NCBI RefSeq assembly: GCF_017921895.1
Contig: NZ_JAFIDN010000013.1
Coordinates: 27,216 to 91,215 of the forward strand
Reading direction: 5' to 3'
Length of the DNA stretch: 64,000 nt
Origin: Natronogracilivirga saccharolytica
GTDB lineage: Bacteria; Bacteroidota; Rhodothermia; Balneolales; Natronogracilivirgulaceae
Every line of letters begins with the position of its first letter. Position 1 is the stretch's first letter. This document shows, one piece after another, positions 1 to 64,000 of the stretch. Both the position numbers and the translations under genes were made by a program. Under the pieces are notes generated by a model, which saw only the letters and a list, made by a program, of their open reading frames with translations, searched no databases and was not told the DNA's origin.

Positions 1-1
1 C

Positions 2-415
2 AGATTCCAGCTGTTTGTGACGCGTTATTCCGACTCCGAACTTGCTGATGAAGCCCGCGAATATATGGATGAGCTCCGTGACAAGCTTGCAAGGAAAAAG
101 TTCGAAGCGGGTGAAATGTACATGAGAGTGCGGCAATTTCAGTCGGCCGCTATATACTATGACCTTACAGTAGAACAGTTTCCGGAAAGCAAGTGGGCAG
201 AGAGGGCACTTGTCAATAAAATCCTTGCCAATGTGAAATTTGCTGAAAACAGTGTTCGTGAACGTCAGCAGGAGCGATTCCAGAGTGCTGTAGATTCGTA
301 CCAGCAGTATGTTCAGATTTTTCCGCGAGGTGAAAACCGGTCAAAGGCTGAAGAATATTATGACAGGGCGCTTGAAGGCCTGTCGGAATTCACAACGGTC
401 ACAGCTGAGCGATAA
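2..415 (+). CDS. bamD: BamD-like outer membrane assembly lipoprotein, C-terminal part
   Basis: This is the 3' part of a gene that begins upstream of the window. The reading frame is open to the first base, so the GTG at 17 is probably internal. The fragment is alpha-helical and TPR-like (AIYYDLTVEQFPESKWAERAL; then YVQIFPRGENRSKAEEYY), and the linker ELRDKLARKKFEAGEMY is typical of the BamD/ComL family. BamD is an outer-membrane lipoprotein on the periplasmic side that helps BamA insert beta-barrels. The lipobox lies outside the window. nadD follows 32 bases downstream on the same strand. Another TPR lipoprotein is possible, but the linker favours BamD. Confidence 0.8.
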   Translation, partial: RFQLFVTRYSDSELADEAREYMDELRDKLARKKFEAGEMYMRVRQFQSAAIYYDLTVEQFPESKWAERALVNKILANVKFAENSVRERQQERFQSAVDSYQQYVQIFPRGENRSKAEEYYDRALEGLSEFTTVTAER

Positions 416-447
416 GGGGTGCCGTTTGCTTAATTGGTAATGTTCGC

Positions 448-1032
448 ATGGCTACTGGATTGTTTTTCGGTACCTTTAACCCGTTTCACCGTGGCCATGA
501 GGCGATGGTATATTCGTTTTTGTCTTCAGGTACCATTTCAGAACTGTGGATTGTTCCCACTCCCTCTCCTCCGCACAAAGATCAGGCGGAAATTGCCCCT
601 TTCAGAGACCGGTGGAACATGGTAGAGCTGGCCGTGTCGGGTATCAAAGGAGTCAGGCTGTCAGATATAGAAAGGCACATATCCGCTCCGCACTATACAT
701 TGAAAACCATTGCTGCTCTGGCCGGAAGGTATCCGGATCACGGCTTTGTTCTCTGTATTGGCAGTGACACTCTGCAAACAATGCCTTCATGGTATAAATA
801 TAAAAAAATATCCGGGTACGTATCGCTGCTGGTGGCTGCCAGGCCCGGTATTCCGAAAGATCCGCCGGAAGCGTTAGACGAATTCACCATTCATTACTGC
901 AAACATGACATGGTGGATGTTTCATCAACTGAAATTAGAAATGAAATCGCTGAAGGCAATATACCGGGAAGCGGCATGATTTCTCCTGAAATAGCCGCCT
1001 ACATCAGAAACAACAATTTATACCGGAGCTGA
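448..1032 (+). CDS. nadD: Nicotinate-nucleotide adenylyltransferase
   Basis: The protein has 194 residues, the usual NadD length. It makes nicotinate adenine dinucleotide from nicotinate mononucleotide and ATP, a cytoplasmic step of NAD synthesis. The nucleotidyltransferase signature GTFNPFHRGH is at residues 8-17, and the second ATP-binding motif SSTEIR is at 159-164. The ATG at 448 puts the first motif at the normal distance from the N-terminus, so an overlapping ORF from 434 in another frame is discarded. It lies just downstream of bamD and ends five bases from the convergent tadA, leaving no room for a separate terminator. Confidence 0.95.
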   Translation: MATGLFFGTFNPFHRGHEAMVYSFLSSGTISELWIVPTPSPPHKDQAEIAPFRDRWNMVELAVSGIKGVRLSDIERHISAPHYTLKTIAALAGRYPDHGFVLCIGSDTLQTMPSWYKYKKISGYVSLLVAARPGIPKDPPEALDEFTIHYCKHDMVDVSSTEIRNEIAEGNIPGSGMISPEIAAYIRNNNLYRS

Positions 1033-1037
1033 ATGGT

Positions 1038-1532
1038 TTACTTTTTGCTTTTTTTATCGCGCCTATCACTGAAAAAAGCATGCAAAAGCGCTTCGCATTC
1101 CTGTTCCATTACACCCTGAACAAGTTTGACACGATGATTCAGATGATCGTTTGAGGCAATATTGAAAAGGCTACCGCAGGCGCCGGCCTGCGCATCCTGA
1201 GCACCGAATATAACATGTCCGATCTTGGACCAGACCAGGGCTCCGGCACACATGGCACACGGTTCCAGTGTCACATACATGCAGCATTCAGACAAATACT
1301 TTTCGTTAAAGTATTCAAATGCGGCACTGAGGGCGATCATTTCGGCGTGTGCTGTCGGGTCATTCAGCAGTTCTACCTGGTTGTGGCCCCTGGCAACTAT
1401 TCTGTTTTCGTGGACAATGACAGCACCTACAGGTATGTCGCCGGCATCAGCGGCTTTTTGCGCTTCATGAAAAGCCTGATTCATGAAATGCCAGTGTTTC
1501 TGGTCGTAAGGTGAAAAATTCGATGTAGTCAT
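1038..1532 (-). CDS. tadA: tRNA-specific adenosine deaminase
   Basis: A 164-residue zinc deaminase of the CMP/dCMP deaminase fold. His62 and catalytic Glu64 lie in AHAEM; zinc ligands Cys92 and Cys95 lie in PCAMC. TadA converts adenosine to inosine at the wobble position of tRNA-Arg(ACG) in the cytoplasm. Length and motif spacing fit TadA better than guanine or cytosine deaminase, although these families are close. A lysine-rich tail ends the protein. It is convergent with nadD and divergent from apt. Confidence 0.9.
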   Translation of the reverse strand: MTTSNFSPYDQKHWHFMNQAFHEAQKAADAGDIPVGAVIVHENRIVARGHNQVELLNDPTAHAEMIALSAAFEYFNEKYLSECCMYVTLEPCAMCAGALVWSKIGHVIFGAQDAQAGACGSLFNIASNDHLNHRVKLVQGVMEQECEALLHAFFSDRRDKKSKK

Positions 1533-1756
1533 CAGATATCTGATTTTTGTATCACTCTGTAAAAGGAAGTGATTTTCAGTAGCATCAGGATCGGAAACAT
1601 ACCGGAGTTTCTAAAAATAGTCCATTTAAAAACCTGAAACCGGAACCTGCAAAGTTAAAAGTTCCGGAAGATATTTGAATTAATGAAGAGAACGTTTTTA
1701 AATATTCCCAATATTCTTATAATGTTGCTTTTCTGTTTTCAAATGATGGATTATTT

Positions 1757-2299
1757 ATGACAAAATCTCGGTCAAAAGATATTGAAGTTCTTCGGGGTCA
1801 CATTCGTGACATACCCGATTTTCCACAAAAAGGAATAGTTTTCAAGGATATTACTCCGTTGCTAAAGGATCCTGAAACCCTGATACTGACGTCAAGGTTG
1901 TTATTGGACCCTTTCAAAGATGAGAAAGTTGATCTGGTAGCGGGAATTGAATCACGCGGATTCATTTTCGGTACCCGGCTTGCAACTGATTTGAATGCAG
2001 GCTTTGTACCCGTCCGAAAGCCTAACAAACTTCCGGCACAGAAAATCAGTGTCGAATATGATCTCGAGTATGGCACGGATCAACTTGAGATGCATCGTGA
2101 CGCGATTTCAGAAGGTGACAGGGTGATTATTCATGACGATCTTATGGCAACCGGGGGATCTGCAAAAGCCGCTGCAGAACTGATTAAAGAGCTGGGTGGC
2201 GTGGTTATCGGATACTCTTTTATACTGGAGCTTGGATTTTTAAACGGCAGGGCAAAACTGGAACGTGAAATTCCTGTGCATTCCCTGATTGAAATTTAA
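1757..2299 (+). CDS. apt: Adenine phosphoribosyltransferase
   Basis: A 180-residue type I phosphoribosyltransferase that joins adenine and PRPP to give AMP (purine salvage). The PRPP-binding loop VIIHDDLMATGGSA starts at about residue 123 with adjacent aspartates at 127-128. The N-terminal FPQKGIVFKDITPLL and the ESRGFIFG segment are typical of Apt. The ATG at 1757 gives the normal length. The 224 bases upstream are AT-rich and probably carry the promoter; I see no distinct operator. It appears to be a single-gene unit. Confidence 0.95.
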   Translation: MTKSRSKDIEVLRGHIRDIPDFPQKGIVFKDITPLLKDPETLILTSRLLLDPFKDEKVDLVAGIESRGFIFGTRLATDLNAGFVPVRKPNKLPAQKISVEYDLEYGTDQLEMHRDAISEGDRVIIHDDLMATGGSAKAAAELIKELGGVVIGYSFILELGFLNGRAKLEREIPVHSLIEI

Positions 2300-2510
2300 C
2301 GGTTTAGACGATTTTACATGAGATTCCACAAAAAATCAGAAGAATAACTAAAATATTGTAGGATAAGTTATTTTATTCGGTATATTTTTTTGATATTTTC
2401 ATGGTTAATGTTCCTGCTGAAAACAATTTAACACCAGTGGTTGGCAAAATTTTCAAGAACGAAGCTAAAGGAAACAAAACACGATCAACAATAATTTAAC
2501 GCAAAGAAAA

Positions 2511-2975
2511 ATGGTCTCAATGAAACATCTCAGATTTCTGGGGAAATTATCAGCAGCAACGTTGCTTGTTTTCACAGTTGCTTGCGGTCCCTCGCTAACA
2601 CTCACCGATGTCGACTATGCCCAGCCGATGGAATCAGTAGCCACTCCTGATCAGGATGGTATGGTAGAAGATGTAAGGCTGGGTATCAGATTCGATGTAA
2701 CCCCGATGAACGTCAAGGAGCATGGAGAAGGCGCTTCCCTGCCCGAAGAAGTGCGATTCATTCGTAGCAGAGACGGATTTTATTTCGTAACTGCTCCTGG
2801 TTATACCAGGGTCTATGTATTTGAACCAGATGGAAGGAATCTGGAGCTGTATGAAAGAATCCGTGTTTCGGAAGCAGGTCTGGCCAATCCGGCTTTCAAC
2901 CAGCGCTCTCCTGAAATTCAGTTGATCGATGGTGATCAGGAATACCGCCTGACCAAAGACGGCCTTGCAAACTAA
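2511..2975 (+). CDS. Predicted lipoprotein of unknown function
   Basis: A 154-residue protein with a lipoprotein signal: positive N-region, hydrophobic stretch, and a lipobox ending in VACG, so the mature Cys would be acylated. An in-frame ATG at 2520 (MKHLRF) is an equally good start. The mature part is short, acidic and probably beta-rich (GFYFVTAPGYTRVYVFEPDGRNLEL). I do not recognise the family. It lies 35 bases upstream of the coiled-coil membrane protein at 3011, probably in the same transcript, suggesting a shared envelope role (inference). Confidence 0.75.
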   Translation: MVSMKHLRFLGKLSAATLLVFTVACGPSLTLTDVDYAQPMESVATPDQDGMVEDVRLGIRFDVTPMNVKEHGEGASLPEEVRFIRSRDGFYFVTAPGYTRVYVFEPDGRNLELYERIRVSEAGLANPAFNQRSPEIQLIDGDQEYRLTKDGLAN

Positions 2976-3010
2976 ACCGAAATTTTAAGCTACGAACAAG
3001 TATAAAGACA

Positions 3011-4255
3011 ATGGAAAAGTTAAACATTAAAACAGTACTGGCAGCGCTGCTCGTACTTGCCGTGGGTTTCACCAGTCAGGTACAAGCCCAATTTCAGTCA
3101 GACTTCCGGATCAAACAAAATTTTGATCAGGATCACGCTGAAGTCATGGATGCGCTGAAAACAATTGAAACTGAGGAAGAAGCTCAGTCAGTCAATGAGA
3201 AACTTGATGAGATGGAAGACCGGTATCGCGATCATGTCGATCTGCTTGATCGTGTGCTCTATCCGGAGACTCTCGAGGCGCGAATGACCAATCTGAGAGA
3301 ATTGACGGAAGTAACCGAGGCACGCATCAAAAGAATTGGTGAAAAAGGTGATACCGTTGTCGTTCTTGAAGAACGTATCGAGGAACTGACCGGCGATGCT
3401 GAAAGATATCAGCAGCGTGCCGACTCTCTGAACGAGGAACTGGGAGCCATGCGGCGTTCCAGAGATGCCAATGCTGCTCAGGCCCGCAGACTTCGACAGG
3501 AGCTTGACAAGCGTGACGAGTTCATCATCAAGATGGTTGACTCAACATTTGTTGCATACGAAAATGTTGATCTTGAGTCACTCTCGCCTGATGAGCGGCG
3601 CGATCTTGCCCTTGAGATTGACGCTCAGAATGTATTCGGACATATCGAATCTGTTGTAGATAACAATATCGACTTCCTGAATACACATACGGAACTGAGT
3701 ACTCAGGATTTCCTCAAGCTCTACGGTGTTCAGGTTGAATTCGAGCGTATGTGGGAAAACATGGGACGTGACCTCGCTGATATTTATGTCTCTGAAACTA
3801 ATCGCCAGGAGCGTCTCGATGATATCGTCGGAAAAATGGATGAGTGGGAAATGCTCATTGACGATGCTGCATGGACGACATTGGCCGATGCTTTTGAACA
3901 GAATAACATTCAGCTGTCGCCCTTCAGCAACTCTCTCGAGTTCTACACTTCTCTCAACACCTACCTCGATGAAGCCATCGAAAGAGCAGAAGACTCCGGT
4001 GGAGAGGAAGAAGTTGAAAGATATGAGCGTTTTGCCAACTTCTGGTTTAACGATGTCAAACCCCGCTGGCAGGAGTACATGATCTCTGCCAATGTATTGA
4101 CATACGACAACTTCAATACTATTGATGAGAAGCTGACCGAGTGGAAACTCCATGCTCAGCCGACATCATACACAACGCTTATCTTCCTTGGCCTTGCGAT
4201 TATCATCATTCTGGTGCTTATCGGTCTTTACATCAAAGAAAAAGGCAAGAAGTAA
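3011..4255 (+). CDS. Exported, membrane-anchored coiled-coil protein
   Basis: A 414-residue protein with a cleavable-type signal ending QVQAQ near residue 27. Long, highly charged helices follow, with predicted coiled coil around residues 105-175 (LEERIEELTGDAERYQQRADSLNEEL region). A single transmembrane segment near the C-terminus (about 387-408, rich in Ile/Leu) is followed by KEKGKK. The topology is therefore a periplasmic coiled coil anchored by its C-terminus in the inner membrane. The family is not recognised. It follows the lipoprotein at 2511 and is closed by a strong terminator. Confidence 0.75.
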   Translation: MEKLNIKTVLAALLVLAVGFTSQVQAQFQSDFRIKQNFDQDHAEVMDALKTIETEEEAQSVNEKLDEMEDRYRDHVDLLDRVLYPETLEARMTNLRELTEVTEARIKRIGEKGDTVVVLEERIEELTGDAERYQQRADSLNEELGAMRRSRDANAAQARRLRQELDKRDEFIIKMVDSTFVAYENVDLESLSPDERRDLALEIDAQNVFGHIESVVDNNIDFLNTHTELSTQDFLKLYGVQVEFERMWENMGRDLADIYVSETNRQERLDDIVGKMDEWEMLIDDAAWTTLADAFEQNNIQLSPFSNSLEFYTSLNTYLDEAIERAEDSGGEEEVERYERFANFWFNDVKPRWQEYMISANVLTYDNFNTIDEKLTEWKLHAQPTSYTTLIFLGLAIIIILVLIGLYIKEKGKK

Positions 4256-4316
4256 TGTGAATTTGTGACATCTTTCCGGTTCATCTTCAATCCGGAAAAA
4301 ACTCACAGAATATCAG

Positions 4317-4352
4317 GCCGGTACCCTTCATTAGTAAGGGGCCGGCTTTTTT
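4317..4352 (+). terminator. Rho-independent terminator after the coiled-coil gene
   Basis: GCCGG and CCCTT pair with AAGGG and CCGGC around a short loop, with a small internal mismatch. Six T residues follow the stem. It lies 61 bases after the stop of the gene ending at 4255. A run of eight G residues comes shortly after. Confidence 0.85.
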
Positions 4353-4508
4353 ATTTGGGGGGGGCGAAAACGGGCCAAGACACTTTCAGGCGAACCGATT
4401 ATTATAAACTGCATCCTTTACAGTGCTTTTTGCAGATTTAAGACGGCAGGCTGACTGAAATGGACGGGGTGAGCAGAGAGAGAAGGGATAAATGTCCGTT
4501 CAGGGCAA

Positions 4509-6647
4509 TCAGGCCAGTGCACGATATTTTCGAAGGCCCCACTCCAGAGTCAGAAGCAGCAGCACAACGATAAACCAGAACGGGTGCCGGTAAAGGGCTA
4601 CAGATTGCGTGGTTGTCTCCTGACGCTGCTCGAAACCGATATCATTCTCAATAGCGTCATACAGTTCATCTGCCCGTTCATGTGGAAAGTATGAACCGCC
4701 GGAGGCACCGGCAATCATTTCAAGAAGCTCATCGTCTCTTACTGTATTCAGATACTCCCGGTTTATTCCACCGACGGTAAACTGTCCGGTTCTGCTGTCA
4801 ATTTCCCGGTCGCCGCGCTTTGCCAATCCGTGATATGAATAAACACCTTCGGGCAGATTACCGATTTCAAGCTGATATTGCCCATCTCCTTCATTATTCA
4901 TTACGTATCGAAGATCATCCACGTCATCATTTTCAATAGTCAGGTTGATCACACCGTCCGGCTCCGGTTCACCGGCTTCATTTCGCAGAAAACCATTAAT
5001 AATCACAGGCTCACCAACCTGAAATACCTGATCAGCAGGTCGCAGTTCAAGCAGTTGTTCGTCAGGAGATGCAGCTGTCCATTTTACTGTTTTGTTCAAC
5101 AAGTTTTCCCAAAATCGTCTTGATGATGCATCCGTACTCAATGCCCACCGGTAAAAATTAAAGCCGTTCAGCTGTGATATGTTTCTGTCTGCAAGAGACT
5201 GGACTGCGAGCAGAGGGGCGTCTGTTTCAGAACCCCGGTAATTACTTTTTAAAAGCGGAGTAGCATCACCGCGGGTGCTTACGTTGCTTATCGGACCCCT
5301 GACGGGTGCCATGCGCAAATCGTCCGGTATGTCAAAGTCAAGTACAGCGTGATCCTGACGGGCGGCAGATGTTCGCACCTGAACGTCATTCCATGAAAAG
5401 TCAGAGCTGAAACGAAGCGGCAGTCTGCCTTCGAAAAGAGATGAAAGAGAGAACACATCCTGCCCGGGGGATCCGATCAGGAAAAGTGCGTTGCTTTCAT
5501 AACGGTCAACTACATCACGGGCATGAGATGCATCAAGGTCGAAATGCGGAAAGCCGTGAAGAATAACCAGATCGAGTGTGTCCGGTTCATCAGGCAGCTC
5601 TCCTTCAATATAGCGGTCCTCTCCGGTCCATGTACGGTTTTCCAGAGAAATTTGCTTGTCTTCACGAAGAAATGACCTCATATTTCTGACATCCGGATGA
5701 ATGTCGTAGGCCAGGTGCAGAATACGGATGCGGTCATCACGTACATCTACAGAAAAGTATCGGGTATTATTTTCAGTCGTCCACTCGCCGTCTACTTCCG
5801 GCACATGGATCTGGAACTGCTGCAATCCTTCTTCATCCAGAGTCAGTTCAAAGGGGATATGCTGTACGGACCGTGTTTCAGATGAACGGATGGTGGTATC
5901 GCTCAGAATAGTATCGTCCTGGCGCAGCTGAACCTCGATATCCTCATCCGGGAACCCGTCATTGAGGATGGAGGCTTCAATGCGCATGCGGCTGTTCAGC
6001 GACGCCGAGGAATTGTGTGAGACGCGTTGCACCACAATGTCTTTTTGCCGTGTAGTATCACCTATTCCGACGGTATAGACGGGAACGGGCATACGCGAGG
6101 CTGTGGCGCCCGGATCTCTGCCCGAAGTGACGATTCCGTCAGTCACCAGGATGACTGCATCCTGTTCATCGAACAGATCGAGAAAATCAACCAGGGCCTG
6201 ATTGATATCCGTGCGGGTACCTTCAAGATCAAGGTCATCATGAGAATCCAGTTCAAACAAACCCGCATCAAAGCCAAATGTTTCAATTGAGACATGCTCA
6301 AAACGACCTTCCGCTTCTGGTGTGATTTGACTCAGTATTTCACGATAGTGATCTTCGCCGCCATAGTCGCCTTTTTCAATGGCAGCGCTATGACTGTTGT
6401 CGATCAGCTGAACGATCCGTACAGGTGAAGTGATCTGGTCCTTGAGCGAGATAACCGGATTAAGCAGTAAAAGTATCAGAATAAGAAAGGCGGCACTTCG
6501 GAGCGCAATCAACGTTCTGCGCATGGCAGTTGAGAGTGCATCCACCTTCCAGTAAGTCCAGACTGACAGGCTCACAGCAGCCAACAGAATGACTATGATC
6601 CAGAAAAGCGGGATCGTGTTTTGAAAACCGTCAAATTGGAAGTCCAT
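4509..6647 (-). CDS. VWA-type membrane protein with a MoxR partner
   Basis: A 712-residue protein with two N-terminal transmembrane segments (about residues 13-34 and 46-66), a large extracytoplasmic region, and one transmembrane segment at the C-terminus (about 686-706). After the second segment comes a von Willebrand A-like fold: IDNSHS fits the metal-site pattern DxSxS, and VTDG with VYTVGIGD completes the core. Later parts look like CARD- or Ig-like beta domains. It is 14 bases downstream of the MoxR ATPase gene, the usual arrangement of MoxR with Bat-type VWA proteins. It probably works with MoxR in envelope complex assembly or stress (inference). Bat family members are usually about half this size. 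Confidence 0.75.
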   Translation of the reverse strand: MDFQFDGFQNTIPLFWIIVILLAAVSLSVWTYWKVDALSTAMRRTLIALRSAAFLILILLLLNPVISLKDQITSPVRIVQLIDNSHSAAIEKGDYGGEDHYREILSQITPEAEGRFEHVSIETFGFDAGLFELDSHDDLDLEGTRTDINQALVDFLDLFDEQDAVILVTDGIVTSGRDPGATASRMPVPVYTVGIGDTTRQKDIVVQRVSHNSSASLNSRMRIEASILNDGFPDEDIEVQLRQDDTILSDTTIRSSETRSVQHIPFELTLDEEGLQQFQIHVPEVDGEWTTENNTRYFSVDVRDDRIRILHLAYDIHPDVRNMRSFLREDKQISLENRTWTGEDRYIEGELPDEPDTLDLVILHGFPHFDLDASHARDVVDRYESNALFLIGSPGQDVFSLSSLFEGRLPLRFSSDFSWNDVQVRTSAARQDHAVLDFDIPDDLRMAPVRGPISNVSTRGDATPLLKSNYRGSETDAPLLAVQSLADRNISQLNGFNFYRWALSTDASSRRFWENLLNKTVKWTAASPDEQLLELRPADQVFQVGEPVIINGFLRNEAGEPEPDGVINLTIENDDVDDLRYVMNNEGDGQYQLEIGNLPEGVYSYHGLAKRGDREIDSRTGQFTVGGINREYLNTVRDDELLEMIAGASGGSYFPHERADELYDAIENDIGFEQRQETTTQSVALYRHPFWFIVVLLLLTLEWGLRKYRALA

Positions 6648-6661
6648 CGGGACGAAATGAT

Positions 6662-7690
6662 TTAACCGGTATGTTCAAGCAGGCGCCTGATTATCGATAC
6701 TGTATTGTAGCCCTCTGCTTCAGCCGCATAATTGGTTACGATGCGGTGACGAAGGACCGGTATGGCCAGATGCTGTATGTCCTCTTCAGTCACGTTGTAG
6801 CGGCCGCTTGCAAGTGCCCTTGCCTTTCCGCCGATAATGAGATACTGCGAGGCACGTGGACCGGCACCCCAGCTCAGGTACTTATTGATGAAATCGGGTG
6901 CCTCATCTGTGTTATTCCGGGTTTGAGATACCAGTCGTACGGCGTACTCAAGGACGCTGTCAGGAACCGGGACTTCCCTTACCAGCTGCTGGTATTTGAT
7001 GATTTGATCAGCATCGAGCACGGGGTTGACTGTGACATCCCTGGGTGCGGTTGTCTGGCTGACGATATCGAGCTCTTCCTGAAATGCAGGATAATCAAGC
7101 CAGAGATTGAACATGAACCGGTCCAGCTGGGCTTCGGGCAGGGGATAGGTGCCTTCCTGCTCAATGGGGTTCTGTGTAGCAAGAACAAAAAATGGCTTTT
7201 CGAGATCGTGACGCGTTCCGCCGGCCGTCACATGGTATTCCTGCATTGATTCAAGCAATGCAGCCTGTGTTTTGGGCGGAGTCCGGTTGATTTCATCTGC
7301 CAGAATGATATTGGCAAAAAGCGGACCCGGAATGAAACGGAACATTTTTTTTCCGCTGGACGGATCTTCTTCAATTATTTCCGTGCCGGTGATATCACCG
7401 GGCATGAGGTCCGGTGTGAACTGAATACGGTTGAAAGACAAGCTCAGGCTTTGTGACAGTGTGCGAATCAACAGCGTTTTGGCCAGTCCCGGAACACCAA
7501 CGAGTATACAGTGACCGCGTGAAAACAGACTGATCAGCAGTTGATCGACGATGTCCTGCTGACCTACGACAATTTTTCCGATTTCTGTTCTGAGTTTTTT
7601 AAAATCATCAGTGAACTGCTCTGCAGCTTGCACCTTGTCAAAGCTTTTATCTTTCGTCATAATCTGTCTGGTCTGATTCTGATTCAGCAT
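6662..7690 (-). CDS. MoxR-family AAA+ ATPase
   Basis: A 342-residue cytoplasmic AAA+ ATPase. Walker A GVPGLAKT is at about residues 65-72 and Walker B with ADEIN at 131-135; ATQNPIEQEGTYPLPEAQLDRF is the MoxR sensor region. MoxR proteins act with VWA-domain partners as chaperone-like remodelers, and the next gene encodes such a partner. The first Met (7690) and an internal ATG at 7660 (MTKDKSF) are both possible starts; neither has a strong ribosome-binding site. It lies 35 bases downstream of the SurA-like gene, so the isomerases and the MoxR pair may be cotranscribed. Confidence 0.9.
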   Translation of the reverse strand: MLNQNQTRQIMTKDKSFDKVQAAEQFTDDFKKLRTEIGKIVVGQQDIVDQLLISLFSRGHCILVGVPGLAKTLLIRTLSQSLSLSFNRIQFTPDLMPGDITGTEIIEEDPSSGKKMFRFIPGPLFANIILADEINRTPPKTQAALLESMQEYHVTAGGTRHDLEKPFFVLATQNPIEQEGTYPLPEAQLDRFMFNLWLDYPAFQEELDIVSQTTAPRDVTVNPVLDADQIIKYQQLVREVPVPDSVLEYAVRLVSQTRNNTDEAPDFINKYLSWGAGPRASQYLIIGGKARALASGRYNVTEEDIQHLAIPVLRHRIVTNYAAEAEGYNTVSIIRRLLEHTG

Positions 7691-7725
7691 CCGCCGGGTT
7701 CAGTCCGATTGTTGCTCAGGAGGGC

Positions 7726-9216
7726 TTATTGCTGTTGCGGCGGAGGCTGTTGCTGCTGTTGTTGCGGCTGCTGTTGTTGCGGCTGCTGTTGTTGCGGCGG
7801 AGGCTGTTGCTGCTGCATATCCTCGGGATCACCGGCTGCATCAGGAGCAAGCTGATCAGGCATATCCATCGGATCATAATCCGGAACCGGCACGCGATAC
7901 TCGACATACATATCATCGCGAAGATCCTTAATCCACTTGCTCATTTCTCTCTGACTTTTTTCCTGAAGGGCAAAGTTGCGGATAAGCTGGTAATCCTGTT
8001 CAAGATTGGCGCGGTGTTCTTCAATCCGGTTGCTGAGTTTAACAATGCGGAAAGCCCGCTGCTCATCTTCTCCATAAGTATATGAACGGGGTTCGGAGAC
8101 ATCGCCGACATCTTCCAGCGTCAGCACCAGTCTGTAGAGAGACGGATCCAGTTCATTTACGGGAATATTTCTTTGCGCCGTCTGAGGGTCAATCAGTCGT
8201 CCTCCGGCCGGCGCCGTGCTCCGGTCATCTGAATGCCGGCGTGCCATCTCACTAAAGCTCTTGCCGTGGTGCATCACGCTGTCCCGGATGGCGGTGAGTT
8301 TTTCAATGGCATAGTCTTCGTCAAGTTCTTCTTCAGGAACGGAAATCAGGATATGGTGCGTGGAAATTTCATTTCCTTGTCGTTCGTTAAGCCGGATGAC
8401 GTGAAATCCCTGCGGCGTGTCAACTACTTCGGAAACTTCTCCGGGATCAAGCGCAGCCGCGGCGGCTGCATACTCCGGCAAAAGCTGCGTTGTTGCCACC
8501 ATTGGCAGTCTGCCGCCTTCCGAAGCGGTCGGGCCGTCACTGTATTCCCGCGCAAGGTCTTCCATGGAGGCATTGTGGTTAAGGATGGAATCCCGAAGCT
8601 GTTCTGCAAGATTACGGGCGTTGATTCTGGCATCTTCCTTCGGCGGCGGATTGACCGTGATCTGAGACAGCCCGACCGATTCCGGTATCATCGGAAGTGA
8701 ATCTTCCGGAATGGATTCGAAGAATTCCCTGACTTCCGGGCGCGTAATGTTGACCCGCTCCATTTTTTTCTGACGCACCCGGTTTACCTTCAGGTCCTGA
8801 CGGAACTGGTCTGCATACTCGGCCTTGATTTCTACGATAGGCTGGCCGAAAGCTTGTTCAAGCTCTCGTTCGCTGCCAACCTGTTCTACAAGCTGCTGTA
8901 TTCTCTGATCCAGAATGCGGTCTACTTCCGAATCACTGACAACAACCGAGTCGATTTTTGCCTTTTCAACCAGGACATAATTGTCGATCAGAGACTCAAG
9001 CACATAATACCACATCTCCTCTTCAAATTGCTCAGACTGGCTTTGCTGCATGAATTCAAACAGTCGTTGATTGACATCCGATTGCAGGATGACATGATCA
9101 TTGACTACAGCAACAATCTGATCGGCTACCTGTCGCTGCTGAGCTGTCACAGCGGTGGTAAAAAGAATTAACAGCAGCAGTGTTACGGAAATTCGCATGT
9201 ATTTAATAGTAAACAT
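7726..9216 (-). CDS. SurA-like periplasmic peptidyl-prolyl isomerase with Gln/Pro tail
   Basis: A 496-residue protein with an export signal (hydrophobic stretch ending TAVTAQQ) and a SurA-type N-terminus, VADQIVAVVNDHVILQSDV. Two parvulin-type domains follow (about residues 175-275 and 285-390, with GGRL and GFHVIRL signatures). SurA chaperones outer-membrane proteins in the periplasm. Unusually, the last 30 or so residues are almost only Gln and Pro, encoded by a repeated 15-base unit. The start could also be the internal ATG at 9198 (MRISV). It is the third isomerase gene in a row on this strand. Confidence 0.9.
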   Translation of the reverse strand: MFTIKYMRISVTLLLLILFTTAVTAQQRQVADQIVAVVNDHVILQSDVNQRLFEFMQQSQSEQFEEEMWYYVLESLIDNYVLVEKAKIDSVVVSDSEVDRILDQRIQQLVEQVGSERELEQAFGQPIVEIKAEYADQFRQDLKVNRVRQKKMERVNITRPEVREFFESIPEDSLPMIPESVGLSQITVNPPPKEDARINARNLAEQLRDSILNHNASMEDLAREYSDGPTASEGGRLPMVATTQLLPEYAAAAAALDPGEVSEVVDTPQGFHVIRLNERQGNEISTHHILISVPEEELDEDYAIEKLTAIRDSVMHHGKSFSEMARRHSDDRSTAPAGGRLIDPQTAQRNIPVNELDPSLYRLVLTLEDVGDVSEPRSYTYGEDEQRAFRIVKLSNRIEEHRANLEQDYQLIRNFALQEKSQREMSKWIKDLRDDMYVEYRVPVPDYDPMDMPDQLAPDAAGDPEDMQQQQPPPQQQQPQQQQPQQQQQQPPPQQQ

Positions 9217-9284
9217 ATATTCGTTTTCAGGCCTTATTTCTATTTAAAACTGATTCCGGCCGTATTTTCGTATCAAATTTTTCT

Positions 9285-10184
9285 CTATGGCAGACTGTCA
9301 GTAACAATTTCTACTTCCTGCTCTGGTTGTCTTACGTCATAGATCCTCAATTCATTGTTCGCCTGAGCCTGTAAAAACAGATTTTGTTCCATGGCTCTGA
9401 GTTTCTTCCTGCGTTGCTCCAGCATCAGCCATTCGGTAATCTGATCAATTATCCACTCCATCTGAGGATGATCACCTGCTTCACGGCTGTCCATCAGCTG
9501 CACAAAGTGATAATGGTCATCTATCCGGCGGATGGGGGATATTTCAGAAACGCCAATCACCTGGAGAAAATCATTGATCTCTTCGTACTGTCTTGCAGCC
9601 GAGGACAGGGGGAAGTATTGCCTGGAGATTCGTATGGCCTGCTGGGGGTTAACGGCGTATTGTTCAGCGATATCGCGCCAGCTTTGTCCGCGCTGCAGCG
9701 CATTTCTGGCATTCCGGGCATCTGATAAGGTGGGAGCGATGAGATGGCGGAACCGGACATGACGTTCAGCAAGAACAAATTTTTCTCTGTTGCTCTCGTA
9801 GTATTCCTGGGCCTCGGAGCGTGTTACCGGATCGGATGAAACCTCCAGATAAACAGCTTCATGGAAAGCGTCTATAAGTATGGACTCTTTTGCTTCCTGA
9901 ATACGCTTTTGTACCTCATCGTGCTGATCAAGACCAAGTCTGCCGGCTTCTTTGACCTTCAGCTGCCTGTTGAGCCAGTCGTTCCGGTACCTGTTTATTG
10001 CCGCGAGACTGTCTGACTCAAAAAACTCCGGGCTTACATTATCTTTGACTTCATCAAGCAAAAGGACGCGGTCGCCAAGCTCGGCCAGAACAATACCATC
10101 CTCATGATCAACTCTTTCACATGAGGAGATCAGAAAAAGCACAATCGTGGCGACCAGAATGGTCTTTGGATGAAAATCAGTCAT
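9285..10184 (-). CDS. PpiC-type peptidyl-prolyl isomerase, predicted lipoprotein
   Basis: A 299-residue protein with a signal ending in LISSCERV, a lipobox. The SurA-like N-terminal helical region is followed by a weak parvulin domain (about residues 140-250, from RHVRFRHLIAP). That domain lacks the clean GG signature, so it may be a chaperone rather than an active isomerase (inference). Its start overlaps the last eight bases of the upstream isomerase gene, indicating translational coupling. Confidence 0.8.
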   Translation of the reverse strand: MTDFHPKTILVATIVLFLISSCERVDHEDGIVLAELGDRVLLLDEVKDNVSPEFFESDSLAAINRYRNDWLNRQLKVKEAGRLGLDQHDEVQKRIQEAKESILIDAFHEAVYLEVSSDPVTRSEAQEYYESNREKFVLAERHVRFRHLIAPTLSDARNARNALQRGQSWRDIAEQYAVNPQQAIRISRQYFPLSSAARQYEEINDFLQVIGVSEISPIRRIDDHYHFVQLMDSREAGDHPQMEWIIDQITEWLMLEQRRKKLRAMEQNLFLQAQANNELRIYDVRQPEQEVEIVTDSLP

Positions 10185-12141
10185 CCTGTTCTTCTAATTT
10201 TGCTTTCAGAACTTCAGGATAGGTTTCCACCCGGTATTTTTTCCGCATGGCTTCCAGCCATTCCTTCTCACGAATATCCTGATAATCTGTTACAAGCTTG
10301 TTGAATGCTTCATCAAAAGTCATTGGCCTGGCATCCATCAACTCTTCCAGATACATAGTGGTTCTTCTCCGGCGGTATTCAAAATACTCCGAAAACTCAC
10401 CCTCATGAAGATTCTTTAGCTGATCGTAGGGTGAACTCTCGATTCTGCTGGTCACATCACGCCGCACAACCACATTTGAGATTTCATTTCTCACACTGTC
10501 TGCAGGTTCACCCGCATCCACCATTTCGCGCACCTTGTCCAGGGTACTGTCTGCACTGGCTGAGAAACGGACAAACTTGTATCTGGTATCGAAATGATAG
10601 TCATCAGTGTTGGCTTCATACAGCTCTTTGAGTCTGGCAGTATCCTGCCTTGCGTACGTCCAGACAGAATCCTCATTAACACGAAATACGGCAAGTCCGG
10701 TCAGATAGTCTTCACTAAGCTGTTTGAACTCGGGGAAACGGGAACGGGTCAGGGAAACAAGCTCCTTGTCGATAATGTGGTTCTTGAATTCGTCAGCAAA
10801 CTGATGCTGATAGCTTGGATTGTTTTTTTCACTAATTTCAGGCTTCAGCCAGGTCAGATAATCATCGGCGGACCAGCTTTTATCATTAAACGAGATGATC
10901 GTTTTTTCAAGAATGCTGTCCGGGAAAGAGATACTGGCTACATCGCCCCGGAAATTCTCACGCAGATAGTCTTCAAAGCGGGCCAGATTCTCCCGGTGAA
11001 CCCGTAAATTGCCTACATCGGCTGCATTGTCACGCACGGCTCTTTCATTTTCACGAAAACGAGGCAGCTGTTGCAGCCGCTCAGATAGCTCTTCTCTGAT
11101 TTCCTCTTCTGTCGGTTGGTAAACGGAATCCAGTCGCGCTATATGGACGCCGTATTCGCTTTCAAACGGTCTGGTATAATCTCCCGGATTCTCAAGAGTC
11201 ATCAGGGTGTCGGTAAAGTCCGGGTCATACATTCCATAGTTTACCCATCCGATATTACCACCGCTCAGGCGCGACTGCTCGTCCTGGGAATGTCTTTCAA
11301 CCACATCGTGCCAGTCATCTCCGGTCTCAAGTTCCTGATAGGCGATTTCGGCTTTTGAGAGAACGGAGTCGACGGGATCGGGTACATTCCGGGTATTGTA
11401 GAAGATGTGTGAGAATCTTTTGTTGGGTCCGCTTTCGATCCGGTCCTTGACGTAAATCAGATGATAACCGAAAGAGGAGCGAACCGGCTTGCTTACTTCT
11501 CCGGGCTCAAGGCTGTATGCAGCATCTTCAAATGGCTTCACAGCCCATCCGGCACTGAAGAATCCGAGATCGCCGCCCATGCTCTGGCCGCGTTGCTGGC
11601 TTGAGTACTCATTAGAAAGTGACATAAAATCTTCTTCACCTTCCAGAAACCGGTCACGGGCCTCCATCAGTGTTTCGTATGCCTGAAGGGTGTCAGAAGG
11701 TGAAGCGTTTTCAGGCAGGCTGATGAGAATGTGCTGCGCATTGACCATCTCTTTGGAACGCTCATAAAGCTCGTCCAGGAGTCTGTCTTTAACATGGCGT
11801 TCCATCCAGAACGGATAGGCCGACTGCCGCTCATAGGATTCCAGTTCATCGATAATTTCGGAATCGTCCATATAGCCGGCGTCACGGGCTACCTGAAGTT
11901 TCAGGCGGTAATCCATGTATAATTCAAAGAAATCTTCCAGGCCCCGGGCGTCTTCCTCACCCTCAAGAAGCTGATTTGATTTGTTATATTGAGCTTCAAG
12001 CTCCGAAAATGTGACCGGTGTGCCGTCAATTTTTCCGACTATGATATCATCTGATTCCGGGGAGCGGGATGTTTGAAACAGGGAACAGCCGGAAATGAAA
12101 AGTAAACCTGCAAGAATACTTGCACCTATAGAACGCTTCAT
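10177..12141 (-). CDS. Large SurA/PpiD-like isomerase, predicted lipoprotein
   Basis: The chosen start is the ATG at 12141 (MKRSIGAS), giving 654 residues. A longer ORF from 12261 would bury the signal peptide behind 40 residues. The signal ends with a lipobox at FISGC. Two parvulin domains follow: NAQHILISLP with GGDLGFF, and RFSHIFYNTR with GGNIGW. The helical C-terminal half is of chaperone type. Periplasmic lipoprotein isomerases of this kind help fold outer-membrane proteins. It is the first of three isomerases in a row. Confidence 0.85.
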   Translation of the reverse strand: MKRSIGASILAGLLFISGCSLFQTSRSPESDDIIVGKIDGTPVTFSELEAQYNKSNQLLEGEEDARGLEDFFELYMDYRLKLQVARDAGYMDDSEIIDELESYERQSAYPFWMERHVKDRLLDELYERSKEMVNAQHILISLPENASPSDTLQAYETLMEARDRFLEGEEDFMSLSNEYSSQQRGQSMGGDLGFFSAGWAVKPFEDAAYSLEPGEVSKPVRSSFGYHLIYVKDRIESGPNKRFSHIFYNTRNVPDPVDSVLSKAEIAYQELETGDDWHDVVERHSQDEQSRLSGGNIGWVNYGMYDPDFTDTLMTLENPGDYTRPFESEYGVHIARLDSVYQPTEEEIREELSERLQQLPRFRENERAVRDNAADVGNLRVHRENLARFEDYLRENFRGDVASISFPDSILEKTIISFNDKSWSADDYLTWLKPEISEKNNPSYQHQFADEFKNHIIDKELVSLTRSRFPEFKQLSEDYLTGLAVFRVNEDSVWTYARQDTARLKELYEANTDDYHFDTRYKFVRFSASADSTLDKVREMVDAGEPADSVRNEISNVVVRRDVTSRIESSPYDQLKNLHEGEFSEYFEYRRRRTTMYLEELMDARPMTFDEAFNKLVTDYQDIREKEWLEAMRKKYRVETYPEVLKAKLEEQDD

Positions 12142-12314
12142 AATTAGTCTTGTACTTGTAATACTGGTTTGTTGCGTGTAGTCCACTGAAATACGAATAA
12201 TGAAATACCCTGGCAATTTAAACACGGAAGATAATCTTTTTTCAAGACTATTCCGTAGCAAAACGCGGCTGCTAATCGCTTATTATGATTTAAAATGAGG
12301 ATATTCTGACGGGT

Positions 12315-13655
12315 TCAGTAAAGGATGCCGGCGATGGTTGCGGACATGAGGTTGGCCATGGTTCCGCAGATGACGGCCTTGATTCCAAACTCGGCTATTT
12401 CAGACTTCCGGGATGGTGCCAGCCCGCCGATTCCACCGATCTGTATGGCGATGGAAGCAAAGTTGGCAAATCCGCAAAGTGCAAATGTAGCCATGGCGAT
12501 GGTTTTTGGGTGCAGTGTTTCCTGCCGGATAAACTCGGAAAGGTCGGAGTAGGCAATGAATTCCGTCAGCACAATTTTTGTGCCGAGCATGGAGCCTGCA
12601 GTGACCGCATCTGCCCAGGGAACGCCGAGTATGAACATCAGGGGCGCGAAAATGACCCCCAGCAGTGACTGCATGGTAAGCTCAAAGCCGGGGAAAATAC
12701 GCTCCAGTCCGATGGTATCGCCAAACCACATGAACATGGAATTAATCATGGCAAGCAGGGCTATAAACGCCAGCAGCATGGCACCGACATTCAGAGCCAG
12801 CCTGAGTCCTTCAGCCGCTCCGGAGGAGGCGGCATCAATGCCATTGGCATCTTTTTTCTCTACGGATATTTCGACATCACCCATGGTGGCCGGTTTGTCT
12901 GTTTCGGGATAAAGAATTTTTGCGAATATGATGGCAGCAGGAGCAGCCATGATGCTGGCGCCCAGCAGCTGTTCGGCAAATAGCTGCCGGCCCACGTTCA
13001 GGCTCACCTCATTGGCCACGGCATAGGCATCGCCGAGCATTTGAATGTATGCGGCCATGATTCCGCCGGCAATAGTGGCCATACCGCCCGCCATCACGGT
13101 CAGAAGCTCCGAACGCGTCATTTTGTCGATGTACGGTTTGATCAACAGAGGGGATTCTGTCTGACCGATGAATATGTTGGCAGTAACGCTGAGGGTCTCC
13201 GCTCCGGATGTGCCAAGCATTTTCTGCATGCCTTTTGCCATACCACGGACAATAGCCTGTAGGATGCCGTAGTGGTATAAAATGGTGGTGATGGAGGCAA
13301 AGAATACAATAGTGGGAAGTACCTGAAAGGCAAAAAAGTTGCCCATGCTGCCTTCCATTCCGGGACTAAGTGCAAGATCGCCGAATATGAACTGGGCTCC
13401 TTCAGTAGTAAAATCCAGAATGACAACAAAAAAGGATGAAATGAATCGGAAAAGCTCCTTTGGCCAGCCCAGAGGAGAGAAGTACTGAGCCATCTGCTCA
13501 CCCTTCAGAATAAGAATTCCCAGGCCTACCTGAATGGAAAGCCCTATACCAACAAGCCTCCAGCTGATGTTGCGTCTGTCTTTGCTCATTAATACGGCCA
13601 AACCTATCAGAAAGGCCATTCCGATGAGCCCGCGCAGTAAATCGGTCAGATCCAT
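12315..13655 (-). CDS. Concentrative nucleoside transporter (CNT/NupC family)
   Basis: A 446-residue inner-membrane protein with roughly ten hydrophobic segments. The family signature NIFIGQTESPLLIKPYI is near residue 160, and GFANFASIAIQIGGIGGLAP near the C-terminus is also typical. CNT proteins import nucleosides with H+ or Na+. It lies directly downstream of thymidine kinase on the same strand with a nine-base gap, giving an uptake and phosphorylation unit for deoxynucleoside salvage. The hydrophilic loop at about residues 245-275 (EISVEKKDANGID) is longer than in E. coli NupC. Confidence 0.9.
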   Translation of the reverse strand: MDLTDLLRGLIGMAFLIGLAVLMSKDRRNISWRLVGIGLSIQVGLGILILKGEQMAQYFSPLGWPKELFRFISSFFVVILDFTTEGAQFIFGDLALSPGMEGSMGNFFAFQVLPTIVFFASITTILYHYGILQAIVRGMAKGMQKMLGTSGAETLSVTANIFIGQTESPLLIKPYIDKMTRSELLTVMAGGMATIAGGIMAAYIQMLGDAYAVANEVSLNVGRQLFAEQLLGASIMAAPAAIIFAKILYPETDKPATMGDVEISVEKKDANGIDAASSGAAEGLRLALNVGAMLLAFIALLAMINSMFMWFGDTIGLERIFPGFELTMQSLLGVIFAPLMFILGVPWADAVTAGSMLGTKIVLTEFIAYSDLSEFIRQETLHPKTIAMATFALCGFANFASIAIQIGGIGGLAPSRKSEIAEFGIKAVICGTMANLMSATIAGILY

Positions 13656-13664
13656 AGTGATTTA

Positions 13665-14369
13665 TTAGTTTTTAATATTTTCGGCAGCATTATCCCCTTT
13701 TTCGCTGCCATGATCATTTTCATGTTTTCCGGATTTTTCCCCGGTGCTGTTACCTGTTGCAGCCTGGTTGAACGCAATTGGCTTTTTGCGCCGGGGCTCA
13801 TCAACAGGCGGACGAAAACAGTGTCTGGCCCTGGGTTCGTATGCTTCCGACTCTCCGACAAGGATGCGCTTGTCGCTTTTCACAACTCTCTGCGAGTAAT
13901 TTGCCGGCATCCCGCTTTCGGCACAAATGGCGTGCAGCTTGGTCACGTACTCGGCGATTGCCAGCAGATCCGGCATCGGATCAAACGGTTTTCCTTCAAA
14001 GTCCATGTCGAGCCCGGCGATGATTACCCTTTTCCCGCTGTTGGCCAGCGTGTTGGCCACATCAACCAGTCTGCTGTCAAAAAACTGGGCTTCGTCTATG
14101 CAGACCACTTCTGCATTACCGGTCATGAGTACAATCTGATCGGCCGTGGCTGTCACAATACCGGGAAGGGATGTTGCATTATGTGATACGATTTTCAAAT
14201 CATCGTACCGTTTGTCAATCTCGGGTTTTACAATAATGACGCGCTGCCCTGCAAACTGAGCTCTTCTTGCCCTGCGAATGAGTTCCTCGGTCTTTCCGCT
14301 GAACATACCTCCGCAAACAACCTCTATCCATCCGATATTACCCGATAGTACTGTGGGTTCGCTGACCAT
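13665..14369 (-). CDS. tdk: Thymidine kinase (TK1 type)
   Basis: A 234-residue cytoplasmic kinase that phosphorylates thymidine with ATP. The P-loop GGMFSGKTEELIRR is near residue 20, the Walker B DEAQFF near 93, and the lasso region ANYSQR is present. The zinc-ligand pairs are degraded: the first pair reads CAES instead of CxxC, and the second reads ARHC instead of CRHC. Some Bacteroidota thymidine kinases are known to lack this zinc site. A hydrophilic tail of about 40 residues extends the usual length of about 190-205. It is likely cotranscribed with the nucleoside transporter. Confidence 0.92.
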   Translation of the reverse strand: MVSEPTVLSGNIGWIEVVCGGMFSGKTEELIRRARRAQFAGQRVIIVKPEIDKRYDDLKIVSHNATSLPGIVTATADQIVLMTGNAEVVCIDEAQFFDSRLVDVANTLANSGKRVIIAGLDMDFEGKPFDPMPDLLAIAEYVTKLHAICAESGMPANYSQRVVKSDKRILVGESEAYEPRARHCFRPPVDEPRRKKPIAFNQAATGNSTGEKSGKHENDHGSEKGDNAAENIKN

Positions 14370-14596
14370 AAACTGAAGTGACGATTCTTGAAATTAATTT
14401 GATTCTAAAGTGTTTGTCTGGCTCAATATATCCGGCCAATGAATAAAAGAAAAACAGAAACTTCAAAAGTTGCTCCTTGAGCATGCTTTTTTTTACTTGC
14501 AGTTCATCCATGTCCACAAGACTCTTATATTTACGTTTTGAATGTGCTTTGGCTGACAATACCGGAGCGTGCAATTATCAGTTGAAAACCTGCTTT

Positions 14597-17392
14597 ATGA
14601 AACAACAATGGAAAGGTCTGGATATCGAGGCCGAAGGAGAGGGGATTTCCCGTCCACTGAGCCGGAATGTTAATCTGCTCGGATCTATGCTTGGACATTC
14701 AGTGAGGTCGATAGCCGGTGAGGAGATGTTTCAGCTGGTGGAGTCACTCCGTTCACGGTGCAAGTCGGCTTATGAAGCCGGGAGCGACAAGGAATCGGTG
14801 CGGGATGAGATCCAGAGGGAGCTGAAATCGCTGACACCCAATCAGATGGATTGGCTGCTGCGCGCTTTTACCTCGTTTTTTCATCTTGTGAACCGTGCCG
14901 AGCAGCTGGAAATCACCCGTATCAACCGGGAGCGTGAGCTGAAGGCTGATGCAGAGCAGCCCAGGGATGAGTCGGTCATGCAGGCCGTTCATTATCTGAC
15001 CAGAAAGAACATATCCTATGAAGAGTTTCTGAGAATCATAGATAAACTGGATATGGAGCCGACGCTCACGGCCCATCCTACAGAAGCCCGCCGCCGAAGT
15101 ATTCTGCATATCCAGCAGAATATTTCCAATCTTTTGATGCGGCTTAATATAGAGTCGCTGATTCCTTCTGAAAAGGAGCAGCTGCTGTCGGAGCTTTTTT
15201 CACAGATCAGTGTTCTGATATCAACTGATGATGTGCGCTCGACCGGACTTACCGTGTATGACGAGGTTCGCAACGGCCTGTATTTTCTTACCAACTCGAT
15301 CTGGAATACGGTTCCGCGCATTTTCACAGACCTCGAGGATGCCTCGGAAATTTATTACGGCAAGCGGCCTGAACTGCCGGCTTTTCTGAAGTACCGCAGC
15401 TGGATCGGAGGTGACAGGGACGGAAACCCCAAGGTTACATCCGAAATGACCAGCGAGACGATTCGCCATCATTACGAAGCAGCATTCGAAAATTATGAAA
15501 AAGCGCTGAGTGACCTGTGGTATGAGCTGAGTATATCTTCCCGCCACACCATTGTTCCGGATTTGCTGCGTGAATCTATCGAAGAGGACAACAGAAAAAT
15601 TGATACCGGCCTTGATATTGAAGGCTACTGGCATGAGCCTTACCGGCTGAAAATTCACTTCATGCAGGAAAAACTGGAGCAGCAGAAGGTTTCACTGAAG
15701 GATTCAAATGAAATGGGGGAGGGGCCTTACCCTGTCAATGACTTTTTGAACGATGTGCAGCAGCTGATTACATCTTTGGAGCAGGGCGGGTTCAGGCAGC
15801 TTGCCGAACGGGGCAGCCTCAGAAAACTTCAGTATCAGATCAAGACCTTCGGTTATCATCTTGCATCTCTGGACATCCGTCAGCACAGCGAGGTTTACCA
15901 GAAATGTGTGGGGGAGATGTTCAGGCTTGCCGGTGTGCACCCCGCCTACCGGTCTCTTGATGAACAGGAAAAGGTTGCTCTTTTGCAGTCCGAACTGGAA
16001 AGTCCCCGTCCGCTGATTCCCAGGCACGCCGAGCTCAGTGATGCTTCTTCTGAGTTGATGAATACCTTCGGGGTGGTTGCAAAGGCGCTGGACCGGAATC
16101 CGGATGTGATCGGCAGCATAATTGTGAGCATGACACATGAGGTAAGTGATCTCCTGGAAGTGCTTTTGATTGCAAGGGAAACCGCGCTCTGGGTTTATCA
16201 GGACGGCCAGGTTGCCAGCAAACTCGATGTTGTACCCTTGTTTGAAACCGTTGATGATCTTACCGCCAGCCGCAAGGTCATGACCGAGTTGTTCCAGAAC
16301 AGCATCTATCAGAAGCATCTGGCGAACCGGGGGCAGTTTCAGGAGATCATGCTGGGATACTCCGACAGCAACAAGGACGGCGGATACTGGATGGCCAACT
16401 GGGCGCTGCACAAAGCCCAGGAAGACCTGGCTTTGGTATGTGATCAACATGGTGTCACCTGCCGGCTTTTTCACGGGCGCGGCGGGACGGTGGGACGCGG
16501 AGGCGGACGCTCCAACCAGGCCATACTCGGGCTGCCGCAGGTCTGTCACAACGGTAAAATAAGATTCACTGAGCAGGGCGAGGTTATATCATTCCGGTAC
16601 GCACTGCCAACCATTGCAAGGCGCCACCTGGAACAGATGGTAAATGCCATGATTCGTTCCACTGCCGGCGCCAGCCATGAAAAAACACACCATTTCAACA
16701 GTGACAGCAAGGCCGTGGCTATGATGGAGGAGATCTCGCACAGGTCGATGAAAGCATACAAGACATTTACCCGGCGGGATGAAGTATGGAAATGGTATGC
16801 GGAAATAACACCAATCGAGTTCATCAGCGCGCTGCCCATTGCATCCAGGCCGGTATCGCGAAAATCAGGCAAAGAAGTCGATTTTGACAGCCTGAGGGCT
16901 ATACCCTGGGTTTTTGCATGGACTCAGACCAGATACAATTTGCCCGGATGGTTCGGAACAGGCGAGGCGCTGAATTCCTATTTGAAAGATCATCCGGAAG
17001 ATCTTGAAATGATGCGCAGGCTGTATCAGGAGTCGCGGTTTTTCCGGTCAGTTATCGACAATGCCATACGGGAGCTGGCACGGGCGCATCTGGAAATGGC
17101 GGAACGCTATTCGCGTCAGGCTGAAAACGGATATCATCAGGATATTGTCAGCGAGTTTGAAATGGCAAGAGATCACCTGCTTTCCATTTCACAGGAGGAT
17201 GAACTTCTGGCATCCAATCCGGTAATCCGCAAATCCATATCTCTCAGAAATCCCTATACGGATGTACTGAATATGCTTCAGATCGAGTTGATGCACCGAA
17301 ACCGGGACGAAGCATTAAAAACATCCAAGTTGCGGCATGCCCTGTTTTCAAGCATTAACGGAATTGCTGCTGCGATGCAGAGTACCGGATAG
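14597..17392 (+). CDS. ppc: Phosphoenolpyruvate carboxylase
   Basis: The ATG at 14597 (MKQQWKG) gives 931 residues, a normal length. A longer ORF from 14477 adds 40 unrelated residues and is discarded. The enzyme adds bicarbonate to PEP to make oxaloacetate, refilling the TCA cycle. Signatures are TAHPTEARRRS near residue 155, WIGGDRDGNPKVT near 275, GYSDSNKDGGY near 590 and FHGRGGTVGRGGG near 630. The C-terminus ends in NGIAAAMQSTG, close to the classic INGIAAGLRNTG. It is divergent from tdk. Confidence 0.95.
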   Translation: MKQQWKGLDIEAEGEGISRPLSRNVNLLGSMLGHSVRSIAGEEMFQLVESLRSRCKSAYEAGSDKESVRDEIQRELKSLTPNQMDWLLRAFTSFFHLVNRAEQLEITRINRERELKADAEQPRDESVMQAVHYLTRKNISYEEFLRIIDKLDMEPTLTAHPTEARRRSILHIQQNISNLLMRLNIESLIPSEKEQLLSELFSQISVLISTDDVRSTGLTVYDEVRNGLYFLTNSIWNTVPRIFTDLEDASEIYYGKRPELPAFLKYRSWIGGDRDGNPKVTSEMTSETIRHHYEAAFENYEKALSDLWYELSISSRHTIVPDLLRESIEEDNRKIDTGLDIEGYWHEPYRLKIHFMQEKLEQQKVSLKDSNEMGEGPYPVNDFLNDVQQLITSLEQGGFRQLAERGSLRKLQYQIKTFGYHLASLDIRQHSEVYQKCVGEMFRLAGVHPAYRSLDEQEKVALLQSELESPRPLIPRHAELSDASSELMNTFGVVAKALDRNPDVIGSIIVSMTHEVSDLLEVLLIARETALWVYQDGQVASKLDVVPLFETVDDLTASRKVMTELFQNSIYQKHLANRGQFQEIMLGYSDSNKDGGYWMANWALHKAQEDLALVCDQHGVTCRLFHGRGGTVGRGGGRSNQAILGLPQVCHNGKIRFTEQGEVISFRYALPTIARRHLEQMVNAMIRSTAGASHEKTHHFNSDSKAVAMMEEISHRSMKAYKTFTRRDEVWKWYAEITPIEFISALPIASRPVSRKSGKEVDFDSLRAIPWVFAWTQTRYNLPGWFGTGEALNSYLKDHPEDLEMMRRLYQESRFFRSVIDNAIRELARAHLEMAERYSRQAENGYHQDIVSEFEMARDHLLSISQEDELLASNPVIRKSISLRNPYTDVLNMLQIELMHRNRDEALKTSKLRHALFSSINGIAAAMQSTG

Positions 17393-17511
17393 GAATAAAT
17401 CTGAGGCAGGTTATGCGGAATCCGGCGCGATACAGGTTATCTTTCGCAGAATGCGGACCCGCAACCGGCTGTACCGCGTGTATTATTAATCTTTAGGATA
17501 TTTTTTTATTC

Positions 17512-17925
17512 ATGTCACTTGATCTTTCTACTCCGGCACTCCTGTTTCCGGCCATTTCATTATTGCTGCTCGCCTATACCAACAGGTTTTTGACACTGGC
17601 TACGCTCATCAGAAATCTTCATGGTAAATATAAAGAGGAACAGGATCCGCTGCTGTTTGACCAGATACGTAATCTGAAACTGCGCACGCGTCTGATTCGG
17701 GATATGCAGGTGCTCGGTGTGATCAGTCTGTTCTTATCTGCACTGTGTATGCTGCTGCTGTTTCAGGGATATATGCCGGCTGCAAAGTGGACATTCGGTT
17801 TCAGCCTTGTTTTCCTGCTGGCCTCTCTCGGATTATCGGTTTGGGAAATACAGATTTCAATACGGGCCTTGAATATTCAGCTGAGCGATATGAGCGGGGC
17901 TGAAAAAACGAAGCCCCCGGTATAA
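17512..17925 (+). CDS. DUF2721 membrane protein
   Basis: A 137-residue protein with three hydrophobic segments: an N-terminal one with PALLFPAISLLLLAYTNRF, then a central charged helix (LRTRLIRDM), then two more segments. This fits the DUF2721 family, whose role is unknown. The start is an ATG without a clear ribosome-binding site. It is on its own after ppc and convergent with the minus-strand TPR gene. Its stop codon lies inside a hairpin likely to terminate the opposite strand. Confidence 0.8.
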   Translation: MSLDLSTPALLFPAISLLLLAYTNRFLTLATLIRNLHGKYKEEQDPLLFDQIRNLKLRTRLIRDMQVLGVISLFLSALCMLLLFQGYMPAAKWTFGFSLVFLLASLGLSVWEIQISIRALNIQLSDMSGAEKTKPPV

Positions 17926-17940
17926 TCAGTACCAGGGGCT
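17898..17940 (-). terminator. Candidate terminator for the minus-strand zapA-lolD-TPR run
   Basis: Read on the minus strand, AGCCCCTGGTA pairs with TACCGGGGGCT around TGATTA (one bulge), followed by TCGTTTTTTC. It overlaps the 3' end of the DUF2721 gene. No other minus-strand stop signal is visible after the gene ending at 18083. Confidence 0.5.
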
Positions 17941-18082
17941 GAAAACTTAGAGGTCAATGTAGTTTATTGTGTCCTGTCCATGCAGTGCTTTCGCCAGCTG
18001 CACTTACTTATATTACGTTCGTGCTGAAATAATGTTGCATCAATGAAAAATTCAATAGACAGCCCTGCGCCCATTCACGGAA

Positions 18083-18778
18083 TCAACTGCCGGCCCCGTC
18101 CGCAATAAGCATACCCTCAAGCCGCTGTGCCTGTTCTGCCGATCGTGAGTCTTCGTATTCATTGACAATGCGCTCTACGAGTCTGATGGCCTGGCTGTTG
18201 TCGCCGGCTTCCATGTATGCCTGTGCAGCCTGAAGCAGGTTTTGAGGTGTGGTAGATTCGTTTTCATCCCATTCAGCTGCTTTGACAAAGAAACGGGCCG
18301 CCTCCTCATAATTGTTCAGATTGGCATGGATCACAGCCTGAAATGCTATGGGCCCGACACCAAGTATGCCGGAGGGGGGATCGAAATCACGGATATACTG
18401 AAGCGCCTGCTCATAATTACCCAGTTCGGATTCTGCTACGGCGGCGTAGTACCGGGCCAGATTTCCGGCATTGGTACGTCCGTAATCATTGATTATGTCC
18501 ACAAGTCCGACGGTCAGCATGTCAGCATCTCCTTCAAGAGCTATTTCATATTCACCTTGCTGAAAAGCCTGTTCAGCCCTGACCAGCAGTTCCTGAGCTT
18601 CATGCTCCTGGCGCTCAGAATATAAATAATAAAGTACACCACCACCTATCAGCAAAACTACAGCAAGTGTAATTCCGATGACGGCTGCCATGTTTCGTTT
18701 CAGGAAACTGGTAAACAGGTAGTAACTGGTAAGAAGCGGGTCGGTTTCAAGTTGTTCTTTGGATAGTCGCTTGGCCAT
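18083..18778 (-). CDS. Membrane-anchored TPR protein (YfgM-like)
   Basis: A 231-residue protein with one transmembrane segment near residues 30-53, preceded by a charged cytoplasmic N-terminus, and followed by TPR-like repeats (ARYYAAVAESELGNYEQALQYI; AARFFVKAAEW; AQAYMEAGDNSQAI). The arrangement resembles YfgM/AncA, a periplasm-facing partner of PpiD at the Sec translocon. Such a role would suit a window with several isomerases, but it is inferred. It is last in the minus-strand run after lolD, with a 76-base gap. Confidence 0.75.
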   Translation of the reverse strand: MAKRLSKEQLETDPLLTSYYLFTSFLKRNMAAVIGITLAVVLLIGGGVLYYLYSERQEHEAQELLVRAEQAFQQGEYEIALEGDADMLTVGLVDIINDYGRTNAGNLARYYAAVAESELGNYEQALQYIRDFDPPSGILGVGPIAFQAVIHANLNNYEEAARFFVKAAEWDENESTTPQNLLQAAQAYMEAGDNSQAIRLVERIVNEYEDSRSAEQAQRLEGMLIADGAGS

Positions 18779-18854
18779 AGTTGTAAATAAAACGGATACG
18801 ATGTAAAGATTTAAGAATGTGCTAAATATATCACTGTTTTATCAGATGACAAAA

Positions 18855-19556
18855 TCAGGAGTTTTGCAAGGTAACCGGCTGCAATGTCCCTTTTTTCAGC
18901 TCATAAATATTCGGAGCTATTTCCGCGATCCGGTGATCGTGAGTGATCAGAACAATGCCGGTACGTTCTTTCTGCTTCATTTCCAATAATACGGAGAGAA
19001 GCTTTTCGGTATTGCGCTCATCCAGATTTCCGGTTGGTTCATCAGCCATCAAAATCTCCGGTTCGTTCATAAGCGCTCTTGCTACAGCAACACGCTGCTG
19101 CTCGCCGCCGGAAAGCTCGGACGGGCGGTGATCCATTCTGTTTGAAAGTCCTGTCTGATCGAGAAGGTAACCGGCGCGGTCACGAATCTGGTTCATCGGT
19201 TTTCCTGCAATCAATCCGGGCATAAAGACATTTTCAAGAGCGGTAAACTCCGGGAGCAAATGATGAAACTGAAACACAAAGCCAATATTGAGATTCCGGA
19301 ATTTTGCAAGCTCCTCATCATTCATCTGTGCAAGATCTGCATTCCGGAAGTATATGGAGCCGCGATCGGGTCTGTCCAGGCCTCCCAGGATGTGAAGCAG
19401 GGTGCTTTTTCCTGAACCGCTTGCCCCTACGATGGCGGTGAGATCATTTTCATGAATTTCAAGATCGGCGCCGGTCAGGACTTCCACAGGTTCGGTTTTA
19501 CCCGTGTAGGTCTTGTGGATGTTTTGGGCTTGTAGTAATAAGTTTCCGGTATTCAC
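18855..19556 (-). CDS. lolD: LolD-type ABC transporter ATPase
   Basis: A 233-residue ABC ATPase: Walker A GASGSGKST at about residues 42-50, Q-loop VFQFHHLLPEFTALENV, signature LSGGEQQRVAVARAL, Walker B ILMADEPTGNLD, and switch histidine in THDHR. The ENVFMPGLI stretch is typical of the LolD/MacB branch. LolD powers extraction of lipoproteins from the inner membrane with LolC/LolE. No LolCE-type permease is nearby, so the partner is encoded elsewhere. Its start overlaps the ymdB stop by four bases (ATGA), indicating coupled translation. FtsE or MacB-type function is less likely but not excluded. Confidence 0.82.
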   Translation of the reverse strand: MNTGNLLLQAQNIHKTYTGKTEPVEVLTGADLEIHENDLTAIVGASGSGKSTLLHILGGLDRPDRGSIYFRNADLAQMNDEELAKFRNLNIGFVFQFHHLLPEFTALENVFMPGLIAGKPMNQIRDRAGYLLDQTGLSNRMDHRPSELSGGEQQRVAVARALMNEPEILMADEPTGNLDERNTEKLLSVLLEMKQKERTGIVLITHDHRIAEIAPNIYELKKGTLQPVTLQNS

Positions 19557-20368
19557 GATGATGCTTTGGTTTCAAAACCAGGAAAAGTAACGGGTTCTAT
19601 GCTGCTGCATTGGCCGGTTTCAGTGTCAATTTCCGTGACCAGTCCGCAAATGCGGTTGTCACCGTTGGCCATTTTGTATTTGTGCGGAGTCTGAATAAGA
19701 AAACGTTTTATTGCCGTTTCCTTATCCATACCAATAACGGAGTGGTAGGGGCCTGTCATACCCACATCGGTAATATAGCCCATTCCTTTCGGGAGGATCC
19801 GGGCATCGGCCGTCGGGATATGGGTGTGTGTGCCGGCCATAACGGATGCACGGCCGTCCACATACCAGCCGAAGGCCATCTTTTCCGCAGTTGCTTCGGC
19901 ATGAAAGTCGATGAAAATAATGTTGGTCTGTTCCTTTACCTTTTCGAGCACCCAGTCTGCAGTGCGAAACGGGTCGTCAATGGTTTGCATATATGTGCGG
20001 CCCTGAAGATTGACGACACCGATTTTTTGAGATGTGCCCGGAATATCATAGATACCGTATCCGAATCCGTGTGCTCCTTTCGGGTAATTCAAAGGCCGGA
20101 GCAAATTGGGATCGGTTTTCATGTACGGATAGATTTTCCATTTTGCGAAGCTGTGATTGCCACCGGTAATCACATGGACACCTAGTTTGTACAGGCTGCG
20201 GATGATCTCCTCATTGATCCCCATACCTTCATGCGAATTTTCTGCATTGGCAATTACAAAATCTGCGTTGTGTTTGCTAATAATGGAGGGCAGAAGTGTT
20301 TCCAGAAGTGAGAGGCCGGGAGAGCCTACTATATCACCGATGAACAGAACCTTGAGTTGTTGCGACAT
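19553..20368 (-). CDS. ymdB: YmdB-family metallophosphoesterase (TIGR00282)
   Basis: A 271-residue cytoplasmic metallophosphoesterase. N-terminal metal ligands are in LFIGDIVGSPG; ANAENSHEGMGI, GGNHSF and DFHAEATAEKMA with GTHTHIPTAD complete the dinuclear metal site. Family members such as Bacillus YmdB hydrolyse 2',3'-cyclic nucleotides and influence RNase Y. Here it follows zapA and the 6S RNA candidate, where Bacteroidota often carry rny, so a link with RNA turnover is plausible (inference). It overlaps lolD by four bases. Confidence 0.88.
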   Translation of the reverse strand: MSQQLKVLFIGDIVGSPGLSLLETLLPSIISKHNADFVIANAENSHEGMGINEEIIRSLYKLGVHVITGGNHSFAKWKIYPYMKTDPNLLRPLNYPKGAHGFGYGIYDIPGTSQKIGVVNLQGRTYMQTIDDPFRTADWVLEKVKEQTNIIFIDFHAEATAEKMAFGWYVDGRASVMAGTHTHIPTADARILPKGMGYITDVGMTGPYHSVIGMDKETAIKRFLIQTPHKYKMANGDNRICGLVTEIDTETGQCSSIEPVTFPGFETKASS

Positions 20369-20394
20369 GAAAAAAATCTCGGATAAATACAGAT

Positions 20395-20576
20395 AAAAAA
20401 AACGCTAATGAAGCAGGCACAATACAAGCTACCGTCATTGACAGTGCGGGCATCCACTCGCATCGGGTCTGCCTTCCACTATTCACATTGCGTGACATGA
20501 GGCCTGGCATTGCCGAACGAAGTTAAACACCCTTTTTTTTAAGTGTTGTGCTTGTTTATGTTAATCCTGCCTCAAA
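20395..20576 (-). ncRNA. ssrS: 6S RNA candidate (ssrS)
   Basis: The minus strand between zapA and ymdB can form a long rod of about 180 bases. GAGGCAGG (20566-20573) near the 5' end pairs with CCTGCTTC near the 3' end. Just inside, GCACAA faces TTGTGC. The transcript ends in a run of eight T residues (20395-20402). Length, terminal stem, U-run and the zapA-adjacent position are all typical of 6S RNA, which binds the housekeeping RNA polymerase. A full covariance search was not possible, and the central bubble was not modelled in detail. Confidence 0.6.
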
Positions 20577-20609
20577 AGCGTTTTTAACACTCACGTGTAT
20601 AACGACTAC

Positions 20610-20921
20610 TTAAATATCGTTATTCTCCCGCTCAATGTCATCCAATAATTCACGAAGTGAGTGATTTATTTCTGAGAAGATGGCCTGCTTTTCAGAATCG
20701 GTATCCGGAGTTTGATTTCCGTTTTCCAGAAAGAGCTCCTCTGCAATACTCAGGCTGGCAAGCACCATGATGGTTGAGTCGGATTGACTGGCCAGCGCCT
20801 TCCGGAAATCCTGAAAACGCTTGTCAACGTATTTTGCAATCTGATGCATCATTTCTTCATCCCCTTCATTGATCTTCAGGGGGTATTGCTTGCCGAGTAT
20901 GGATACCTTAATCGATTTCAT
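20610..20921 (-). CDS. zapA: Cell division protein ZapA
   Basis: A 103-residue cytoplasmic protein with the ZapA fold: beta-rich start KSIKVSILGKQYPLKI, then EEMMHQIAKYVDKRF and ASLSIAEELF, then a helical C-terminus. ZapA bundles FtsZ filaments at mid-cell. The upstream neighbour encodes a coiled-coil protein of unknown function, and 6S RNA follows directly, as in many bacteria. The start is the ATG at 20921. Confidence 0.88.
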   Translation of the reverse strand: MKSIKVSILGKQYPLKINEGDEEMMHQIAKYVDKRFQDFRKALASQSDSTIMVLASLSIAEELFLENGNQTPDTDSEKQAIFSEINHSLRELLDDIERENNDI

Positions 20922-20986
20922 TTGTTTCCATCTGTTTAAATTTCCGGATTAAAATGACAGATGAACCGAAGGTCACGAAGTGAAAT

Positions 20987-21034
20987 ACCATGACAGTATT
21001 TGCCTGTATACCGTAACTTGTGTTCTGTCATGGT
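20987..21034 (-). promoter_or_regulatory. Long hairpin between the coiled-coil gene and zapA
   Basis: Perfect ten-base arms ACCATGACAG (20987-20996) and CTGTCATGGT (21025-21034) flank a 28-base loop. The stem extends four or five pairs further with a one-base bulge. No T-run follows, so a simple terminator is unlikely. It may protect or process the mRNA, or regulate zapA; this is inference. Confidence 0.5.
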
Positions 21035-21055
21035 TATTTCAGTTCAAGGTATTTT

Positions 21056-21496
21056 TTATTGCCTGGATCGTTCAAGGTGTTTGTCTATTCGCCGGATCAG
21101 TTCCGTTATTTGCTGGCGAAGAACTACCTTTTCATTTTTGCCAAGCTCCGAAAAAAGGTCCTGTTCGACATCTGCAGTTGTTTTATTTGAATCAACATCA
21201 GAATGGGCAGTTGAAGTACCTTGCTCGGGTTCGCCGCCGGTTGAATGGCTGCTGCTGATCTCAGAGGACTCATTCTGCTCTTTGGCGGCTTTCAGCTGAT
21301 CAAGCTCCTCGCGAAGTCGCACCGTTTCCCTGCCGGACTCGGCGAGTTGTGATCTGACTTCTTTTAACTCATTGCTGAGTTTGCGATTTTCACTCTTAAG
21401 TGACGTTCTTTCTGTTTTCAGCTCGGACAAGCGGCTTTTCAGCTCACCAAGCAGATCACGAAACTCCTTGTAATATGACTCTTCGCGGTAACTCAC
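21056..21496 (-). CDS. Small coiled-coil protein between pheT and zapA
   Basis: A 146-residue hydrophilic protein. Residues 10-75 form a long heptad-type coiled coil (LGELKSRLSELKTERTSLKS and on to LREELDQLKAAKE), followed by a Ser/Thr/Glu-rich linker and a short C-terminal amphipathic helix (VVLRQQITELIRRIDKHL). No signal peptide or membrane segment is seen. Coiled-coil proteins of unknown function often sit between pheT and zapA in Bacteroidota-like genomes, so a link to the division ring (ZapB-like) is a guess from position only. Confidence 0.75.
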   Translation of the reverse strand: MSYREESYYKEFRDLLGELKSRLSELKTERTSLKSENRKLSNELKEVRSQLAESGRETVRLREELDQLKAAKEQNESSEISSSHSTGGEPEQGTSTAHSDVDSNKTTADVEQDLFSELGKNEKVVLRQQITELIRRIDKHLERSRQ

Positions 21497-21540
21497 ATCA
21501 GGGCTCCGTTAGATATACACAATAAATGGTTCTGACCGAA

Positions 21541-23970
21541 TCAGGAACGAAGCTCTGCTGAAAAATCCGATTTCAGTTTCTTTAAAATTTGTTGGATAAC
21601 AGGGTCGACATCCTTAGCGGTCAGTGTTTTATCATTATCCTGAAACGTCAAACGAAATGCAACGCTTTTTTGATGTTTTTTCAGAGATCCACCCTCAAAG
21701 ACATCGAAAACTTCCACACTTCTGAGCTGATGCCCTGCTGTCTCATACATCTTCTGCTCCAGGTCTCCGGCCGGAACCGATTTGTCCACAACAAGCGCAA
21801 GATCATATTCAAATGAAGGGAACCGGGAAACCGGCTGATAGATCCTGCGGCTGCCTTGTTCCGCAAGTTGTTCGAGCAAGGTAATATCCAGCTCAGCGGT
21901 GAATGCAGGCTTTTCTACATCGGTAAGCTTTTTCCAATCTTCACCGGCTGACTCAAGCGTACCTATGCGGGTTTGATTGTCGTCAGAACTGGCCAGAAGA
22001 GACAGTCCCTGACCGGAAACTTTCCATTGGACTCTGTCTTCCAGACCCAGCTGCCGGAGGACCGATATGACCAGCGCTTTGAGATCAAACAGATCAACAT
22101 CACGGGCAGATTCTTTCCAGTGATCGGCATGATTCTTTCCGGCAATCCCTATGTGAAGATGAGTGGATTCGTGAATGCCGGGGATCCAGCTTCCGCCTTT
22201 TTTATCCTTTTTAAAAATATTTCCGATCTCAAAAAAGCGGACACCGGGAACACTTCTGTTGAAGTTAAATGAAGCCGACCTGAGAAAACCGTATTTCAAA
22301 TCCGTTCTGAGCAGGGCCTGATCTTTTGTGATCGGATTCAGTGTTGGAATCACAGTGTGCTCACCGCCTGCAGCATCAAGCAGCCGTTCCGGCAGCAGAC
22401 TGTTGGTATAGATTTCTTTCAGACCGGAGGCGACTGCGGCATTGCGGACTTTTTCCCGGAATGTTTCGTGAAAGGGGACGGGCTGAGGATTGGCAATGGT
22501 AATCCGTTCCGGATCGGGGATGTTATTGTAATCATATATCCTTGCCACCTCTTCGATCAAATCGATCTCGGTTGTGATATCCGGCCGGAAGGTGGGTACT
22601 GTGCAGATCCATTTGGTTTCGCCGTTTTCTTGCGATGGTTCTGTCAATATTTCCAGTTTATTCAGGATACTGACTGTTTTTTCCCCGGGTATCTCAACAC
22701 CGAGAATCTGTGTCAGACGCGGCTTGCGTAATGTCACTTTGAGAGGGCTGGTCTTAACCGGATGCACATCACTGATGCCTTCGATTGTTCCTCCGCAATG
22801 CTCCCGGATGAGGCCGGCACATCTCAATGCGGCCAGGCGGGTGATTGAAGGGTCAACACCTCTTTCAAACCGATATGATGAGTCCGTCTGAAGGGCAAGA
22901 GAACGTGCTGTTTTACGGATTCCAACCGGTTCGAACCAGGCAGATTCGATAAGAATATCGGTAGTTTGTTCTGAAATTTCGGAGTTCAGGCCACCCATAA
23001 CTCCGGCAAGTGCAACGGGCTTTTCAGCATCACATATGAAAAGCGATCCTGCAGGAACCGTGCGCTCTACATCATCGAGAGTAGTGAACGTGATATCAGA
23101 ATCGTAAGACCGGACATCAATCTGCCCGCCGGCCAAATTTTTGTAGTCAAAAGCGTGAAGCGGCTGCCCCAGTTCATGCAAAATGTAATTGGTGATATCC
23201 ACAACATTGTTCCGGGGGCGGAGCCCTATGGATACGAGATAGTTTTTCAGCCAGTTTGGCGACTGACCAATACGGATGCCGCGCATCAGGATGCCGACAT
23301 ACCGGTGGCATTTGTCGGTGTCGGTTATGCGGATGGTACCGTCATTCAGATTGGCTTCCGGTTCAGGCAGATTATCCAGCGGTTTTTTCAAATCTGCACC
23401 GGTGGCAGCGGCAAGGTCACGTGCAACACCCAGATGACAGGTAGCATCCGGGCGGTTGGGGGTCAGGCCGATCTCAAATACGGTATCGCGGCTGCTGCCG
23501 ACCAGATCAGCAAAAGGAGTTCCGGGCGTAGTCCGGTCATCAAGGACCATAATGCCGGTATGGTCATCACTCAGCCCCAGTTCGTCTTCGGCACAAATCA
23601 TTCCGAAGGATTTCTGGCCGCGTATTTTGGCTTTTTTGATTTTAAATGGCGTTCCGTCGGGAAGAGGTTTCGGCAGCACAGCCCCGACAGTAGCCACCGG
23701 AACTTTCTGACCGGCAGCAACATTCGGAGCACCACACACGATCTGACTGGGCTCTTTATTACCTGTATCTACATGACAGACAACCAGTTTGTCTGCATCT
23801 GGATGAGGCTGGACCTCCAGGACTTCGCCCACTACAATTCCCTGAAAATCCGATCCTGTTGATTCGGTTTCCTCGACCTCCAGGCCGGTTAATGTCAGCC
23901 GTTCGGCGGTCTCTTCAGGATCAGGTATTTCTGAAAGGTATTGTGAAAGCCAGTTATACGAAATTTTCAT
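21541..23970 (-). CDS. pheT: Phenylalanyl-tRNA synthetase beta subunit
   Basis: The 809-residue protein has the normal domain order: an N-terminal tRNA-binding (EMAP/OB) domain (about 40-150), B3/4 editing domain, B5 domain, core, and C-terminal anticodon-binding ferredoxin-like domain (about 715-808, YQPVSRFPSFEYDLALVVDK). It charges tRNA-Phe with PheS as an alpha2-beta2 enzyme. pheS lies upstream with a longer than usual gap of 173 bases, which contains a perfect 14-base palindrome at 24019-24032. The start ATG gives the typical N-terminus MKISYNWLSQYL. Confidence 0.97.
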   Translation of the reverse strand: MKISYNWLSQYLSEIPDPEETAERLTLTGLEVEETESTGSDFQGIVVGEVLEVQPHPDADKLVVCHVDTGNKEPSQIVCGAPNVAAGQKVPVATVGAVLPKPLPDGTPFKIKKAKIRGQKSFGMICAEDELGLSDDHTGIMVLDDRTTPGTPFADLVGSSRDTVFEIGLTPNRPDATCHLGVARDLAAATGADLKKPLDNLPEPEANLNDGTIRITDTDKCHRYVGILMRGIRIGQSPNWLKNYLVSIGLRPRNNVVDITNYILHELGQPLHAFDYKNLAGGQIDVRSYDSDITFTTLDDVERTVPAGSLFICDAEKPVALAGVMGGLNSEISEQTTDILIESAWFEPVGIRKTARSLALQTDSSYRFERGVDPSITRLAALRCAGLIREHCGGTIEGISDVHPVKTSPLKVTLRKPRLTQILGVEIPGEKTVSILNKLEILTEPSQENGETKWICTVPTFRPDITTEIDLIEEVARIYDYNNIPDPERITIANPQPVPFHETFREKVRNAAVASGLKEIYTNSLLPERLLDAAGGEHTVIPTLNPITKDQALLRTDLKYGFLRSASFNFNRSVPGVRFFEIGNIFKKDKKGGSWIPGIHESTHLHIGIAGKNHADHWKESARDVDLFDLKALVISVLRQLGLEDRVQWKVSGQGLSLLASSDDNQTRIGTLESAGEDWKKLTDVEKPAFTAELDITLLEQLAEQGSRRIYQPVSRFPSFEYDLALVVDKSVPAGDLEQKMYETAGHQLRSVEVFDVFEGGSLKKHQKSVAFRLTFQDNDKTLTAKDVDPVIQQILKKLKSDFSAELRS

Positions 23971-24018
23971 CAGTTATATAGTCTCAGTTTATTTCGTCAG
24001 ATATTCAGATATAATGTC

Positions 24019-24032
24019 ATCACATATGTGAT
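24019..24032. promoter_or_regulatory. Palindrome in the pheS-pheT gap
   Basis: ATCACATATGTGAT is a perfect 14-base palindrome, and two of the next three bases on each side also pair. It lies 49 bases upstream of the pheT start. It could be a protein-binding site or a small RNA hairpin. No regulator is assigned. Confidence 0.4.
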
Positions 24033-24143
24033 AACACGCTGTGCTGCAGTGCTGCGGACCGGTCACGGATATTGCATCGGGATGCTCTGATAATGCAGAC
24101 AAGCGATCCGGTTCAAGCCATCAGTTGACAGATCCCGGGTAAA

Positions 24144-25160
24144 TTACGGAAACTGTTCCAGAAACCTGAGGTCGTTGTCATACAGCAGGCGGATGTCATC
24201 GATCTCGTACCGGGACATCGTAATGCGTTCGACTCCCATCCCAAAGGCAAATCCGGTCCATTTTTCCGGATCCACATCAACGGCCTTGAGTACGTTGGGA
24301 TGCACCATGCCTGCCCCGAGAATTTCCATCCACTGCCCCGGCCGGTTGTCTGTTTCCCACCAGATATCCATCTCAAGACTGGGTTCTGTAAACGGGAAAA
24401 AAGATGGCCGGATGCGGTACTTCAGTTGCTTTCCGAAAAGGTGGGAGGCAAAAGTGATCAGTGTGTGTTTCAAATCAGCCAGGCTGACATTTTTATCGAC
24501 ATACAGTCCTTCAACCTGGTGAAACAGGCAGTAGGATTTGGCTGTGATGGACTCATTGCGATAGACACGTCCGGGCATGATGGCACGGACCGGCGGTGCC
24601 TGCTCTTTCATCAGGCGGATCTGCACGGGGGAGGTATGAGTACGAAGGACAAGGTCGCGGCCGGGGTCCTGCTCATCCTTCCGGATGAAAAAGGTGTCCT
24701 GCATATCCCTGGCAGGATGTTCGGGGGGAAAGTTCAGAGCAGTAAAGTTGTGGAAATCGTCCTCCAGTTCCGGACCGTCTGCGATCGTAAAACCGAGCCG
24801 GTAGAAAATGGATTTGATTTCATTCATCGTCTGGGACAGGGGATGTTCGGAACCGACCGGCAGTGGCAGGGGAGGCAGGCTTGGGTCATCGGATGCGGTG
24901 AGTGTCCGTGATGTATCAGAGGCAAGGGCAGATTTTGCTTCTTCAAACCGGGATTTTGCCTTCTGTTTGAGTGCATTGAGTTCCTTGCCCAGCCGGGCGC
25001 GGTCTTCCGGAGCTGCTTTTCCGATACCGGCCAGCAGATCGGTAATAATGCCTTTTCGTGAAAGATATTTCAGCCGGAATGCTTCCAGTGCTTCTTCAGA
25101 GTCAAGTCGGGCATCTTCAAGATCCTTGCGGATTTTTTCGATATCGGTATTTGATGGCAT
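24144..25160 (-). CDS. pheS: Phenylalanyl-tRNA synthetase alpha subunit
   Basis: The ATG at 25160 (MPSNTDIEK) gives 338 residues. A longer ORF from 25205 runs through the rplT terminator and is rejected. The N-terminal helical tRNA arm is followed by the class II catalytic core: motif 2 PGRVYRNESITAKSYCLFHQ, the conserved FHQVEGL stretch, and motif 3 GFAFGMGVERITM near the end. The enzyme charges tRNA-Phe in the cytoplasm. A strong terminator lies between it and rplT, so it may have its own promoter or depend on readthrough. Confidence 0.95.
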   Translation of the reverse strand: MPSNTDIEKIRKDLEDARLDSEEALEAFRLKYLSRKGIITDLLAGIGKAAPEDRARLGKELNALKQKAKSRFEEAKSALASDTSRTLTASDDPSLPPLPLPVGSEHPLSQTMNEIKSIFYRLGFTIADGPELEDDFHNFTALNFPPEHPARDMQDTFFIRKDEQDPGRDLVLRTHTSPVQIRLMKEQAPPVRAIMPGRVYRNESITAKSYCLFHQVEGLYVDKNVSLADLKHTLITFASHLFGKQLKYRIRPSFFPFTEPSLEMDIWWETDNRPGQWMEILGAGMVHPNVLKAVDVDPEKWTGFAFGMGVERITMSRYEIDDIRLLYDNDLRFLEQFP

Positions 25161-25204
25161 TTTTACTTGGGATAAATGGATGTAGCAGGTATCCTGCCTG
25201 AACA

Positions 25205-25242
25205 TAAAAAAACCGGCAGCACCTGAGTGATACTGCCGGTTT
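25205..25242 (-). terminator. Terminator between rplT and pheS
   Basis: On the minus strand, AAACCGGCAG pairs with CTGCCGGTTT around 13 bases, followed by a T-run. It starts 17 bases after the rplT stop and ends 45 bases before the pheS start. Confidence 0.85.
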
Positions 25243-25258
25243 CAGAATTAAAACAGGG

Positions 25259-25612
25259 TCAGGATTTCTTCTGCGCTGTTTCAACAACAGCAGAGAAGGC
25301 CTTTGGATCATGCACAGCGAGGTCGGCAAGTACCTTCCGGTTGATCTCCATTTCACGGGATTTCATTGCACCCATGAGTTTGGAGTAGGTGGTGCCGTTT
25401 TGTCTGGCTGCAGCGTTGATACGTGTGATCCAGAGTTTTCGGAATTCTCTTTTGCGGACTCTCCTGTCGCGGTACTGGTACTGAAGGGCTTTATCCACCG
25501 CGTTCTTGGCGATGGTGTAGACCTTGCTTCTTGCACCCCAGTAGCCTTTCGCACGGTCTAATATCCGTTTGCGACGGCGACGGGAAGCCACATTATTGGT
25601 CGATCGTGGCAT
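25259..25612 (-). CDS. rplT: Ribosomal protein L20
   Basis: A 117-residue, strongly basic protein with the L20 pattern [35 protein letters not shown] and [16 protein letters not shown]20 is an early-assembling 50S protein. It follows rpmI after 27 bases. In other bacteria it represses its own operon; I found no clear 23S mimic here. A hairpin terminator comes directly after the gene. Confidence 0.97.
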
Positions 25613-25639
25613 TTGTTCAGTTTTAGGTTGTTAAAAAAA

Positions 25640-25837
25640 TCAGGAATTCGGAAGCATGATACGTACGCGGTTCACATCGGTTTTGTCAACCAGTGTTGTC
25701 TGCCGCAGATTCCGCTTCCTTTTTGGTGTCTTTTTCGTAAGAATATGACTTGCGAACGCTTTCTGGCGCTTTATTTTACCGCTTCCGGTAAACTTGAAAC
25801 GCTTTTTGGCGCCGCTTATGGATTTCATTTTAGGCAT
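25640..25837 (-). CDS. rpmI: Ribosomal protein L35
   Basis: The ATG at 25837 ([14 protein letters not shown]) gives the standard 65 residues; the longer ORF from 25930 adds hydrophobic residues foreign to the family. It is very basic, with [11 protein letters not shown]. It is a 50S subunit protein between infC and rplT. The infC-rpmI gap of 113 bases can form a hairpin (CATCAA 25900-25905 with TTGATG 25914-25919, plus an outer AACAC/GTGTT) followed by TTTT, possibly a weak attenuator. Confidence 0.95.
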
Positions 25838-25950
25838 ATCAAACCCTAAAAAGTTGGTTAAAATTAGCAAGCATGAAAGATAGTGAAAAACACCCAAAGC
25901 ATCAATGATATACTTGATGTGTTCCATCATCCTCCGCCCATGGCTGCTGT

Positions 25951-26505
25951 CTATGAACCGGCACCTTTGGCTGGTGAAAAGACCATGGACATGCGCTTGC
26001 CCTCAAGTTTGGCAGGTGTTTCCACTTTTCCAAGCTCTTCGAGATCCTCGGCGAGCCTGTCAAGAAGCTGTTTTCCCTGGTCACTGTAAATTATGTCACG
26101 CCCTTTGAACTGAACGGTCGCTTTCACCTTGTTGCCCTCTTTCAGAAATGATTCGGCGTGACGTTTTTTGAATTCGTAGTCGTGATCATCGGTCTGGGGA
26201 CGAAAGCGAAGCTCCTTGAGCACAACAACATGCTGCTTTTTCTTGGCTTCCTTCTCTTTTTTCTTCTTTTCAAACAGGTGCTTTCCGTGATCCATGATTT
26301 TGCATACGGGCGGATCTGCATTGGGAGCAACCTCGACCAGGTCAAGGTTGTGACTGTATGCAATTTCCAGTGCTTCCTCTACAGGAATAATGGCATGCTC
26401 ATTATCAGGCTTGATTACACGGACCACATCTGCCCTGATTGCCTCGTTTACACGTTCCTTGGGTTCGGACTTGCGAACGGGGTTGCTTTTGAATCGTTTT
26501 CCGAT
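25951..26505 (-). CDS. infC: Translation initiation factor IF-3, ATC start
   Basis: The reading frame continues upstream of the GTG at 26427 into sequence that is clearly IF-3 ([20 protein letters not shown]). The only well-placed start is ATC at 26505, giving [20 protein letters not shown] and 184 residues in all. AAAGGAG lies eight bases upstream of it (26514-26520 on the plus strand). IF-3 rejects non-canonical starts, and in E. coli infC uses AUU so that IF-3 limits its own synthesis; ATC fits the same logic. IF-3 binds the 30S subunit and discriminates initiator tRNA. The gene is between thrS and rpmI. Confidence 0.93.
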
Positions 26506-26513
26506 GGTTGTTT

Positions 26514-26520
26514 CTCCTTT
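26514..26520 (-). promoter_or_regulatory. Shine-Dalgarno that fixes the infC ATC start
   Basis: AAAGGAG on the minus strand, eight bases before ATC at 26505. Strong sites of this type are uncommon in this window, which makes the non-standard start more credible. Confidence 0.8.
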
Positions 26521-26598
26521 ATTTGTTACGGTTCAGGATGACGGTACCCTTCCCGGGCACATCCTGGAAACGGATACCCGAAATGATGCCGGATTAAC

Positions 26599-28563
26599 TT
26601 AACTATCATCCGGCAGCACCTTGTCATCCACCTCTTTTTTTATAATCGAAAGAAATTCTGAAAAATTAAAGCTTCCTATATCACCTTTTTTGTGCTTTCT
26701 GACGGAAACACTTTGATTTTTCTGTTCCTTTTCTCCAACAATCAACATATAGGGGATCTTTCTGGTTTCCGCATTCCGGATTTTTGCTCCGATTTGTTCA
26801 CCCCGAAGATCGCTAGCCACCCTGATACCGGCATCGGCAAGCTGCCGGCGATAGGATTCGGCAAGATCATTGAACTGGTCGGATACCGGAATAATAATGG
26901 CCTGTTGCGGACTAAGCCAGACGGGAAAGTTCCCGGCAAAATGTTCTATCAGAATACTGGTAAAACGCTCCATGGAGCCAAAAGGTGCGCGGTGAATAAT
27001 AACCGGACGGTGTTTTTGATTATCCGCCCCCACATAAGTGAGGTTAAACCGCTCGGGCATGACGTAATCGACCTGCACTGTACCCAGTTGCCATTTTCTC
27101 CCCAGGGCGTCATGAATGATAAAGTCAATTTTGGGTCCGTAAAAACTGGCCTCGCCATCAGCCACTTTGTAATCAAGGCCGATTTCATCGGCTGCTTCAC
27201 GGATCTCCCGCTGCGCGCGGTCCCAAAGTTTTCGCTCTCCGCCATATTTTTCATCGTTTTCATCACGGAATGATAACCGGATATCAACGGGCATGTCAAA
27301 CGTGGAGAATACGAACTGCGTCAGTTCGATGCAGTGTATGATTTCACCTTTCAGCTGATCGTTGGTGCAATAGATATGGGCATCATCCTGGGTGAAGCCC
27401 CGTACACGTGACAAACCGTTGAGCTCACCGGATTGCTCATAACGGTAAACGGTTCCGAACTCGGCAAGCCGCACCGGCAGATCACGGTAACTTCTCATTT
27501 CGTGATCATAAATGCGGTGATGGTGCGGACAGTTCATGGGTTTGAGCAGATAGCCCTCGTCATCCACCTGCATCGGGGCAAACTGGGAGTCTTTGTAGTA
27601 AGGGTAATGGCCCGATGTGCGGTACAGCTCAAGATTTCCTATATGCGGGGTGATCACTTCCTCGTATCCGCGCCGTATCTGTTCTTCCCGGAGAAAAGCC
27701 TCCAGTGTGCGGCGGAGTGTGGTCCCTTTGGGAAGCCACAGGGGCAGGCCGCTGCCCACCATTCTGTCGATCATGTAAATACCAAGCTGGGGGCCGAGTT
27801 TCTTGTGGTCCCGTTTTTTTGCCTCCTCAAGCTGATTCAAAAATGCATCGAGCATCGACTTTTTTGGAAAGCTGATGCCGTAAATCCGTGTCAGCTGCTT
27901 GCTTTCGTTATCGCCGCGCCAGTAGGCTCCGGCAGTACTCAAAAGCTTGATGGCTTTGATGGGGCCGGTGTCCGGAATGTGCGGCCCCCGGCAGAGATCG
28001 GTAAATTCGCCCTGTTTGTAGAAGCTAATCGTACCGTCATCCAGCCCCTTGAGCAGATCCAGCTTGTAGGGATCATTTTTTTCCTTGTAATGGCGAATGG
28101 CTTCATCTTTCGGTATTTCAAAACGCTCAAAGCTGTTTTTTTGCTTTGCCAGCTCTTGCATTTTGGCCTCTATCTTCGGCAGATCCTCGCTGCTGACGTG
28201 ACGGTCGCCGAAATCGATATCGTAATAAAATCCCTGCTCTATGGGCGGACCAATACCCAGTTTCACGCCGGGGTACAAGGCTTCCACGGCTTCTGCCAGC
28301 ACATGGGCGGATGAATGCCAGAAAGCAAATTTTCCGTCTTCGTCATCCCAGGTATTGATTTTGATGTGCCCGCCTGTTGTCAGTGGCCGGTGCAGGTCAA
28401 GAACCTGATTGTCGAGGGTGATACTAAGAGCCTCCCGCGCAAGCCGCCCGGATATCGATTTGGCAATTTCCAGTCCGGTCACACCGGATCCGTACGACTT
28501 TCTGCTTCCGTCGGGAAAAATAAAGGTTAACTTTTGATCAGTTATGCTGGTTGATTCAGCCAT
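26599..28563 (-). CDS. thrS: Threonyl-tRNA synthetase
   Basis: A 654-residue class II synthetase with the normal order: N-terminal TGS domain (FIFPDGSRKSYGSGVTGLEI), editing domain with HSSAHVLAEAV (about residues 83-93), catalytic core with LKPMNCPHHHRIYDHE and FGTVYRYEQSGELNGLSRVRGFTQDDAH, and C-terminal anticodon-binding domain. It charges tRNA-Thr and edits Ser-tRNA-Thr. It heads the translation run thrS-infC-rpmI-rplT-pheST. I saw no T-box upstream. Confidence 0.97.
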   Translation of the reverse strand: MAESTSITDQKLTFIFPDGSRKSYGSGVTGLEIAKSISGRLAREALSITLDNQVLDLHRPLTTGGHIKINTWDDEDGKFAFWHSSAHVLAEAVEALYPGVKLGIGPPIEQGFYYDIDFGDRHVSSEDLPKIEAKMQELAKQKNSFERFEIPKDEAIRHYKEKNDPYKLDLLKGLDDGTISFYKQGEFTDLCRGPHIPDTGPIKAIKLLSTAGAYWRGDNESKQLTRIYGISFPKKSMLDAFLNQLEEAKKRDHKKLGPQLGIYMIDRMVGSGLPLWLPKGTTLRRTLEAFLREEQIRRGYEEVITPHIGNLELYRTSGHYPYYKDSQFAPMQVDDEGYLLKPMNCPHHHRIYDHEMRSYRDLPVRLAEFGTVYRYEQSGELNGLSRVRGFTQDDAHIYCTNDQLKGEIIHCIELTQFVFSTFDMPVDIRLSFRDENDEKYGGERKLWDRAQREIREAADEIGLDYKVADGEASFYGPKIDFIIHDALGRKWQLGTVQVDYVMPERFNLTYVGADNQKHRPVIIHRAPFGSMERFTSILIEHFAGNFPVWLSPQQAIIIPVSDQFNDLAESYRRQLADAGIRVASDLRGEQIGAKIRNAETRKIPYMLIVGEKEQKNQSVSVRKHKKGDIGSFNFSEFLSIIKKEVDDKVLPDDS

Positions 28564-28658
28564 GTATGCGTGTTTTGTTCATTTTAAAAACGGAAGATAA
28601 GAAACGCTTCAATATCAGAAAATCAGGGTTCATAGAAAAAGGCTGGCTGCCGTTACGG

Positions 28659-29759
28659 CTACACATTGAAGCGAAACAGCAGTACATCACCATCTTTTAC
28701 CGTATAACCACGTCCTTCAGAACGCATTTTTCCGGCTTCTCGTGCCGCAGATTCCGATCCGTATGAAATAAAATCATGATAGGCAATGGTTTCAGCCCGA
28801 ATAAATCCCCGCTCGAAATCACTGTGTATCACACCGGCGGCCTGAGGCGCTTTGGTTCCTTCCGGCACAGTCCAGGCGCGGACCTCCTTGGGGCCGGCGG
28901 TAAAAAATGTGATCAGTCCCAGCTTGCGGTATGCTGCTGAAATCAGCCTGTTCAGTCCGGATTCCCGCAAATTCAGTGATGCCAGAAATTCGGCCTTCTC
29001 CTGGTCATTGAGCTCCGCAATTTCGGCCTCAATTTTTGCGCATACCGCCAGGGCATCGGTGCCCTCGGAGGCGGCATGTTCTTTAACTTTCATGACGTGT
29101 TCGTTGCCGGCACCGTCCGGAAGATCTGCCTCGTCAACATTGCACAGATACAGCACTTTTTTAGCGGTAAGCATGAACAGCTCCTGAAGAGCAGGGTGGG
29201 AGGGGTCCCAGTCTTTCCATGACCTGACCGGGTTTCCTTTTTCAATGTGCTGCCGAAGATTGCCGAGAATATGAACATGATTCTGGATGGTTTTGTCTCC
29301 CGACTTCGCCATTTTTTTCATCCGCTCCTCGCGGCGCTCCAGTGTTTCAAGATCTTTGAACAGCAGTTCGCTTTCTATGATGCCGATGTCCCGGACGGGA
29401 TCAATTCCGCCTTCAACATGCGTTACGTCATCATCTTCAAAGCATCTGACCACATGGATGATCAGATCTACCTCCCTGATGTGCGACAGAAAAGCATTTC
29501 CTTTTCCCTTGCCTTCGGATGCCCCTTTTACGAGGCCGGCTATGTCGACAAACTCAATGCTGGTCGGGGTGACGTTTTTCGGCTGAACCAGTCCGGCAAT
29601 CCGGTCAAGCCGCTCGTCAGGAACAGGAACGATGCCTACGTTGGGGTCAATCGTACAGAATGGGAAGTTTGCCGATTCTGCACCGGCGTTGCTGAGGGCG
29701 TTGAACAGGCTGGATTTACCCACGTTGGGCAGTCCCACAATTCCGCATTTTAAACTCAT
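28659..29759 (-). CDS. ychF: YchF/Obg-family ATPase
   Basis: A 366-residue P-loop NTPase. G1 is GLPNVGKSSLFNAL (residues 7-20), the switch region is FVDIAGLVKGASEGKGKGNAFL, G4 is NVDEADLP, and a TGS domain forms the C-terminal end (RAETIAYHDF, GRGYTVKDGDVLLFRFNV). YchF prefers ATP, associates with ribosomes and is linked to oxidative-stress control. It lies 95 bases upstream of thrS, probably a separate unit. Confidence 0.95.
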   Translation of the reverse strand: MSLKCGIVGLPNVGKSSLFNALSNAGAESANFPFCTIDPNVGIVPVPDERLDRIAGLVQPKNVTPTSIEFVDIAGLVKGASEGKGKGNAFLSHIREVDLIIHVVRCFEDDDVTHVEGGIDPVRDIGIIESELLFKDLETLERREERMKKMAKSGDKTIQNHVHILGNLRQHIEKGNPVRSWKDWDPSHPALQELFMLTAKKVLYLCNVDEADLPDGAGNEHVMKVKEHAASEGTDALAVCAKIEAEIAELNDQEKAEFLASLNLRESGLNRLISAAYRKLGLITFFTAGPKEVRAWTVPEGTKAPQAAGVIHSDFERGFIRAETIAYHDFISYGSESAAREAGKMRSEGRGYTVKDGDVLLFRFNV

Positions 29760-29868
29760 AATGTGATATGCTCGTACTCTTCAGTTGTTTTCAGAAAACA
29801 GTGGTGAATAATGATGGTGTAATGGTTGGTTTTGGAGCTGAATAATTTGATCCGGTTCCGGGCATGAT

Positions 29869-30543
29869 TCAGTCAAGGCAGGGTTGTGTGATAAAGGTTT
29901 CCTCAGGCAGCATTACAGCCGTAAGCAGCCCGTAACCCTGCCGGCTGAACACACATCCGGTATCAATTCCGATTTTGCGCTCTTCATGCAGGGGTTCAGT
30001 GAATGGTGTATGACCGAAAACGAGTGTTTTTTCCCATTTCACGGGACTGTCAACATGATCGCGCCTCCACATACCGAATTCTTCTATATCCGGAGAGTCA
30101 CATTGTTCCTTGATGGATCGTTTGGGATCAAGGCCGCCATGAATAAAGAAGTATTGAGGAGTGTCCAGCCAGAGAGGTGTTTTGGCAAAAAACTCAATAT
30201 GTTCTGACGGCAGCTCTACGGCATAGTGAACATTGTAGGAGCTCAGGGTCTGGTCACCGCCGTTCAGCAGCCATAAATTGTGGTCTCCGGTCTCCAGCGC
30301 ATCCATAAACATCTGTTCATGGTTGCCACGGAGAAAAATGCAGTCATGATCTTCTGAAAACCCGATAACAAGGTCAATAACACTCCTGGAATCCGGCCCC
30401 CGGTCTATATAATCACCGATAAAAATGAACGTCCGGTCATTGTATCCGGACACTTTTTCCAGCAGTGCTTCCAGTGAGTTCACACATCCGTGAATATCGC
30501 CGATGGCAATGTAATGGTTCTTTTTTATGTGCTCATTTTTCAT
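29869..30543 (-). CDS. PPP-family metallophosphatase
   Basis: A 224-residue calcineurin-like phosphatase with complete metal-site motifs: GDIHGC near residue 17, GDYIDRGPDS near 42, RGNHE near 75, a later IHGGLDP and FGHTPF. This is the bacterial PPP pattern (PrpA/PrpB or diadenosine tetraphosphatase type). The substrate may be phosphoproteins or Ap4A; the sequence does not decide. It is downstream of nusB with a 90-base gap that contains repeated TTCACA hexamers. Confidence 0.87.
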   Translation of the reverse strand: MKNEHIKKNHYIAIGDIHGCVNSLEALLEKVSGYNDRTFIFIGDYIDRGPDSRSVIDLVIGFSEDHDCIFLRGNHEQMFMDALETGDHNLWLLNGGDQTLSSYNVHYAVELPSEHIEFFAKTPLWLDTPQYFFIHGGLDPKRSIKEQCDSPDIEEFGMWRRDHVDSPVKWEKTLVFGHTPFTEPLHEERKIGIDTGCVFSRQGYGLLTAVMLPEETFITQPCLD

Positions 30544-30579
30544 CCGGTATATCTGGTTTTATGAATACGGACAGAAGAA

Positions 30580-30637
30580 ATTCACATATATAATGACTGT
30601 GAATACTTCGGATAAGTTCACAAAGAATAAATTCACA
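30580..30637. promoter_or_regulatory. Cluster of TTCACA/TGTGAA hexamers upstream of the phosphatase gene
   Basis: ATTCACA (30580-30586) and TGTGAAT (30598-30604) form a seven-base inverted repeat with an 11-base spacer. Two further TTCACA copies follow at 30617-30622 and 30632-30637, the last overlapping the nusB stop. This could be an operator region; no factor is assigned. Confidence 0.35.
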
Positions 30638-31271
30638 GGTTATTTGATTTTTTCCCGGAGGTGCCGGAACGTTTTATTCGCTGTTTTTTTGACGATGCAC
30701 GGATAGTCCGATGAGCTTTTCCGGTGGAAGTATCATCAGCCATGTTATCAGAATCATCAGCCGTGGCACCGGCATCACCGCCCTTGGAGTATTTTGGCCC
30801 TGATCGAGATTTTTGTGCCGGCAGATCCACAAGTCCGCGCCCTTTTTTATTCAGCAGATTATCTTCCCTGAGCGATGCCACAACGGCATCCAGAATGCCA
30901 TTTACAAATCTTCCGGACTCCCTGGTTGAAAATCTTTTGGCGATATCTATGGCTTCATTGATGGTGACCTTGGTCGGGATATCATCGAACTGCATCAGCT
31001 CGGCAATGGCCATTTCAAGGATTATCCGGTCCACAAGAGCAAGCCTGTTTATTTCCCAGTTCGAAATGTGCCTGCTGATGATTTCATCGGCCTGCTCCCT
31101 GGAGTCCATGGTCCGCAAGAACAGGCTCTCGGCAAAAGCAAGACCTTTGGCATCATCACGCAATTCTGGTTTGATGATGGTTTGAAGGGTGTGCTCGAGT
31201 GAGTGGTCACCTACGAGAGAAGCGTAAATCGCCTGAAGAACGGTTTCTCTGATTTTACGTCTGTTGGACAT
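30633..31271 (-). CDS. nusB: Transcription antitermination factor NusB
   Basis: The ATG at 31271 (MSNRRKIRETVLQAIYA) is chosen over the ORF start at 31337, giving 212 residues. The NusB fold is clear to about residue 140: ISNWEINRLALVDRIILEMAIAEL, PTKVTINEAIDIAKRFS and GRFVNGILDAV. NusB pairs with S10 at boxA during rRNA transcription. About 70 extra C-terminal residues, rich in Ser, Lys and Asp, extend beyond typical NusB and look disordered. No Shine-Dalgarno is seen. Confidence 0.93.
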   Translation of the reverse strand: MSNRRKIRETVLQAIYASLVGDHSLEHTLQTIIKPELRDDAKGLAFAESLFLRTMDSREQADEIISRHISNWEINRLALVDRIILEMAIAELMQFDDIPTKVTINEAIDIAKRFSTRESGRFVNGILDAVVASLREDNLLNKKGRGLVDLPAQKSRSGPKYSKGGDAGATADDSDNMADDTSTGKAHRTIRASSKKQRIKRSGTSGKKSNNL

Positions 31272-31383
31272 ATTTGGAGGGGGAGCTGCATGCTTGGTTA
31301 AAAAACAATGAATACGCGCAAATAGATTCGCGTGCATTCGAAGCTTACAAAGATAAGGAATTTGTCACTAAGATATTTCAAAC

Positions 31384-31418
31384 AAAAAAAGGCGCCAGAA
31401 TCATAGTTCTGACGCCTT
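31384..31418 (-). terminator. Terminator after the phosphodiester glycosidase gene
   Basis: On the minus strand, AAGGCGTCAGAA pairs with TTCTGGCGCCTT around a six-base loop, followed by a T-run. It is 58 bases after the stop of the gene ending at 31476. Confidence 0.92.
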
Positions 31419-31475
31419 GTGAGAGATTAAGGCTGATGGTGAGACCGCGCCCCGGACCGCAGATTCACTTCGGGA

Positions 31476-34196
31476 CTATTTCACCAGCGTCATTGTCCTC
31501 CTCTGGACAAAAGAGCCGGCCGAGAGTTCGTAAATGTATGTGCCGGATGCAAGTTGTGTGGCATCAAATACGACCTGATGGGTGCCGGCAGGCTGCTCCT
31601 CATCTACAAGCACTTTGACCGGCCGGCCAAGAACATCATAGACCACAAGCCTGGCATGGGTTTGCTCCGGGAGCTGATACTGAATGCGGGTGTCCGGGTT
31701 GAACGGATTGGGGTAGTTCTGGGAGAGTTTAAAGTCTTCGGTGACTTCTCTCTCACGTTCTGCTTCTACGGCAATCGGATTATATCCCTGCCATGTCAGG
31801 AAGGGATAACCCTGATTTTCATCCGGATTAATACCCCATGTAGCTTCCGCTTGATCGATCGTGACAAAATCCCAACCGGCATCCACGAACGTTTGTCCCG
31901 ATTGCATTTCGGTTGTGGTCAAGCCATCACCCCCGTCACTTGCTTCTGTGCCGGAAGCTTCGATATCCCAGAAACTATTTGTAACAGTTGCACCTGCTAT
32001 ACTTGCCCCCACCAGGCCTCCGAGATCATCGTCTTCACCATCAATACCTGTGGCAGTAACACTTGCAGCAGAATACGAATATGATACAATGGCATCATTT
32101 GAGGAAAGGCCCACAAGGCCGCCAACGCGCCGTCCGCCGGCAACCATACCCAAAGAATAGCTGTTACTGATTTCAGCATTGTTTGTCAAATAGCCCACCA
32201 GACCTCCGGTATTTCGTCTGTCGGCGTCAGCTTCCGTCACCTCTATATCAACGTCAGCAAAACATTGCCTTATCTCACTGTTATCTCTTGCAGAACCAGC
32301 CAGCCCTCCAACATTGACTGTTGAGGTTGCATAAACAGTACCTTCTGCATGGCAGTTGGACACGCTGGAGTTGTCGATGCGGCCGGCCAGAAGACCGAGA
32401 TGCCGAAGACCGGTAATATCTGCATCAGTCACATTCAGATTCCTGATTTCAGCACCATCGATATAGGCAAAAAGTCCAAGATAATCACTTTCAGGCTCAT
32501 CGATGTTCAGACCCCTTATACTGTATCCATTGCCGTCAAGGGTTCCGGTAAACGGATTGTCATCAAAATCGCCGATTGGCACCCAGCTCTGGTCTACATT
32601 GTAGGTCTCGTAACCCTCACTGTTTTGATCAAGGTCAGTTGTAAGGACATAATCAAAGTCCGGATCATCCCTGATTTCATACAAGTCTTTCCAGTCAGTG
32701 ATCTCGAATGGTCCTAACGTTTCAAGAATTCTGACATGTGTGGTATCGGTATATTCATCCTGGTAGTGGGCAACAATGTACCCTTCGCCGAGTGATTGTG
32801 CCAGAAACCCGCCACGTCCATACTGGGCGTCCAGGTCGATGACTTCCCACTCGATGTCAGCCATGGAAAACTCCACATCCTCGCCCCACTCATTAAAAGC
32901 CCTGACATCTATCGAGAAGTTGTCACCCTTTTTGACGAGCTTTTCTTTTGGTGTGACTTCGATCCCGCCAAATTCATCCTCGTAATCATAGGGACCTGCA
33001 AAAGCGATGAGGGCATTGCCTACAGGCCGCTGCCAGCTGCCGCCATTGGGTCTGTTGGCCAGCGAGTCCTGAATGATAATCGTACTGGAGCCGCCCCCGT
33101 CAAGGTTTACGGCATTCCAGGCACCAAGGCCATGAATATAGTGTGCTGTCTCTTCCATGGTGGCACCGCGGCTGGCATCCTGGTGTCCTTCGACAACCAT
33201 GAGATAGATACGTGTGGAGTCTTTGCTCATACCGACAGCAGTACGGGGATGGCGGTTCATGTTGTGCTGGGTCTGAAAGTTTTCCAGACCATCCCACTGT
33301 GTCGGGAACTCGCCATCAGTGATAAGGCGCGGACCGCCACCCATCAGATGGGAAATATCGTCACGGCTGACATCGGTTCCCAGCTCCAGACTTATGATAT
33401 CGCCCTCTTCCACATGGTCCTGCACAATATCCCGCTTGGAACCGTGTGCGGACAGGACATAGTAGCCGTAGTCCGGGATTTCCATCGATCCGGCACCCGA
33501 TTCAATCTCAATCACCTCGAACTCCATAGGTTCGCCGATAACCGGTTCATCAACGGGGTCAAGCAGCAGTTCGACTCCGTGCTCATTGGTCCGGGTGTGT
33601 TCACCAATATAACGATTGAACACAATTGCCTGATCTTCTCCTCTTTGCCTGTTGACGCCATCCAGTTCCACAATCTCATCGCCGGGGAGAAAGGCACTGC
33701 CTTCAAAGCTGACCATATCGGCAAATGGCATGCCGTCGGTTTTGAATCCGAACTGGCTTCTGGAGTAGGACTTTCCGATGACATATTCATCGTCCTTGAT
33801 CATCAGATTGCTCAGAAAGGAATAGGGATTTGACGGATCGCTTATCCCAAAATAATCTCCGTTTATGGCTCCTATAGCCTCTTTATCATCACTGTCGTAG
33901 CGCCGGGACATACTCTGGGTAGTTTCAAAGCTGCTTCCGAGTTCATCATTGGCGACCGCCGATCCGATACTCAGATTCGGCCGTGAGATGTTGATTTCCA
34001 GCGCGATGATGCGCAGTGGCTTGTCCGGGTCGTCAATTTCATGATGGAATACTCCGGGTGCAACTTCAACCCGTGTGGTATCGGCAGAGTAGCTGTTTCC
34101 CGGTACAGCCAGAGCCAGAGTAAGTATAAAAATGGAAAAAGCAAGAATTGAGGCAGAAGAGCGTACTTTTCGTAGTAGCATAAGCATCATAATCAT
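31476..34196 (-). CDS. Exported phosphodiester glycosidase (NAGPA) with GLUG repeats and T9SS tail
   Basis: A 906-residue protein. A signal peptide (ends near GNSYSA) is followed by a phosphodiester glycosidase/NAGPA domain (about 80-405; NGDYFG, HPRTAVGMSKD, VNLDGGGSSTI). Such domains cleave N-acetylglucosamine-1-phosphodiesters or related exopolysaccharide bonds. A beta domain (about 415-490) comes next, then a GLUG-repeat region (about 560-760; GGLVGYLTNNAEISNSYS, GGLVGLSSNDA), common in surface adhesins. The C-terminus is a T9SS type A sorting domain (SQNYPNPFNPDTRI to the end). It is likely secreted or cell-surface bound. The substrate is unknown. Confidence 0.85.
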   Translation of the reverse strand: MIMMLMLLRKVRSSASILAFSIFILTLALAVPGNSYSADTTRVEVAPGVFHHEIDDPDKPLRIIALEINISRPNLSIGSAVANDELGSSFETTQSMSRRYDSDDKEAIGAINGDYFGISDPSNPYSFLSNLMIKDDEYVIGKSYSRSQFGFKTDGMPFADMVSFEGSAFLPGDEIVELDGVNRQRGEDQAIVFNRYIGEHTRTNEHGVELLLDPVDEPVIGEPMEFEVIEIESGAGSMEIPDYGYYVLSAHGSKRDIVQDHVEEGDIISLELGTDVSRDDISHLMGGGPRLITDGEFPTQWDGLENFQTQHNMNRHPRTAVGMSKDSTRIYLMVVEGHQDASRGATMEETAHYIHGLGAWNAVNLDGGGSSTIIIQDSLANRPNGGSWQRPVGNALIAFAGPYDYEDEFGGIEVTPKEKLVKKGDNFSIDVRAFNEWGEDVEFSMADIEWEVIDLDAQYGRGGFLAQSLGEGYIVAHYQDEYTDTTHVRILETLGPFEITDWKDLYEIRDDPDFDYVLTTDLDQNSEGYETYNVDQSWVPIGDFDDNPFTGTLDGNGYSIRGLNIDEPESDYLGLFAYIDGAEIRNLNVTDADITGLRHLGLLAGRIDNSSVSNCHAEGTVYATSTVNVGGLAGSARDNSEIRQCFADVDIEVTEADADRRNTGGLVGYLTNNAEISNSYSLGMVAGGRRVGGLVGLSSNDAIVSYSYSAASVTATGIDGEDDDLGGLVGASIAGATVTNSFWDIEASGTEASDGGDGLTTTEMQSGQTFVDAGWDFVTIDQAEATWGINPDENQGYPFLTWQGYNPIAVEAEREREVTEDFKLSQNYPNPFNPDTRIQYQLPEQTHARLVVYDVLGRPVKVLVDEEQPAGTHQVVFDATQLASGTYIYELSAGSFVQRRTMTLVK

Positions 34197-34332
34197 ATTA
34201 CATGTTGTCCCTGTTTATAGGTGATCATCATATTTTGCTGTGAGATTACCGTACTGTAACAAACAATGCTCATTGTACAGTATTTCCGGCAATTTTTTCA
34301 CCGGTTAATATAAAATATAAGAATTTACGCGA

Positions 34333-35235
34333 TCAGGAAACGGAATCTTCAAAGAGAGGTGAGCTGAGGTACCGGTCACCGATATCGCAGGTGATGCATA
34401 CGATGACACCGCTGTCAATTTCCCTTGCCAGCCTGACCGCTGCAGAGAGGCAGCCGCCGCTGCTCATGCCGGCAAAAATGCCTTCATCACGCGCCATCCG
34501 TCGTGTCATTTCTACTGACTCGTTTTCGCTGACGTCAATAGTGCGATCCACACGTTCCGACTCAAATATTTCCGGCAGGAATTCGGGGGACCATCTTCTG
34601 ATCCCGGGAATCTGCGATCCTTCGGTAGGCTGGACTCCGACAATTCCGACGCCGGGGTTCTGTTCTTTCAAGTATCTTGAGACTCCCATGATGGTGCCGG
34701 TGGTTCCCATGGAGGAGACAAAATGTGTGATCCGGCCACCGGTGTCCCTCCAGATTTCCGGTCCGGTCGTACGGTAGTGCATCCGGTAGTTATCCGGATT
34801 TGCAAATTGGTTCAAAAGATAATATTCGCCTGACTGACCCATCTCTTCCGCCACGGTGCGGGAATATTCGATGGTTTTTTCAGCCGGGGTCAGGATCAGT
34901 TCCGCACCGTAGGCCCGCATGGTCCGGATGCGCTCCTGCGTTGAATTTTCCGGCATGATCAGCGTCATGTGCAGGTTTTTCAGCCTGGCAATCATGGCCA
35001 GTGCTATTCCCGTGTTGCCGCTTGTTGCTTCCACAAGCTTGTCACCGGGGCTGATATCACCCCGCTCCAGTGCGGCAGAGATCATGCCATAGGCAGCCCT
35101 GTCCTTGACGCTGCCTCCGGGGTTGCGGCCTTCAAGTTTGCAGTAGATTTCAACATCCGGTGATTCCGGTATATGCTGGAGCTTTACAATGGGCGTGTTG
35201 CCGATAAGATCTTCAAGTGTCAATGGTTGCGCCAT
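34333..35235 (-). CDS. cysM: Cysteine synthase B
   Basis: A 300-residue PLP enzyme. The PLP lysine lies in GGSVKDRAA near residue 44; SGNTGIALA binds the substrate carboxylate; SSMGTTGT binds PLP phosphate. It makes cysteine from O-acetylserine and sulfide, or S-sulfocysteine from thiosulfate. The short length and the RRWSPEF loop favour CysM over CysK, though the two are close. It lies 72 bases downstream of the serine acetyltransferase gene, its usual supplier. Confidence 0.9.
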   Translation of the reverse strand: MAQPLTLEDLIGNTPIVKLQHIPESPDVEIYCKLEGRNPGGSVKDRAAYGMISAALERGDISPGDKLVEATSGNTGIALAMIARLKNLHMTLIMPENSTQERIRTMRAYGAELILTPAEKTIEYSRTVAEEMGQSGEYYLLNQFANPDNYRMHYRTTGPEIWRDTGGRITHFVSSMGTTGTIMGVSRYLKEQNPGVGIVGVQPTEGSQIPGIRRWSPEFLPEIFESERVDRTIDVSENESVEMTRRMARDEGIFAGMSSGGCLSAAVRLAREIDSGVIVCITCDIGDRYLSSPLFEDSVS

Positions 35236-35307
35236 AAAAAATGTGACTTGGCTTGGGTGAACGTTAATTGAGTCGAAAACCGGCCGGAAGTTCCGTGGTG
35301 AACGGTC

Positions 35308-36183
35308 TCAGGGCGATGAATAATCACCGCCTGTAACATCATTGTTCGCAGATTTGCGGCTGCTGGCCTTGCGGCTTTCCTGGCGGGCAACATAGGTGAT
35401 TCTGGACCATGGAGGGACGCTTTCAGTTAGCCACACACTGCCTCCGATAACACTGTGTTCACCGATCACGGTGTCACCGCCAAGAATGGTGGCACCTGCA
35501 TAGATAACCGAATGATCTTTGATGGTCGGATGCCGTTTTATGGCCGCATCCTCTTTGCGCACACTGAGGGCGCCGAGCGTGACTCCCTGGTAGATCTTGA
35601 CATGATCACCAATCACCGTCGTTTCGCCGATAACAATGCCGGTTCCGTGATCTATGCAGAAATGGCGACCGATGACGGCACCCGGATGAATATCTATACC
35701 GGTGTGACTGTGCGCATTTTCGGTGATCATTCTTGCAAGCAGAAGATATCCTTTGCCATGCAGAAAGTGTGCAATTCTGTAGGATGTGATCGCATAGAAT
35801 CCGGGATAGGTCCGGACGACCTCGGTCCGGCTTTTGGCCGCCGGATCCCCTTCATACATGGCCTGTATGTCTAACTCGAGGGTATCTTTGATGCCCGGAA
35901 GAGCATTCCAGAACTCAGCAACAACAGCCGTCTCATCTGCCTTTTTGCAGTCGGAACATTTTTTCAGGATACCGCAGAACTCATCCTGCAGTTCCTTGTT
36001 GAGCTGCTCCAGCTCCTCCATGCGCTGAAAACTGAAATTGCTGAATTCAGGGAATAAAAACCCCAGAAGCCTGTTAAAAAAAGCGACTACGTGAACCGGT
36101 GACGGACAGCTTTCCGCTTCACGGTGTTCATTGTAAAGTTGCTGTAAATATGATTTATCCATAATATGACGGAATATATTCAT
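35308..36183 (-). CDS. cysE: Serine O-acetyltransferase
   Basis: A 291-residue enzyme (starting at 36183; the ATG at 36162, MDKSYLQQL, is equally likely). The N-terminal helical domain is followed by a left-handed beta-helix of hexapeptide repeats (DIHPGAVIGRHFCIDHGTGIVIGET, VKIYQGVTLGALS). His and Asp of HGTG and the GA loop form the acetyl-CoA active site. It acetylates serine for cysM just downstream. Four cysteines in the N-terminal part are unusual. Confidence 0.92.
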   Translation of the reverse strand: MNIFRHIMDKSYLQQLYNEHREAESCPSPVHVVAFFNRLLGFLFPEFSNFSFQRMEELEQLNKELQDEFCGILKKCSDCKKADETAVVAEFWNALPGIKDTLELDIQAMYEGDPAAKSRTEVVRTYPGFYAITSYRIAHFLHGKGYLLLARMITENAHSHTGIDIHPGAVIGRHFCIDHGTGIVIGETTVIGDHVKIYQGVTLGALSVRKEDAAIKRHPTIKDHSVIYAGATILGGDTVIGEHSVIGGSVWLTESVPPWSRITYVARQESRKASSRKSANNDVTGGDYSSP

Positions 36184-36254
36184 ATTCCCGGAGAGATGAG
36201 AACGGCTTTCCCATCCGTTTGAAAATTTTCCTGTTCCACACGCTTTTTTATCCC

Positions 36255-38108
36255 ATGTATCAAATCTGCTACTCCCGGTGCTGCTCCGGGTCCGTTTCTG
36301 ATGTAATCAATGCAACCTGGAAATTCCGGGCTGACCGTATTGTAAAAATTGTAACGATATGCCTGCTTGGGACATTCCTTACAGGCTGCATGGAAACGTA
36401 CGAAGTGGAGCCTGACTGGCAGGCTGCCGGAGAGGAGGCGGTTATCGCTGACTCTGCGATGATCTCAGCCGCTCATCCCGAGGCGGTTTCTGCCGGACTT
36501 GATATACTCAGGAACGGAGGGAACGCCATGGATGCCGCAGTAGCGGTGCAGATGGTCTTGAATGTTGTCGAGCCTCCCGAAAGTGGAATCGGTGGGGGCG
36601 GATTTCTGCTGTACCGTGATGGTTCCAGCGGAGAGTTGGTTTTGTACGACGGCAGGGAAACTGCCCCGATGACAGCTTCAGAAGACCGGTTCAGATTCGG
36701 TCCGCTGACCATGCCGCTCTGGATGGCCGTACCCACCGGGCTGTCTGTGGGTGTGCCGGGAGTTCTCGCAATGCTGGACAAGGCCCATAAAGAACACGGA
36801 AACATGACGTGGGACAGCTTGTTCGATCCGGCCATTGATCTTGCAGAAGAAGGTTTGCCCATGCCGCAGCGGCTTCAGCGCCAGATAGCAAATGACCCTT
36901 CATTATGGTTATTCCGGGATACAAGAAAACATTTTGCGCGTCCGGCCGGTGATGATCAGCCCGTCCTGCAAAACAGCAGGCTTGCTGAAACGCTGCGCAA
37001 AATATCGGAGAATGGAATCGACGATTTCTACACCGGTGAGCTTGCCGGAAACATGGTCGATGCAGCTGCGAACAGGTGGCCCGGCCCGGGCGATCTGTCC
37101 AAATCCGATTTAGGCAGCTACGAGGCATATGCCCGGGAAGCACTGTGCGGAAGTTACCGGGACTGGGTTCTTTGCGGGCCGCCGCCGCCATCGTCCGGTG
37201 GCGTCGCCATTCTTCAGATGCTTGGCATCCTGGAACATTTTCCCATGGATTCTTATGAACCGGGAGATCCGGAGGCACTGCATTTAATTGCCGAAGCCAG
37301 CCGCATCGCCTTCGCAGACCGCTCCAGATACATCGGTGACCCTGATTTTACGGATGTTCCTGTGAATCAACTTACCGATCCCGGCTATTTATCAGAATGG
37401 GCCGGAAAAATTGATAGAGAATCGGTGCTGGATGACCCTTTTCCCGGCGTCTCTTTTGAGCAGGAAACTACGGGGACGTCCCATTTTACGATTATTGATG
37501 GCTTCGGCAATGCGGTATCGATGACGTCATCCATTGAAGCTCCGTTTGGCAGCCGGATCATGCCCGACGGATTCCTCCTTAATAATCAACTCACCGATTT
37601 TACTTTTTCGCCGGACCGGAACGGATTTCGCTCACCTAATGCTGCAGAACCCGGCAAGCGTCCGCGCAGCTCAATGTCGCCATTCATGGTTTTTGACAAG
37701 GACGGGGAGCTCAACCTGATTATCGGTTCGCGTGGGGGCGCCCGCATCATCGGCTATGTCCTGAAGACTCTTGTCGGTGTACTGGACTGGCAGTTGTCAC
37801 TTCAGCAGGCCATAGCCATGCCGAATATGCTGCACCGGGGGGAGTTTCTGGAACTGGAGGAGGGATCGGCCTGGGCCGGAGCAGCTGATCACCTGCAAAC
37901 CCTGGGACATAATATCCGGATAAAACCGCTTGAAAGCGGAGTACATGGCGTCGAGCGTGTATTGCTGCAGTGCACTGACGATAATTCGGCAATCCGGCCG
38001 TTTTTTCCCCGGGAAAGGAATACTTCCGGAACGGATTCAAAACAATGCAAATCCGGATGGAGAGGAGGGGCTGATCCGCGTATGGATGGAGAAGCTGCAG
38101 GCTTTTAG
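36255..38108 (+). CDS. ggt: Gamma-glutamyltransferase, predicted lipoprotein
   Basis: An Ntn-hydrolase that cleaves gamma-glutamyl bonds (glutathione) outside the cytoplasm. AAHPEAVSAGLDILRNGGNAMDAAVA and ESGIGGGGFLL are family signatures. The nucleophile Thr is in ETTGTSHFTI, about residue 408 from this start, where self-cleavage would split large and small subunits. The C-terminus reads GGADPRMDGEAAGF, the normal ending. The N-terminus is uncertain: TTG at 36219 or ATG at 36255, with a lipobox at FLTGC only 50-60 residues in. It diverges from cysE-cysM, consistent with cysteine salvage from glutathione. Confidence 0.9.
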   Translation: MYQICYSRCCSGSVSDVINATWKFRADRIVKIVTICLLGTFLTGCMETYEVEPDWQAAGEEAVIADSAMISAAHPEAVSAGLDILRNGGNAMDAAVAVQMVLNVVEPPESGIGGGGFLLYRDGSSGELVLYDGRETAPMTASEDRFRFGPLTMPLWMAVPTGLSVGVPGVLAMLDKAHKEHGNMTWDSLFDPAIDLAEEGLPMPQRLQRQIANDPSLWLFRDTRKHFARPAGDDQPVLQNSRLAETLRKISENGIDDFYTGELAGNMVDAAANRWPGPGDLSKSDLGSYEAYAREALCGSYRDWVLCGPPPPSSGGVAILQMLGILEHFPMDSYEPGDPEALHLIAEASRIAFADRSRYIGDPDFTDVPVNQLTDPGYLSEWAGKIDRESVLDDPFPGVSFEQETTGTSHFTIIDGFGNAVSMTSSIEAPFGSRIMPDGFLLNNQLTDFTFSPDRNGFRSPNAAEPGKRPRSSMSPFMVFDKDGELNLIIGSRGGARIIGYVLKTLVGVLDWQLSLQQAIAMPNMLHRGEFLELEEGSAWAGAADHLQTLGHNIRIKPLESGVHGVERVLLQCTDDNSAIRPFFPRERNTSGTDSKQCKSGWRGGADPRMDGEAAGF

Positions 38109-38128
38109 ACTTTCAGGTCAAAAGCTTT

Positions 38129-38929
38129 TCACAGCTGCTGATCCGGCATGCGCATTAAAACAAGGTAAAGATCCGAGTCAGGATCATAATACCTTTCGAG
38201 CACAACGGCATTTTGAAGTGTAATGTTCATATCTGAATACAACAGCTCGATTCCCGAGTCTTGATCACCACGGCCCATGCCCAGTGCCCGGCGCTGCAAC
38301 AGTCCGGAGAGTTTTTTCCGCGCTTCTGACTCTGCTTTTTCCCAGGAGCTTATAGTATGTTCATAGGCTCTGGATGTGCCCACGGCAAAGAGGTAGCCCG
38401 GTTCTTCGGGTTTGTTATCTGCCCATTCGGGGCGATGGGTCACCGGTGTCATGAATCTGTGCTCTTCGAGTTTCTCGCTGCATGCCGCTGGTCCGGAAAG
38501 AACCATCGAAATACCGCCTGCTATCTGACGGTCGAGAATAATTATGCTCGATTTCAGATTCTCCAAGCCGGTTGTGTCATAATAGGCCATATGGTCAGCT
38601 CCCTGCCAGGCTGATCCGGCGAGTCCTTCCTCATCGGGTTCTCTGTTGCCATAAATAATCTCCTGCTGACGCTGGTAGGCTGCCAGACTTTTTTCGTATG
38701 CCAACTTCACGGATTGTTCCGGTGCCAGCTCCGAGTGCATCGTCATTCCCACAGCAGTCATTCCGCAGTTGACGGGCTGATTCCAGAACCATGCCGGCTT
38801 AATTTTGAAATAGTTTATCCCCTCGTCTTCGGAGACACCATCATATGCATGAGCGGTGCCAAAAAAGGAAGCGGTGAAGAATAAAACATACCCCGTAAAC
38901 AGGAAAAAAATGAAAACCCTCAGGATCAT
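38129..38929 (-). CDS. LPP20-like exported protein
   Basis: A 266-residue protein with an N-terminal signal (hydrophobic stretch ending GTAHAYDG) and no lipobox. The segment RPEWADN, GYLFAVGTSRAYEH and KAESEARKKLSGLL matches the LPP20/FlgO-like family pattern, in which an aromatic-rich AVGTS strand is followed by an Ala/Glu-rich helix. The function is unknown. It is convergent with ggt (20-base gap) and divergent from the S9 peptidase. Confidence 0.6.
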   Translation of the reverse strand: MILRVFIFFLFTGYVLFFTASFFGTAHAYDGVSEDEGINYFKIKPAWFWNQPVNCGMTAVGMTMHSELAPEQSVKLAYEKSLAAYQRQQEIIYGNREPDEEGLAGSAWQGADHMAYYDTTGLENLKSSIIILDRQIAGGISMVLSGPAACSEKLEEHRFMTPVTHRPEWADNKPEEPGYLFAVGTSRAYEHTISSWEKAESEARKKLSGLLQRRALGMGRGDQDSGIELLYSDMNITLQNAVVLERYYDPDSDLYLVLMRMPDQQL

Positions 38930-39253
38930 ATCATCACTGTCATATAAATTATTATTCTGAAATTTAGGAAAATAAAATGTAAGACCGTTGGCTTTTTCAT
39001 CTTATGCAGATTAAATATTTTTAATCACATAAAGTCCGCAGTATTTTATCCATTGCCGTTTTTCCGGTGTTTCCGGTCTGGTAATCATAAAATATCTTGT
39101 ACAGGCATGACTTCCCGGTCCCGATACTTCTGACTCTGTACACCTTTGTGTGAAACCATTAGTTTTTTTGTGCGTACCAGGACGAGTTTGAATGAAATGC
39201 GTTTTTATGAAATGTTCAATGAAACCAAGACACAGCCAAACGAAATCTCTGTC
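38930..39253. other. Intergenic region without a recognised gene
   Basis: This 324-base gap lies between the divergent LPP20-like gene and S9 peptidase gene. It is AT-rich near 38940-39030, consistent with promoters. An ORF runs upstream of the peptidase from 39146, but the signal peptide shows that translation starts at 39254. No repeats or RNA motif were seen. Confidence 0.5.
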
Positions 39254-41989
39254 ATGACACGATTAATTCAATCGGTTTTTTTTACATGTATTACCTCACT
39301 GGTCTTTTTAACGATAATTTCCGGATGTTCGCCTGACAGACCTTTAGAGGAATCACAGCAGGATCCCGCCATGGAAACCGAGCCGCCGCCGCTTATAGAC
39401 CGAAATCTGTTTTTTGGTGATCCGGAATACGCCGGAGCTCAGCTGTCCCCGGACGGCGAATACATTACCTTCAGGAAACAGTACAATGATGTCATGAACA
39501 TCTGGATTAAGGAACGCGATGCCGATTTTGATGATGCGCGGCCTCTGACCGCCGATACCGCCCGGCCGGTGACCAGCTATTTCTGGAGCCACGACAGCCG
39601 CTATATACTGTACGTTCAGGATCAGGGTGGTGATGAAAATTATAATATCTGGCGGGTTGATATTCACGAAGACCCGGATGAGGAAACCGGTGTCCCGGAA
39701 GCAACCAATCTGACTCCGGTTGACGGCATTCGCGCACAGATTTACTCCGTGCCACGATCGCATCCCGACCGAATGATCGTAGGCATTAATGACCGGGATC
39801 CTTCACTGCACGATGTATATCATATTGATATCGAATCGGGAGAGCGGGAACTTCTGATTGAGAACAAAGAGGATATTGCAAGCTGGGTAACCGACAGGGA
39901 AGCAGAAGTGCGTGCAGGTATTCGTCAAACGCATGACGGAGGGACAGAGTTGCTTATGATAACCGATGACGGTTTTGAAAAAGTCTACGAAGCCGGTCCC
40001 GAGGAGGCATTCTCGCCTGTACGCTATCATGAAGACGGCCGCCATATTTACATGAACACAAATACGGGTGACCGGGATCTCTCGGAATTTGTTCTTTTTG
40101 ATACAAAAACAGGGGAGACTGAGTTTATTGAGCGTGATCCGGAAGACGAAGCAGATTTTGGCGGTGCCACATTTTCGGATATCAGCAATGAACTGCTGGC
40201 TACTTATTATGTCGGGGACAAGCGTCGCACCTATTTTCATGATGATGATTATGAGCAGTTGTTCGGGCAGTTCCGCGAAAAAGTGGGAGATGGCGAGATC
40301 AGCTTTACTTCCCGGACGCACGACGAAAATCAGTGGCTTTTCCATGTCGGAAGTGATGTGGATCCGGGCTCGGTCTACTATTTTGACAGCCGGTCCGGGC
40401 AAAAAGAATTGCTTTATCAGTCACGCCCCGATCTGCCGTCAGAGTATCTTGCCGAAATGAAGCCCATCCGTTTTACTGCAAGGGACGGACTGGAGATTCC
40501 GGGTTATCTCACGGTTCCGAAGGGCAAAGAGGCCGGGGAGCTGCCTGTGGTGGTCAATCCTCATGGCGGACCCTGGGCACGTGACTACTGGGGATACAAT
40601 TCTTACGCCCAGTTTCTGGCCAACAGGGGGTATGCCGTGTTGCAGATCAACTTCCGTGGTTCCACCGGTTTTGGCAAGGAATTTCTTAATGCCGGAAATA
40701 AGGAGTGGGGCACCGGATATATGCAGCACGATATTACCGACGGTGTAAAATATCTGATTGATGAAGGCATTGCCGATCCCGACCGTGTGGCCATCTTCGG
40801 CGGATCGTACGGCGGTTATGCCACACTTGCCGGACTCGCATTTACTCCCGAACTGTATGCGGCCGGAATTTCATTTGTAGGGCCATCGAACATCATTACA
40901 CTTCTCAATTCCATCCCTCCCTACTGGGGACCGATGCGGAAAATGTTCCACACCAGAGTAGGCGATCCGGATGATCCGGAAGATTACAACCGGCTTGTGG
41001 AGCAGTCGCCGCTCTTTTCAGCTGAAAACATAAAGGCGCCCCTGATGGTGGTGCAGGGTGCCAACGATCCGCGTGTGGACAAGGCCGAGTCGGATCAGAT
41101 TGTTGTTGCCATGCGTGACCTTGAGCGGGATGTTGAATACCTGGTTGCTGAAGATGAGGGGCATGGTTTTGTGCGGCAGGAAAACCGGCTGGCATTTACT
41201 CATGCCATGGAACGGTTTTTTGCAGAACACCTTGGCGGACGCTATCAGGAAGATCTGGAAGAAGAGTACCGCAAACGTCTCGATGAAATGACTATGGACG
41301 TTGCCGAAGTGGAACTTCCGGAAGAATCGCCCGAACTGGAAGCTGCAAAATCTGCCGATCTTCCTGAATTTGATGCAAGCGATTTTGACGGCACAGAGCT
41401 GAACTACCGTGTTGTCATGGATGTGCAGGGCAATGAGATGGAACTGGATCTGCTGCGGACAGCCGAACTGATCCGGACAGATGACGGGGAAAAAATTCTC
41501 AGACTCCGCGATGATATGACATCACAAATGGGAGAGCTGAGCGATGAACTTCTGACAGATCCGGAGACTTTCCGCCCGCTCAGCAGAGTTATGGAGCAAC
41601 CCATGAGTAATGTAGAGGTGAAGTACCACTCCGATAAGGTGACCGGGAAAATCGAAGCCGGAGGGCAGCAACAGGAGCTGGAAGAAGCGATTGACGCGCC
41701 TGTTTATGCCGATGGAGTGCATGTCGATTTCTTTGTCAGGCACATGGTTGTATCAGATATGGAGTCTTCTCTGATCCGGTATTTTGATGTCAATGCCCAG
41801 GATGTCCGCCATGTCCGGGCCGTCGCATCAGAAGAAGATGAACATGTTCGTGTTGAATTTGAAGCCCTGGATGATCATCAGGGCGGTCGAAACTATGTGG
41901 TCACCAACGACGGGGTTATTCTGACGGTGGAAGACCGTATGCCGGCACAAATGGGAGGGGGAACGATCAAAATGACACTTGAAGAGTAA
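39254..41989 (+). CDS. S9 family peptidase lipoprotein with an extra C-terminal domain
   Basis: The ATG at 39254 (MTRLIQSV) gives 911 residues with a lipobox at IISGC. A beta-propeller (about 50-420) precedes an alpha/beta hydrolase domain with catalytic Ser518 (GGSYGGY), Asp605 (GANDPRV) and His637 (DEGHGF). This is the prolyl oligopeptidase/acylaminoacyl-peptidase family, here facing the periplasm or surface. Canonical homologues end near residue 660. Here an acidic linker and a beta-rich domain of about 200 residues follow (LLRTAELIRTDDG, NVEVKYHSDKVTG, YFVVND-like end), similar in feel to DUF3108 or LolA-type folds. Confidence 0.88.
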   Translation: MTRLIQSVFFTCITSLVFLTIISGCSPDRPLEESQQDPAMETEPPPLIDRNLFFGDPEYAGAQLSPDGEYITFRKQYNDVMNIWIKERDADFDDARPLTADTARPVTSYFWSHDSRYILYVQDQGGDENYNIWRVDIHEDPDEETGVPEATNLTPVDGIRAQIYSVPRSHPDRMIVGINDRDPSLHDVYHIDIESGERELLIENKEDIASWVTDREAEVRAGIRQTHDGGTELLMITDDGFEKVYEAGPEEAFSPVRYHEDGRHIYMNTNTGDRDLSEFVLFDTKTGETEFIERDPEDEADFGGATFSDISNELLATYYVGDKRRTYFHDDDYEQLFGQFREKVGDGEISFTSRTHDENQWLFHVGSDVDPGSVYYFDSRSGQKELLYQSRPDLPSEYLAEMKPIRFTARDGLEIPGYLTVPKGKEAGELPVVVNPHGGPWARDYWGYNSYAQFLANRGYAVLQINFRGSTGFGKEFLNAGNKEWGTGYMQHDITDGVKYLIDEGIADPDRVAIFGGSYGGYATLAGLAFTPELYAAGISFVGPSNIITLLNSIPPYWGPMRKMFHTRVGDPDDPEDYNRLVEQSPLFSAENIKAPLMVVQGANDPRVDKAESDQIVVAMRDLERDVEYLVAEDEGHGFVRQENRLAFTHAMERFFAEHLGGRYQEDLEEEYRKRLDEMTMDVAEVELPEESPELEAAKSADLPEFDASDFDGTELNYRVVMDVQGNEMELDLLRTAELIRTDDGEKILRLRDDMTSQMGELSDELLTDPETFRPLSRVMEQPMSNVEVKYHSDKVTGKIEAGGQQQELEEAIDAPVYADGVHVDFFVRHMVVSDMESSLIRYFDVNAQDVRHVRAVASEEDEHVRVEFEALDDHQGGRNYVVTNDGVILTVEDRMPAQMGGGTIKMTLEE

Positions 41990-42051
41990 CATCTCCCGGG
42001 TTCTGAGTTGCCGTTTCAGCTTGTTCTGCCAAGCTGATCCTGCAAAAGAAT

Positions 42052-42106
42052 AAAAAAAAAGACGGGTGCCCGGATCGTAAAGAAAAGATCTGGCAGCCGT
42101 CTTTTA
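42052..42106. terminator. Bidirectional terminator between S9 peptidase and VKOR-like genes
   Basis: AAAGACGG, GCC and GATC pair with GATC, GGC and CCGTCTTT around a central loop. A long A-run on the left and a T-run on the right can serve the converging genes on both strands. Confidence 0.8.
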
Positions 42107-42144
42107 TATTTGAGGCGTTTGACCGGATGATCAGTGCGCGCGGG

Positions 42145-42687
42145 TTATGCACCTGATCCCGGAAGCGGAAGCACAGTAAGTGTCCACATTGCAAAAATTG
42201 TGAGCAGCATGGTTGTAGCAAATACAGCAGGCCAGACTTTGGTACTCTCAAGCGATGGGGTGGAAGCTGCACCTCCGCGGTATTTGATGTAAAGCTCAAT
42301 ACCGAAGAGTACGGTTGTTGCTGCTGCCGACATCATGCAAAACGGGCAGATCGCTCCGATGACACCAATCTGCAGATAAACAAATCCGAGTGATGCCAGA
42401 AATCCGAACCCGGTTACCGGAAGCAGCAACCGCTCGATGGTTTCATTTTTTGTCTGCAGCCAAAGCGCACCCATGGCTATCATCACGATGTAATAGACAG
42501 CTCCTACGGTAGCCAATGGAATGGGACCAATGTATGCCCACTGACTGGTTATTACTTTCATACTTCCCGGCAGGTTTGCATCTGCGGGTATCAGCGGAAT
42601 GGCCCAGAAGTGGACAGCGGTTAAAATGGCACTGGCTACCCAGCCGAGCATGGCTACTACAATGAATCCGATAATCAGTCTGTTCAT
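42145..42687 (-). CDS. VKOR-family membrane protein with only two cysteines
   Basis: A 180-residue protein with four or five transmembrane helices. Cys114 and Cys117 (CPFC) are the redox motif, and SQWAYIGPIPLATVGAVYY matches the VKOR quinone-side segment. VKOR proteins oxidise DsbA-like partners and pass electrons to quinone. The loop cysteine pair that normally relays electrons is absent: the expected Cys before KVITS is Ser42, and no other cysteine exists. It may use an external thiol partner. An AT-rich operator candidate lies upstream at 42771-42801. Confidence 0.83.
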   Translation of the reverse strand: MNRLIIGFIVVAMLGWVASAILTAVHFWAIPLIPADANLPGSMKVITSQWAYIGPIPLATVGAVYYIVMIAMGALWLQTKNETIERLLLPVTGFGFLASLGFVYLQIGVIGAICPFCMMSAAATTVLFGIELYIKYRGGAASTPSLESTKVWPAVFATTMLLTIFAMWTLTVLPLPGSGA

Positions 42688-42770
42688 AATATTGTTGTTT
42701 ATTGATTTCAGTTAATTTCAGGAAGGCCGCTGATTGCTGTCTTCCAACCTACATGTCAGTATAAATATAC

Positions 42771-42801
42771 ATATATATTTATTTCAATACAAATATATGA
42801 A
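42771..42801. promoter_or_regulatory. AT-rich operator candidate, copy A
   Basis: It lies between the divergent VKOR-like gene and the HPGHG gene, 84 bases upstream of the former. On the minus strand it reads TTCATATATT at one end and ATAAATATATAT at the other. The same two blocks, in the same order and orientation, occur in copy B at 48588-48614. Part of it forms an imperfect TTCA-TGAA dyad. Confidence 0.5.
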
Positions 42802-42950
42802 CGTGCGGATTGATTGTCAAGTACCTCAGATCAACTGCGGGTGTGTAACAGCAGCCGTTTCAGCAGTTGGCCAATTGTCTTTGAAAATTAAGTCATTAAG
42901 CTTATTATTCTGTGAACCGGCAATTATCAAAAAAAACTCGGAGGACCGAG

Positions 42951-43202
42951 ATGAATTTTTTTAGTTATATCCTGAATACGATGGTGGCGGCTCTTGTAAT
43001 GCTGATTGCCGTAAATAGCGTACAGGCACATCCGGGACACGGGGAATCGGATGGCCATTCATTGCTCCATTACATAACAGAACCGGTTCATGCTATTCCT
43101 TTGCTTGGATCACTGGCTTTTCTGGTGGTTGCAGCCTTCTGGATTTACCGGAAGTGGTTCAGGGCAGATAAAAACCAGGATGCCGGGAAACTGGTAAATT
43201 AA
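42951..43202 (+). CDS. Small membrane protein with HPGHG motif
   Basis: The ATG at 42951 has an excellent Shine-Dalgarno (GGAGG, about six bases away) and gives 83 residues; the ORF start at 42912 lacks one. A signal or membrane segment (about 7-25, ending VQAHPG) is followed by a histidine-rich stretch (HPGHGESDGHSLLHYI) and a second membrane segment (about 48-67), then a basic tail. The HPGHG pattern resembles the metal-binding start of HupE/UreJ proteins, but the rest does not match. Periplasmic metal binding is a guess. It diverges from the VKOR-like gene across a shared control region. Confidence 0.72.
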   Translation: MNFFSYILNTMVAALVMLIAVNSVQAHPGHGESDGHSLLHYITEPVHAIPLLGSLAFLVVAAFWIYRKWFRADKNQDAGKLVN

Positions 43203-43517
43203 GAGAAAACCTGAGCTTTTTCCGCTCATTCTGTTTTCGCCCATCTACTATCATCAATAAACTTCATCTTAAGGGTAATGGGATGCCGTGCCGGCGATCA
43301 TTTCTTGTGGCCTGTATGTAAAGCGAATGCAGTTCTTGAGCGAAGGTACTGTTTTAATTTGCAGGCAGGGTATGAATCCGGTCTTGCTGAACTCATTTTT
43401 GAATAAAAAAAAGGCTGCCTCCCGATGGGGAGACAGCCTTCAAGTGCTGCTTGCATCACAAATAACAAGAGAGTATTAATACTTCACCTATTCAAAGCAG
43501 ACTTGATTTAGTCAGGA
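43203..43517. other. Intergenic region
   Basis: This 315-base gap lies between the HPGHG gene and the convergent beta-propeller gene. It contains the strong minus-strand terminator at 43404-43440. No other gene or structure was recognised. Confidence 0.5.
43404..43440 (-). terminator. Terminator after the beta-propeller gene
   Basis: On the minus strand, AAGGCTGTCTCCCC pairs with GGGAGGCAGCCTT around a short loop, followed by a run of eight T residues. It lies 78 bases past the stop. Confidence 0.92.
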
Positions 43518-44864
43518 TTACTTGATAAAGCTCATCTGACGTGTGAGTTCCACTCCGCCTACTTCGAGACGATAGATGTAAGTTCCGGATGCAAGTCCGG
43601 TAGCATCGAAAGTTACCTGATGCTGCCCGGCATCCATATGCTCGTTTACAAGAGTGGTGACTTCACGGCCAAGCATGTCATAAACCTTAAGAGTGGCCAT
43701 GCCGGACTCAGGAATTTCAAACCTGATTTGCGTATCGGGGTTGAAGGGGTTGGGGTAGTTCTGCTCGAGAACATATCCTTCCGGAGTTTCGGCACGGAAC
43801 TCTTCGCCGGCGGTCGGTTCAGGCAACTCGTCACGAGTGAACTTCTGCAGTCCTTGTCCGCCAAAGGAACCGGCTACCATGGTCTGACCGTCGGAAGAAA
43901 TCGCAAGTCCGCGAAGCGGATGGAACTCCTCGTCACCATCACCGAAGTCCCAGGATACTTCGTCAGAAACGGCATAACCGGCGGTCGGATCAAAGCTGTA
44001 AATGGAGTTGGTGTTCCATACTTCAGGATCGTTCAGCGGATCCCATCCGGAGCCTGATGCCGATGCGTGCAGCATGCCGGTTGCAGGGCATACGCTGACA
44101 GCACCCGGGTCCATGTCTGCAAATGTCGTGGTGTCTGCCAGTTCGTATCCGCCAAAGGGGTCACCTTCGTACACCTGAATGGTGGGGCCGTCAGTTGGCT
44201 GGTAAATTTTGCTTCCGTCAGCATTAACGGCTATATCACGGGCAAAATCTTCCCTGTTGGCAGTAGCCTGTCCCACTTCGTTGAAGTTTTCGTCAACGAT
44301 ATGGATGGGCGCACCACCGAATACAGCTGAGTAATAGATGTATCCGTTTTCGTCGGCCGCCAGTTGATGAGCATGGGAGTTATCGTCATCGCGCATGTCA
44401 GTAATTTCAGCCACATCAAGGCCTTCACCGGTCTGGTGATCAATACGGACAATAAAGGATGTAGCTACGTCAAGTGTGAAATCATCATCTGCCTCGTAGA
44501 TATTTCCGTGCATGGTAATCAGAACGTCGCCGTTGGGGTCACTTGCAACACCGGTTATCATACCAAACCGAAGGGTAGAGTCGGCATGCTCTACGCCGTA
44601 GACAGGTGAAAAGTCACAAGGTGTTTCAAGATCGGCTTCAAAGCACTCCAGAGCGCGGGCAGGATTGCCGTCCTCATCAGTGGTCTGATAGTACCCGCCG
44701 GTCCAGAGTTTGTCTTCACCATCAAATGTCAACCCATGGGTATTTGCGACAGATGTGTCTGAAGGTACATGTCGTTCAAATTGCCACTCGGTGGCTTCTT
44801 GTCCCATAGCCAGCAATGGCAGTATGATGGTAATGGCAAGAAATGGTATACTTCTTTTAAGCAT
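43518..44864 (-). CDS. Secreted beta-propeller protein with T9SS sorting domain
   Basis: The ATG at 44864 (MLKRSIPF) gives 448 residues; the upstream ORF extension lacks a signal-like N-terminus. A signal peptide (ends LLAMGQ) is followed by a beta-propeller of SMP-30/NHL or quinoprotein type (residues about 25-360; GLTFDGEDKLWTGG, GLAISSDGQTMVAG). A T9SS type A sorting domain follows (EQNYPNPFNPDTQI to the end, with LASGTYIYRL). It is exported and probably anchored on the surface. No catalytic residues were recognised; a binding role is possible. Confidence 0.82.
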   Translation of the reverse strand: MLKRSIPFLAITIILPLLAMGQEATEWQFERHVPSDTSVANTHGLTFDGEDKLWTGGYYQTTDEDGNPARALECFEADLETPCDFSPVYGVEHADSTLRFGMITGVASDPNGDVLITMHGNIYEADDDFTLDVATSFIVRIDHQTGEGLDVAEITDMRDDDNSHAHQLAADENGYIYYSAVFGGAPIHIVDENFNEVGQATANREDFARDIAVNADGSKIYQPTDGPTIQVYEGDPFGGYELADTTTFADMDPGAVSVCPATGMLHASASGSGWDPLNDPEVWNTNSIYSFDPTAGYAVSDEVSWDFGDGDEEFHPLRGLAISSDGQTMVAGSFGGQGLQKFTRDELPEPTAGEEFRAETPEGYVLEQNYPNPFNPDTQIRFEIPESGMATLKVYDMLGREVTTLVNEHMDAGQHQVTFDATGLASGTYIYRLEVGGVELTRQMSFIK

Positions 44865-45355
44865 AAAATATATCTCCGTTTTATTTTTGGTTCTTCGGGA
44901 TTGAAGATTACTGCATCCTACATGCATGTTATGTCATGTCTGGGATGCAATATTTTGTCCCTGAATGATTCAGATGTACCGGAATATTTGCATTTACGAG
45001 TGGTTAGTCAAACCCGATACGGCTATTTAACATATTATAACAAAACGTTGACACTCTTTAACATACATGTTTTTTTCAAGGCTTTTGCGGAGTGGGGTGG
45101 AATTTCGTCCGGATGTGAGATCCGGTTTAGTTATTAATAACTTAAGACATATATCTTAGTCATGTAAATGTAGACGGAAAGCGTTATACTACCGGAAATG
45201 GTGGTAAGGTTATGTAAAAAAATGACAGCATGTTTTCTGCCTGCTGCTATTGTTTTATTCAAAAGAATCACTTTTTGAGCCACCTGCATTGATTGCATAG
45301 ATGTATATTTCGGAACTGTTTTAAAAAATTGAACAATATAAAAGTGGAGTTAGCA
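44865..45355. other. Divergent control region with several palindromes
   Basis: This 491-base gap separates the beta-propeller gene from the lipoprotein gene. It holds CTGAATGATTCAG (44961-44973), the perfect 14-base palindrome AGTTATTAATAACT (45129-45142), and a directly adjoining TAAGA-N6-TCTTA repeat. No ORF with convincing composition was found. Confidence 0.5.
45129..45157. promoter_or_regulatory. Two adjacent palindromes
   Basis: AGTTATTAATAACT is a perfect 14-base palindrome. It is directly followed by TAAGACATATATCTTA, an inverted repeat with five-base arms. The pair lies about 200 bases upstream of the lipoprotein gene. Binding protein unknown. Confidence 0.4.
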
Positions 45356-46225
45356 ATGAAAACGGAAATGTGCCTGCGAAGACCAGGCAGCAATACACTG
45401 ATGAAACTAATACTCGTTCCGGTATTGGCCGTGCTTTTTGGTACCGGTGGTTGTTCTGTTTATGAAGAGGCTGTCAGGGGTGCGATTGATGATGCCGTAA
45501 GCGAGGCTGTCGACCGGGAACTGGGAAGCCGCATGGCCGGCTATACCGACGTCATGATGTATCAGCTTGCCTATACTCAAACCTTTTTCCTCGGTGGATA
45601 TGGTTTTGATCCGGATGCCTTTGAAGAAGGCCAGGGTGCAACCTGGCGGGTTGAGTCCATCGACCAGGAAGAAACTTCTTCCTTTACCGCTGAGCGTGCA
45701 CTCTTGAAACGCAACGATGACGGCACCATGTGGTGGTATCTCAAATTCCACGCTGAAGAGATGGAGCCGGTGGAATATGAAATCCTGCTGGGACCCGACC
45801 TGCAGGCACGTGAAATGTACATCAGGGATCCGGAAAGGGAGGATATCCGCTATCATCAGTTTGCCTATGACGAGCAGGAGATAGCCGAAGCCGAAGAGGG
45901 AGACGCCTCAATTGCAGAAGTTGGCTATCATACCAACTACTACTTCACCGAAGAGTGGAGCGAGTTCAGGGAGGGTACCGAAACTATAACCATCGGTACC
46001 ACATCGTATGATACTGATCTGCTTTATTTCAATCCGGCAGATCATGAAGAGTATGAGGATGAACTTGAGGAGGATGAAAATTATGAGTTCCGCTGGTGGG
46101 TCACGAAAGATGTACCCGGTGAACTCGTAAAATTTGAATACAAGGCCCTCGGGCAGGGAGGCACACTCCGGGGCGAACTTGTGGAAATTCGTGACGATTA
46201 TACTATCCGCTTTGCAGACCTGTAG
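45356..46225 (+). CDS. Acidic predicted lipoprotein
   Basis: The ATG at 45356 follows GGAG by eight bases, so it is preferred to the longer ORF; length 289 residues. A lipobox at GTGGC lies about residue 33. A helical region (AVRGAIDDAVSEAVDRELG) is followed by beta-rich sequence with many aromatic residues and much Glu/Asp (DHEEYEDELEEDENYEF). The family is not recognised. A clear terminator follows. The strong acidity fits a saline habitat. Confidence 0.75.
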   Translation: MKTEMCLRRPGSNTLMKLILVPVLAVLFGTGGCSVYEEAVRGAIDDAVSEAVDRELGSRMAGYTDVMMYQLAYTQTFFLGGYGFDPDAFEEGQGATWRVESIDQEETSSFTAERALLKRNDDGTMWWYLKFHAEEMEPVEYEILLGPDLQAREMYIRDPEREDIRYHQFAYDEQEIAEAEEGDASIAEVGYHTNYYFTEEWSEFREGTETITIGTTSYDTDLLYFNPADHEEYEDELEEDENYEFRWWVTKDVPGELVKFEYKALGQGGTLRGELVEIRDDYTIRFADL

Positions 46226-46270
46226 ATTGCTGGCTTGCGGTATATCCGGAAAGTCATGAAGATCTTGCCA

Positions 46271-46307
46271 AAGGCGGGCATCGTGGTTTATGGTGCCTGC
46301 CTTTTTT
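46271..46307 (+). terminator. Terminator after the acidic lipoprotein gene
   Basis: AAGGCGGGCA pairs with TGCCTGCCTT (one mismatch) around a 13-base loop, followed by a T-run. It lies 45 bases past the stop. Confidence 0.85.
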
Positions 46308-46462
46308 ATTTTTGGTAACCCGATATTTCCGTGTTCCTGTTATATTGGGCGACCGGACGGCAAAGTGGCCCCGGTGTATGTTGCATCAGTTTCGCACCTG
46401 AAATCAATTGCATACCCGTTTCATCCAAACGGCCACCGAAAATATTCAGATAATCAGGCAGT

Positions 46463-46990
46463 ATGGCAGAAGAACAAAACCATCCGTTTCCGCATGAGCC
46501 GGGACCGCAGGGTCCCGAAGTAAAACAACCGCATATTCTGGAACTTAAGGTACCACCCGTCGTAATTTTTGGTTTTTTTGCCGCAGCCATGTGGGGTATT
46601 GCCGTCTATTTTCCCGTTTTTGATGTGGATATTCCATTTCGCATACCCATCACCATATTTCTGACGGTGACTGCCGGTTTGACAGGGGGCTACAGTCTCC
46701 ACCTGTTTTTAAAAGAAAAGACAACTCTTCACGCACACAAACCTCAGGATACCGGTCAAATGGTGGTTTCCGGTCCGTATCGCCATACCAGAAATCCCAT
46801 GTATCTCTCACTCTCCCTGGTTCTCATCGCATGGGCCATATTTCTGTCCGACCTTATCGCTTTGATGATGATGCCGGCGTTTTACGGATATATGACGCGA
46901 TTTCAAATCATCCCCGAAGAGCGGCAGCTCATATCCAAATTTGGCGATGACTACAAAGATTACGCCGACAAAACACCCCGCTGGCTGTAG
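46463..46990 (+). CDS. Isoprenylcysteine methyltransferase-like membrane protein
   Basis: A 175-residue membrane protein with four or so transmembrane segments and the ICMT/PEMT C-terminal pattern GPYRHTRNPMYLSLSL (about 111-126) and EERQLISKFGDDYKDYADKTPRW at the end. These bind S-adenosylmethionine. Bacterial members methylate lipids or small hydrophobic acceptors; the substrate here is unknown. The Pro/Glu-rich N-terminus (EPGPQGPEVKQP) is extra. It ends nine bases before the EamA transporter gene. Confidence 0.85.
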   Translation: MAEEQNHPFPHEPGPQGPEVKQPHILELKVPPVVIFGFFAAAMWGIAVYFPVFDVDIPFRIPITIFLTVTAGLTGGYSLHLFLKEKTTLHAHKPQDTGQMVVSGPYRHTRNPMYLSLSLVLIAWAIFLSDLIALMMMPAFYGYMTRFQIIPEERQLISKFGDDYKDYADKTPRWL

Positions 46991-46999
46991 CCTGGAACC

Positions 47000-47872
47000 A
47001 TGCCTTATCTCGTCTTCGTAACTGTTTTATGGGCTTTTTCTTTCAGTCTGATCGATGAGTATCTCGCCGGACAGGTAGACAGTGATTTTGCCGTACTCTC
47101 CAGGGTGGTTTTTGCAGGTCTGATTTTCATTCCCCTGACGCGATGGACCGGAGTAAGAAAGGAGCTGATTGCCGGTACTGTTGTCGTTGGTTCTCTTCAG
47201 TTCGGGGTGACCTATTTGTGCCTTTATCGCTCTTTCGAATTTCTGACCGCCCCGGAAGTACTCCTTTTTACCATCATGACCCCGGTGTTCGTAACCCTGT
47301 TTGATGACGCCCTGAACCGGAGGTTTTCACCTGCGGCGCTGCTGGCAGCATGCCTGGCCGTGGCCGGCGCCGGAGTGATACGCTATGACGGTGTAACAAG
47401 CGGCTATATCACCGGTTTTTTGTTGCTGCAATTATCCAATGCCTCCTTTGCCGCCGGACAGGTAGGCTACAAGAATCTCATCGCCAGATATCCCTCAGAA
47501 ATTCCTCCGGTACGGTTTTTCGGGTATTTTTTTCTCGGCGCTTTGATTGTAATGCTGCCGGCGTATCTGATTTTCGGAGACTACACTATGATGCCTGAAA
47601 CGTGGCAGCACTGGGGTGTTTTGCTGTGGCTGGGTTTCGGGGCTTCGGCTGTCGGACTTTTTTTGTGGAACACAGGGGCGACCAGGGTGGATGCAGGGAC
47701 ACTTGCTGTCATGAACAATGCGCTTATTCCGGCAGGGCTGCTTGTCAATCTGCTGATCTGGAACCGTGATGCAGATCTGGTCCGTCTGGCTCTCGGGGGT
47801 ATCATTCTGCTGATTGCGTTATGGATCAGTCGTCGGTTTCGGTGGAATAGTATTCACCGGGGCAATCGTTAA
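47000..47872 (+). CDS. EamA-family transporter
   Basis: A 290-residue inner-membrane protein of about ten transmembrane segments in two EamA (DMT) repeats: the first from residue 1 to 125, the second from about 150 (NASFAAGQVGYKNL; VGLFLWNTGATRVDAGTLAVMNNALIP). Such proteins export or import metabolites such as amino acids. The second half carries the YicL/CarB-like NTGATRVDAG signature. It probably shares a transcript with the methyltransferase. Confidence 0.85.
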   Translation: MPYLVFVTVLWAFSFSLIDEYLAGQVDSDFAVLSRVVFAGLIFIPLTRWTGVRKELIAGTVVVGSLQFGVTYLCLYRSFEFLTAPEVLLFTIMTPVFVTLFDDALNRRFSPAALLAACLAVAGAGVIRYDGVTSGYITGFLLLQLSNASFAAGQVGYKNLIARYPSEIPPVRFFGYFFLGALIVMLPAYLIFGDYTMMPETWQHWGVLLWLGFGASAVGLFLWNTGATRVDAGTLAVMNNALIPAGLLVNLLIWNRDADLVRLALGGIILLIALWISRRFRWNSIHRGNR

Positions 47873-47908
47873 CCAATGTGATCTGCTCAGAATAAACCCA
47901 CTTCTGCA

Positions 47909-48250
47909 TCAGACACGCGCACTGTTTTCAAATTTTTCAAGCGTGCTGCGTATGGCGGTTTCAAGTTGAGGGGCCTGCATGACTCCGGATTGCTGCCACA
48001 AAACCTTTCCTTCCTTAAACAGAATAAGCGTAGGGATGCCTCTGACCTGATAGCGTATTGCTACATCCGGATTCTTTTCCGTGTCAATTTTCAAAATGTG
48101 AATATCTTCACCCATTCGCTGCTTCAGTTCTTTCAGGATGGGCGGCATCATTCGGCACGGTGCACACCAGTCAGCATAGAAGTCCACCAGAACCGGAGTA
48201 TCCCCTTTAATGATTTCTGAAAAGCTTTTTTGTCTGATATTGTTTGCCAT
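47909..48250 (-). CDS. Thioredoxin
   Basis: A 113-residue thioredoxin: WCAPC active site with Cys29 and Cys32, and the cis-Pro in RGIPTLIL. There is no signal peptide, so it is cytoplasmic. WCAPC instead of WCGPC shifts the redox potential somewhat. It is 31 bases downstream of the Cys-rich membrane protein gene at 48282. The pair shares an upstream AT-rich element with the VKOR-like gene. It is not certain that this is the main TrxA. Confidence 0.9.
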   Translation of the reverse strand: MANNIRQKSFSEIIKGDTPVLVDFYADWCAPCRMMPPILKELKQRMGEDIHILKIDTEKNPDVAIRYQVRGIPTLILFKEGKVLWQQSGVMQAPQLETAIRSTLEKFENSARV

Positions 48251-48281
48251 CTGTCCAAAATTTTGAGTTTAACCGGAACTA

Positions 48282-48566
48282 TCACTCTCTGGATTTAACG
48301 GTGCCTTGCCCGGACTGAAAGGGTTCTGCATGCTTCTTCTGCTCGTTTGCACTTACAGCATCACGTGCGCATGTGTTTCCCGCACATTGGCCGACCATGC
48401 AGCCGGTGTTGAAAGCCGCCTGAAACAGAAAAAAAAGCGACAAAAGACCCAGTGCCGGTTCGCTGCTCGTGAGGCCGCCATAGGCCAGGAAGAGGCCAAG
48501 TCCCAGAGCGACGAACCGCATGGGATGCCAGTTTTGTGTCAGACGCTGAATTAAGTTCTTTATCAT
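48282..48566 (-). CDS. Small Cys-rich membrane protein (DUF2892/YgaP-like)
   Basis: A 94-residue protein: basic N-terminus (IQRLTQNWHPMRFVALG), two transmembrane segments (about 17-33 and 37-53), then three cysteines (Cys56, Cys61, Cys66, in TGCMVGQCAGNTC) and a polar tail. This matches DUF2892-type proteins that sit beside thioredoxin or rhodanese genes in sulfur-responsive operons. The operator candidate copy B lies 22 bases upstream of the start. The ORF runs directly into the thioredoxin gene. Confidence 0.75.
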   Translation of the reverse strand: MIKNLIQRLTQNWHPMRFVALGLGLFLAYGGLTSSEPALGLLSLFFLFQAAFNTGCMVGQCAGNTCARDAVSANEQKKHAEPFQSGQGTVKSRE

Positions 48567-48587
48567 AGTATTCCGATTGTTACTTAA

Positions 48588-48614
48588 ATATATATTTATA
48601 TAACAATATATGAA
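48588..48614. promoter_or_regulatory. AT-rich operator candidate, copy B
   Basis: Minus-strand sequence TTCATATATT then GT, then ATAAATATATAT; the same blocks occur in copy A near 42.8 kb. Within it, TTTATATA and TATATGAA form eight-base arms around ACAA with one mismatch. It sits just upstream of the DUF2892-thioredoxin genes. Confidence 0.5.
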
Positions 48615-48637
48615 TAGCGCATCAGAATGTCAATCTC

Positions 48638-48674
48638 AAAAAAAAGCATCAGGATGTCACCGATCCTGATGCTT
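48638..48674 (-). terminator. Terminator after the sugar dehydrogenase gene
   Basis: On the minus strand, AAGCATCAGGAT pairs with ATCCTGATGCTT around a seven-base loop, followed by eight T residues. It lies 46 bases past the stop of the gene ending at 48721. Confidence 0.92.
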
Positions 48675-48720
48675 TGAACTGTGAAATATATAGTGAATCA
48701 AATCCGGTTGATATGCTGAA

Positions 48721-49917
48721 TCAGTTTGCCGGTTCAACGCGCCACAGAGCGCCGTCACTGTGGTCGGTCACAATATACATATTGTCATCGGGACCAATCC
48801 TGATATCCCTGATACGGCCGAGTTCTTCCAGCAGCAACTCCTCGTCATGGATGACTTCATAAAATCCATCAGGGTTGTCTGTCACAAGCCTGCGAATACG
48901 TTCCGCTGCAAGCCCCCCGGCAAACAAGTTGCCTTCCCAGACACTGGAAAAATGATCGTTTGTCACCAGTGCAAGTCCGGATGGCGCAAGGGTGGGAAGA
49001 AGCTCATAAACAGGTTCAACGATTCCATCCATCCTTCTTGCCTCGGAATGGGGGAAATCTTCCTGCGTTCTGTAGTCCAGACCCCTCGTTACTGTCGGCC
49101 ATCCGTAGTTTTCACCCGCTTCCACAAGATTCAGTTCATCACCTCCGCGCGGACCGTGCTCTGTAACCCAGATCTGGCCGGTTTCAGGATGGACGACCAG
49201 CCCCTGTATATTGCGGTGTCCGTATGAATAAATTTCGTCAAGCGCGTCATCATCCCCGACGAAAGGATTGTCGGAAGGAACCGATCCGTCGTCGTTGAGC
49301 CTGAGCAACGTGCCGGCATGATCCATGAGGTCCTGTGCTCTGGGGGGCTCTGTGCCACGATCACCAATGCTCATTAAAAGTTTACCGTCGTTGGTCCATG
49401 CCAGCTTGGAACCATAGTGGCGCCCGGGACTTGAGTAGCGATCCTGGACAAATATATCTTCAGCATCTGTAAGTGAACGGCCGTCCAGTCGCGCGCGGTG
49501 CAGAGCGGTTGCCGTTTCATCGTCGCCATTGGGTTTGGAGTACGTAAGATAAATCCAGCCGTTTGATTCATAGTCAGGATGCACTGAAACTTCAAGCAAA
49601 CCACCCTGGCCTCTGGCATGGATTTCCGGCAGACCTTCTATTTCATGAAAATTGCCGTTTTCAACAAGATGAAGCCTGCCGGGTCGCTCGGTAACGAGCA
49701 TATTGCCATCCGGAAGAAACGCTATTGACCAGGGATGTTCCAGATCGCCGGCAACCTTGCTGACCCGCAATTCGGCATACTGACTGTTGCTGATCCAGCT
49801 GTCTTCGTGATGGTCATGCTTGCCATCCGCTGTAGCAAACCATGAACTGCCTGCGAAAAGCAGTGCAATTGCCAGCAGGGGAATAAAAAAAGCGGTATAT
49901 CGAACGAGTCGTTTCAT
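48721..49917 (-). CDS. PQQ-dependent sugar dehydrogenase-like protein
   Basis: A 398-residue exported protein with an N-terminal signal and a six-bladed soluble aldose/glucose dehydrogenase fold (HPWSIAFLPDGNMLVTERPGRL, GQGGLLEVSVHPDY, SIGDRGTEPPRAQD, YGHRNIQGLVVHP, TEHGPRGGDELN). PQQ-binding residues typical of the family are in the HGPRGGDE loop. It would oxidise sugars in the periplasm. PQQ synthesis genes are not in the window, so the cofactor would be supplied elsewhere or taken up. Confidence 0.9.
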   Translation of the reverse strand: MKRLVRYTAFFIPLLAIALLFAGSSWFATADGKHDHHEDSWISNSQYAELRVSKVAGDLEHPWSIAFLPDGNMLVTERPGRLHLVENGNFHEIEGLPEIHARGQGGLLEVSVHPDYESNGWIYLTYSKPNGDDETATALHRARLDGRSLTDAEDIFVQDRYSSPGRHYGSKLAWTNDGKLLMSIGDRGTEPPRAQDLMDHAGTLLRLNDDGSVPSDNPFVGDDDALDEIYSYGHRNIQGLVVHPETGQIWVTEHGPRGGDELNLVEAGENYGWPTVTRGLDYRTQEDFPHSEARRMDGIVEPVYELLPTLAPSGLALVTNDHFSSVWEGNLFAGGLAAERIRRLVTDNPDGFYEVIHDEELLLEELGRIRDIRIGPDDNMYIVTDHSDGALWRVEPAN

Positions 49918-50193
49918 AGCTGATAAGTTAAAGTGAATGGATACAGTCTTTTAACACGACCGTGGCACAATATGTTCCGCTTGTTTTACAATTAAAAAAT
50001 GCCGCATATCATTGATATGATGCATAAATTAAATACATTTGACAGAAATACTTTGGAGCCGTCCAAGCTCAGCGAATACTATCAAAGGGCAGATTGGTGA
50101 TTTCCTTATTCCACTTCATTTCATTCCACTTCCGGAAATAAAATTTTAAACAACCCTGAATAGGGCCAAACATTACACAAAAAAAATCCTTTC

Positions 50194-52356
50194 ATGAGAA
50201 ACAAGATATCAGCTCTGCTACTGGCACCGCTTTTTTTACTTGCCGGCGTCTCTTCCTGTGCTGCCACCGACGCGGCCACTGCTCAAAACGATACTAATGA
50301 CTCCGAAGATTTCAAGCCGCTCAGCGTAGAGGTGCTGTGGGAAATGAAACGAATCGGTACGCCGGTTGTCTCGCCGGACGGAGAATGGGTTGTTGCTCCG
50401 GTAACCCGGTATACCATGGACGATGACGAAAGTCACACCGATCTCTGGCTGTTTGCCGCTGACGGGTCTGCAGAACGGCCGCTGACCCGCCACGGTTCTG
50501 CCGATGGCCAGCCGGTTTTCAGTCCGGATGGTGACATGCTCGCATTTGTCACGCGCCGGGATGATGACCAGGCCGGTCAGCTGTATCTGCTGCCAATCAG
50601 TGAGCCGGGTGAAGCCCGTCGTCTGATGGAGCTGCCGACTGGTATCCAGGCCCCGAAATGGGCCGGCGACCACATCTATTTCATTTCTAACGTCTGGCCC
50701 GAAAAAAGCTGGGATGAGATGAAAGAGGAAATCGAACAGCAGGAACAGTCCCATGTCTCGGCTCACATCTGGAACGAACTGCCCTACAGCCACTGGGACC
50801 ACTGGCTCGACGAAGAGCGCCAGGCCCATGTGTTCCGCGTACCGGTTGATAAGGGCATTCTTGACAGAAAGACGCTTTCGGAACGTGAAGAGGCGGAAAA
50901 CGGCAACCGGCACAGCAACAGCAACGTCCTGGTGGATGCCGATAACGTTGAGCCGGTTACGCTGTCTTCCGGCCATGAGCTGCCGCGTTCAACCCAGGGA
51001 CCCGGAAGTTACGATGTGACTCCGGATGAGTCCAAAGTCGCTTTCGTGAGCGATACGAACCGCGACGATACTGATCCCAAAATGGACATCTATCTGATCG
51101 TCCCGGGAAGCGATCAGGCGACCAATATAACCGTGGAAAACGATGCGCCGGACTCCGGCCCGTTGTTCAGCCCGGATGGCGCTGTTCTTGCCTACAACCG
51201 TCAGCAGATTCCCGGTTTTTATGCCGACACCCGGCGGCTTGTGCTTTATGACATGGAAGAGGAGACTCATCGCGAACTTACATCCGACTGGGACCGCTCT
51301 GCCGACGGACTTGTATGGGCTCCCAACGGAAATGAGCTCTACGGAGCTATTGATGATGCCGGAACCCGGAGGGTTTATGCAATCGATGCCGAATCCGGTG
51401 AGCCGCGGCAGGTAACATCACAAACGGATTACATGTCACTGAGTGTCTCGCAAACAGGCCTGCTGGCGGGATTGAATCAGAGTTTCCTGTACCCGCCTCG
51501 TCTTGTTACCATTGATCCGGCTGATGGAAATACGCGCAGACTCGATTCCCTGAATGACGATATTCTTGAAGATGTGGACCTGGGCACGTACGAATCGGTT
51601 ACCTACGAAGGTTATGATGGTGAGGAAATCCAGATGTGGGTTCACTATCCTCCCGGATTTGATGAGGAAAAGGAGTACCCGCTTTTTCTGCTGATTCATG
51701 GTGGTCCGCACAGCGGCATAACCGACGGGTTCCACTTCCGCTGGAATGCCCAGACATTTGCATCCTGGGGATATGTGACTGCCTGGCATAATTTCCACGG
51801 ATCATCCGGTTTCGGTCAGGACTTCACCGACGCCATCAACCCCGACTGGATCACCAAACCCTATGCCGATACCCGAAAAGCGGCGGACTGGTTTGCCGCA
51901 CAGCCATGGATTGATGAAGATCGCATGGTTGCCGGCGGCGGCAGTTACGGCGGCTACCTTTCAAGTATTCTCCTCGGAAAAGAGCATCCGTTTCAAACGC
52001 TGCTGATTCATGCGCCGGTCTACAACATGTACTCACAGATGGCGGCCGATTTTGCCGTGCATACCGAACGATTCGGAGACTATTGGGAGCACGATATTTA
52101 CGATGAGATTTCTCCTCATTATTACGCTGAAAACTTTGACACTCCGGCTCTGATTATCCATGGACAGCTGGATTACAGGGTCCCGGTCGGACAGGCATTT
52201 GAGTTGTTCCGGACGCTGCAGCACCGGGACATCGAATCGCGTCTGATCTATTTCCCCGATGAGAACCACTGGATTCTCAAGCCAAACAACTCGGTAAAAT
52301 GGTATCATGAGGTACGGGAATGGATGTCCAACTTTGCCGCACCTGGGCCGAAATAA
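50194..52356 (+). CDS. S9 family peptidase lipoprotein
   Basis: A 720-residue protein with a lipobox at GVSSC near residue 22. A propeller of WD40-like repeats (VFSPDGDMLAFV, LFSPDGAVLAYN) precedes the hydrolase domain: Ser584 (GGGSYGGY), Asp660 (GQLDYRV) and His692 (DENHW). It is a dipeptidyl/acylaminoacyl-type serine peptidase on the periplasmic or outer face. Unlike the peptidase at 39254, it stops at the normal end of the hydrolase domain. No terminator was seen. Confidence 0.92.
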   Translation: MRNKISALLLAPLFLLAGVSSCAATDAATAQNDTNDSEDFKPLSVEVLWEMKRIGTPVVSPDGEWVVAPVTRYTMDDDESHTDLWLFAADGSAERPLTRHGSADGQPVFSPDGDMLAFVTRRDDDQAGQLYLLPISEPGEARRLMELPTGIQAPKWAGDHIYFISNVWPEKSWDEMKEEIEQQEQSHVSAHIWNELPYSHWDHWLDEERQAHVFRVPVDKGILDRKTLSEREEAENGNRHSNSNVLVDADNVEPVTLSSGHELPRSTQGPGSYDVTPDESKVAFVSDTNRDDTDPKMDIYLIVPGSDQATNITVENDAPDSGPLFSPDGAVLAYNRQQIPGFYADTRRLVLYDMEEETHRELTSDWDRSADGLVWAPNGNELYGAIDDAGTRRVYAIDAESGEPRQVTSQTDYMSLSVSQTGLLAGLNQSFLYPPRLVTIDPADGNTRRLDSLNDDILEDVDLGTYESVTYEGYDGEEIQMWVHYPPGFDEEKEYPLFLLIHGGPHSGITDGFHFRWNAQTFASWGYVTAWHNFHGSSGFGQDFTDAINPDWITKPYADTRKAADWFAAQPWIDEDRMVAGGGSYGGYLSSILLGKEHPFQTLLIHAPVYNMYSQMAADFAVHTERFGDYWEHDIYDEISPHYYAENFDTPALIIHGQLDYRVPVGQAFELFRTLQHRDIESRLIYFPDENHWILKPNNSVKWYHEVREWMSNFAAPGPK

Positions 52357-52538
52357 TCTTTTTGTTGTATCTTTCTGAAAAATCTTTAATATGTCAGTAA
52401 GTGTAATCTTTAGAACTGTTTAGGTGGTGTGCTGTGTCCGCGTCAGGAGTTGTTTTCTGCGGCTTCTGCGGTCTGTGATGGCATCACCTGATGAGACTCG
52501 CATGCAACAGGCAATCTCATTTCACAAAGGAGCTGGAA

Positions 52539-52979
52539 ATGAAAATAAAGGATATTCTCAACAAGAAAGGCAGTGATGTCATCAGTGTTCCCGATGATTC
52601 CATGGTCTATGATGCCATCGCCCTGATGGCAGACAAAAATATCGGGGCGCTTGTCGTTATGTGTCAGGGCAGCATGTGCGGTATTGTATCGGAACGTGAC
52701 TACCGCAACAAGATCATACTCAAGGGCCGGCATTCAAAAGATACACCGGTCCGCGACATTATGACCCGGCAAGTGATGTGTGTAACCGAAGACTATGAGC
52801 TTCATGAATGCATGAGAATCATGTCGGAGAAAAAAATCCGGCACCTTCCCGTCATCGATGACAAACGCAATGTCACAGGTATGATATCCATCGGCGACAT
52901 AGTAAAAGCCATTATTGACGAACAGAAATCCGAAATCAATGATCTGAGGAATTATATCACCTCGGGATATCCGGGCTGA
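52539..52979 (+). CDS. CBS-domain protein
   Basis: The ATG at 52539 follows AAAGGAG by six bases; the longer ORF from 52491 is rejected. The 146-residue protein consists of two CBS domains (about 10-60 and 70-125; SERDYRNKI, PVRDIMTRQV, IRHLPVID, GMISIGDIVKAII), binding adenine nucleotides as an energy or redox sensor. No catalytic domain is attached. It is a stand-alone regulator with unknown partner; the neighbour is a glycosyltransferase. Confidence 0.9.
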   Translation: MKIKDILNKKGSDVISVPDDSMVYDAIALMADKNIGALVVMCQGSMCGIVSERDYRNKIILKGRHSKDTPVRDIMTRQVMCVTEDYELHECMRIMSEKKIRHLPVIDDKRNVTGMISIGDIVKAIIDEQKSEINDLRNYITSGYPG

Positions 52980-53106
52980 AATCCTTGAAGCGGAAGCGGT
53001 ATGCGACCGGCAGCTCCGTTCTGCCTGAAACCGAATAATTTCCTGTTTAGAAATTGTAAATGAAACCGATCTGCTATAACTTCAGGGACAGATTTAAATC
53101 CGTTAT

Positions 53107-54270
53107 ATGAAGATTATTGATGTCGCTGAATTTTATGCAGACGAAGGTGGCGGTGTAAAAACCTACATCAACCAGAAGCTGCAAGCCGGCAAAAAGGCCG
53201 GCCATGAAATAGTTGTTGTCGCCCCCGGACCGCGGGCAGGAGAAGAGGAGCGTTTTGGCGGACGCATCATCTGGGTGCCGGGACCTTCTCTGCCGGTGGA
53301 CCGAAGGTATTATGTGCTCTGGCGGGAAAAAATGGTTCACGAGATCCTGGACAGGGAAAAGCCTGATGTAGTGGAAGGATCATCACCATGGTCGGGCGGA
53401 TGGTTTGCCGCACGCTGGAAAGGGGATGCCGTAAAATCGTTTATTTTCCATCAGGACCCCGTAGCCGTCTATCCCCATACCTTTCTGGGCAAGCTGATGA
53501 ATTATTCGCGGGTAGACAAGCTGTTTCTGTTCTACTGGAAGTATCTCAAACGTCTTAGCAAGCGTTACGATGCGACCATCGTCAGCGGTGACTGGCTGGC
53601 CGACCGGCTCAGTGTGTTCGGTATCAAGAATCCGATCGCAGTACCATTCGGCATTGACAAAAAATTTTCATCGCCCAAAAGGCGGAATCCGAAGATCCGT
53701 AAGAAGCTTCTGGCCGATCTTGGCCTTCCCGATGATGCCGCGTTGCTTATCGGGATCAGCCGCCATCATCCGGAAAAACGCCTTGGCACGGTATTTCAAG
53801 GATTCCGGCAGGCATCCCTTCAAAGAAAAATGGGTCTTGTACTGTTTGGAGACGGACCTTTTCGATGGATGGTAAAAAGACAGGCGCGCGGGGTCGGACA
53901 TATCAAGCTGATGGGGTTCACAGCCAACCGCGAAGAACTGGCCGAGGCCTTGTCAAGTGCTGACTACTTTATACATGGTTCTGCGGCAGAAACCTATGGA
54001 CTGGTTGTGGCAGAGGCGATTTGCAGCGGTCTTCCCGTTATCGTTCCCTCACGGGGCGGTGCTGCCGATCTTGCGGCGCGGGATTATTCCGAGACATATG
54101 AGCCCGGCAATCCCGCAGAGCTTTCTAATGCTATTATACGTATGCTGGACCGTGACCGCCCCAAAATGGTTGAAGCATGTGCTGTTGCTGCGCAGAATTC
54201 CATCGGGACAATGGATGATCACTTCAGCAAACTCTTTGATGTGTACGAAAACCTGGTGAACATCAGGTAG
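53107..54270 (+). CDS. GT4-family glycosyltransferase
   Basis: A 387-residue GT-B fold enzyme. The N-terminal domain (GGVKTYINQ near residue 17, EGSSPWSGG near 92) would bind the acceptor. The C-terminal domain has GISRHHPEKR and the EX7E motif ETYGLVVAEAICSGLPVIVPSRGG (about 295-318) for nucleotide-sugar binding. It probably transfers hexose onto a lipid or polysaccharide. No other polysaccharide genes are nearby. A degenerate 14-base repeat array begins at its 3' end. Confidence 0.9.
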   Translation: MKIIDVAEFYADEGGGVKTYINQKLQAGKKAGHEIVVVAPGPRAGEEERFGGRIIWVPGPSLPVDRRYYVLWREKMVHEILDREKPDVVEGSSPWSGGWFAARWKGDAVKSFIFHQDPVAVYPHTFLGKLMNYSRVDKLFLFYWKYLKRLSKRYDATIVSGDWLADRLSVFGIKNPIAVPFGIDKKFSSPKRRNPKIRKKLLADLGLPDDAALLIGISRHHPEKRLGTVFQGFRQASLQRKMGLVLFGDGPFRWMVKRQARGVGHIKLMGFTANREELAEALSSADYFIHGSAAETYGLVVAEAICSGLPVIVPSRGGAADLAARDYSETYEPGNPAELSNAIIRMLDRDRPKMVEACAVAAQNSIGTMDDHFSKLFDVYENLVNIR

Positions 54271-54299
54271 ATTAAAAAAGCAAATCAAAAACTGGAGGC

Positions 54300-54398
54300 C
54301 AGAACCGGTAGATCAGAACAGGTAGGTCCAACCAGATAAACCCAATCAGGTAAATCAAAGCCTGCAGACCAAAATTGCAGATCAGAACCGGCCGAATC
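54300..54398. repeat. Degenerate 14-base tandem array
   Basis: About seven imperfect units (12-15 bases each) resembling CAGAACCGGTAGATC run from just past the glycosyltransferase stop into the end of the next gene. Examples are CAGAACCGGTAGAT (54300), CAGAACAGGTAGGTC (54314), CAATCAGGTAAATC (54343) and CAGAACCGGCCG (54383). A related unit lies inside the glycosyltransferase stop region (54258). The period is not a multiple of three. Confidence 0.65.
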
Positions 54399-54999
54399 GC
54401 AGACCCATGATACCTGTCAGGCCGGACAAGTCTGAATCGCTGGTGCCGTCCAGGCTGACGTTGGACGCATACCTGTAATACAATCCTCCGCTGATCCGGA
54501 ACCAGCTGGTCACGTTCAGAAACACATTGGCGCCCGGCTGTACCACAAAATAGTCATCCCGGGTCTTCTCGAGGTCAACATCCCCGTCATCATAACGAAC
54601 GGTCCCCGAGCCAACAAGCAGCTGTGTCCCGAAATGGAGCAGCCGGTAGGAGCTGTTTACATACTCCAGCTCGAAGCCGCCGTAATTGGTTCTGATATCC
54701 GGCTTCCGGATGTCGTCATGCGGCCAGTTTACAGCGCTTGCATCGGGCCTGGTGCGGTAGCCTGCCAGACCGATATGCAGTGCATGGTCACTGGTCAGGT
54801 TGAGAATCCATGCCCCACGGGTTCCGGACATGTATACGGTTTCGCCGTTTACCTGGGTCAGAGCATAAGTCAGCTGTCCGAAGCCGCCGTGTCTGATGTC
54901 TGAGCGGAACAGGGTCTGGGTTTGCTGTCGTGCGGAAGCGGCACTGACGGTGATGAGAAACAGCGTCATGAACAGTAGGGGAATCCGGAAATGTTTCAT
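54382..54999 (-). CDS. Outer-membrane beta-barrel paralogue 1
   Basis: A 205-residue protein with a signal peptide (ends SAASARQQ) and alternating hydrophobic and polar strands rich in Tyr and Gly, ending in GLRFGRF with a terminal Phe, the usual BAM signal. It parallels the neighbour at 55080 (RHGGFGQLTYA / KHGGFGGPVVR; YGGFELEYVNSSYRLLHFGTQ / YGGFEVEYTNQTYRLLHFTTS). The family is not recognised. It probably sits in the outer membrane. Confidence 0.72.
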   Translation of the reverse strand: MKHFRIPLLFMTLFLITVSAASARQQTQTLFRSDIRHGGFGQLTYALTQVNGETVYMSGTRGAWILNLTSDHALHIGLAGYRTRPDASAVNWPHDDIRKPDIRTNYGGFELEYVNSSYRLLHFGTQLLVGSGTVRYDDGDVDLEKTRDDYFVVQPGANVFLNVTSWFRISGGLYYRYASNVSLDGTSDSDLSGLTGIMGLRFGRF

Positions 55000-55065
55000 A
55001 TGAGGTAATTATTAAGCGTATGATGATGTTGTTGTACCGGTGCGGATAAGCCCGAATTTTAAAAA

Positions 55066-55101
55066 GACCCGAACTTGAATCAGAAGGACCCGAACTTGAA
55101 T
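55066..55101. repeat. 21-base direct repeat spanning a stop codon
   Basis: GACCCGAACTTGAAT occurs at 55066-55080 and 55087-55101. On the minus strand the repeated unit encodes FKFGSF plus stop: TTC AAG TTC GGG TCC TTC TGA, then TTC AAG TTC GGG TCT TTT TAA. Confidence 0.85.
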
Positions 55102-55781
55102 GTAATGGCTGCGTTTAATCCGGAAAAGTCACTGTCACCGAAGCCACCCTTGTCGATTCCGCTGGTGATCCGGTAAGACAGTCCGGCGGCAATCCGGAAG
55201 AAATGTGTCATGTTGACTTCGGCATGCACGCCTGGCTCGAGTACAAAGAACGGCTCAGGATCTGAATCGGAAAATTCGTGATCGGTAGTTCTGGTTGTCA
55301 GACCTCCGGCGCCGATCAGTGTTGATGTGGTGAAATGCAGCAGACGGTAGGTCTGATTGGTGTATTCCACTTCAAATCCGCCATAACCGGCGGCAGCAAG
55401 CTCAGTTTCCCCATTTTCGGGCTGAAACGGCATTTGGTGTTCGGTCACCAGACCGTAACCGCCGCCTCCGAGCGAGATGCTGTGCTGATTGGAAAAATTG
55501 ATAATCCAGCCGCCGCGTCCGCCAACCCAAACCGCCAGATCATTATCAATACTGCCGAAACGAACAACAGGCCCGCCAAATCCGCCGTGTTTTACATCCC
55601 CGTCAAACAGGGTCTGCATGTCCTGCGACTTGGCTGATGGGGCGGTCATAAGTGACAGCAGCAATATTATGGTAGTGGCGGCAGAAAAAAAGATATGTTT
55701 TCTCCGACCGGAAAAGCAGGTCGGATTTCCGCAATTTGCAGTAGTGAAAAAGTGTCTTTGTGTGTCGTTAAATTTCTTCAT
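55080..55781 (-). CDS. Outer-membrane beta-barrel paralogue 2
   Basis: The ATG at 55781 (MKKFNDTQ) gives 233 residues; the longer ORF from 55943 is unlikely. An N-terminal hydrophobic stretch (FFSAATTIILLLSLMTAPSAKSQ) is the export signal, although the cysteines before it are odd. The rest resembles paralogue 1 with the same HGGFG, YGGFE and RLLHF landmarks. It ends AAITFKFGSF, a terminal Phe typical of outer-membrane proteins. The final seven codons including stop are duplicated in frame just after the stop. Confidence 0.72.
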   Translation of the reverse strand: MKKFNDTQRHFFTTANCGNPTCFSGRRKHIFFSAATTIILLLSLMTAPSAKSQDMQTLFDGDVKHGGFGGPVVRFGSIDNDLAVWVGGRGGWIINFSNQHSISLGGGGYGLVTEHQMPFQPENGETELAAAGYGGFEVEYTNQTYRLLHFTTSTLIGAGGLTTRTTDHEFSDSDPEPFFVLEPGVHAEVNMTHFFRIAAGLSYRITSGIDKGGFGDSDFSGLNAAITFKFGSF

Positions 55782-56093
55782 CTTTTTAAATGTTTGGAAT
55801 TGTAGGTCAAATGCAATGTCTTTACCATGCTGATAAGCACCTGTGTCCGGATCATGCCCCGGCATGTGAAATTTTGTTATGTGATATACGCAGGGCCGGG
55901 CGCGGGGTTTCAGGACCGGGTCAGCTTTTTTCAATATTTGCAAAAATGATTGTCACTTTATGAGCCTCGGGAAGAAACCACAATCGGATGCATGAAACAG
56001 TGCATATGAGGAATGCAATTTTTATGTTCATAATTCAAAATCCAAAGAACATACTCCCGCAATGGTGACCAGTCAATAACGAAATACAACAAA
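55782..56093. other. Intergenic region upstream of paralogue 2 and the DUF4236 gene
   Basis: This 312-base gap is divergent. The part nearest the beta-barrel gene is open in its frame, so a longer start cannot be excluded. The AT-rich stretch at about 56020-56070 probably holds the DUF4236 promoter. No repeat or RNA was recognised. Confidence 0.45.
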
Positions 56094-57443
56094 ATGGCTT
56101 TTTATCTTCGCAAGGGATTTAACATGGGGCCGGTTCGTCTGAACCTTTCCAAAGGTGGGGTCGGCGTCTCCGGAGGGGTCACCGGCGCGCGGGTGGGTAT
56201 GAGTCCCCGAGGTGCCTATGTGCATGGCGGACGCGGCGGCCTGTATTACCGCAAATATGCCCGTAAAAACCGCCGCATATCTTCAGGAAGAACATCAGGC
56301 AGTTATTCCGGTCAGCAATATCATTATCAGCCGGAGGGCTCTCCTGCTCTGTCACAGCCGCCCGCTGCCGGCAGCTCCGTGGAGATTTTTGTGGATACAG
56401 GTGTTACGTATCCTTCTCCGGTTCGTTTGAGGAAACCGGATCCGTTTCCTGCTCCGGATCTGCCATCAACCGGATGGATGCTGAAGTATGTTATGGTTCC
56501 CGGTTTGCTGTTACTGGCCGGCGGATATTTCGGGTGGACCGGAACCGGTCTGGTAGCTGCCGGATTTCTTCTCACCCTGGGTGGTGCCGGCGGATATGTG
56601 GTAGTGGACCGGATGAACCAGAAGGCTGTCGGTCTGCTGACCAGCCTCAGAAAGATACTTGATGAAGTTGCATCAGCTCACGAAAAATCCCGTCCGGATG
56701 CAAACCGGACCGAAGAACAGATTGCAGCACTGCTCGGCAAAATGGCTGATTTACACGGGCGTCATCGTAAGTGGATCGATTTTCACGGGGGCTATCATCT
56801 GCATGAAGCGTATGCGGAAACGCCTGATCACATACCCGAAGAGTTGCTTGACCGGTTTGAAAGGCAATCGGTTTTGAGTAAAAGTGAAATGCAGGAGCTG
56901 CATGTTGCTTTATTTCAGCGTCGTTTCGAGTCACTTGCAGGCGATCACAAACTCACATCCGATGATGAACGTCACCTGCGGGAGCTGGCTGAGCGGCTGA
57001 ATCTCAGTGAGGATCAGATCGCCGAGGAGATGGATACCCTGAAGGTTCTTGCGGAGATCCGGCAGGAAACGGAATCGTTTCCCGATGAAATCGATCCGCC
57101 GGTCAGGCTGACCAGGGGGGAGAAGTGCTACGCCGCCGTTGAAGGACGCCAGCTCAAGGAAAAAATCCAGCAAGCCCGAACCATCGACCGCATCCGGCAC
57201 AAGTACATCGGTTACGAAACGGATATGGAGGGAACCATATGCCTCACAGATAAAAGAATACTCATCGTCGGCGACGGGTCCCGGGATTATCGTTTGCATC
57301 GTATTCTGGATGTGGTATTATCCCTCGAAGATGCTGTGGTTCGCGTCATACTTGACGGAAGGAAAAATCCGGTAATCCTGACCATGGCCCGTCCCGCACT
57401 GTTTGCCGCCCGCATGCAGCATCTGCTGGATGAGCAGGGATGA
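56094..57443 (+). CDS. DUF4236 protein with membrane hairpin and helical C-terminal domain
   Basis: A 449-residue protein. Residues 1-60 are a DUF4236 domain (FYLRKGFNMGPVRLNLSKGGVGVSGG, GLYYRKY). A Ser/Gly/Pro-rich linker follows, then a hydrophobic hairpin (about 130-170), an acidic helical region (about 180-340, with DDERHLRELAERLNLS, TerB-like in feel), and a C-terminal beta part (YETDMEGTICLTDKRILIVGDG) resembling bacterial PH-like domains. DUF4236 proteins have no settled function. An 18-base repeat array lies directly downstream. Confidence 0.75.
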   Translation: MAFYLRKGFNMGPVRLNLSKGGVGVSGGVTGARVGMSPRGAYVHGGRGGLYYRKYARKNRRISSGRTSGSYSGQQYHYQPEGSPALSQPPAAGSSVEIFVDTGVTYPSPVRLRKPDPFPAPDLPSTGWMLKYVMVPGLLLLAGGYFGWTGTGLVAAGFLLTLGGAGGYVVVDRMNQKAVGLLTSLRKILDEVASAHEKSRPDANRTEEQIAALLGKMADLHGRHRKWIDFHGGYHLHEAYAETPDHIPEELLDRFERQSVLSKSEMQELHVALFQRRFESLAGDHKLTSDDERHLRELAERLNLSEDQIAEEMDTLKVLAEIRQETESFPDEIDPPVRLTRGEKCYAAVEGRQLKEKIQQARTIDRIRHKYIGYETDMEGTICLTDKRILIVGDGSRDYRLHRILDVVLSLEDAVVRVILDGRKNPVILTMARPALFAARMQHLLDEQG

Positions 57444-57464
57444 GTCAGTCCGCAGCCGTGTAGT

Positions 57465-57590
57465 CTCATGCTCTTTCAGAGTGGCATGTTCCATCGTATT
57501 GTCATGATTATTCATATTGGCATGCTCCATCCTGGTCTCAGGATTCTTCATGGTAACTCTTTCCGTCGCAATGCCATGTTGATTTGAATA
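57465..57590. repeat. Degenerate 18-base tandem array
   Basis: Seven 18-base units with no gaps follow the DUF4236 stop: GGCATGTTCCATCGTATT, GTCATGATTATTCATATT, GGCATGCTCCATCCTGGT, CTCAGGATTCTTCATGGT and others. Shared positions are CATG near the start and TTCAT or TCCAT after it. On the minus strand this reads as a six-residue repeat (RMEHAN, MNNHDN, TMEHAT, LKEHET). Confidence 0.75.
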
Positions 57591-57686
57591 GTAATTTTCA
57601 TTCGCTGATCATCTTTACAGGAAATTATACCGTGTAATTAGTAGATTTATTCGCTCTCTTTCACATCCATCACAAATAACCTGCAG

Positions 57687-59912
57687 TTGCAGATACCATT
57701 TTCCAAAAACAAGTCCGGAAACGATCAGGTCCTGCCTTCCGCTGAAAGCGGCCTGGGGACCTTCGGCGGAGTTTTTACCCCGTCAGTGCTGACCATCCTC
57801 GGGGTGATCATGTACCTGCGGTTCGGATGGGTTGTGGGCAATGTAGGCCTGGCAGGCACTCTGATCATTGTTACGCTCTCCACAACCATCACATTTCTGA
57901 CGGCAATGTCGATTGCCGCAATTGCAACTGACCAGAGAGTGCGTATCGGGGGTGCCTACTACATGATCAGCAGATCGCTGGGTATTGAATCCGGAGGAGC
58001 GATCGGAATTCCCCTCTATTTTGCCCAGGCGCTTTCTGTTGCCCTGTACACGGTAGGTTTTGCTGAAAGTGTGGTCGGGGTGTTTCCGGAATTATCTATT
58101 CGTTTAGTCGGAATAGTTACAACGATTTTTGTAGCGGGACTGGCCCTGATATCGGCCCGCGTTGCCATACGGGCTCAGTATTTCATCATGTTTGGCATTG
58201 CACTCTCGCTCATATCCTTCGTTCTTGGCGGCCCGGTAGAGACTTCCGAAATTGAGATGACCGGTGCCCGGGACCGGGAAACAGCGGCTTTCTGGACGGT
58301 ATTTGCTGTATTCTTTCCGGCTGTTACAGGGATTATGGCAGGCGTGAACATGTCCGGCGACCTCAAGAATCCAACCCGGTCCATTCCCCTGGGCACATTT
58401 TCCGCTATCGGTGTCGGTTATCTCATCTACATGATACTTCCTGTGTTGCTTGCACAGCGCGCCGATGCCGATACTCTGATCGAAAACCCGCTTATCATGA
58501 GAGAAATGGCCTGGTGGGGGGACGCCATTTTGATCGGGGTCTGGGGTGCAACACTTTCCAGCGCGGTTGGAAGTATCCTGGGCGCTCCCAGAGTCTTGCA
58601 GGCGCTTGCCAGGGACGGGGTGCTGCCGGGCTGGATGCGCTGGCTGGGCCGGGGAGAGGGAAGTGATGATCTGCCAAGAGTGGGGACACTGATCACGCTG
58701 TGTGTGGCGTTGATTGCCGTGTTTTTTGGCAGTCTGAACGTAATTGCGCCTATTCTGACCATGTTTTTTCTGACAACATACGGAGTACTGAATGTTACGG
58801 CCGGTATTGAGCGGCTGCTGAGAAGTCCGTCATTCAGACCCAAGTTCAATGTTCACTGGAGTCTTTCCATTATCGGTGCAGTAGGATGTGTTGCGGTAAT
58901 GTTTCTGATTAATGCCGGAGCGACCGTCATAGCCCTGATCTTCGTAGTTGTTATATTTGTGTGGCTTCGCAGCCGCCAGATCAAATCCGCCTGGGGGGAT
59001 ATCAGACGCGGCATATGGATGGCGCTGATCCGTGCCGGTCTTATGCGCATGAAAGCCGAAGAGGATGCAAAGACCTGGCGTCCGCATCCCCTGGTGTTTT
59101 CAGGAGTGCCGACAAAACGGTTTCATCTCATCGAGTTTGCATCATCACTGACACTTAACCGGGGCATACTTACACTTTCATCCATTCTTAAGAGCAATGA
59201 GCTTACCGCTGACCGGAAAAGGACGATGGAGAAGCAGATACGCGAATTTCTTGAAAAAAAAGGGATTCAGTGTCTTGTCAGGGTAACTTCAGCAGGAGAT
59301 CCTTACAAGGGTATGGTACGTCTGGTTGAATCCTACGGTCTCGGAGAACTGGTTCCCAATACGATCGTAATGGGTGATACGGAAAATGAAGTTTCCATAG
59401 ACAGCTACAGCAGGATGATTGAAACGTTTCACAACCTGAACAGGAATGTTGTCATTGTGCATGACAACAAGGATCTGCTGTTTGGTGACCGTAAAATTAT
59501 TGATGTCTGGTGGGGCGGTCTGCAGGGCAATGGCGGATTGCTGATGATTCTGGCTCATCTGCTGAAAAACAGCCACCGGTGGCTGCATGCCGAGGTGCGG
59601 ATCAAGATGGTGGTCAAGGATCGTCAGGGAGCGGTTAAAGCTCAGAACAACCTCAAACAGATCATCAGCAACATCCGCATTGACGCCAAGCCCATGGTGT
59701 TGCTCTCTGAAGGTCGCCGCTTTCAGGATATTCTTGCAGAAAGTTCCAAGGATGCCGACCTGATATTTCTTGGCATGGCTGAACCCGGAGAAAAGTTCGC
59801 CGACTATTATTTCAATATGCAAAAGAACCTGGAGGGGCTTCCCACTACCGTACTTGTCCTGGCAGCCAAAGACAATGCCTTCGGAAATGTGCTGCTCAAG
59901 GGGGATGAGTAA
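57687..59912 (+). CDS. Cation-chloride cotransporter-like (SLC12/APC) permease
   Basis: A 741-residue protein: N-terminal APC-type permease of about 12 transmembrane segments (residues 20-450; GTFGGVFTPSVLTILGVIMYLRFGWVVGNVG is the SLC12 start) and a C-terminal cytoplasmic domain (about 470-741) with UspA-like features (VVIVHDNKDLLFG, ADLIFLGMAEPGE). Homologues move Na+, K+ and Cl- or amino acids. The start is uncertain: TTG at 57687 is the best available, since no ATG lies near in frame. It fits ion balance in a saline habitat (inference). Confidence 0.85.
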   Translation: MQIPFSKNKSGNDQVLPSAESGLGTFGGVFTPSVLTILGVIMYLRFGWVVGNVGLAGTLIIVTLSTTITFLTAMSIAAIATDQRVRIGGAYYMISRSLGIESGGAIGIPLYFAQALSVALYTVGFAESVVGVFPELSIRLVGIVTTIFVAGLALISARVAIRAQYFIMFGIALSLISFVLGGPVETSEIEMTGARDRETAAFWTVFAVFFPAVTGIMAGVNMSGDLKNPTRSIPLGTFSAIGVGYLIYMILPVLLAQRADADTLIENPLIMREMAWWGDAILIGVWGATLSSAVGSILGAPRVLQALARDGVLPGWMRWLGRGEGSDDLPRVGTLITLCVALIAVFFGSLNVIAPILTMFFLTTYGVLNVTAGIERLLRSPSFRPKFNVHWSLSIIGAVGCVAVMFLINAGATVIALIFVVVIFVWLRSRQIKSAWGDIRRGIWMALIRAGLMRMKAEEDAKTWRPHPLVFSGVPTKRFHLIEFASSLTLNRGILTLSSILKSNELTADRKRTMEKQIREFLEKKGIQCLVRVTSAGDPYKGMVRLVESYGLGELVPNTIVMGDTENEVSIDSYSRMIETFHNLNRNVVIVHDNKDLLFGDRKIIDVWWGGLQGNGGLLMILAHLLKNSHRWLHAEVRIKMVVKDRQGAVKAQNNLKQIISNIRIDAKPMVLLSEGRRFQDILAESSKDADLIFLGMAEPGEKFADYYFNMQKNLEGLPTTVLVLAAKDNAFGNVLLKGDE

Positions 59913-60427
59913 AGCCGGCCAGTTCTCTGCTGGTCAGGAGCAGCCAATCACAATGCCTGTCAGTTTTTATCTGTTTTATTGTTAGCGCTTTTTTATCCCA
60001 CAGACCTGAAAAAACAATGTTTAGGGGCTATGTGTGATCATTTTAATTTGTATAGGTGCTGATTTTTATTAATATTATTCATTGCTTTAAAAGTAGAAAT
60101 AAAATAAGAATCCGGATGTACTCTCCGGATGATATGTTGAATCGGTTGGTGAAATGTTGGTTTCGGCGTTGCAAACTTCTGTAGCAGTTGGACTGTTGAT
60201 TCGCAGATAACAGAGGATGATGTAAAGGCATTGATACCCACAGACATGTATTAGCTGTTTGAACATTAAAAATCCTGTGCAGATATCCGGATGATCCGGA
60301 TCAAAACACTGTTGCAACGGCACTGAAATAAAAATGGAAAGCACAGGATGTGCCACCCACAAAAAACAATAGCGGTGGATTCGTGGCTCCATCCAAAATT
60401 TGTGATTTTGACTCAAATCGGGAATAA
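59913..60427. other. Intergenic region upstream of gltB
   Basis: This 515-base gap is AT-rich near 59960-60110. It contains a small hairpin, ATCCGGA-N7-TCCGGAT, near 60111-60131, and a second CCGGAT pair near 60286-60300. Minus-strand ORFs in it have no family features. The gltB promoter probably lies here; no riboswitch was recognised. Confidence 0.5.
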
Positions 60428-63400
60428 ATGAAACAAGAAGGAACTCTTTTTCCGCAAAAACAGGGGCTGTATGACCCCGCCAATGAACACGATGCCTGTG
60501 GTATCGGTTTTGTCGTCAATATTAAGGGAAAAGCCTCTCATGACATTGTCAGACATGCCATTCGTGTGTTGAAGAATCTGGATCACCGGGGTGCAACCGG
60601 AGCCGAGCCCAATACCGGTGACGGCGCAGGTATCCTTATGCAGATTCCCCACGAGTTTTTCAGAAAATCCTGTGAGGGACTTGGATTTGAATTGCCGGAG
60701 TTCGGCAACTACGGTGTGGGAATGTTTTTCCTGCCGCCGGAACGTAAGCAGAGAAAATTCTGTGAGAAGATCATCGAAAAAGTGATCACCGAAGAGGGGC
60801 TGAACATCCTTGGGTGGAGAAAAGTGGCTACCGACAACTCGAGTCTTGGTGAATCCGCAATTGACTGTGAGCCGCTGGTGAGACAGGTTTTCGTTGAACG
60901 TGATCCGTCCATGAAAACCGAACTGGATTTCGAGCGCAAACTTTTTATAATCCGCCGACGCATCACGCTTGCCATCCAGCACTCGGATCTGAGTGACGCC
61001 GACAAGGAATTTTACTACGTCAACAGTCTGTCATCCCGGACCGTCGTCTACAAAGGGATGCTGACGCCCAACCAGCTTGAACTTTACTACCCGGACCTCA
61101 ACAATCCGGATATGACATCCGCCATTGCTCTGGTGCATTCCCGCTTCAGTACCAATACATTCCCGAGCTGGAAACTGGCGCATCCGTACCGCTATGTGAT
61201 TCACAACGGTGAGATCAACACGGTCCAGGGAAACCAGAACTGGATGCACGCCCGCGGCAAACAGTTTGAGTCACAGCTTTTCGGGGATGATATGCAGAAA
61301 GTGCTGCCGATTATCCAGGAGGAAGGCAGTGACTCCGCCAAGTTTGACAACTGCCTGGAGTTTCTGTCTCTGACAGGACGCTCGCTGCCGCATGCCATGA
61401 TGATGATGATCCCGGAGCCATGGGAAAAGCATGAAAGCATGAATGACATTCAGCGTGCCTTCTACCAGTTTCACAGCTGCATGATGGAGCCCTGGGACGG
61501 TCCGGCTTCTGTTGCATTTACCGACGGCAAGGTCGTCGGGGCCAATCTCGACCGGAACGGACTCCGCCCCTCACGCTACTACGTGACCCGCGATGATATG
61601 GTCGTTCTTGCTTCCGAAGTGGGTGTGCTTGACATCGAACCGGAAGATGTCCTGGAAAAGGAGCGTCTGCAGCCCGGACGCATGCTGCTGATCGACACCG
61701 AAGAGGGCCGCATCATCAGTGATGATGAGATCAAAAACCAGATCGCCTCCGAACACCCTTATCAGGAGTGGCTGGATGAAAACCTGATCCATTTTGACAG
61801 TGTGACCGAGGATCTGGAATACCCGGAACCGAAGCACACCCATGAAGAGGTCGTCCACCGGCAAAAAGTGTTTGGTTATACCTATGAGGATCTGCGGATC
61901 AATGTCGGACCAATGGCCGAAAAGATGCTTCAGCCGGTCGGCGCCATGGGAAATGACGCACCCATTGCGGTGCTATCCAAACAGCCGCAGCTGCTGTACA
62001 ACTACTTCAAACAGCTCTTTGCACAGGTGACCAATCCTCCCATCGATCCCATCAGGGAGGAGCTGATTACATCAACGGAAACCCTTTTAGGATCACAGGG
62101 AAATATTCTGAATCCCGGCCCGCACAGCTGCCGGCAGATAGAACTCGACAATCCGGTTATCACTTCCGAAGAGCTGAAACAGCTCAAAAACCTGGTCGTG
62201 GACGGGTTCAAAAACGAAACCCTTCCGATCCTTTTCCAAGCGGAAAGCGGTGGAAAGGGACTGAAAAAGGCTCTTGACAATCTTTTTTCTGCTGCCGACA
62301 AGGCTATTGAGAGCGGTGTGAATATCCTGATTCTCTCGGACCGCAAGTTCGACAAGGACCACACACCCATTCCGGCACTTCTGGCGGTTTCCGGACTGCA
62401 TCACCATCTTATCCGCACGGGAAAACGGACCGAAGTGGGCATTGTACTGGAGTCGGGCGAGCCTCGTGAGGTGCACCATTTCTGTACCTTGTTGGGATAT
62501 GGAGTCGATGCTGTAAATCCATATATGGCCTATGAAAGCCTGCACGATTTAATCAGGGAAGGCCTCCTTGAGGACATGGACTACGAGCGGGCTGTGAAAG
62601 GATACAACAAAGCCGTTGTGAAGGGAGTTGTCAAAGTTATGTCCAAGATGGGTATATCGACGATTAAATCGTATCGCGGAGCACAGATTTTTGAGGCGCT
62701 GGGCATATCCTCTGATGTGATTGACACCTACTTCACCTGGACGAACTCGCGCATCGGCGGCATCGACCTGGATATCATCGCCGAAGAGGCGCAGATGAGA
62801 CATCGCAAGGCCTACCCGAAAGTGCGGGTGAACGGACAGGTGCTGGATGAGGGCGGACAGTACAAGTGGCGGAAAAACAGTGAGTACCATATGTACAATC
62901 CGGAAACGGTGCACACGCTTCAGTTTGCAAGCAAAATCAATGACTACAAACTGTACAAGGACTATACCAAGCTTCTTGATGACCAGCAGGATCCCCCGCC
63001 TACGCTGCGTCACATGCTTGATTTCAAATATGCCAGGGATCCGGTGCCCATTGAAGAGGTGGAGCCGGTTGAATCGATTTGCAAAAGATTCAAAACCGGG
63101 GCCATGTCGTACGGATCCATCAGTGAGGAGACTCATGAAGCCCTGGCAATTGCCATGAACCGTATCGGCGGGAAAAGCAACACCGGTGAAGGCGGGGAAG
63201 ACCCGCGGCGGTACACACCCGATCCGAACGGGGATTCCCGCAGAAGCTCCATCAAACAGGTGGCATCCGGAAGGTTTGGAGTCACAAGTGAATATCTGAC
63301 CCAGTCTGAAGAGATTCAGATCAAAATGGCCCAGGGTGCCAAGCCCGGTGAGGGGGGAGAGCTTCCCGGCCGGAAAGTGTATCCCTGGATTGCCAAGGTC

Positions 63401-64000
63401 CGGTATTCTACCCCGGGTGTCGGGCTTATATCGCCTCCGCCCCATCATGATATCTATTCCATTGAGGATCTGGCGCAGCTGATCCATGACCTTAAAAACG
63501 CCAATCAAAATGCCCGCATCAATGTGAAACTGGTATCACTTGCGGGCGTGGGTACCATCGCTGCGGGTGTATCGAAGGCCAAGGCGGATGTCATTCTGAT
63601 CAGCGGTCAGGATGGCGGAACCGGCGCATCACCTCAAACCAGTATCAAACATGCCGGATTGCCCTGGGAGCTTGGTCTGGCGGAAACCCATCAGACCCTT
63701 GTTCTGAACAATCTCAGAAGCCGGGTTGTACTGGAAACCGACGGCCAAGTGAAAACGGGGCGGGATATTGTTGTTGCCGCCCTGCTGGGTGCCGAGGAGT
63801 ACGGATTCGGGACCAGTGCACTTATCACACTGGGCTGCATAATGATGCGGGTTTGCCATATGGATACCTGTCCGGTCGGTGTCGCAACTCAAAACCCGAA
63901 ACTGCGCCACAATTATGCCGGTGATCCTCAATATGTGGTCAATTTCATGAAATTCGTAGCTCAGGATATCCGTGAGCATATGGCCAGGCTCGGCTTCCGT
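60428..64000 (+). CDS. gltB: Glutamate synthase large subunit, 5' part
   Basis: The gene starts at the ATG at 60428 and runs off the window: 1191 codons are present, about 80% of the usual 1500. It is open throughout. After a 23-residue propeptide, Cys24 (HDACGIGF) is the nucleophile of the class II glutaminase domain. The central domain follows, then the FMN-binding domain ([45 protein letters not shown]) and the 3Fe-4S cysteines in [17 protein letters not shown] near the end. The enzyme makes two glutamates from glutamine and 2-oxoglutarate. The small subunit may follow outside the window. Confidence 0.96.

Follow-up and report, generated by a model that had tools for sequence, protein, structure and literature searches.

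The element between zapA and ymdB in the DNA analysed here, a 64,000-nucleotide stretch from a Balneolales bacterium (the window), is very probably the gene of a divergent 6S RNA (ssrS), encoded on the minus strand. 6S RNA is a small RNA by which resting cells restrain their main RNA polymerase. The analysis revealed a homologous, conserved and covarying RNA that is positioned after zapA and ends in a U-run. A 6S RNA had been proposed at this place in an earlier reading of the letters (the sequence-only reading), and this identity is supported by homology: the fold covaries, orthologues are matched below threshold by the 6S model RF00013 of Rfam, and the matches of two models built here (R1 and R2) overlap with those of RF00013. 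The RNA resembles the RF00013 6S/SsrS family in its predicted length, in having a closing stem and an apical arm, and in a central bubble that has GGG and CCC at its flanks and a small hairpin on its 3' side. It differs in that the window sequence falls under the detection of the RF00013 model and in that the closing stem runs straight into the U-run.

Location and boundaries of the element

The gap between zapA and ymdB harbours, on the minus strand, a long closing stem followed by eight U residues (Table 1). ORF profiles, the fold and the eight U residues thus confirmed the earlier placement of an element with a terminal stem and a U-run between zapA and the next gene. The 3' end of the interval previously given (20395-20576) stands, but its 5' start is ~9 nt short, as the outer closing helix AAAAACGCU/AGCGUUUUU pairs 20585-20577 with 20406-20398. 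Measured from the stem start at 20585 to the end of the U-run at 20395, the predicted RNA is ~191 nt long. The earlier reading gave no strand. The minus-strand RNA folds at -77.1 kcal/mol (z -5.45), a value equalled by 0 of 200 shuffles. The plus strand, with -55.5 kcal/mol and z -2.95, is weaker than the minus strand but was likewise equalled by 0 of 200 shuffles, as a near-palindrome would be expected to show.

Table 1 Predicted parts and neighbours of the putative 6S RNA gene (window coordinates)
Feature	Position	Strand	Basis
Probable 6S RNA gene, predicted transcript ~191 nt including U-run	20395..20585	-	Fold, R1 match, covariation
Outer closing helix, 5' side AAAAACGCU	20577..20585	-	MFE structure
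Outer closing helix, 3' side AGCGUUUUU, continuing into the U-run	20398..20406	-	MFE structure
Main closing stem, 5' side GAGGCAGG	20566..20573	-	Both-sided changes in 6/8 helix pairs, n = 22 homologues
Main closing stem, 3' side CCUGCUUC	20410..20417	-	Covariation count
Central bubble, 5' strand; putative pRNA template here and in adjacent inner stem	20533..20549	-	Position in counted structure
Apical arm (GGG through CCC), including internal loops and the terminal hairpin	20448..20532	-	Helices 3-7, 97-100% of cells paired
Small hairpin in 3' strand of central bubble	20431..20445	-	MFE; helix 8, 95.5% of cells paired
Eight-U run 3' of closing stem, probable intrinsic terminator	20395..20402	-	Sequence
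zapA, upstream gene	20610..20921	-	Pfam PF05164 (ZapA), 68.3 bits
ymdB, downstream gene, metallophosphoesterase	19553..20368	-	TIGR00282, 282.3 bits over its cut-off; Pfam YmdB

Covariance model R1 matched the window at 20410-20573 on the minus strand with 183.1 bits, its sole match at E up to 10, a score to be read with the fact that R1 was built partly from the window element itself. The U-run is a general feature of these loci. All 32 loci examined have at least five consecutive T residues within 26 nt past the modelled stem. They represent 32 of the 33 genomes of the order with an R1 match, one locus per genome (G011, where the element lies at contig ends, was excluded). Upstream of the modelled stem, a [TGC]ATATT hexamer occurs within 50 nt in 9 of 10 loci of the sister family f4, against a shuffle expectation of 1.1 in 10. 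In 8 of the 9 loci having one, this hexamer lies 7-8 nt from the modelled stem, which is the usual spacing of a -10 element. Such a hexamer is also found in 16 of 17 loci of the window's own family (f1), but it provides no promoter evidence there because its distance from the modelled stem is 15-42 nt and it often overlaps the end of zapA.

A covarying fold and its relation to 6S RNAs

A DNA search of 97 relatives yielded 30 places in 29 genomes. At 21 of these places the element stands between zapA and ymdB; two further places are located at contig ends of G011, where one has only ymdB next to it and the other only zapA. The remaining seven matches, all short (L023-L029; 22-30 nt, E 0.002-0.008), had none of the five flanking genes nearby and were dropped as chance matches. 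An alignment of 22 homologues (A4), comprising 16 sequences of f1 and six of f4, was used to count a 6S-like structure of 43 base pairs. In this structure 97.2% of the cells are paired, and both sides have changed in 21 of the 43 pairs, accounting for 80 such cells. None of 500 shuffles reached the A4 values for paired cells, both-sided pairs or both-sided cells. When the 3' partners were slid by 1-3 columns as a control, 38-46% of the cells paired, a comparison in which the structure is favoured, having been derived from the same 22 sequences. A measure counting further pair types was non-decisive, being reached by 34 of 500 shuffles. The clearest changes are those of the main closing stem, which reads GAGGCAGG/CCUGCUUC in the window versus GGGCAGCG/CGCUGCCC in three f4 sequences. 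In a wider alignment of 33 sequences (A5), which was fitted to the model and leans towards it, both-sided changes were found in 36 of the 43 pairs. Closing stem, central bubble and apical arm are all present in the counted structure, with covariation. Some of the per-sequence MFE folds, the window's included, swap part of the apical arm for a competing hairpin. In the MFE fold of the window this hairpin forms between the 5' strand of the bubble and the apical arm; it is absent from the MFE folds of several relatives and was left unused.

That both strands beat their shuffles might suggest that the gap, being AT-rich, contains a palindrome that arose by chance. The compensatory changes over 22 sequences refute this explanation, which is also opposed by the model matches found in 179 of 296 genomes of the phylum and retains practically no credence.

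Direct comparison of the window with Rfam 15 gave no 6S match, neither over the window at gathering score nor over 20300-20700 (401 bases) at E up to 10, where the one match of any kind was a 12.4-bit hit of a streptococcal sRNA inside zapA. The Rfam cut-off, under which the window sequence falls, sets a limit for detection and does not define 6S RNA biologically. RF00013 (cut-off 46.4 bits) gave full-length matches in four of six sister-family loci, at the orthologous place and strand, with 30.8, 30.0, 25.9 and 19.8 bits, all four under the cut-off. The two best of these were also recovered by whole-genome search, where RF00013 produced two sub-threshold matches in total among the 97 relatives. 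In the window's own family, none of the six loci scanned was matched by RF00013. The covariance match to 6S RNA looked for since the sequence-only reading was thus absent for the window sequence itself and was obtained for orthologues elsewhere, mostly under the curated cut-off; homology to accepted 6S RNAs runs through orthologues and not directly. The model RF01685 of 6S-Flavo, an RNA described in Weinberg et al. 2010 (PMC2864571), had no match in the genome containing the window, but this is a weak negative, as it gave none in any control genome either. It was also without a match in the 12 loci (f1 and f4) and 17 further loci scanned, a difference from 6S-Flavo on account of which the element is not filed under that family.

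Outside the order the RNA was traced with R1, which matched 29 of 198 phylum genomes, five within the order and 24 outside, with 23 of the latter 24 matches being full length. In all 15 out-of-order loci examined, taken from these 24, zapA lies immediately upstream on the same strand, while the R1 model itself holds no gene information; in two of the 15 loci zapA was recognised only by a ZapA profile built here. One of these loci (L097) is matched by RF00013 above its cut-off at the same place (47.1 versus 46.4 bits), and two others (L107 and L110) have sub-threshold RF00013 matches at the R1 place. At E up to 1, RF00013 found nothing in 14 of 17 loci scanned, these 14 being 12 out-of-order loci and two of family f5.

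A broader model (R2) was built from 33 R1 matches. Together with the alignments it extends the reach to 179 of 296 phylum genomes, whereas RF00013, run over fewer genomes, matched 24 of 198, both at E 0.001; one of these 24 RF00013 matches is above the cut-off. All 24 RF00013 genomes also have an R2 match. Among the matches listed, all 21 genomes have the R2 match inside the RF00013 match and on the same strand; two of the 21 (G132 and G196) belong to the R2 training set and 19 are outside it. A gathering-level Rfam scan of 15 further loci (12 with R2 matches and three with sub-threshold RF00013 matches) gave nothing, indicating that these RNAs are far from the library model. On E. coli ssrS both models score at noise level, R1 with 5.3 bits in a partial overlap with ssrS and R2 with 4.5 bits inside it, so that the link to proteobacterial 6S RNA goes via intermediates.

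These scores on E. coli ssrS, and the lack of a direct Rfam match for the window element, could also fit a different structured RNA that has converged on the place of 6S RNA and on a similar shape. Such an origin is highly improbable in view of the graded similarity that leads from f1 through the sister family to RF00013 matches, all of them behind zapA in the loci examined. In E. coli, ssrS is likewise placed after zapA, but the next gene there is fau, whereas it is ymdB in the window. For Proteobacteria generally, the zapA-6S neighbourhood is described in PMC7641849. The Bacteroidetes 6S RNAs stem from the same phylum as the window element or from near relatives, and it is likely that the zapA-linked RNAs found by R1 and R2 are their counterparts; a difference is that rny follows in the out-of-order loci (10 of 10 checked). 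No literature on 6S RNA with Balneola, Balneolaeota or Rhodothermus was found in a search that had the survey of Wehner et al. 2014 outside its scope. Identification of the element as 6S RNA would add such an RNA to a lineage in which the public model is blind.

Proposed function and pRNA template

As a 6S RNA, the RNA would mimic an open promoter. By analogy, its central bubble would occupy the active site of RNA polymerase carrying the housekeeping sigma factor when growth slows down, and the polymerase would be released on using the 5' strand of the bubble as template for a short pRNA. In E. coli the pRNA starts at U44, on the 5' side of the bubble, and base 44 of the E. coli ssrS sequence is indeed a U. 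By position, the template in the window is guessed to be ACAAGCACAACACU. If transcription started opposite the U at ~20542, the first bases of the pRNA would be AGUGUUGUGCUUGU, and making this pRNA would melt the inner closing stem; the guessed template would give pRNAs beginning near AGUGUUGUGC. Polymerase binding and pRNA synthesis are inferred because they are known from 6S RNA in general and because a report on Bacteroides thetaiotaomicron presents a 6S RNA with evidence for pRNAs from dRNA-seq (PMC7366714).

The guessed template is part of a 23-nt run, UUAACAUAAACAAGCACAACACU, which shows no variation among 15 f1 sequences; the 16th f1 sequence (L017), differing there, was left out of this count. 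As a mark of the pRNA template this run is uninformative, since 138 of the 172 columns of the whole alignment are invariant anyway in the 15 sequences, versus 14 of 19 in the 5' strand of the bubble. The template is therefore a guess by position, and conservation does not single out ACAAGCACAACACU.

The downstream gene and distribution within Balneolales

The sequence-only reading had named the next gene as ymdB, which was borne out by its profile matches (Table 1). The YmdB matches with 81-87% identity carry Balneolales or Balneolaceae labels, which places the genome in Balneolales. The sequence-only reading had also pointed to ymdB standing in place of rny, and this holds: outside the order, the downstream gene scored above the RNase Y cut-off in 10 of 10 loci checked (of the 15 loci), while no RNase Y (TIGR03319) above cut-off was found in 30 Balneolales genomes. 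Weaker TIGR03319 matches are present in 24 of these 30 genomes and are mostly short stretches of larger open frames. Within the order, the RNA is followed by ymdB in those f1, f4 and f5 loci that showed both, at the place taken by rny in other families of the phylum. In the f2 genome G020 (L133 and L143), another gene comes after zapA and the RNA, and ymdB is located on a separate contig. This arrangement indicates that it is zapA, not ymdB, with which the RNA is associated. A former neighbourhood of rny and ymdB was unsupported, as no ymdB was found near three zapA-RNA-rny regions (L141, L142 and L144).

The change of the downstream gene bears on the possibility that the element has no function in trans and is merely the zapA operon's 3' UTR and terminator or a ymdB leader. 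Its position between co-directional genes and its terminal U-run would suit such a role. However, a terminator needs no covarying fold of 160 nt, the fold stays behind zapA while the next gene shifts from ymdB to rny, and in G020 it does so with ymdB on another contig. Relatives of the fold moreover coincide with RF00013 matches. A UTR or leader is thus very unlikely, and the 6S RNA reading is retained.

Among the 97 relatives, R1 matched 33 genomes: 18 of 20 in f1, 1 of 1 in f2, 10 of 11 in f4 and 4 of 4 in f5, and none of the 61 genomes of f3. The misses outside f3 are genomes G006, G015 and G040, which are 73-84% complete and in which no ymdB was found either. In f3, the family of the order with the most genomes sampled, zapA and ymdB are not accompanied by the RNA. 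In 15 f3 loci (L117-L127 and L129-L132) the gap between zapA and ymdB measures 3-88 nt in ten and 460-1178 nt in four, and one has no zapA in the stretch. R2 at E up to 1 found no match in 38 f3 genomes, while both non-f3 genomes, which are from the training set, were found. R1 at E up to 1 gave a single match in 20 f3 genomes, of 18.8 bits and E 0.99. The blank result of RF00013 in 20 f3 genomes is uninformative, since five RNA-bearing genomes were missed in the same search. Loss of 6S RNA in f3 is the simplest reading; relocation of the gene with strong divergence could be an alternative. One order with 6S-bearing families and one family apparently without offers a contrast for testing the need for 6S RNA.

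It may be speculated that Balneolales rebuilt a zapA-6S-rny arrangement, in that RNase Y was lost, YmdB took over its slot and a part in the turnover of 6S RNA and pRNA, and f3 then dropped 6S RNA, controlling its stationary-phase polymerase otherwise. This chain of events is considered unlikely. A functional link between 6S RNA and YmdB, suggested in the sequence-only reading, would have adjacency as its only basis. The apparent absence from f3 and the change from rny to ymdB are nevertheless parts worth following.

A coiled-coil-like protein without a Pfam family is encoded at 21056-21496, between pheT and zapA. Most of the homologous loci examined retain this protein there, either whole or as its C-terminal part.
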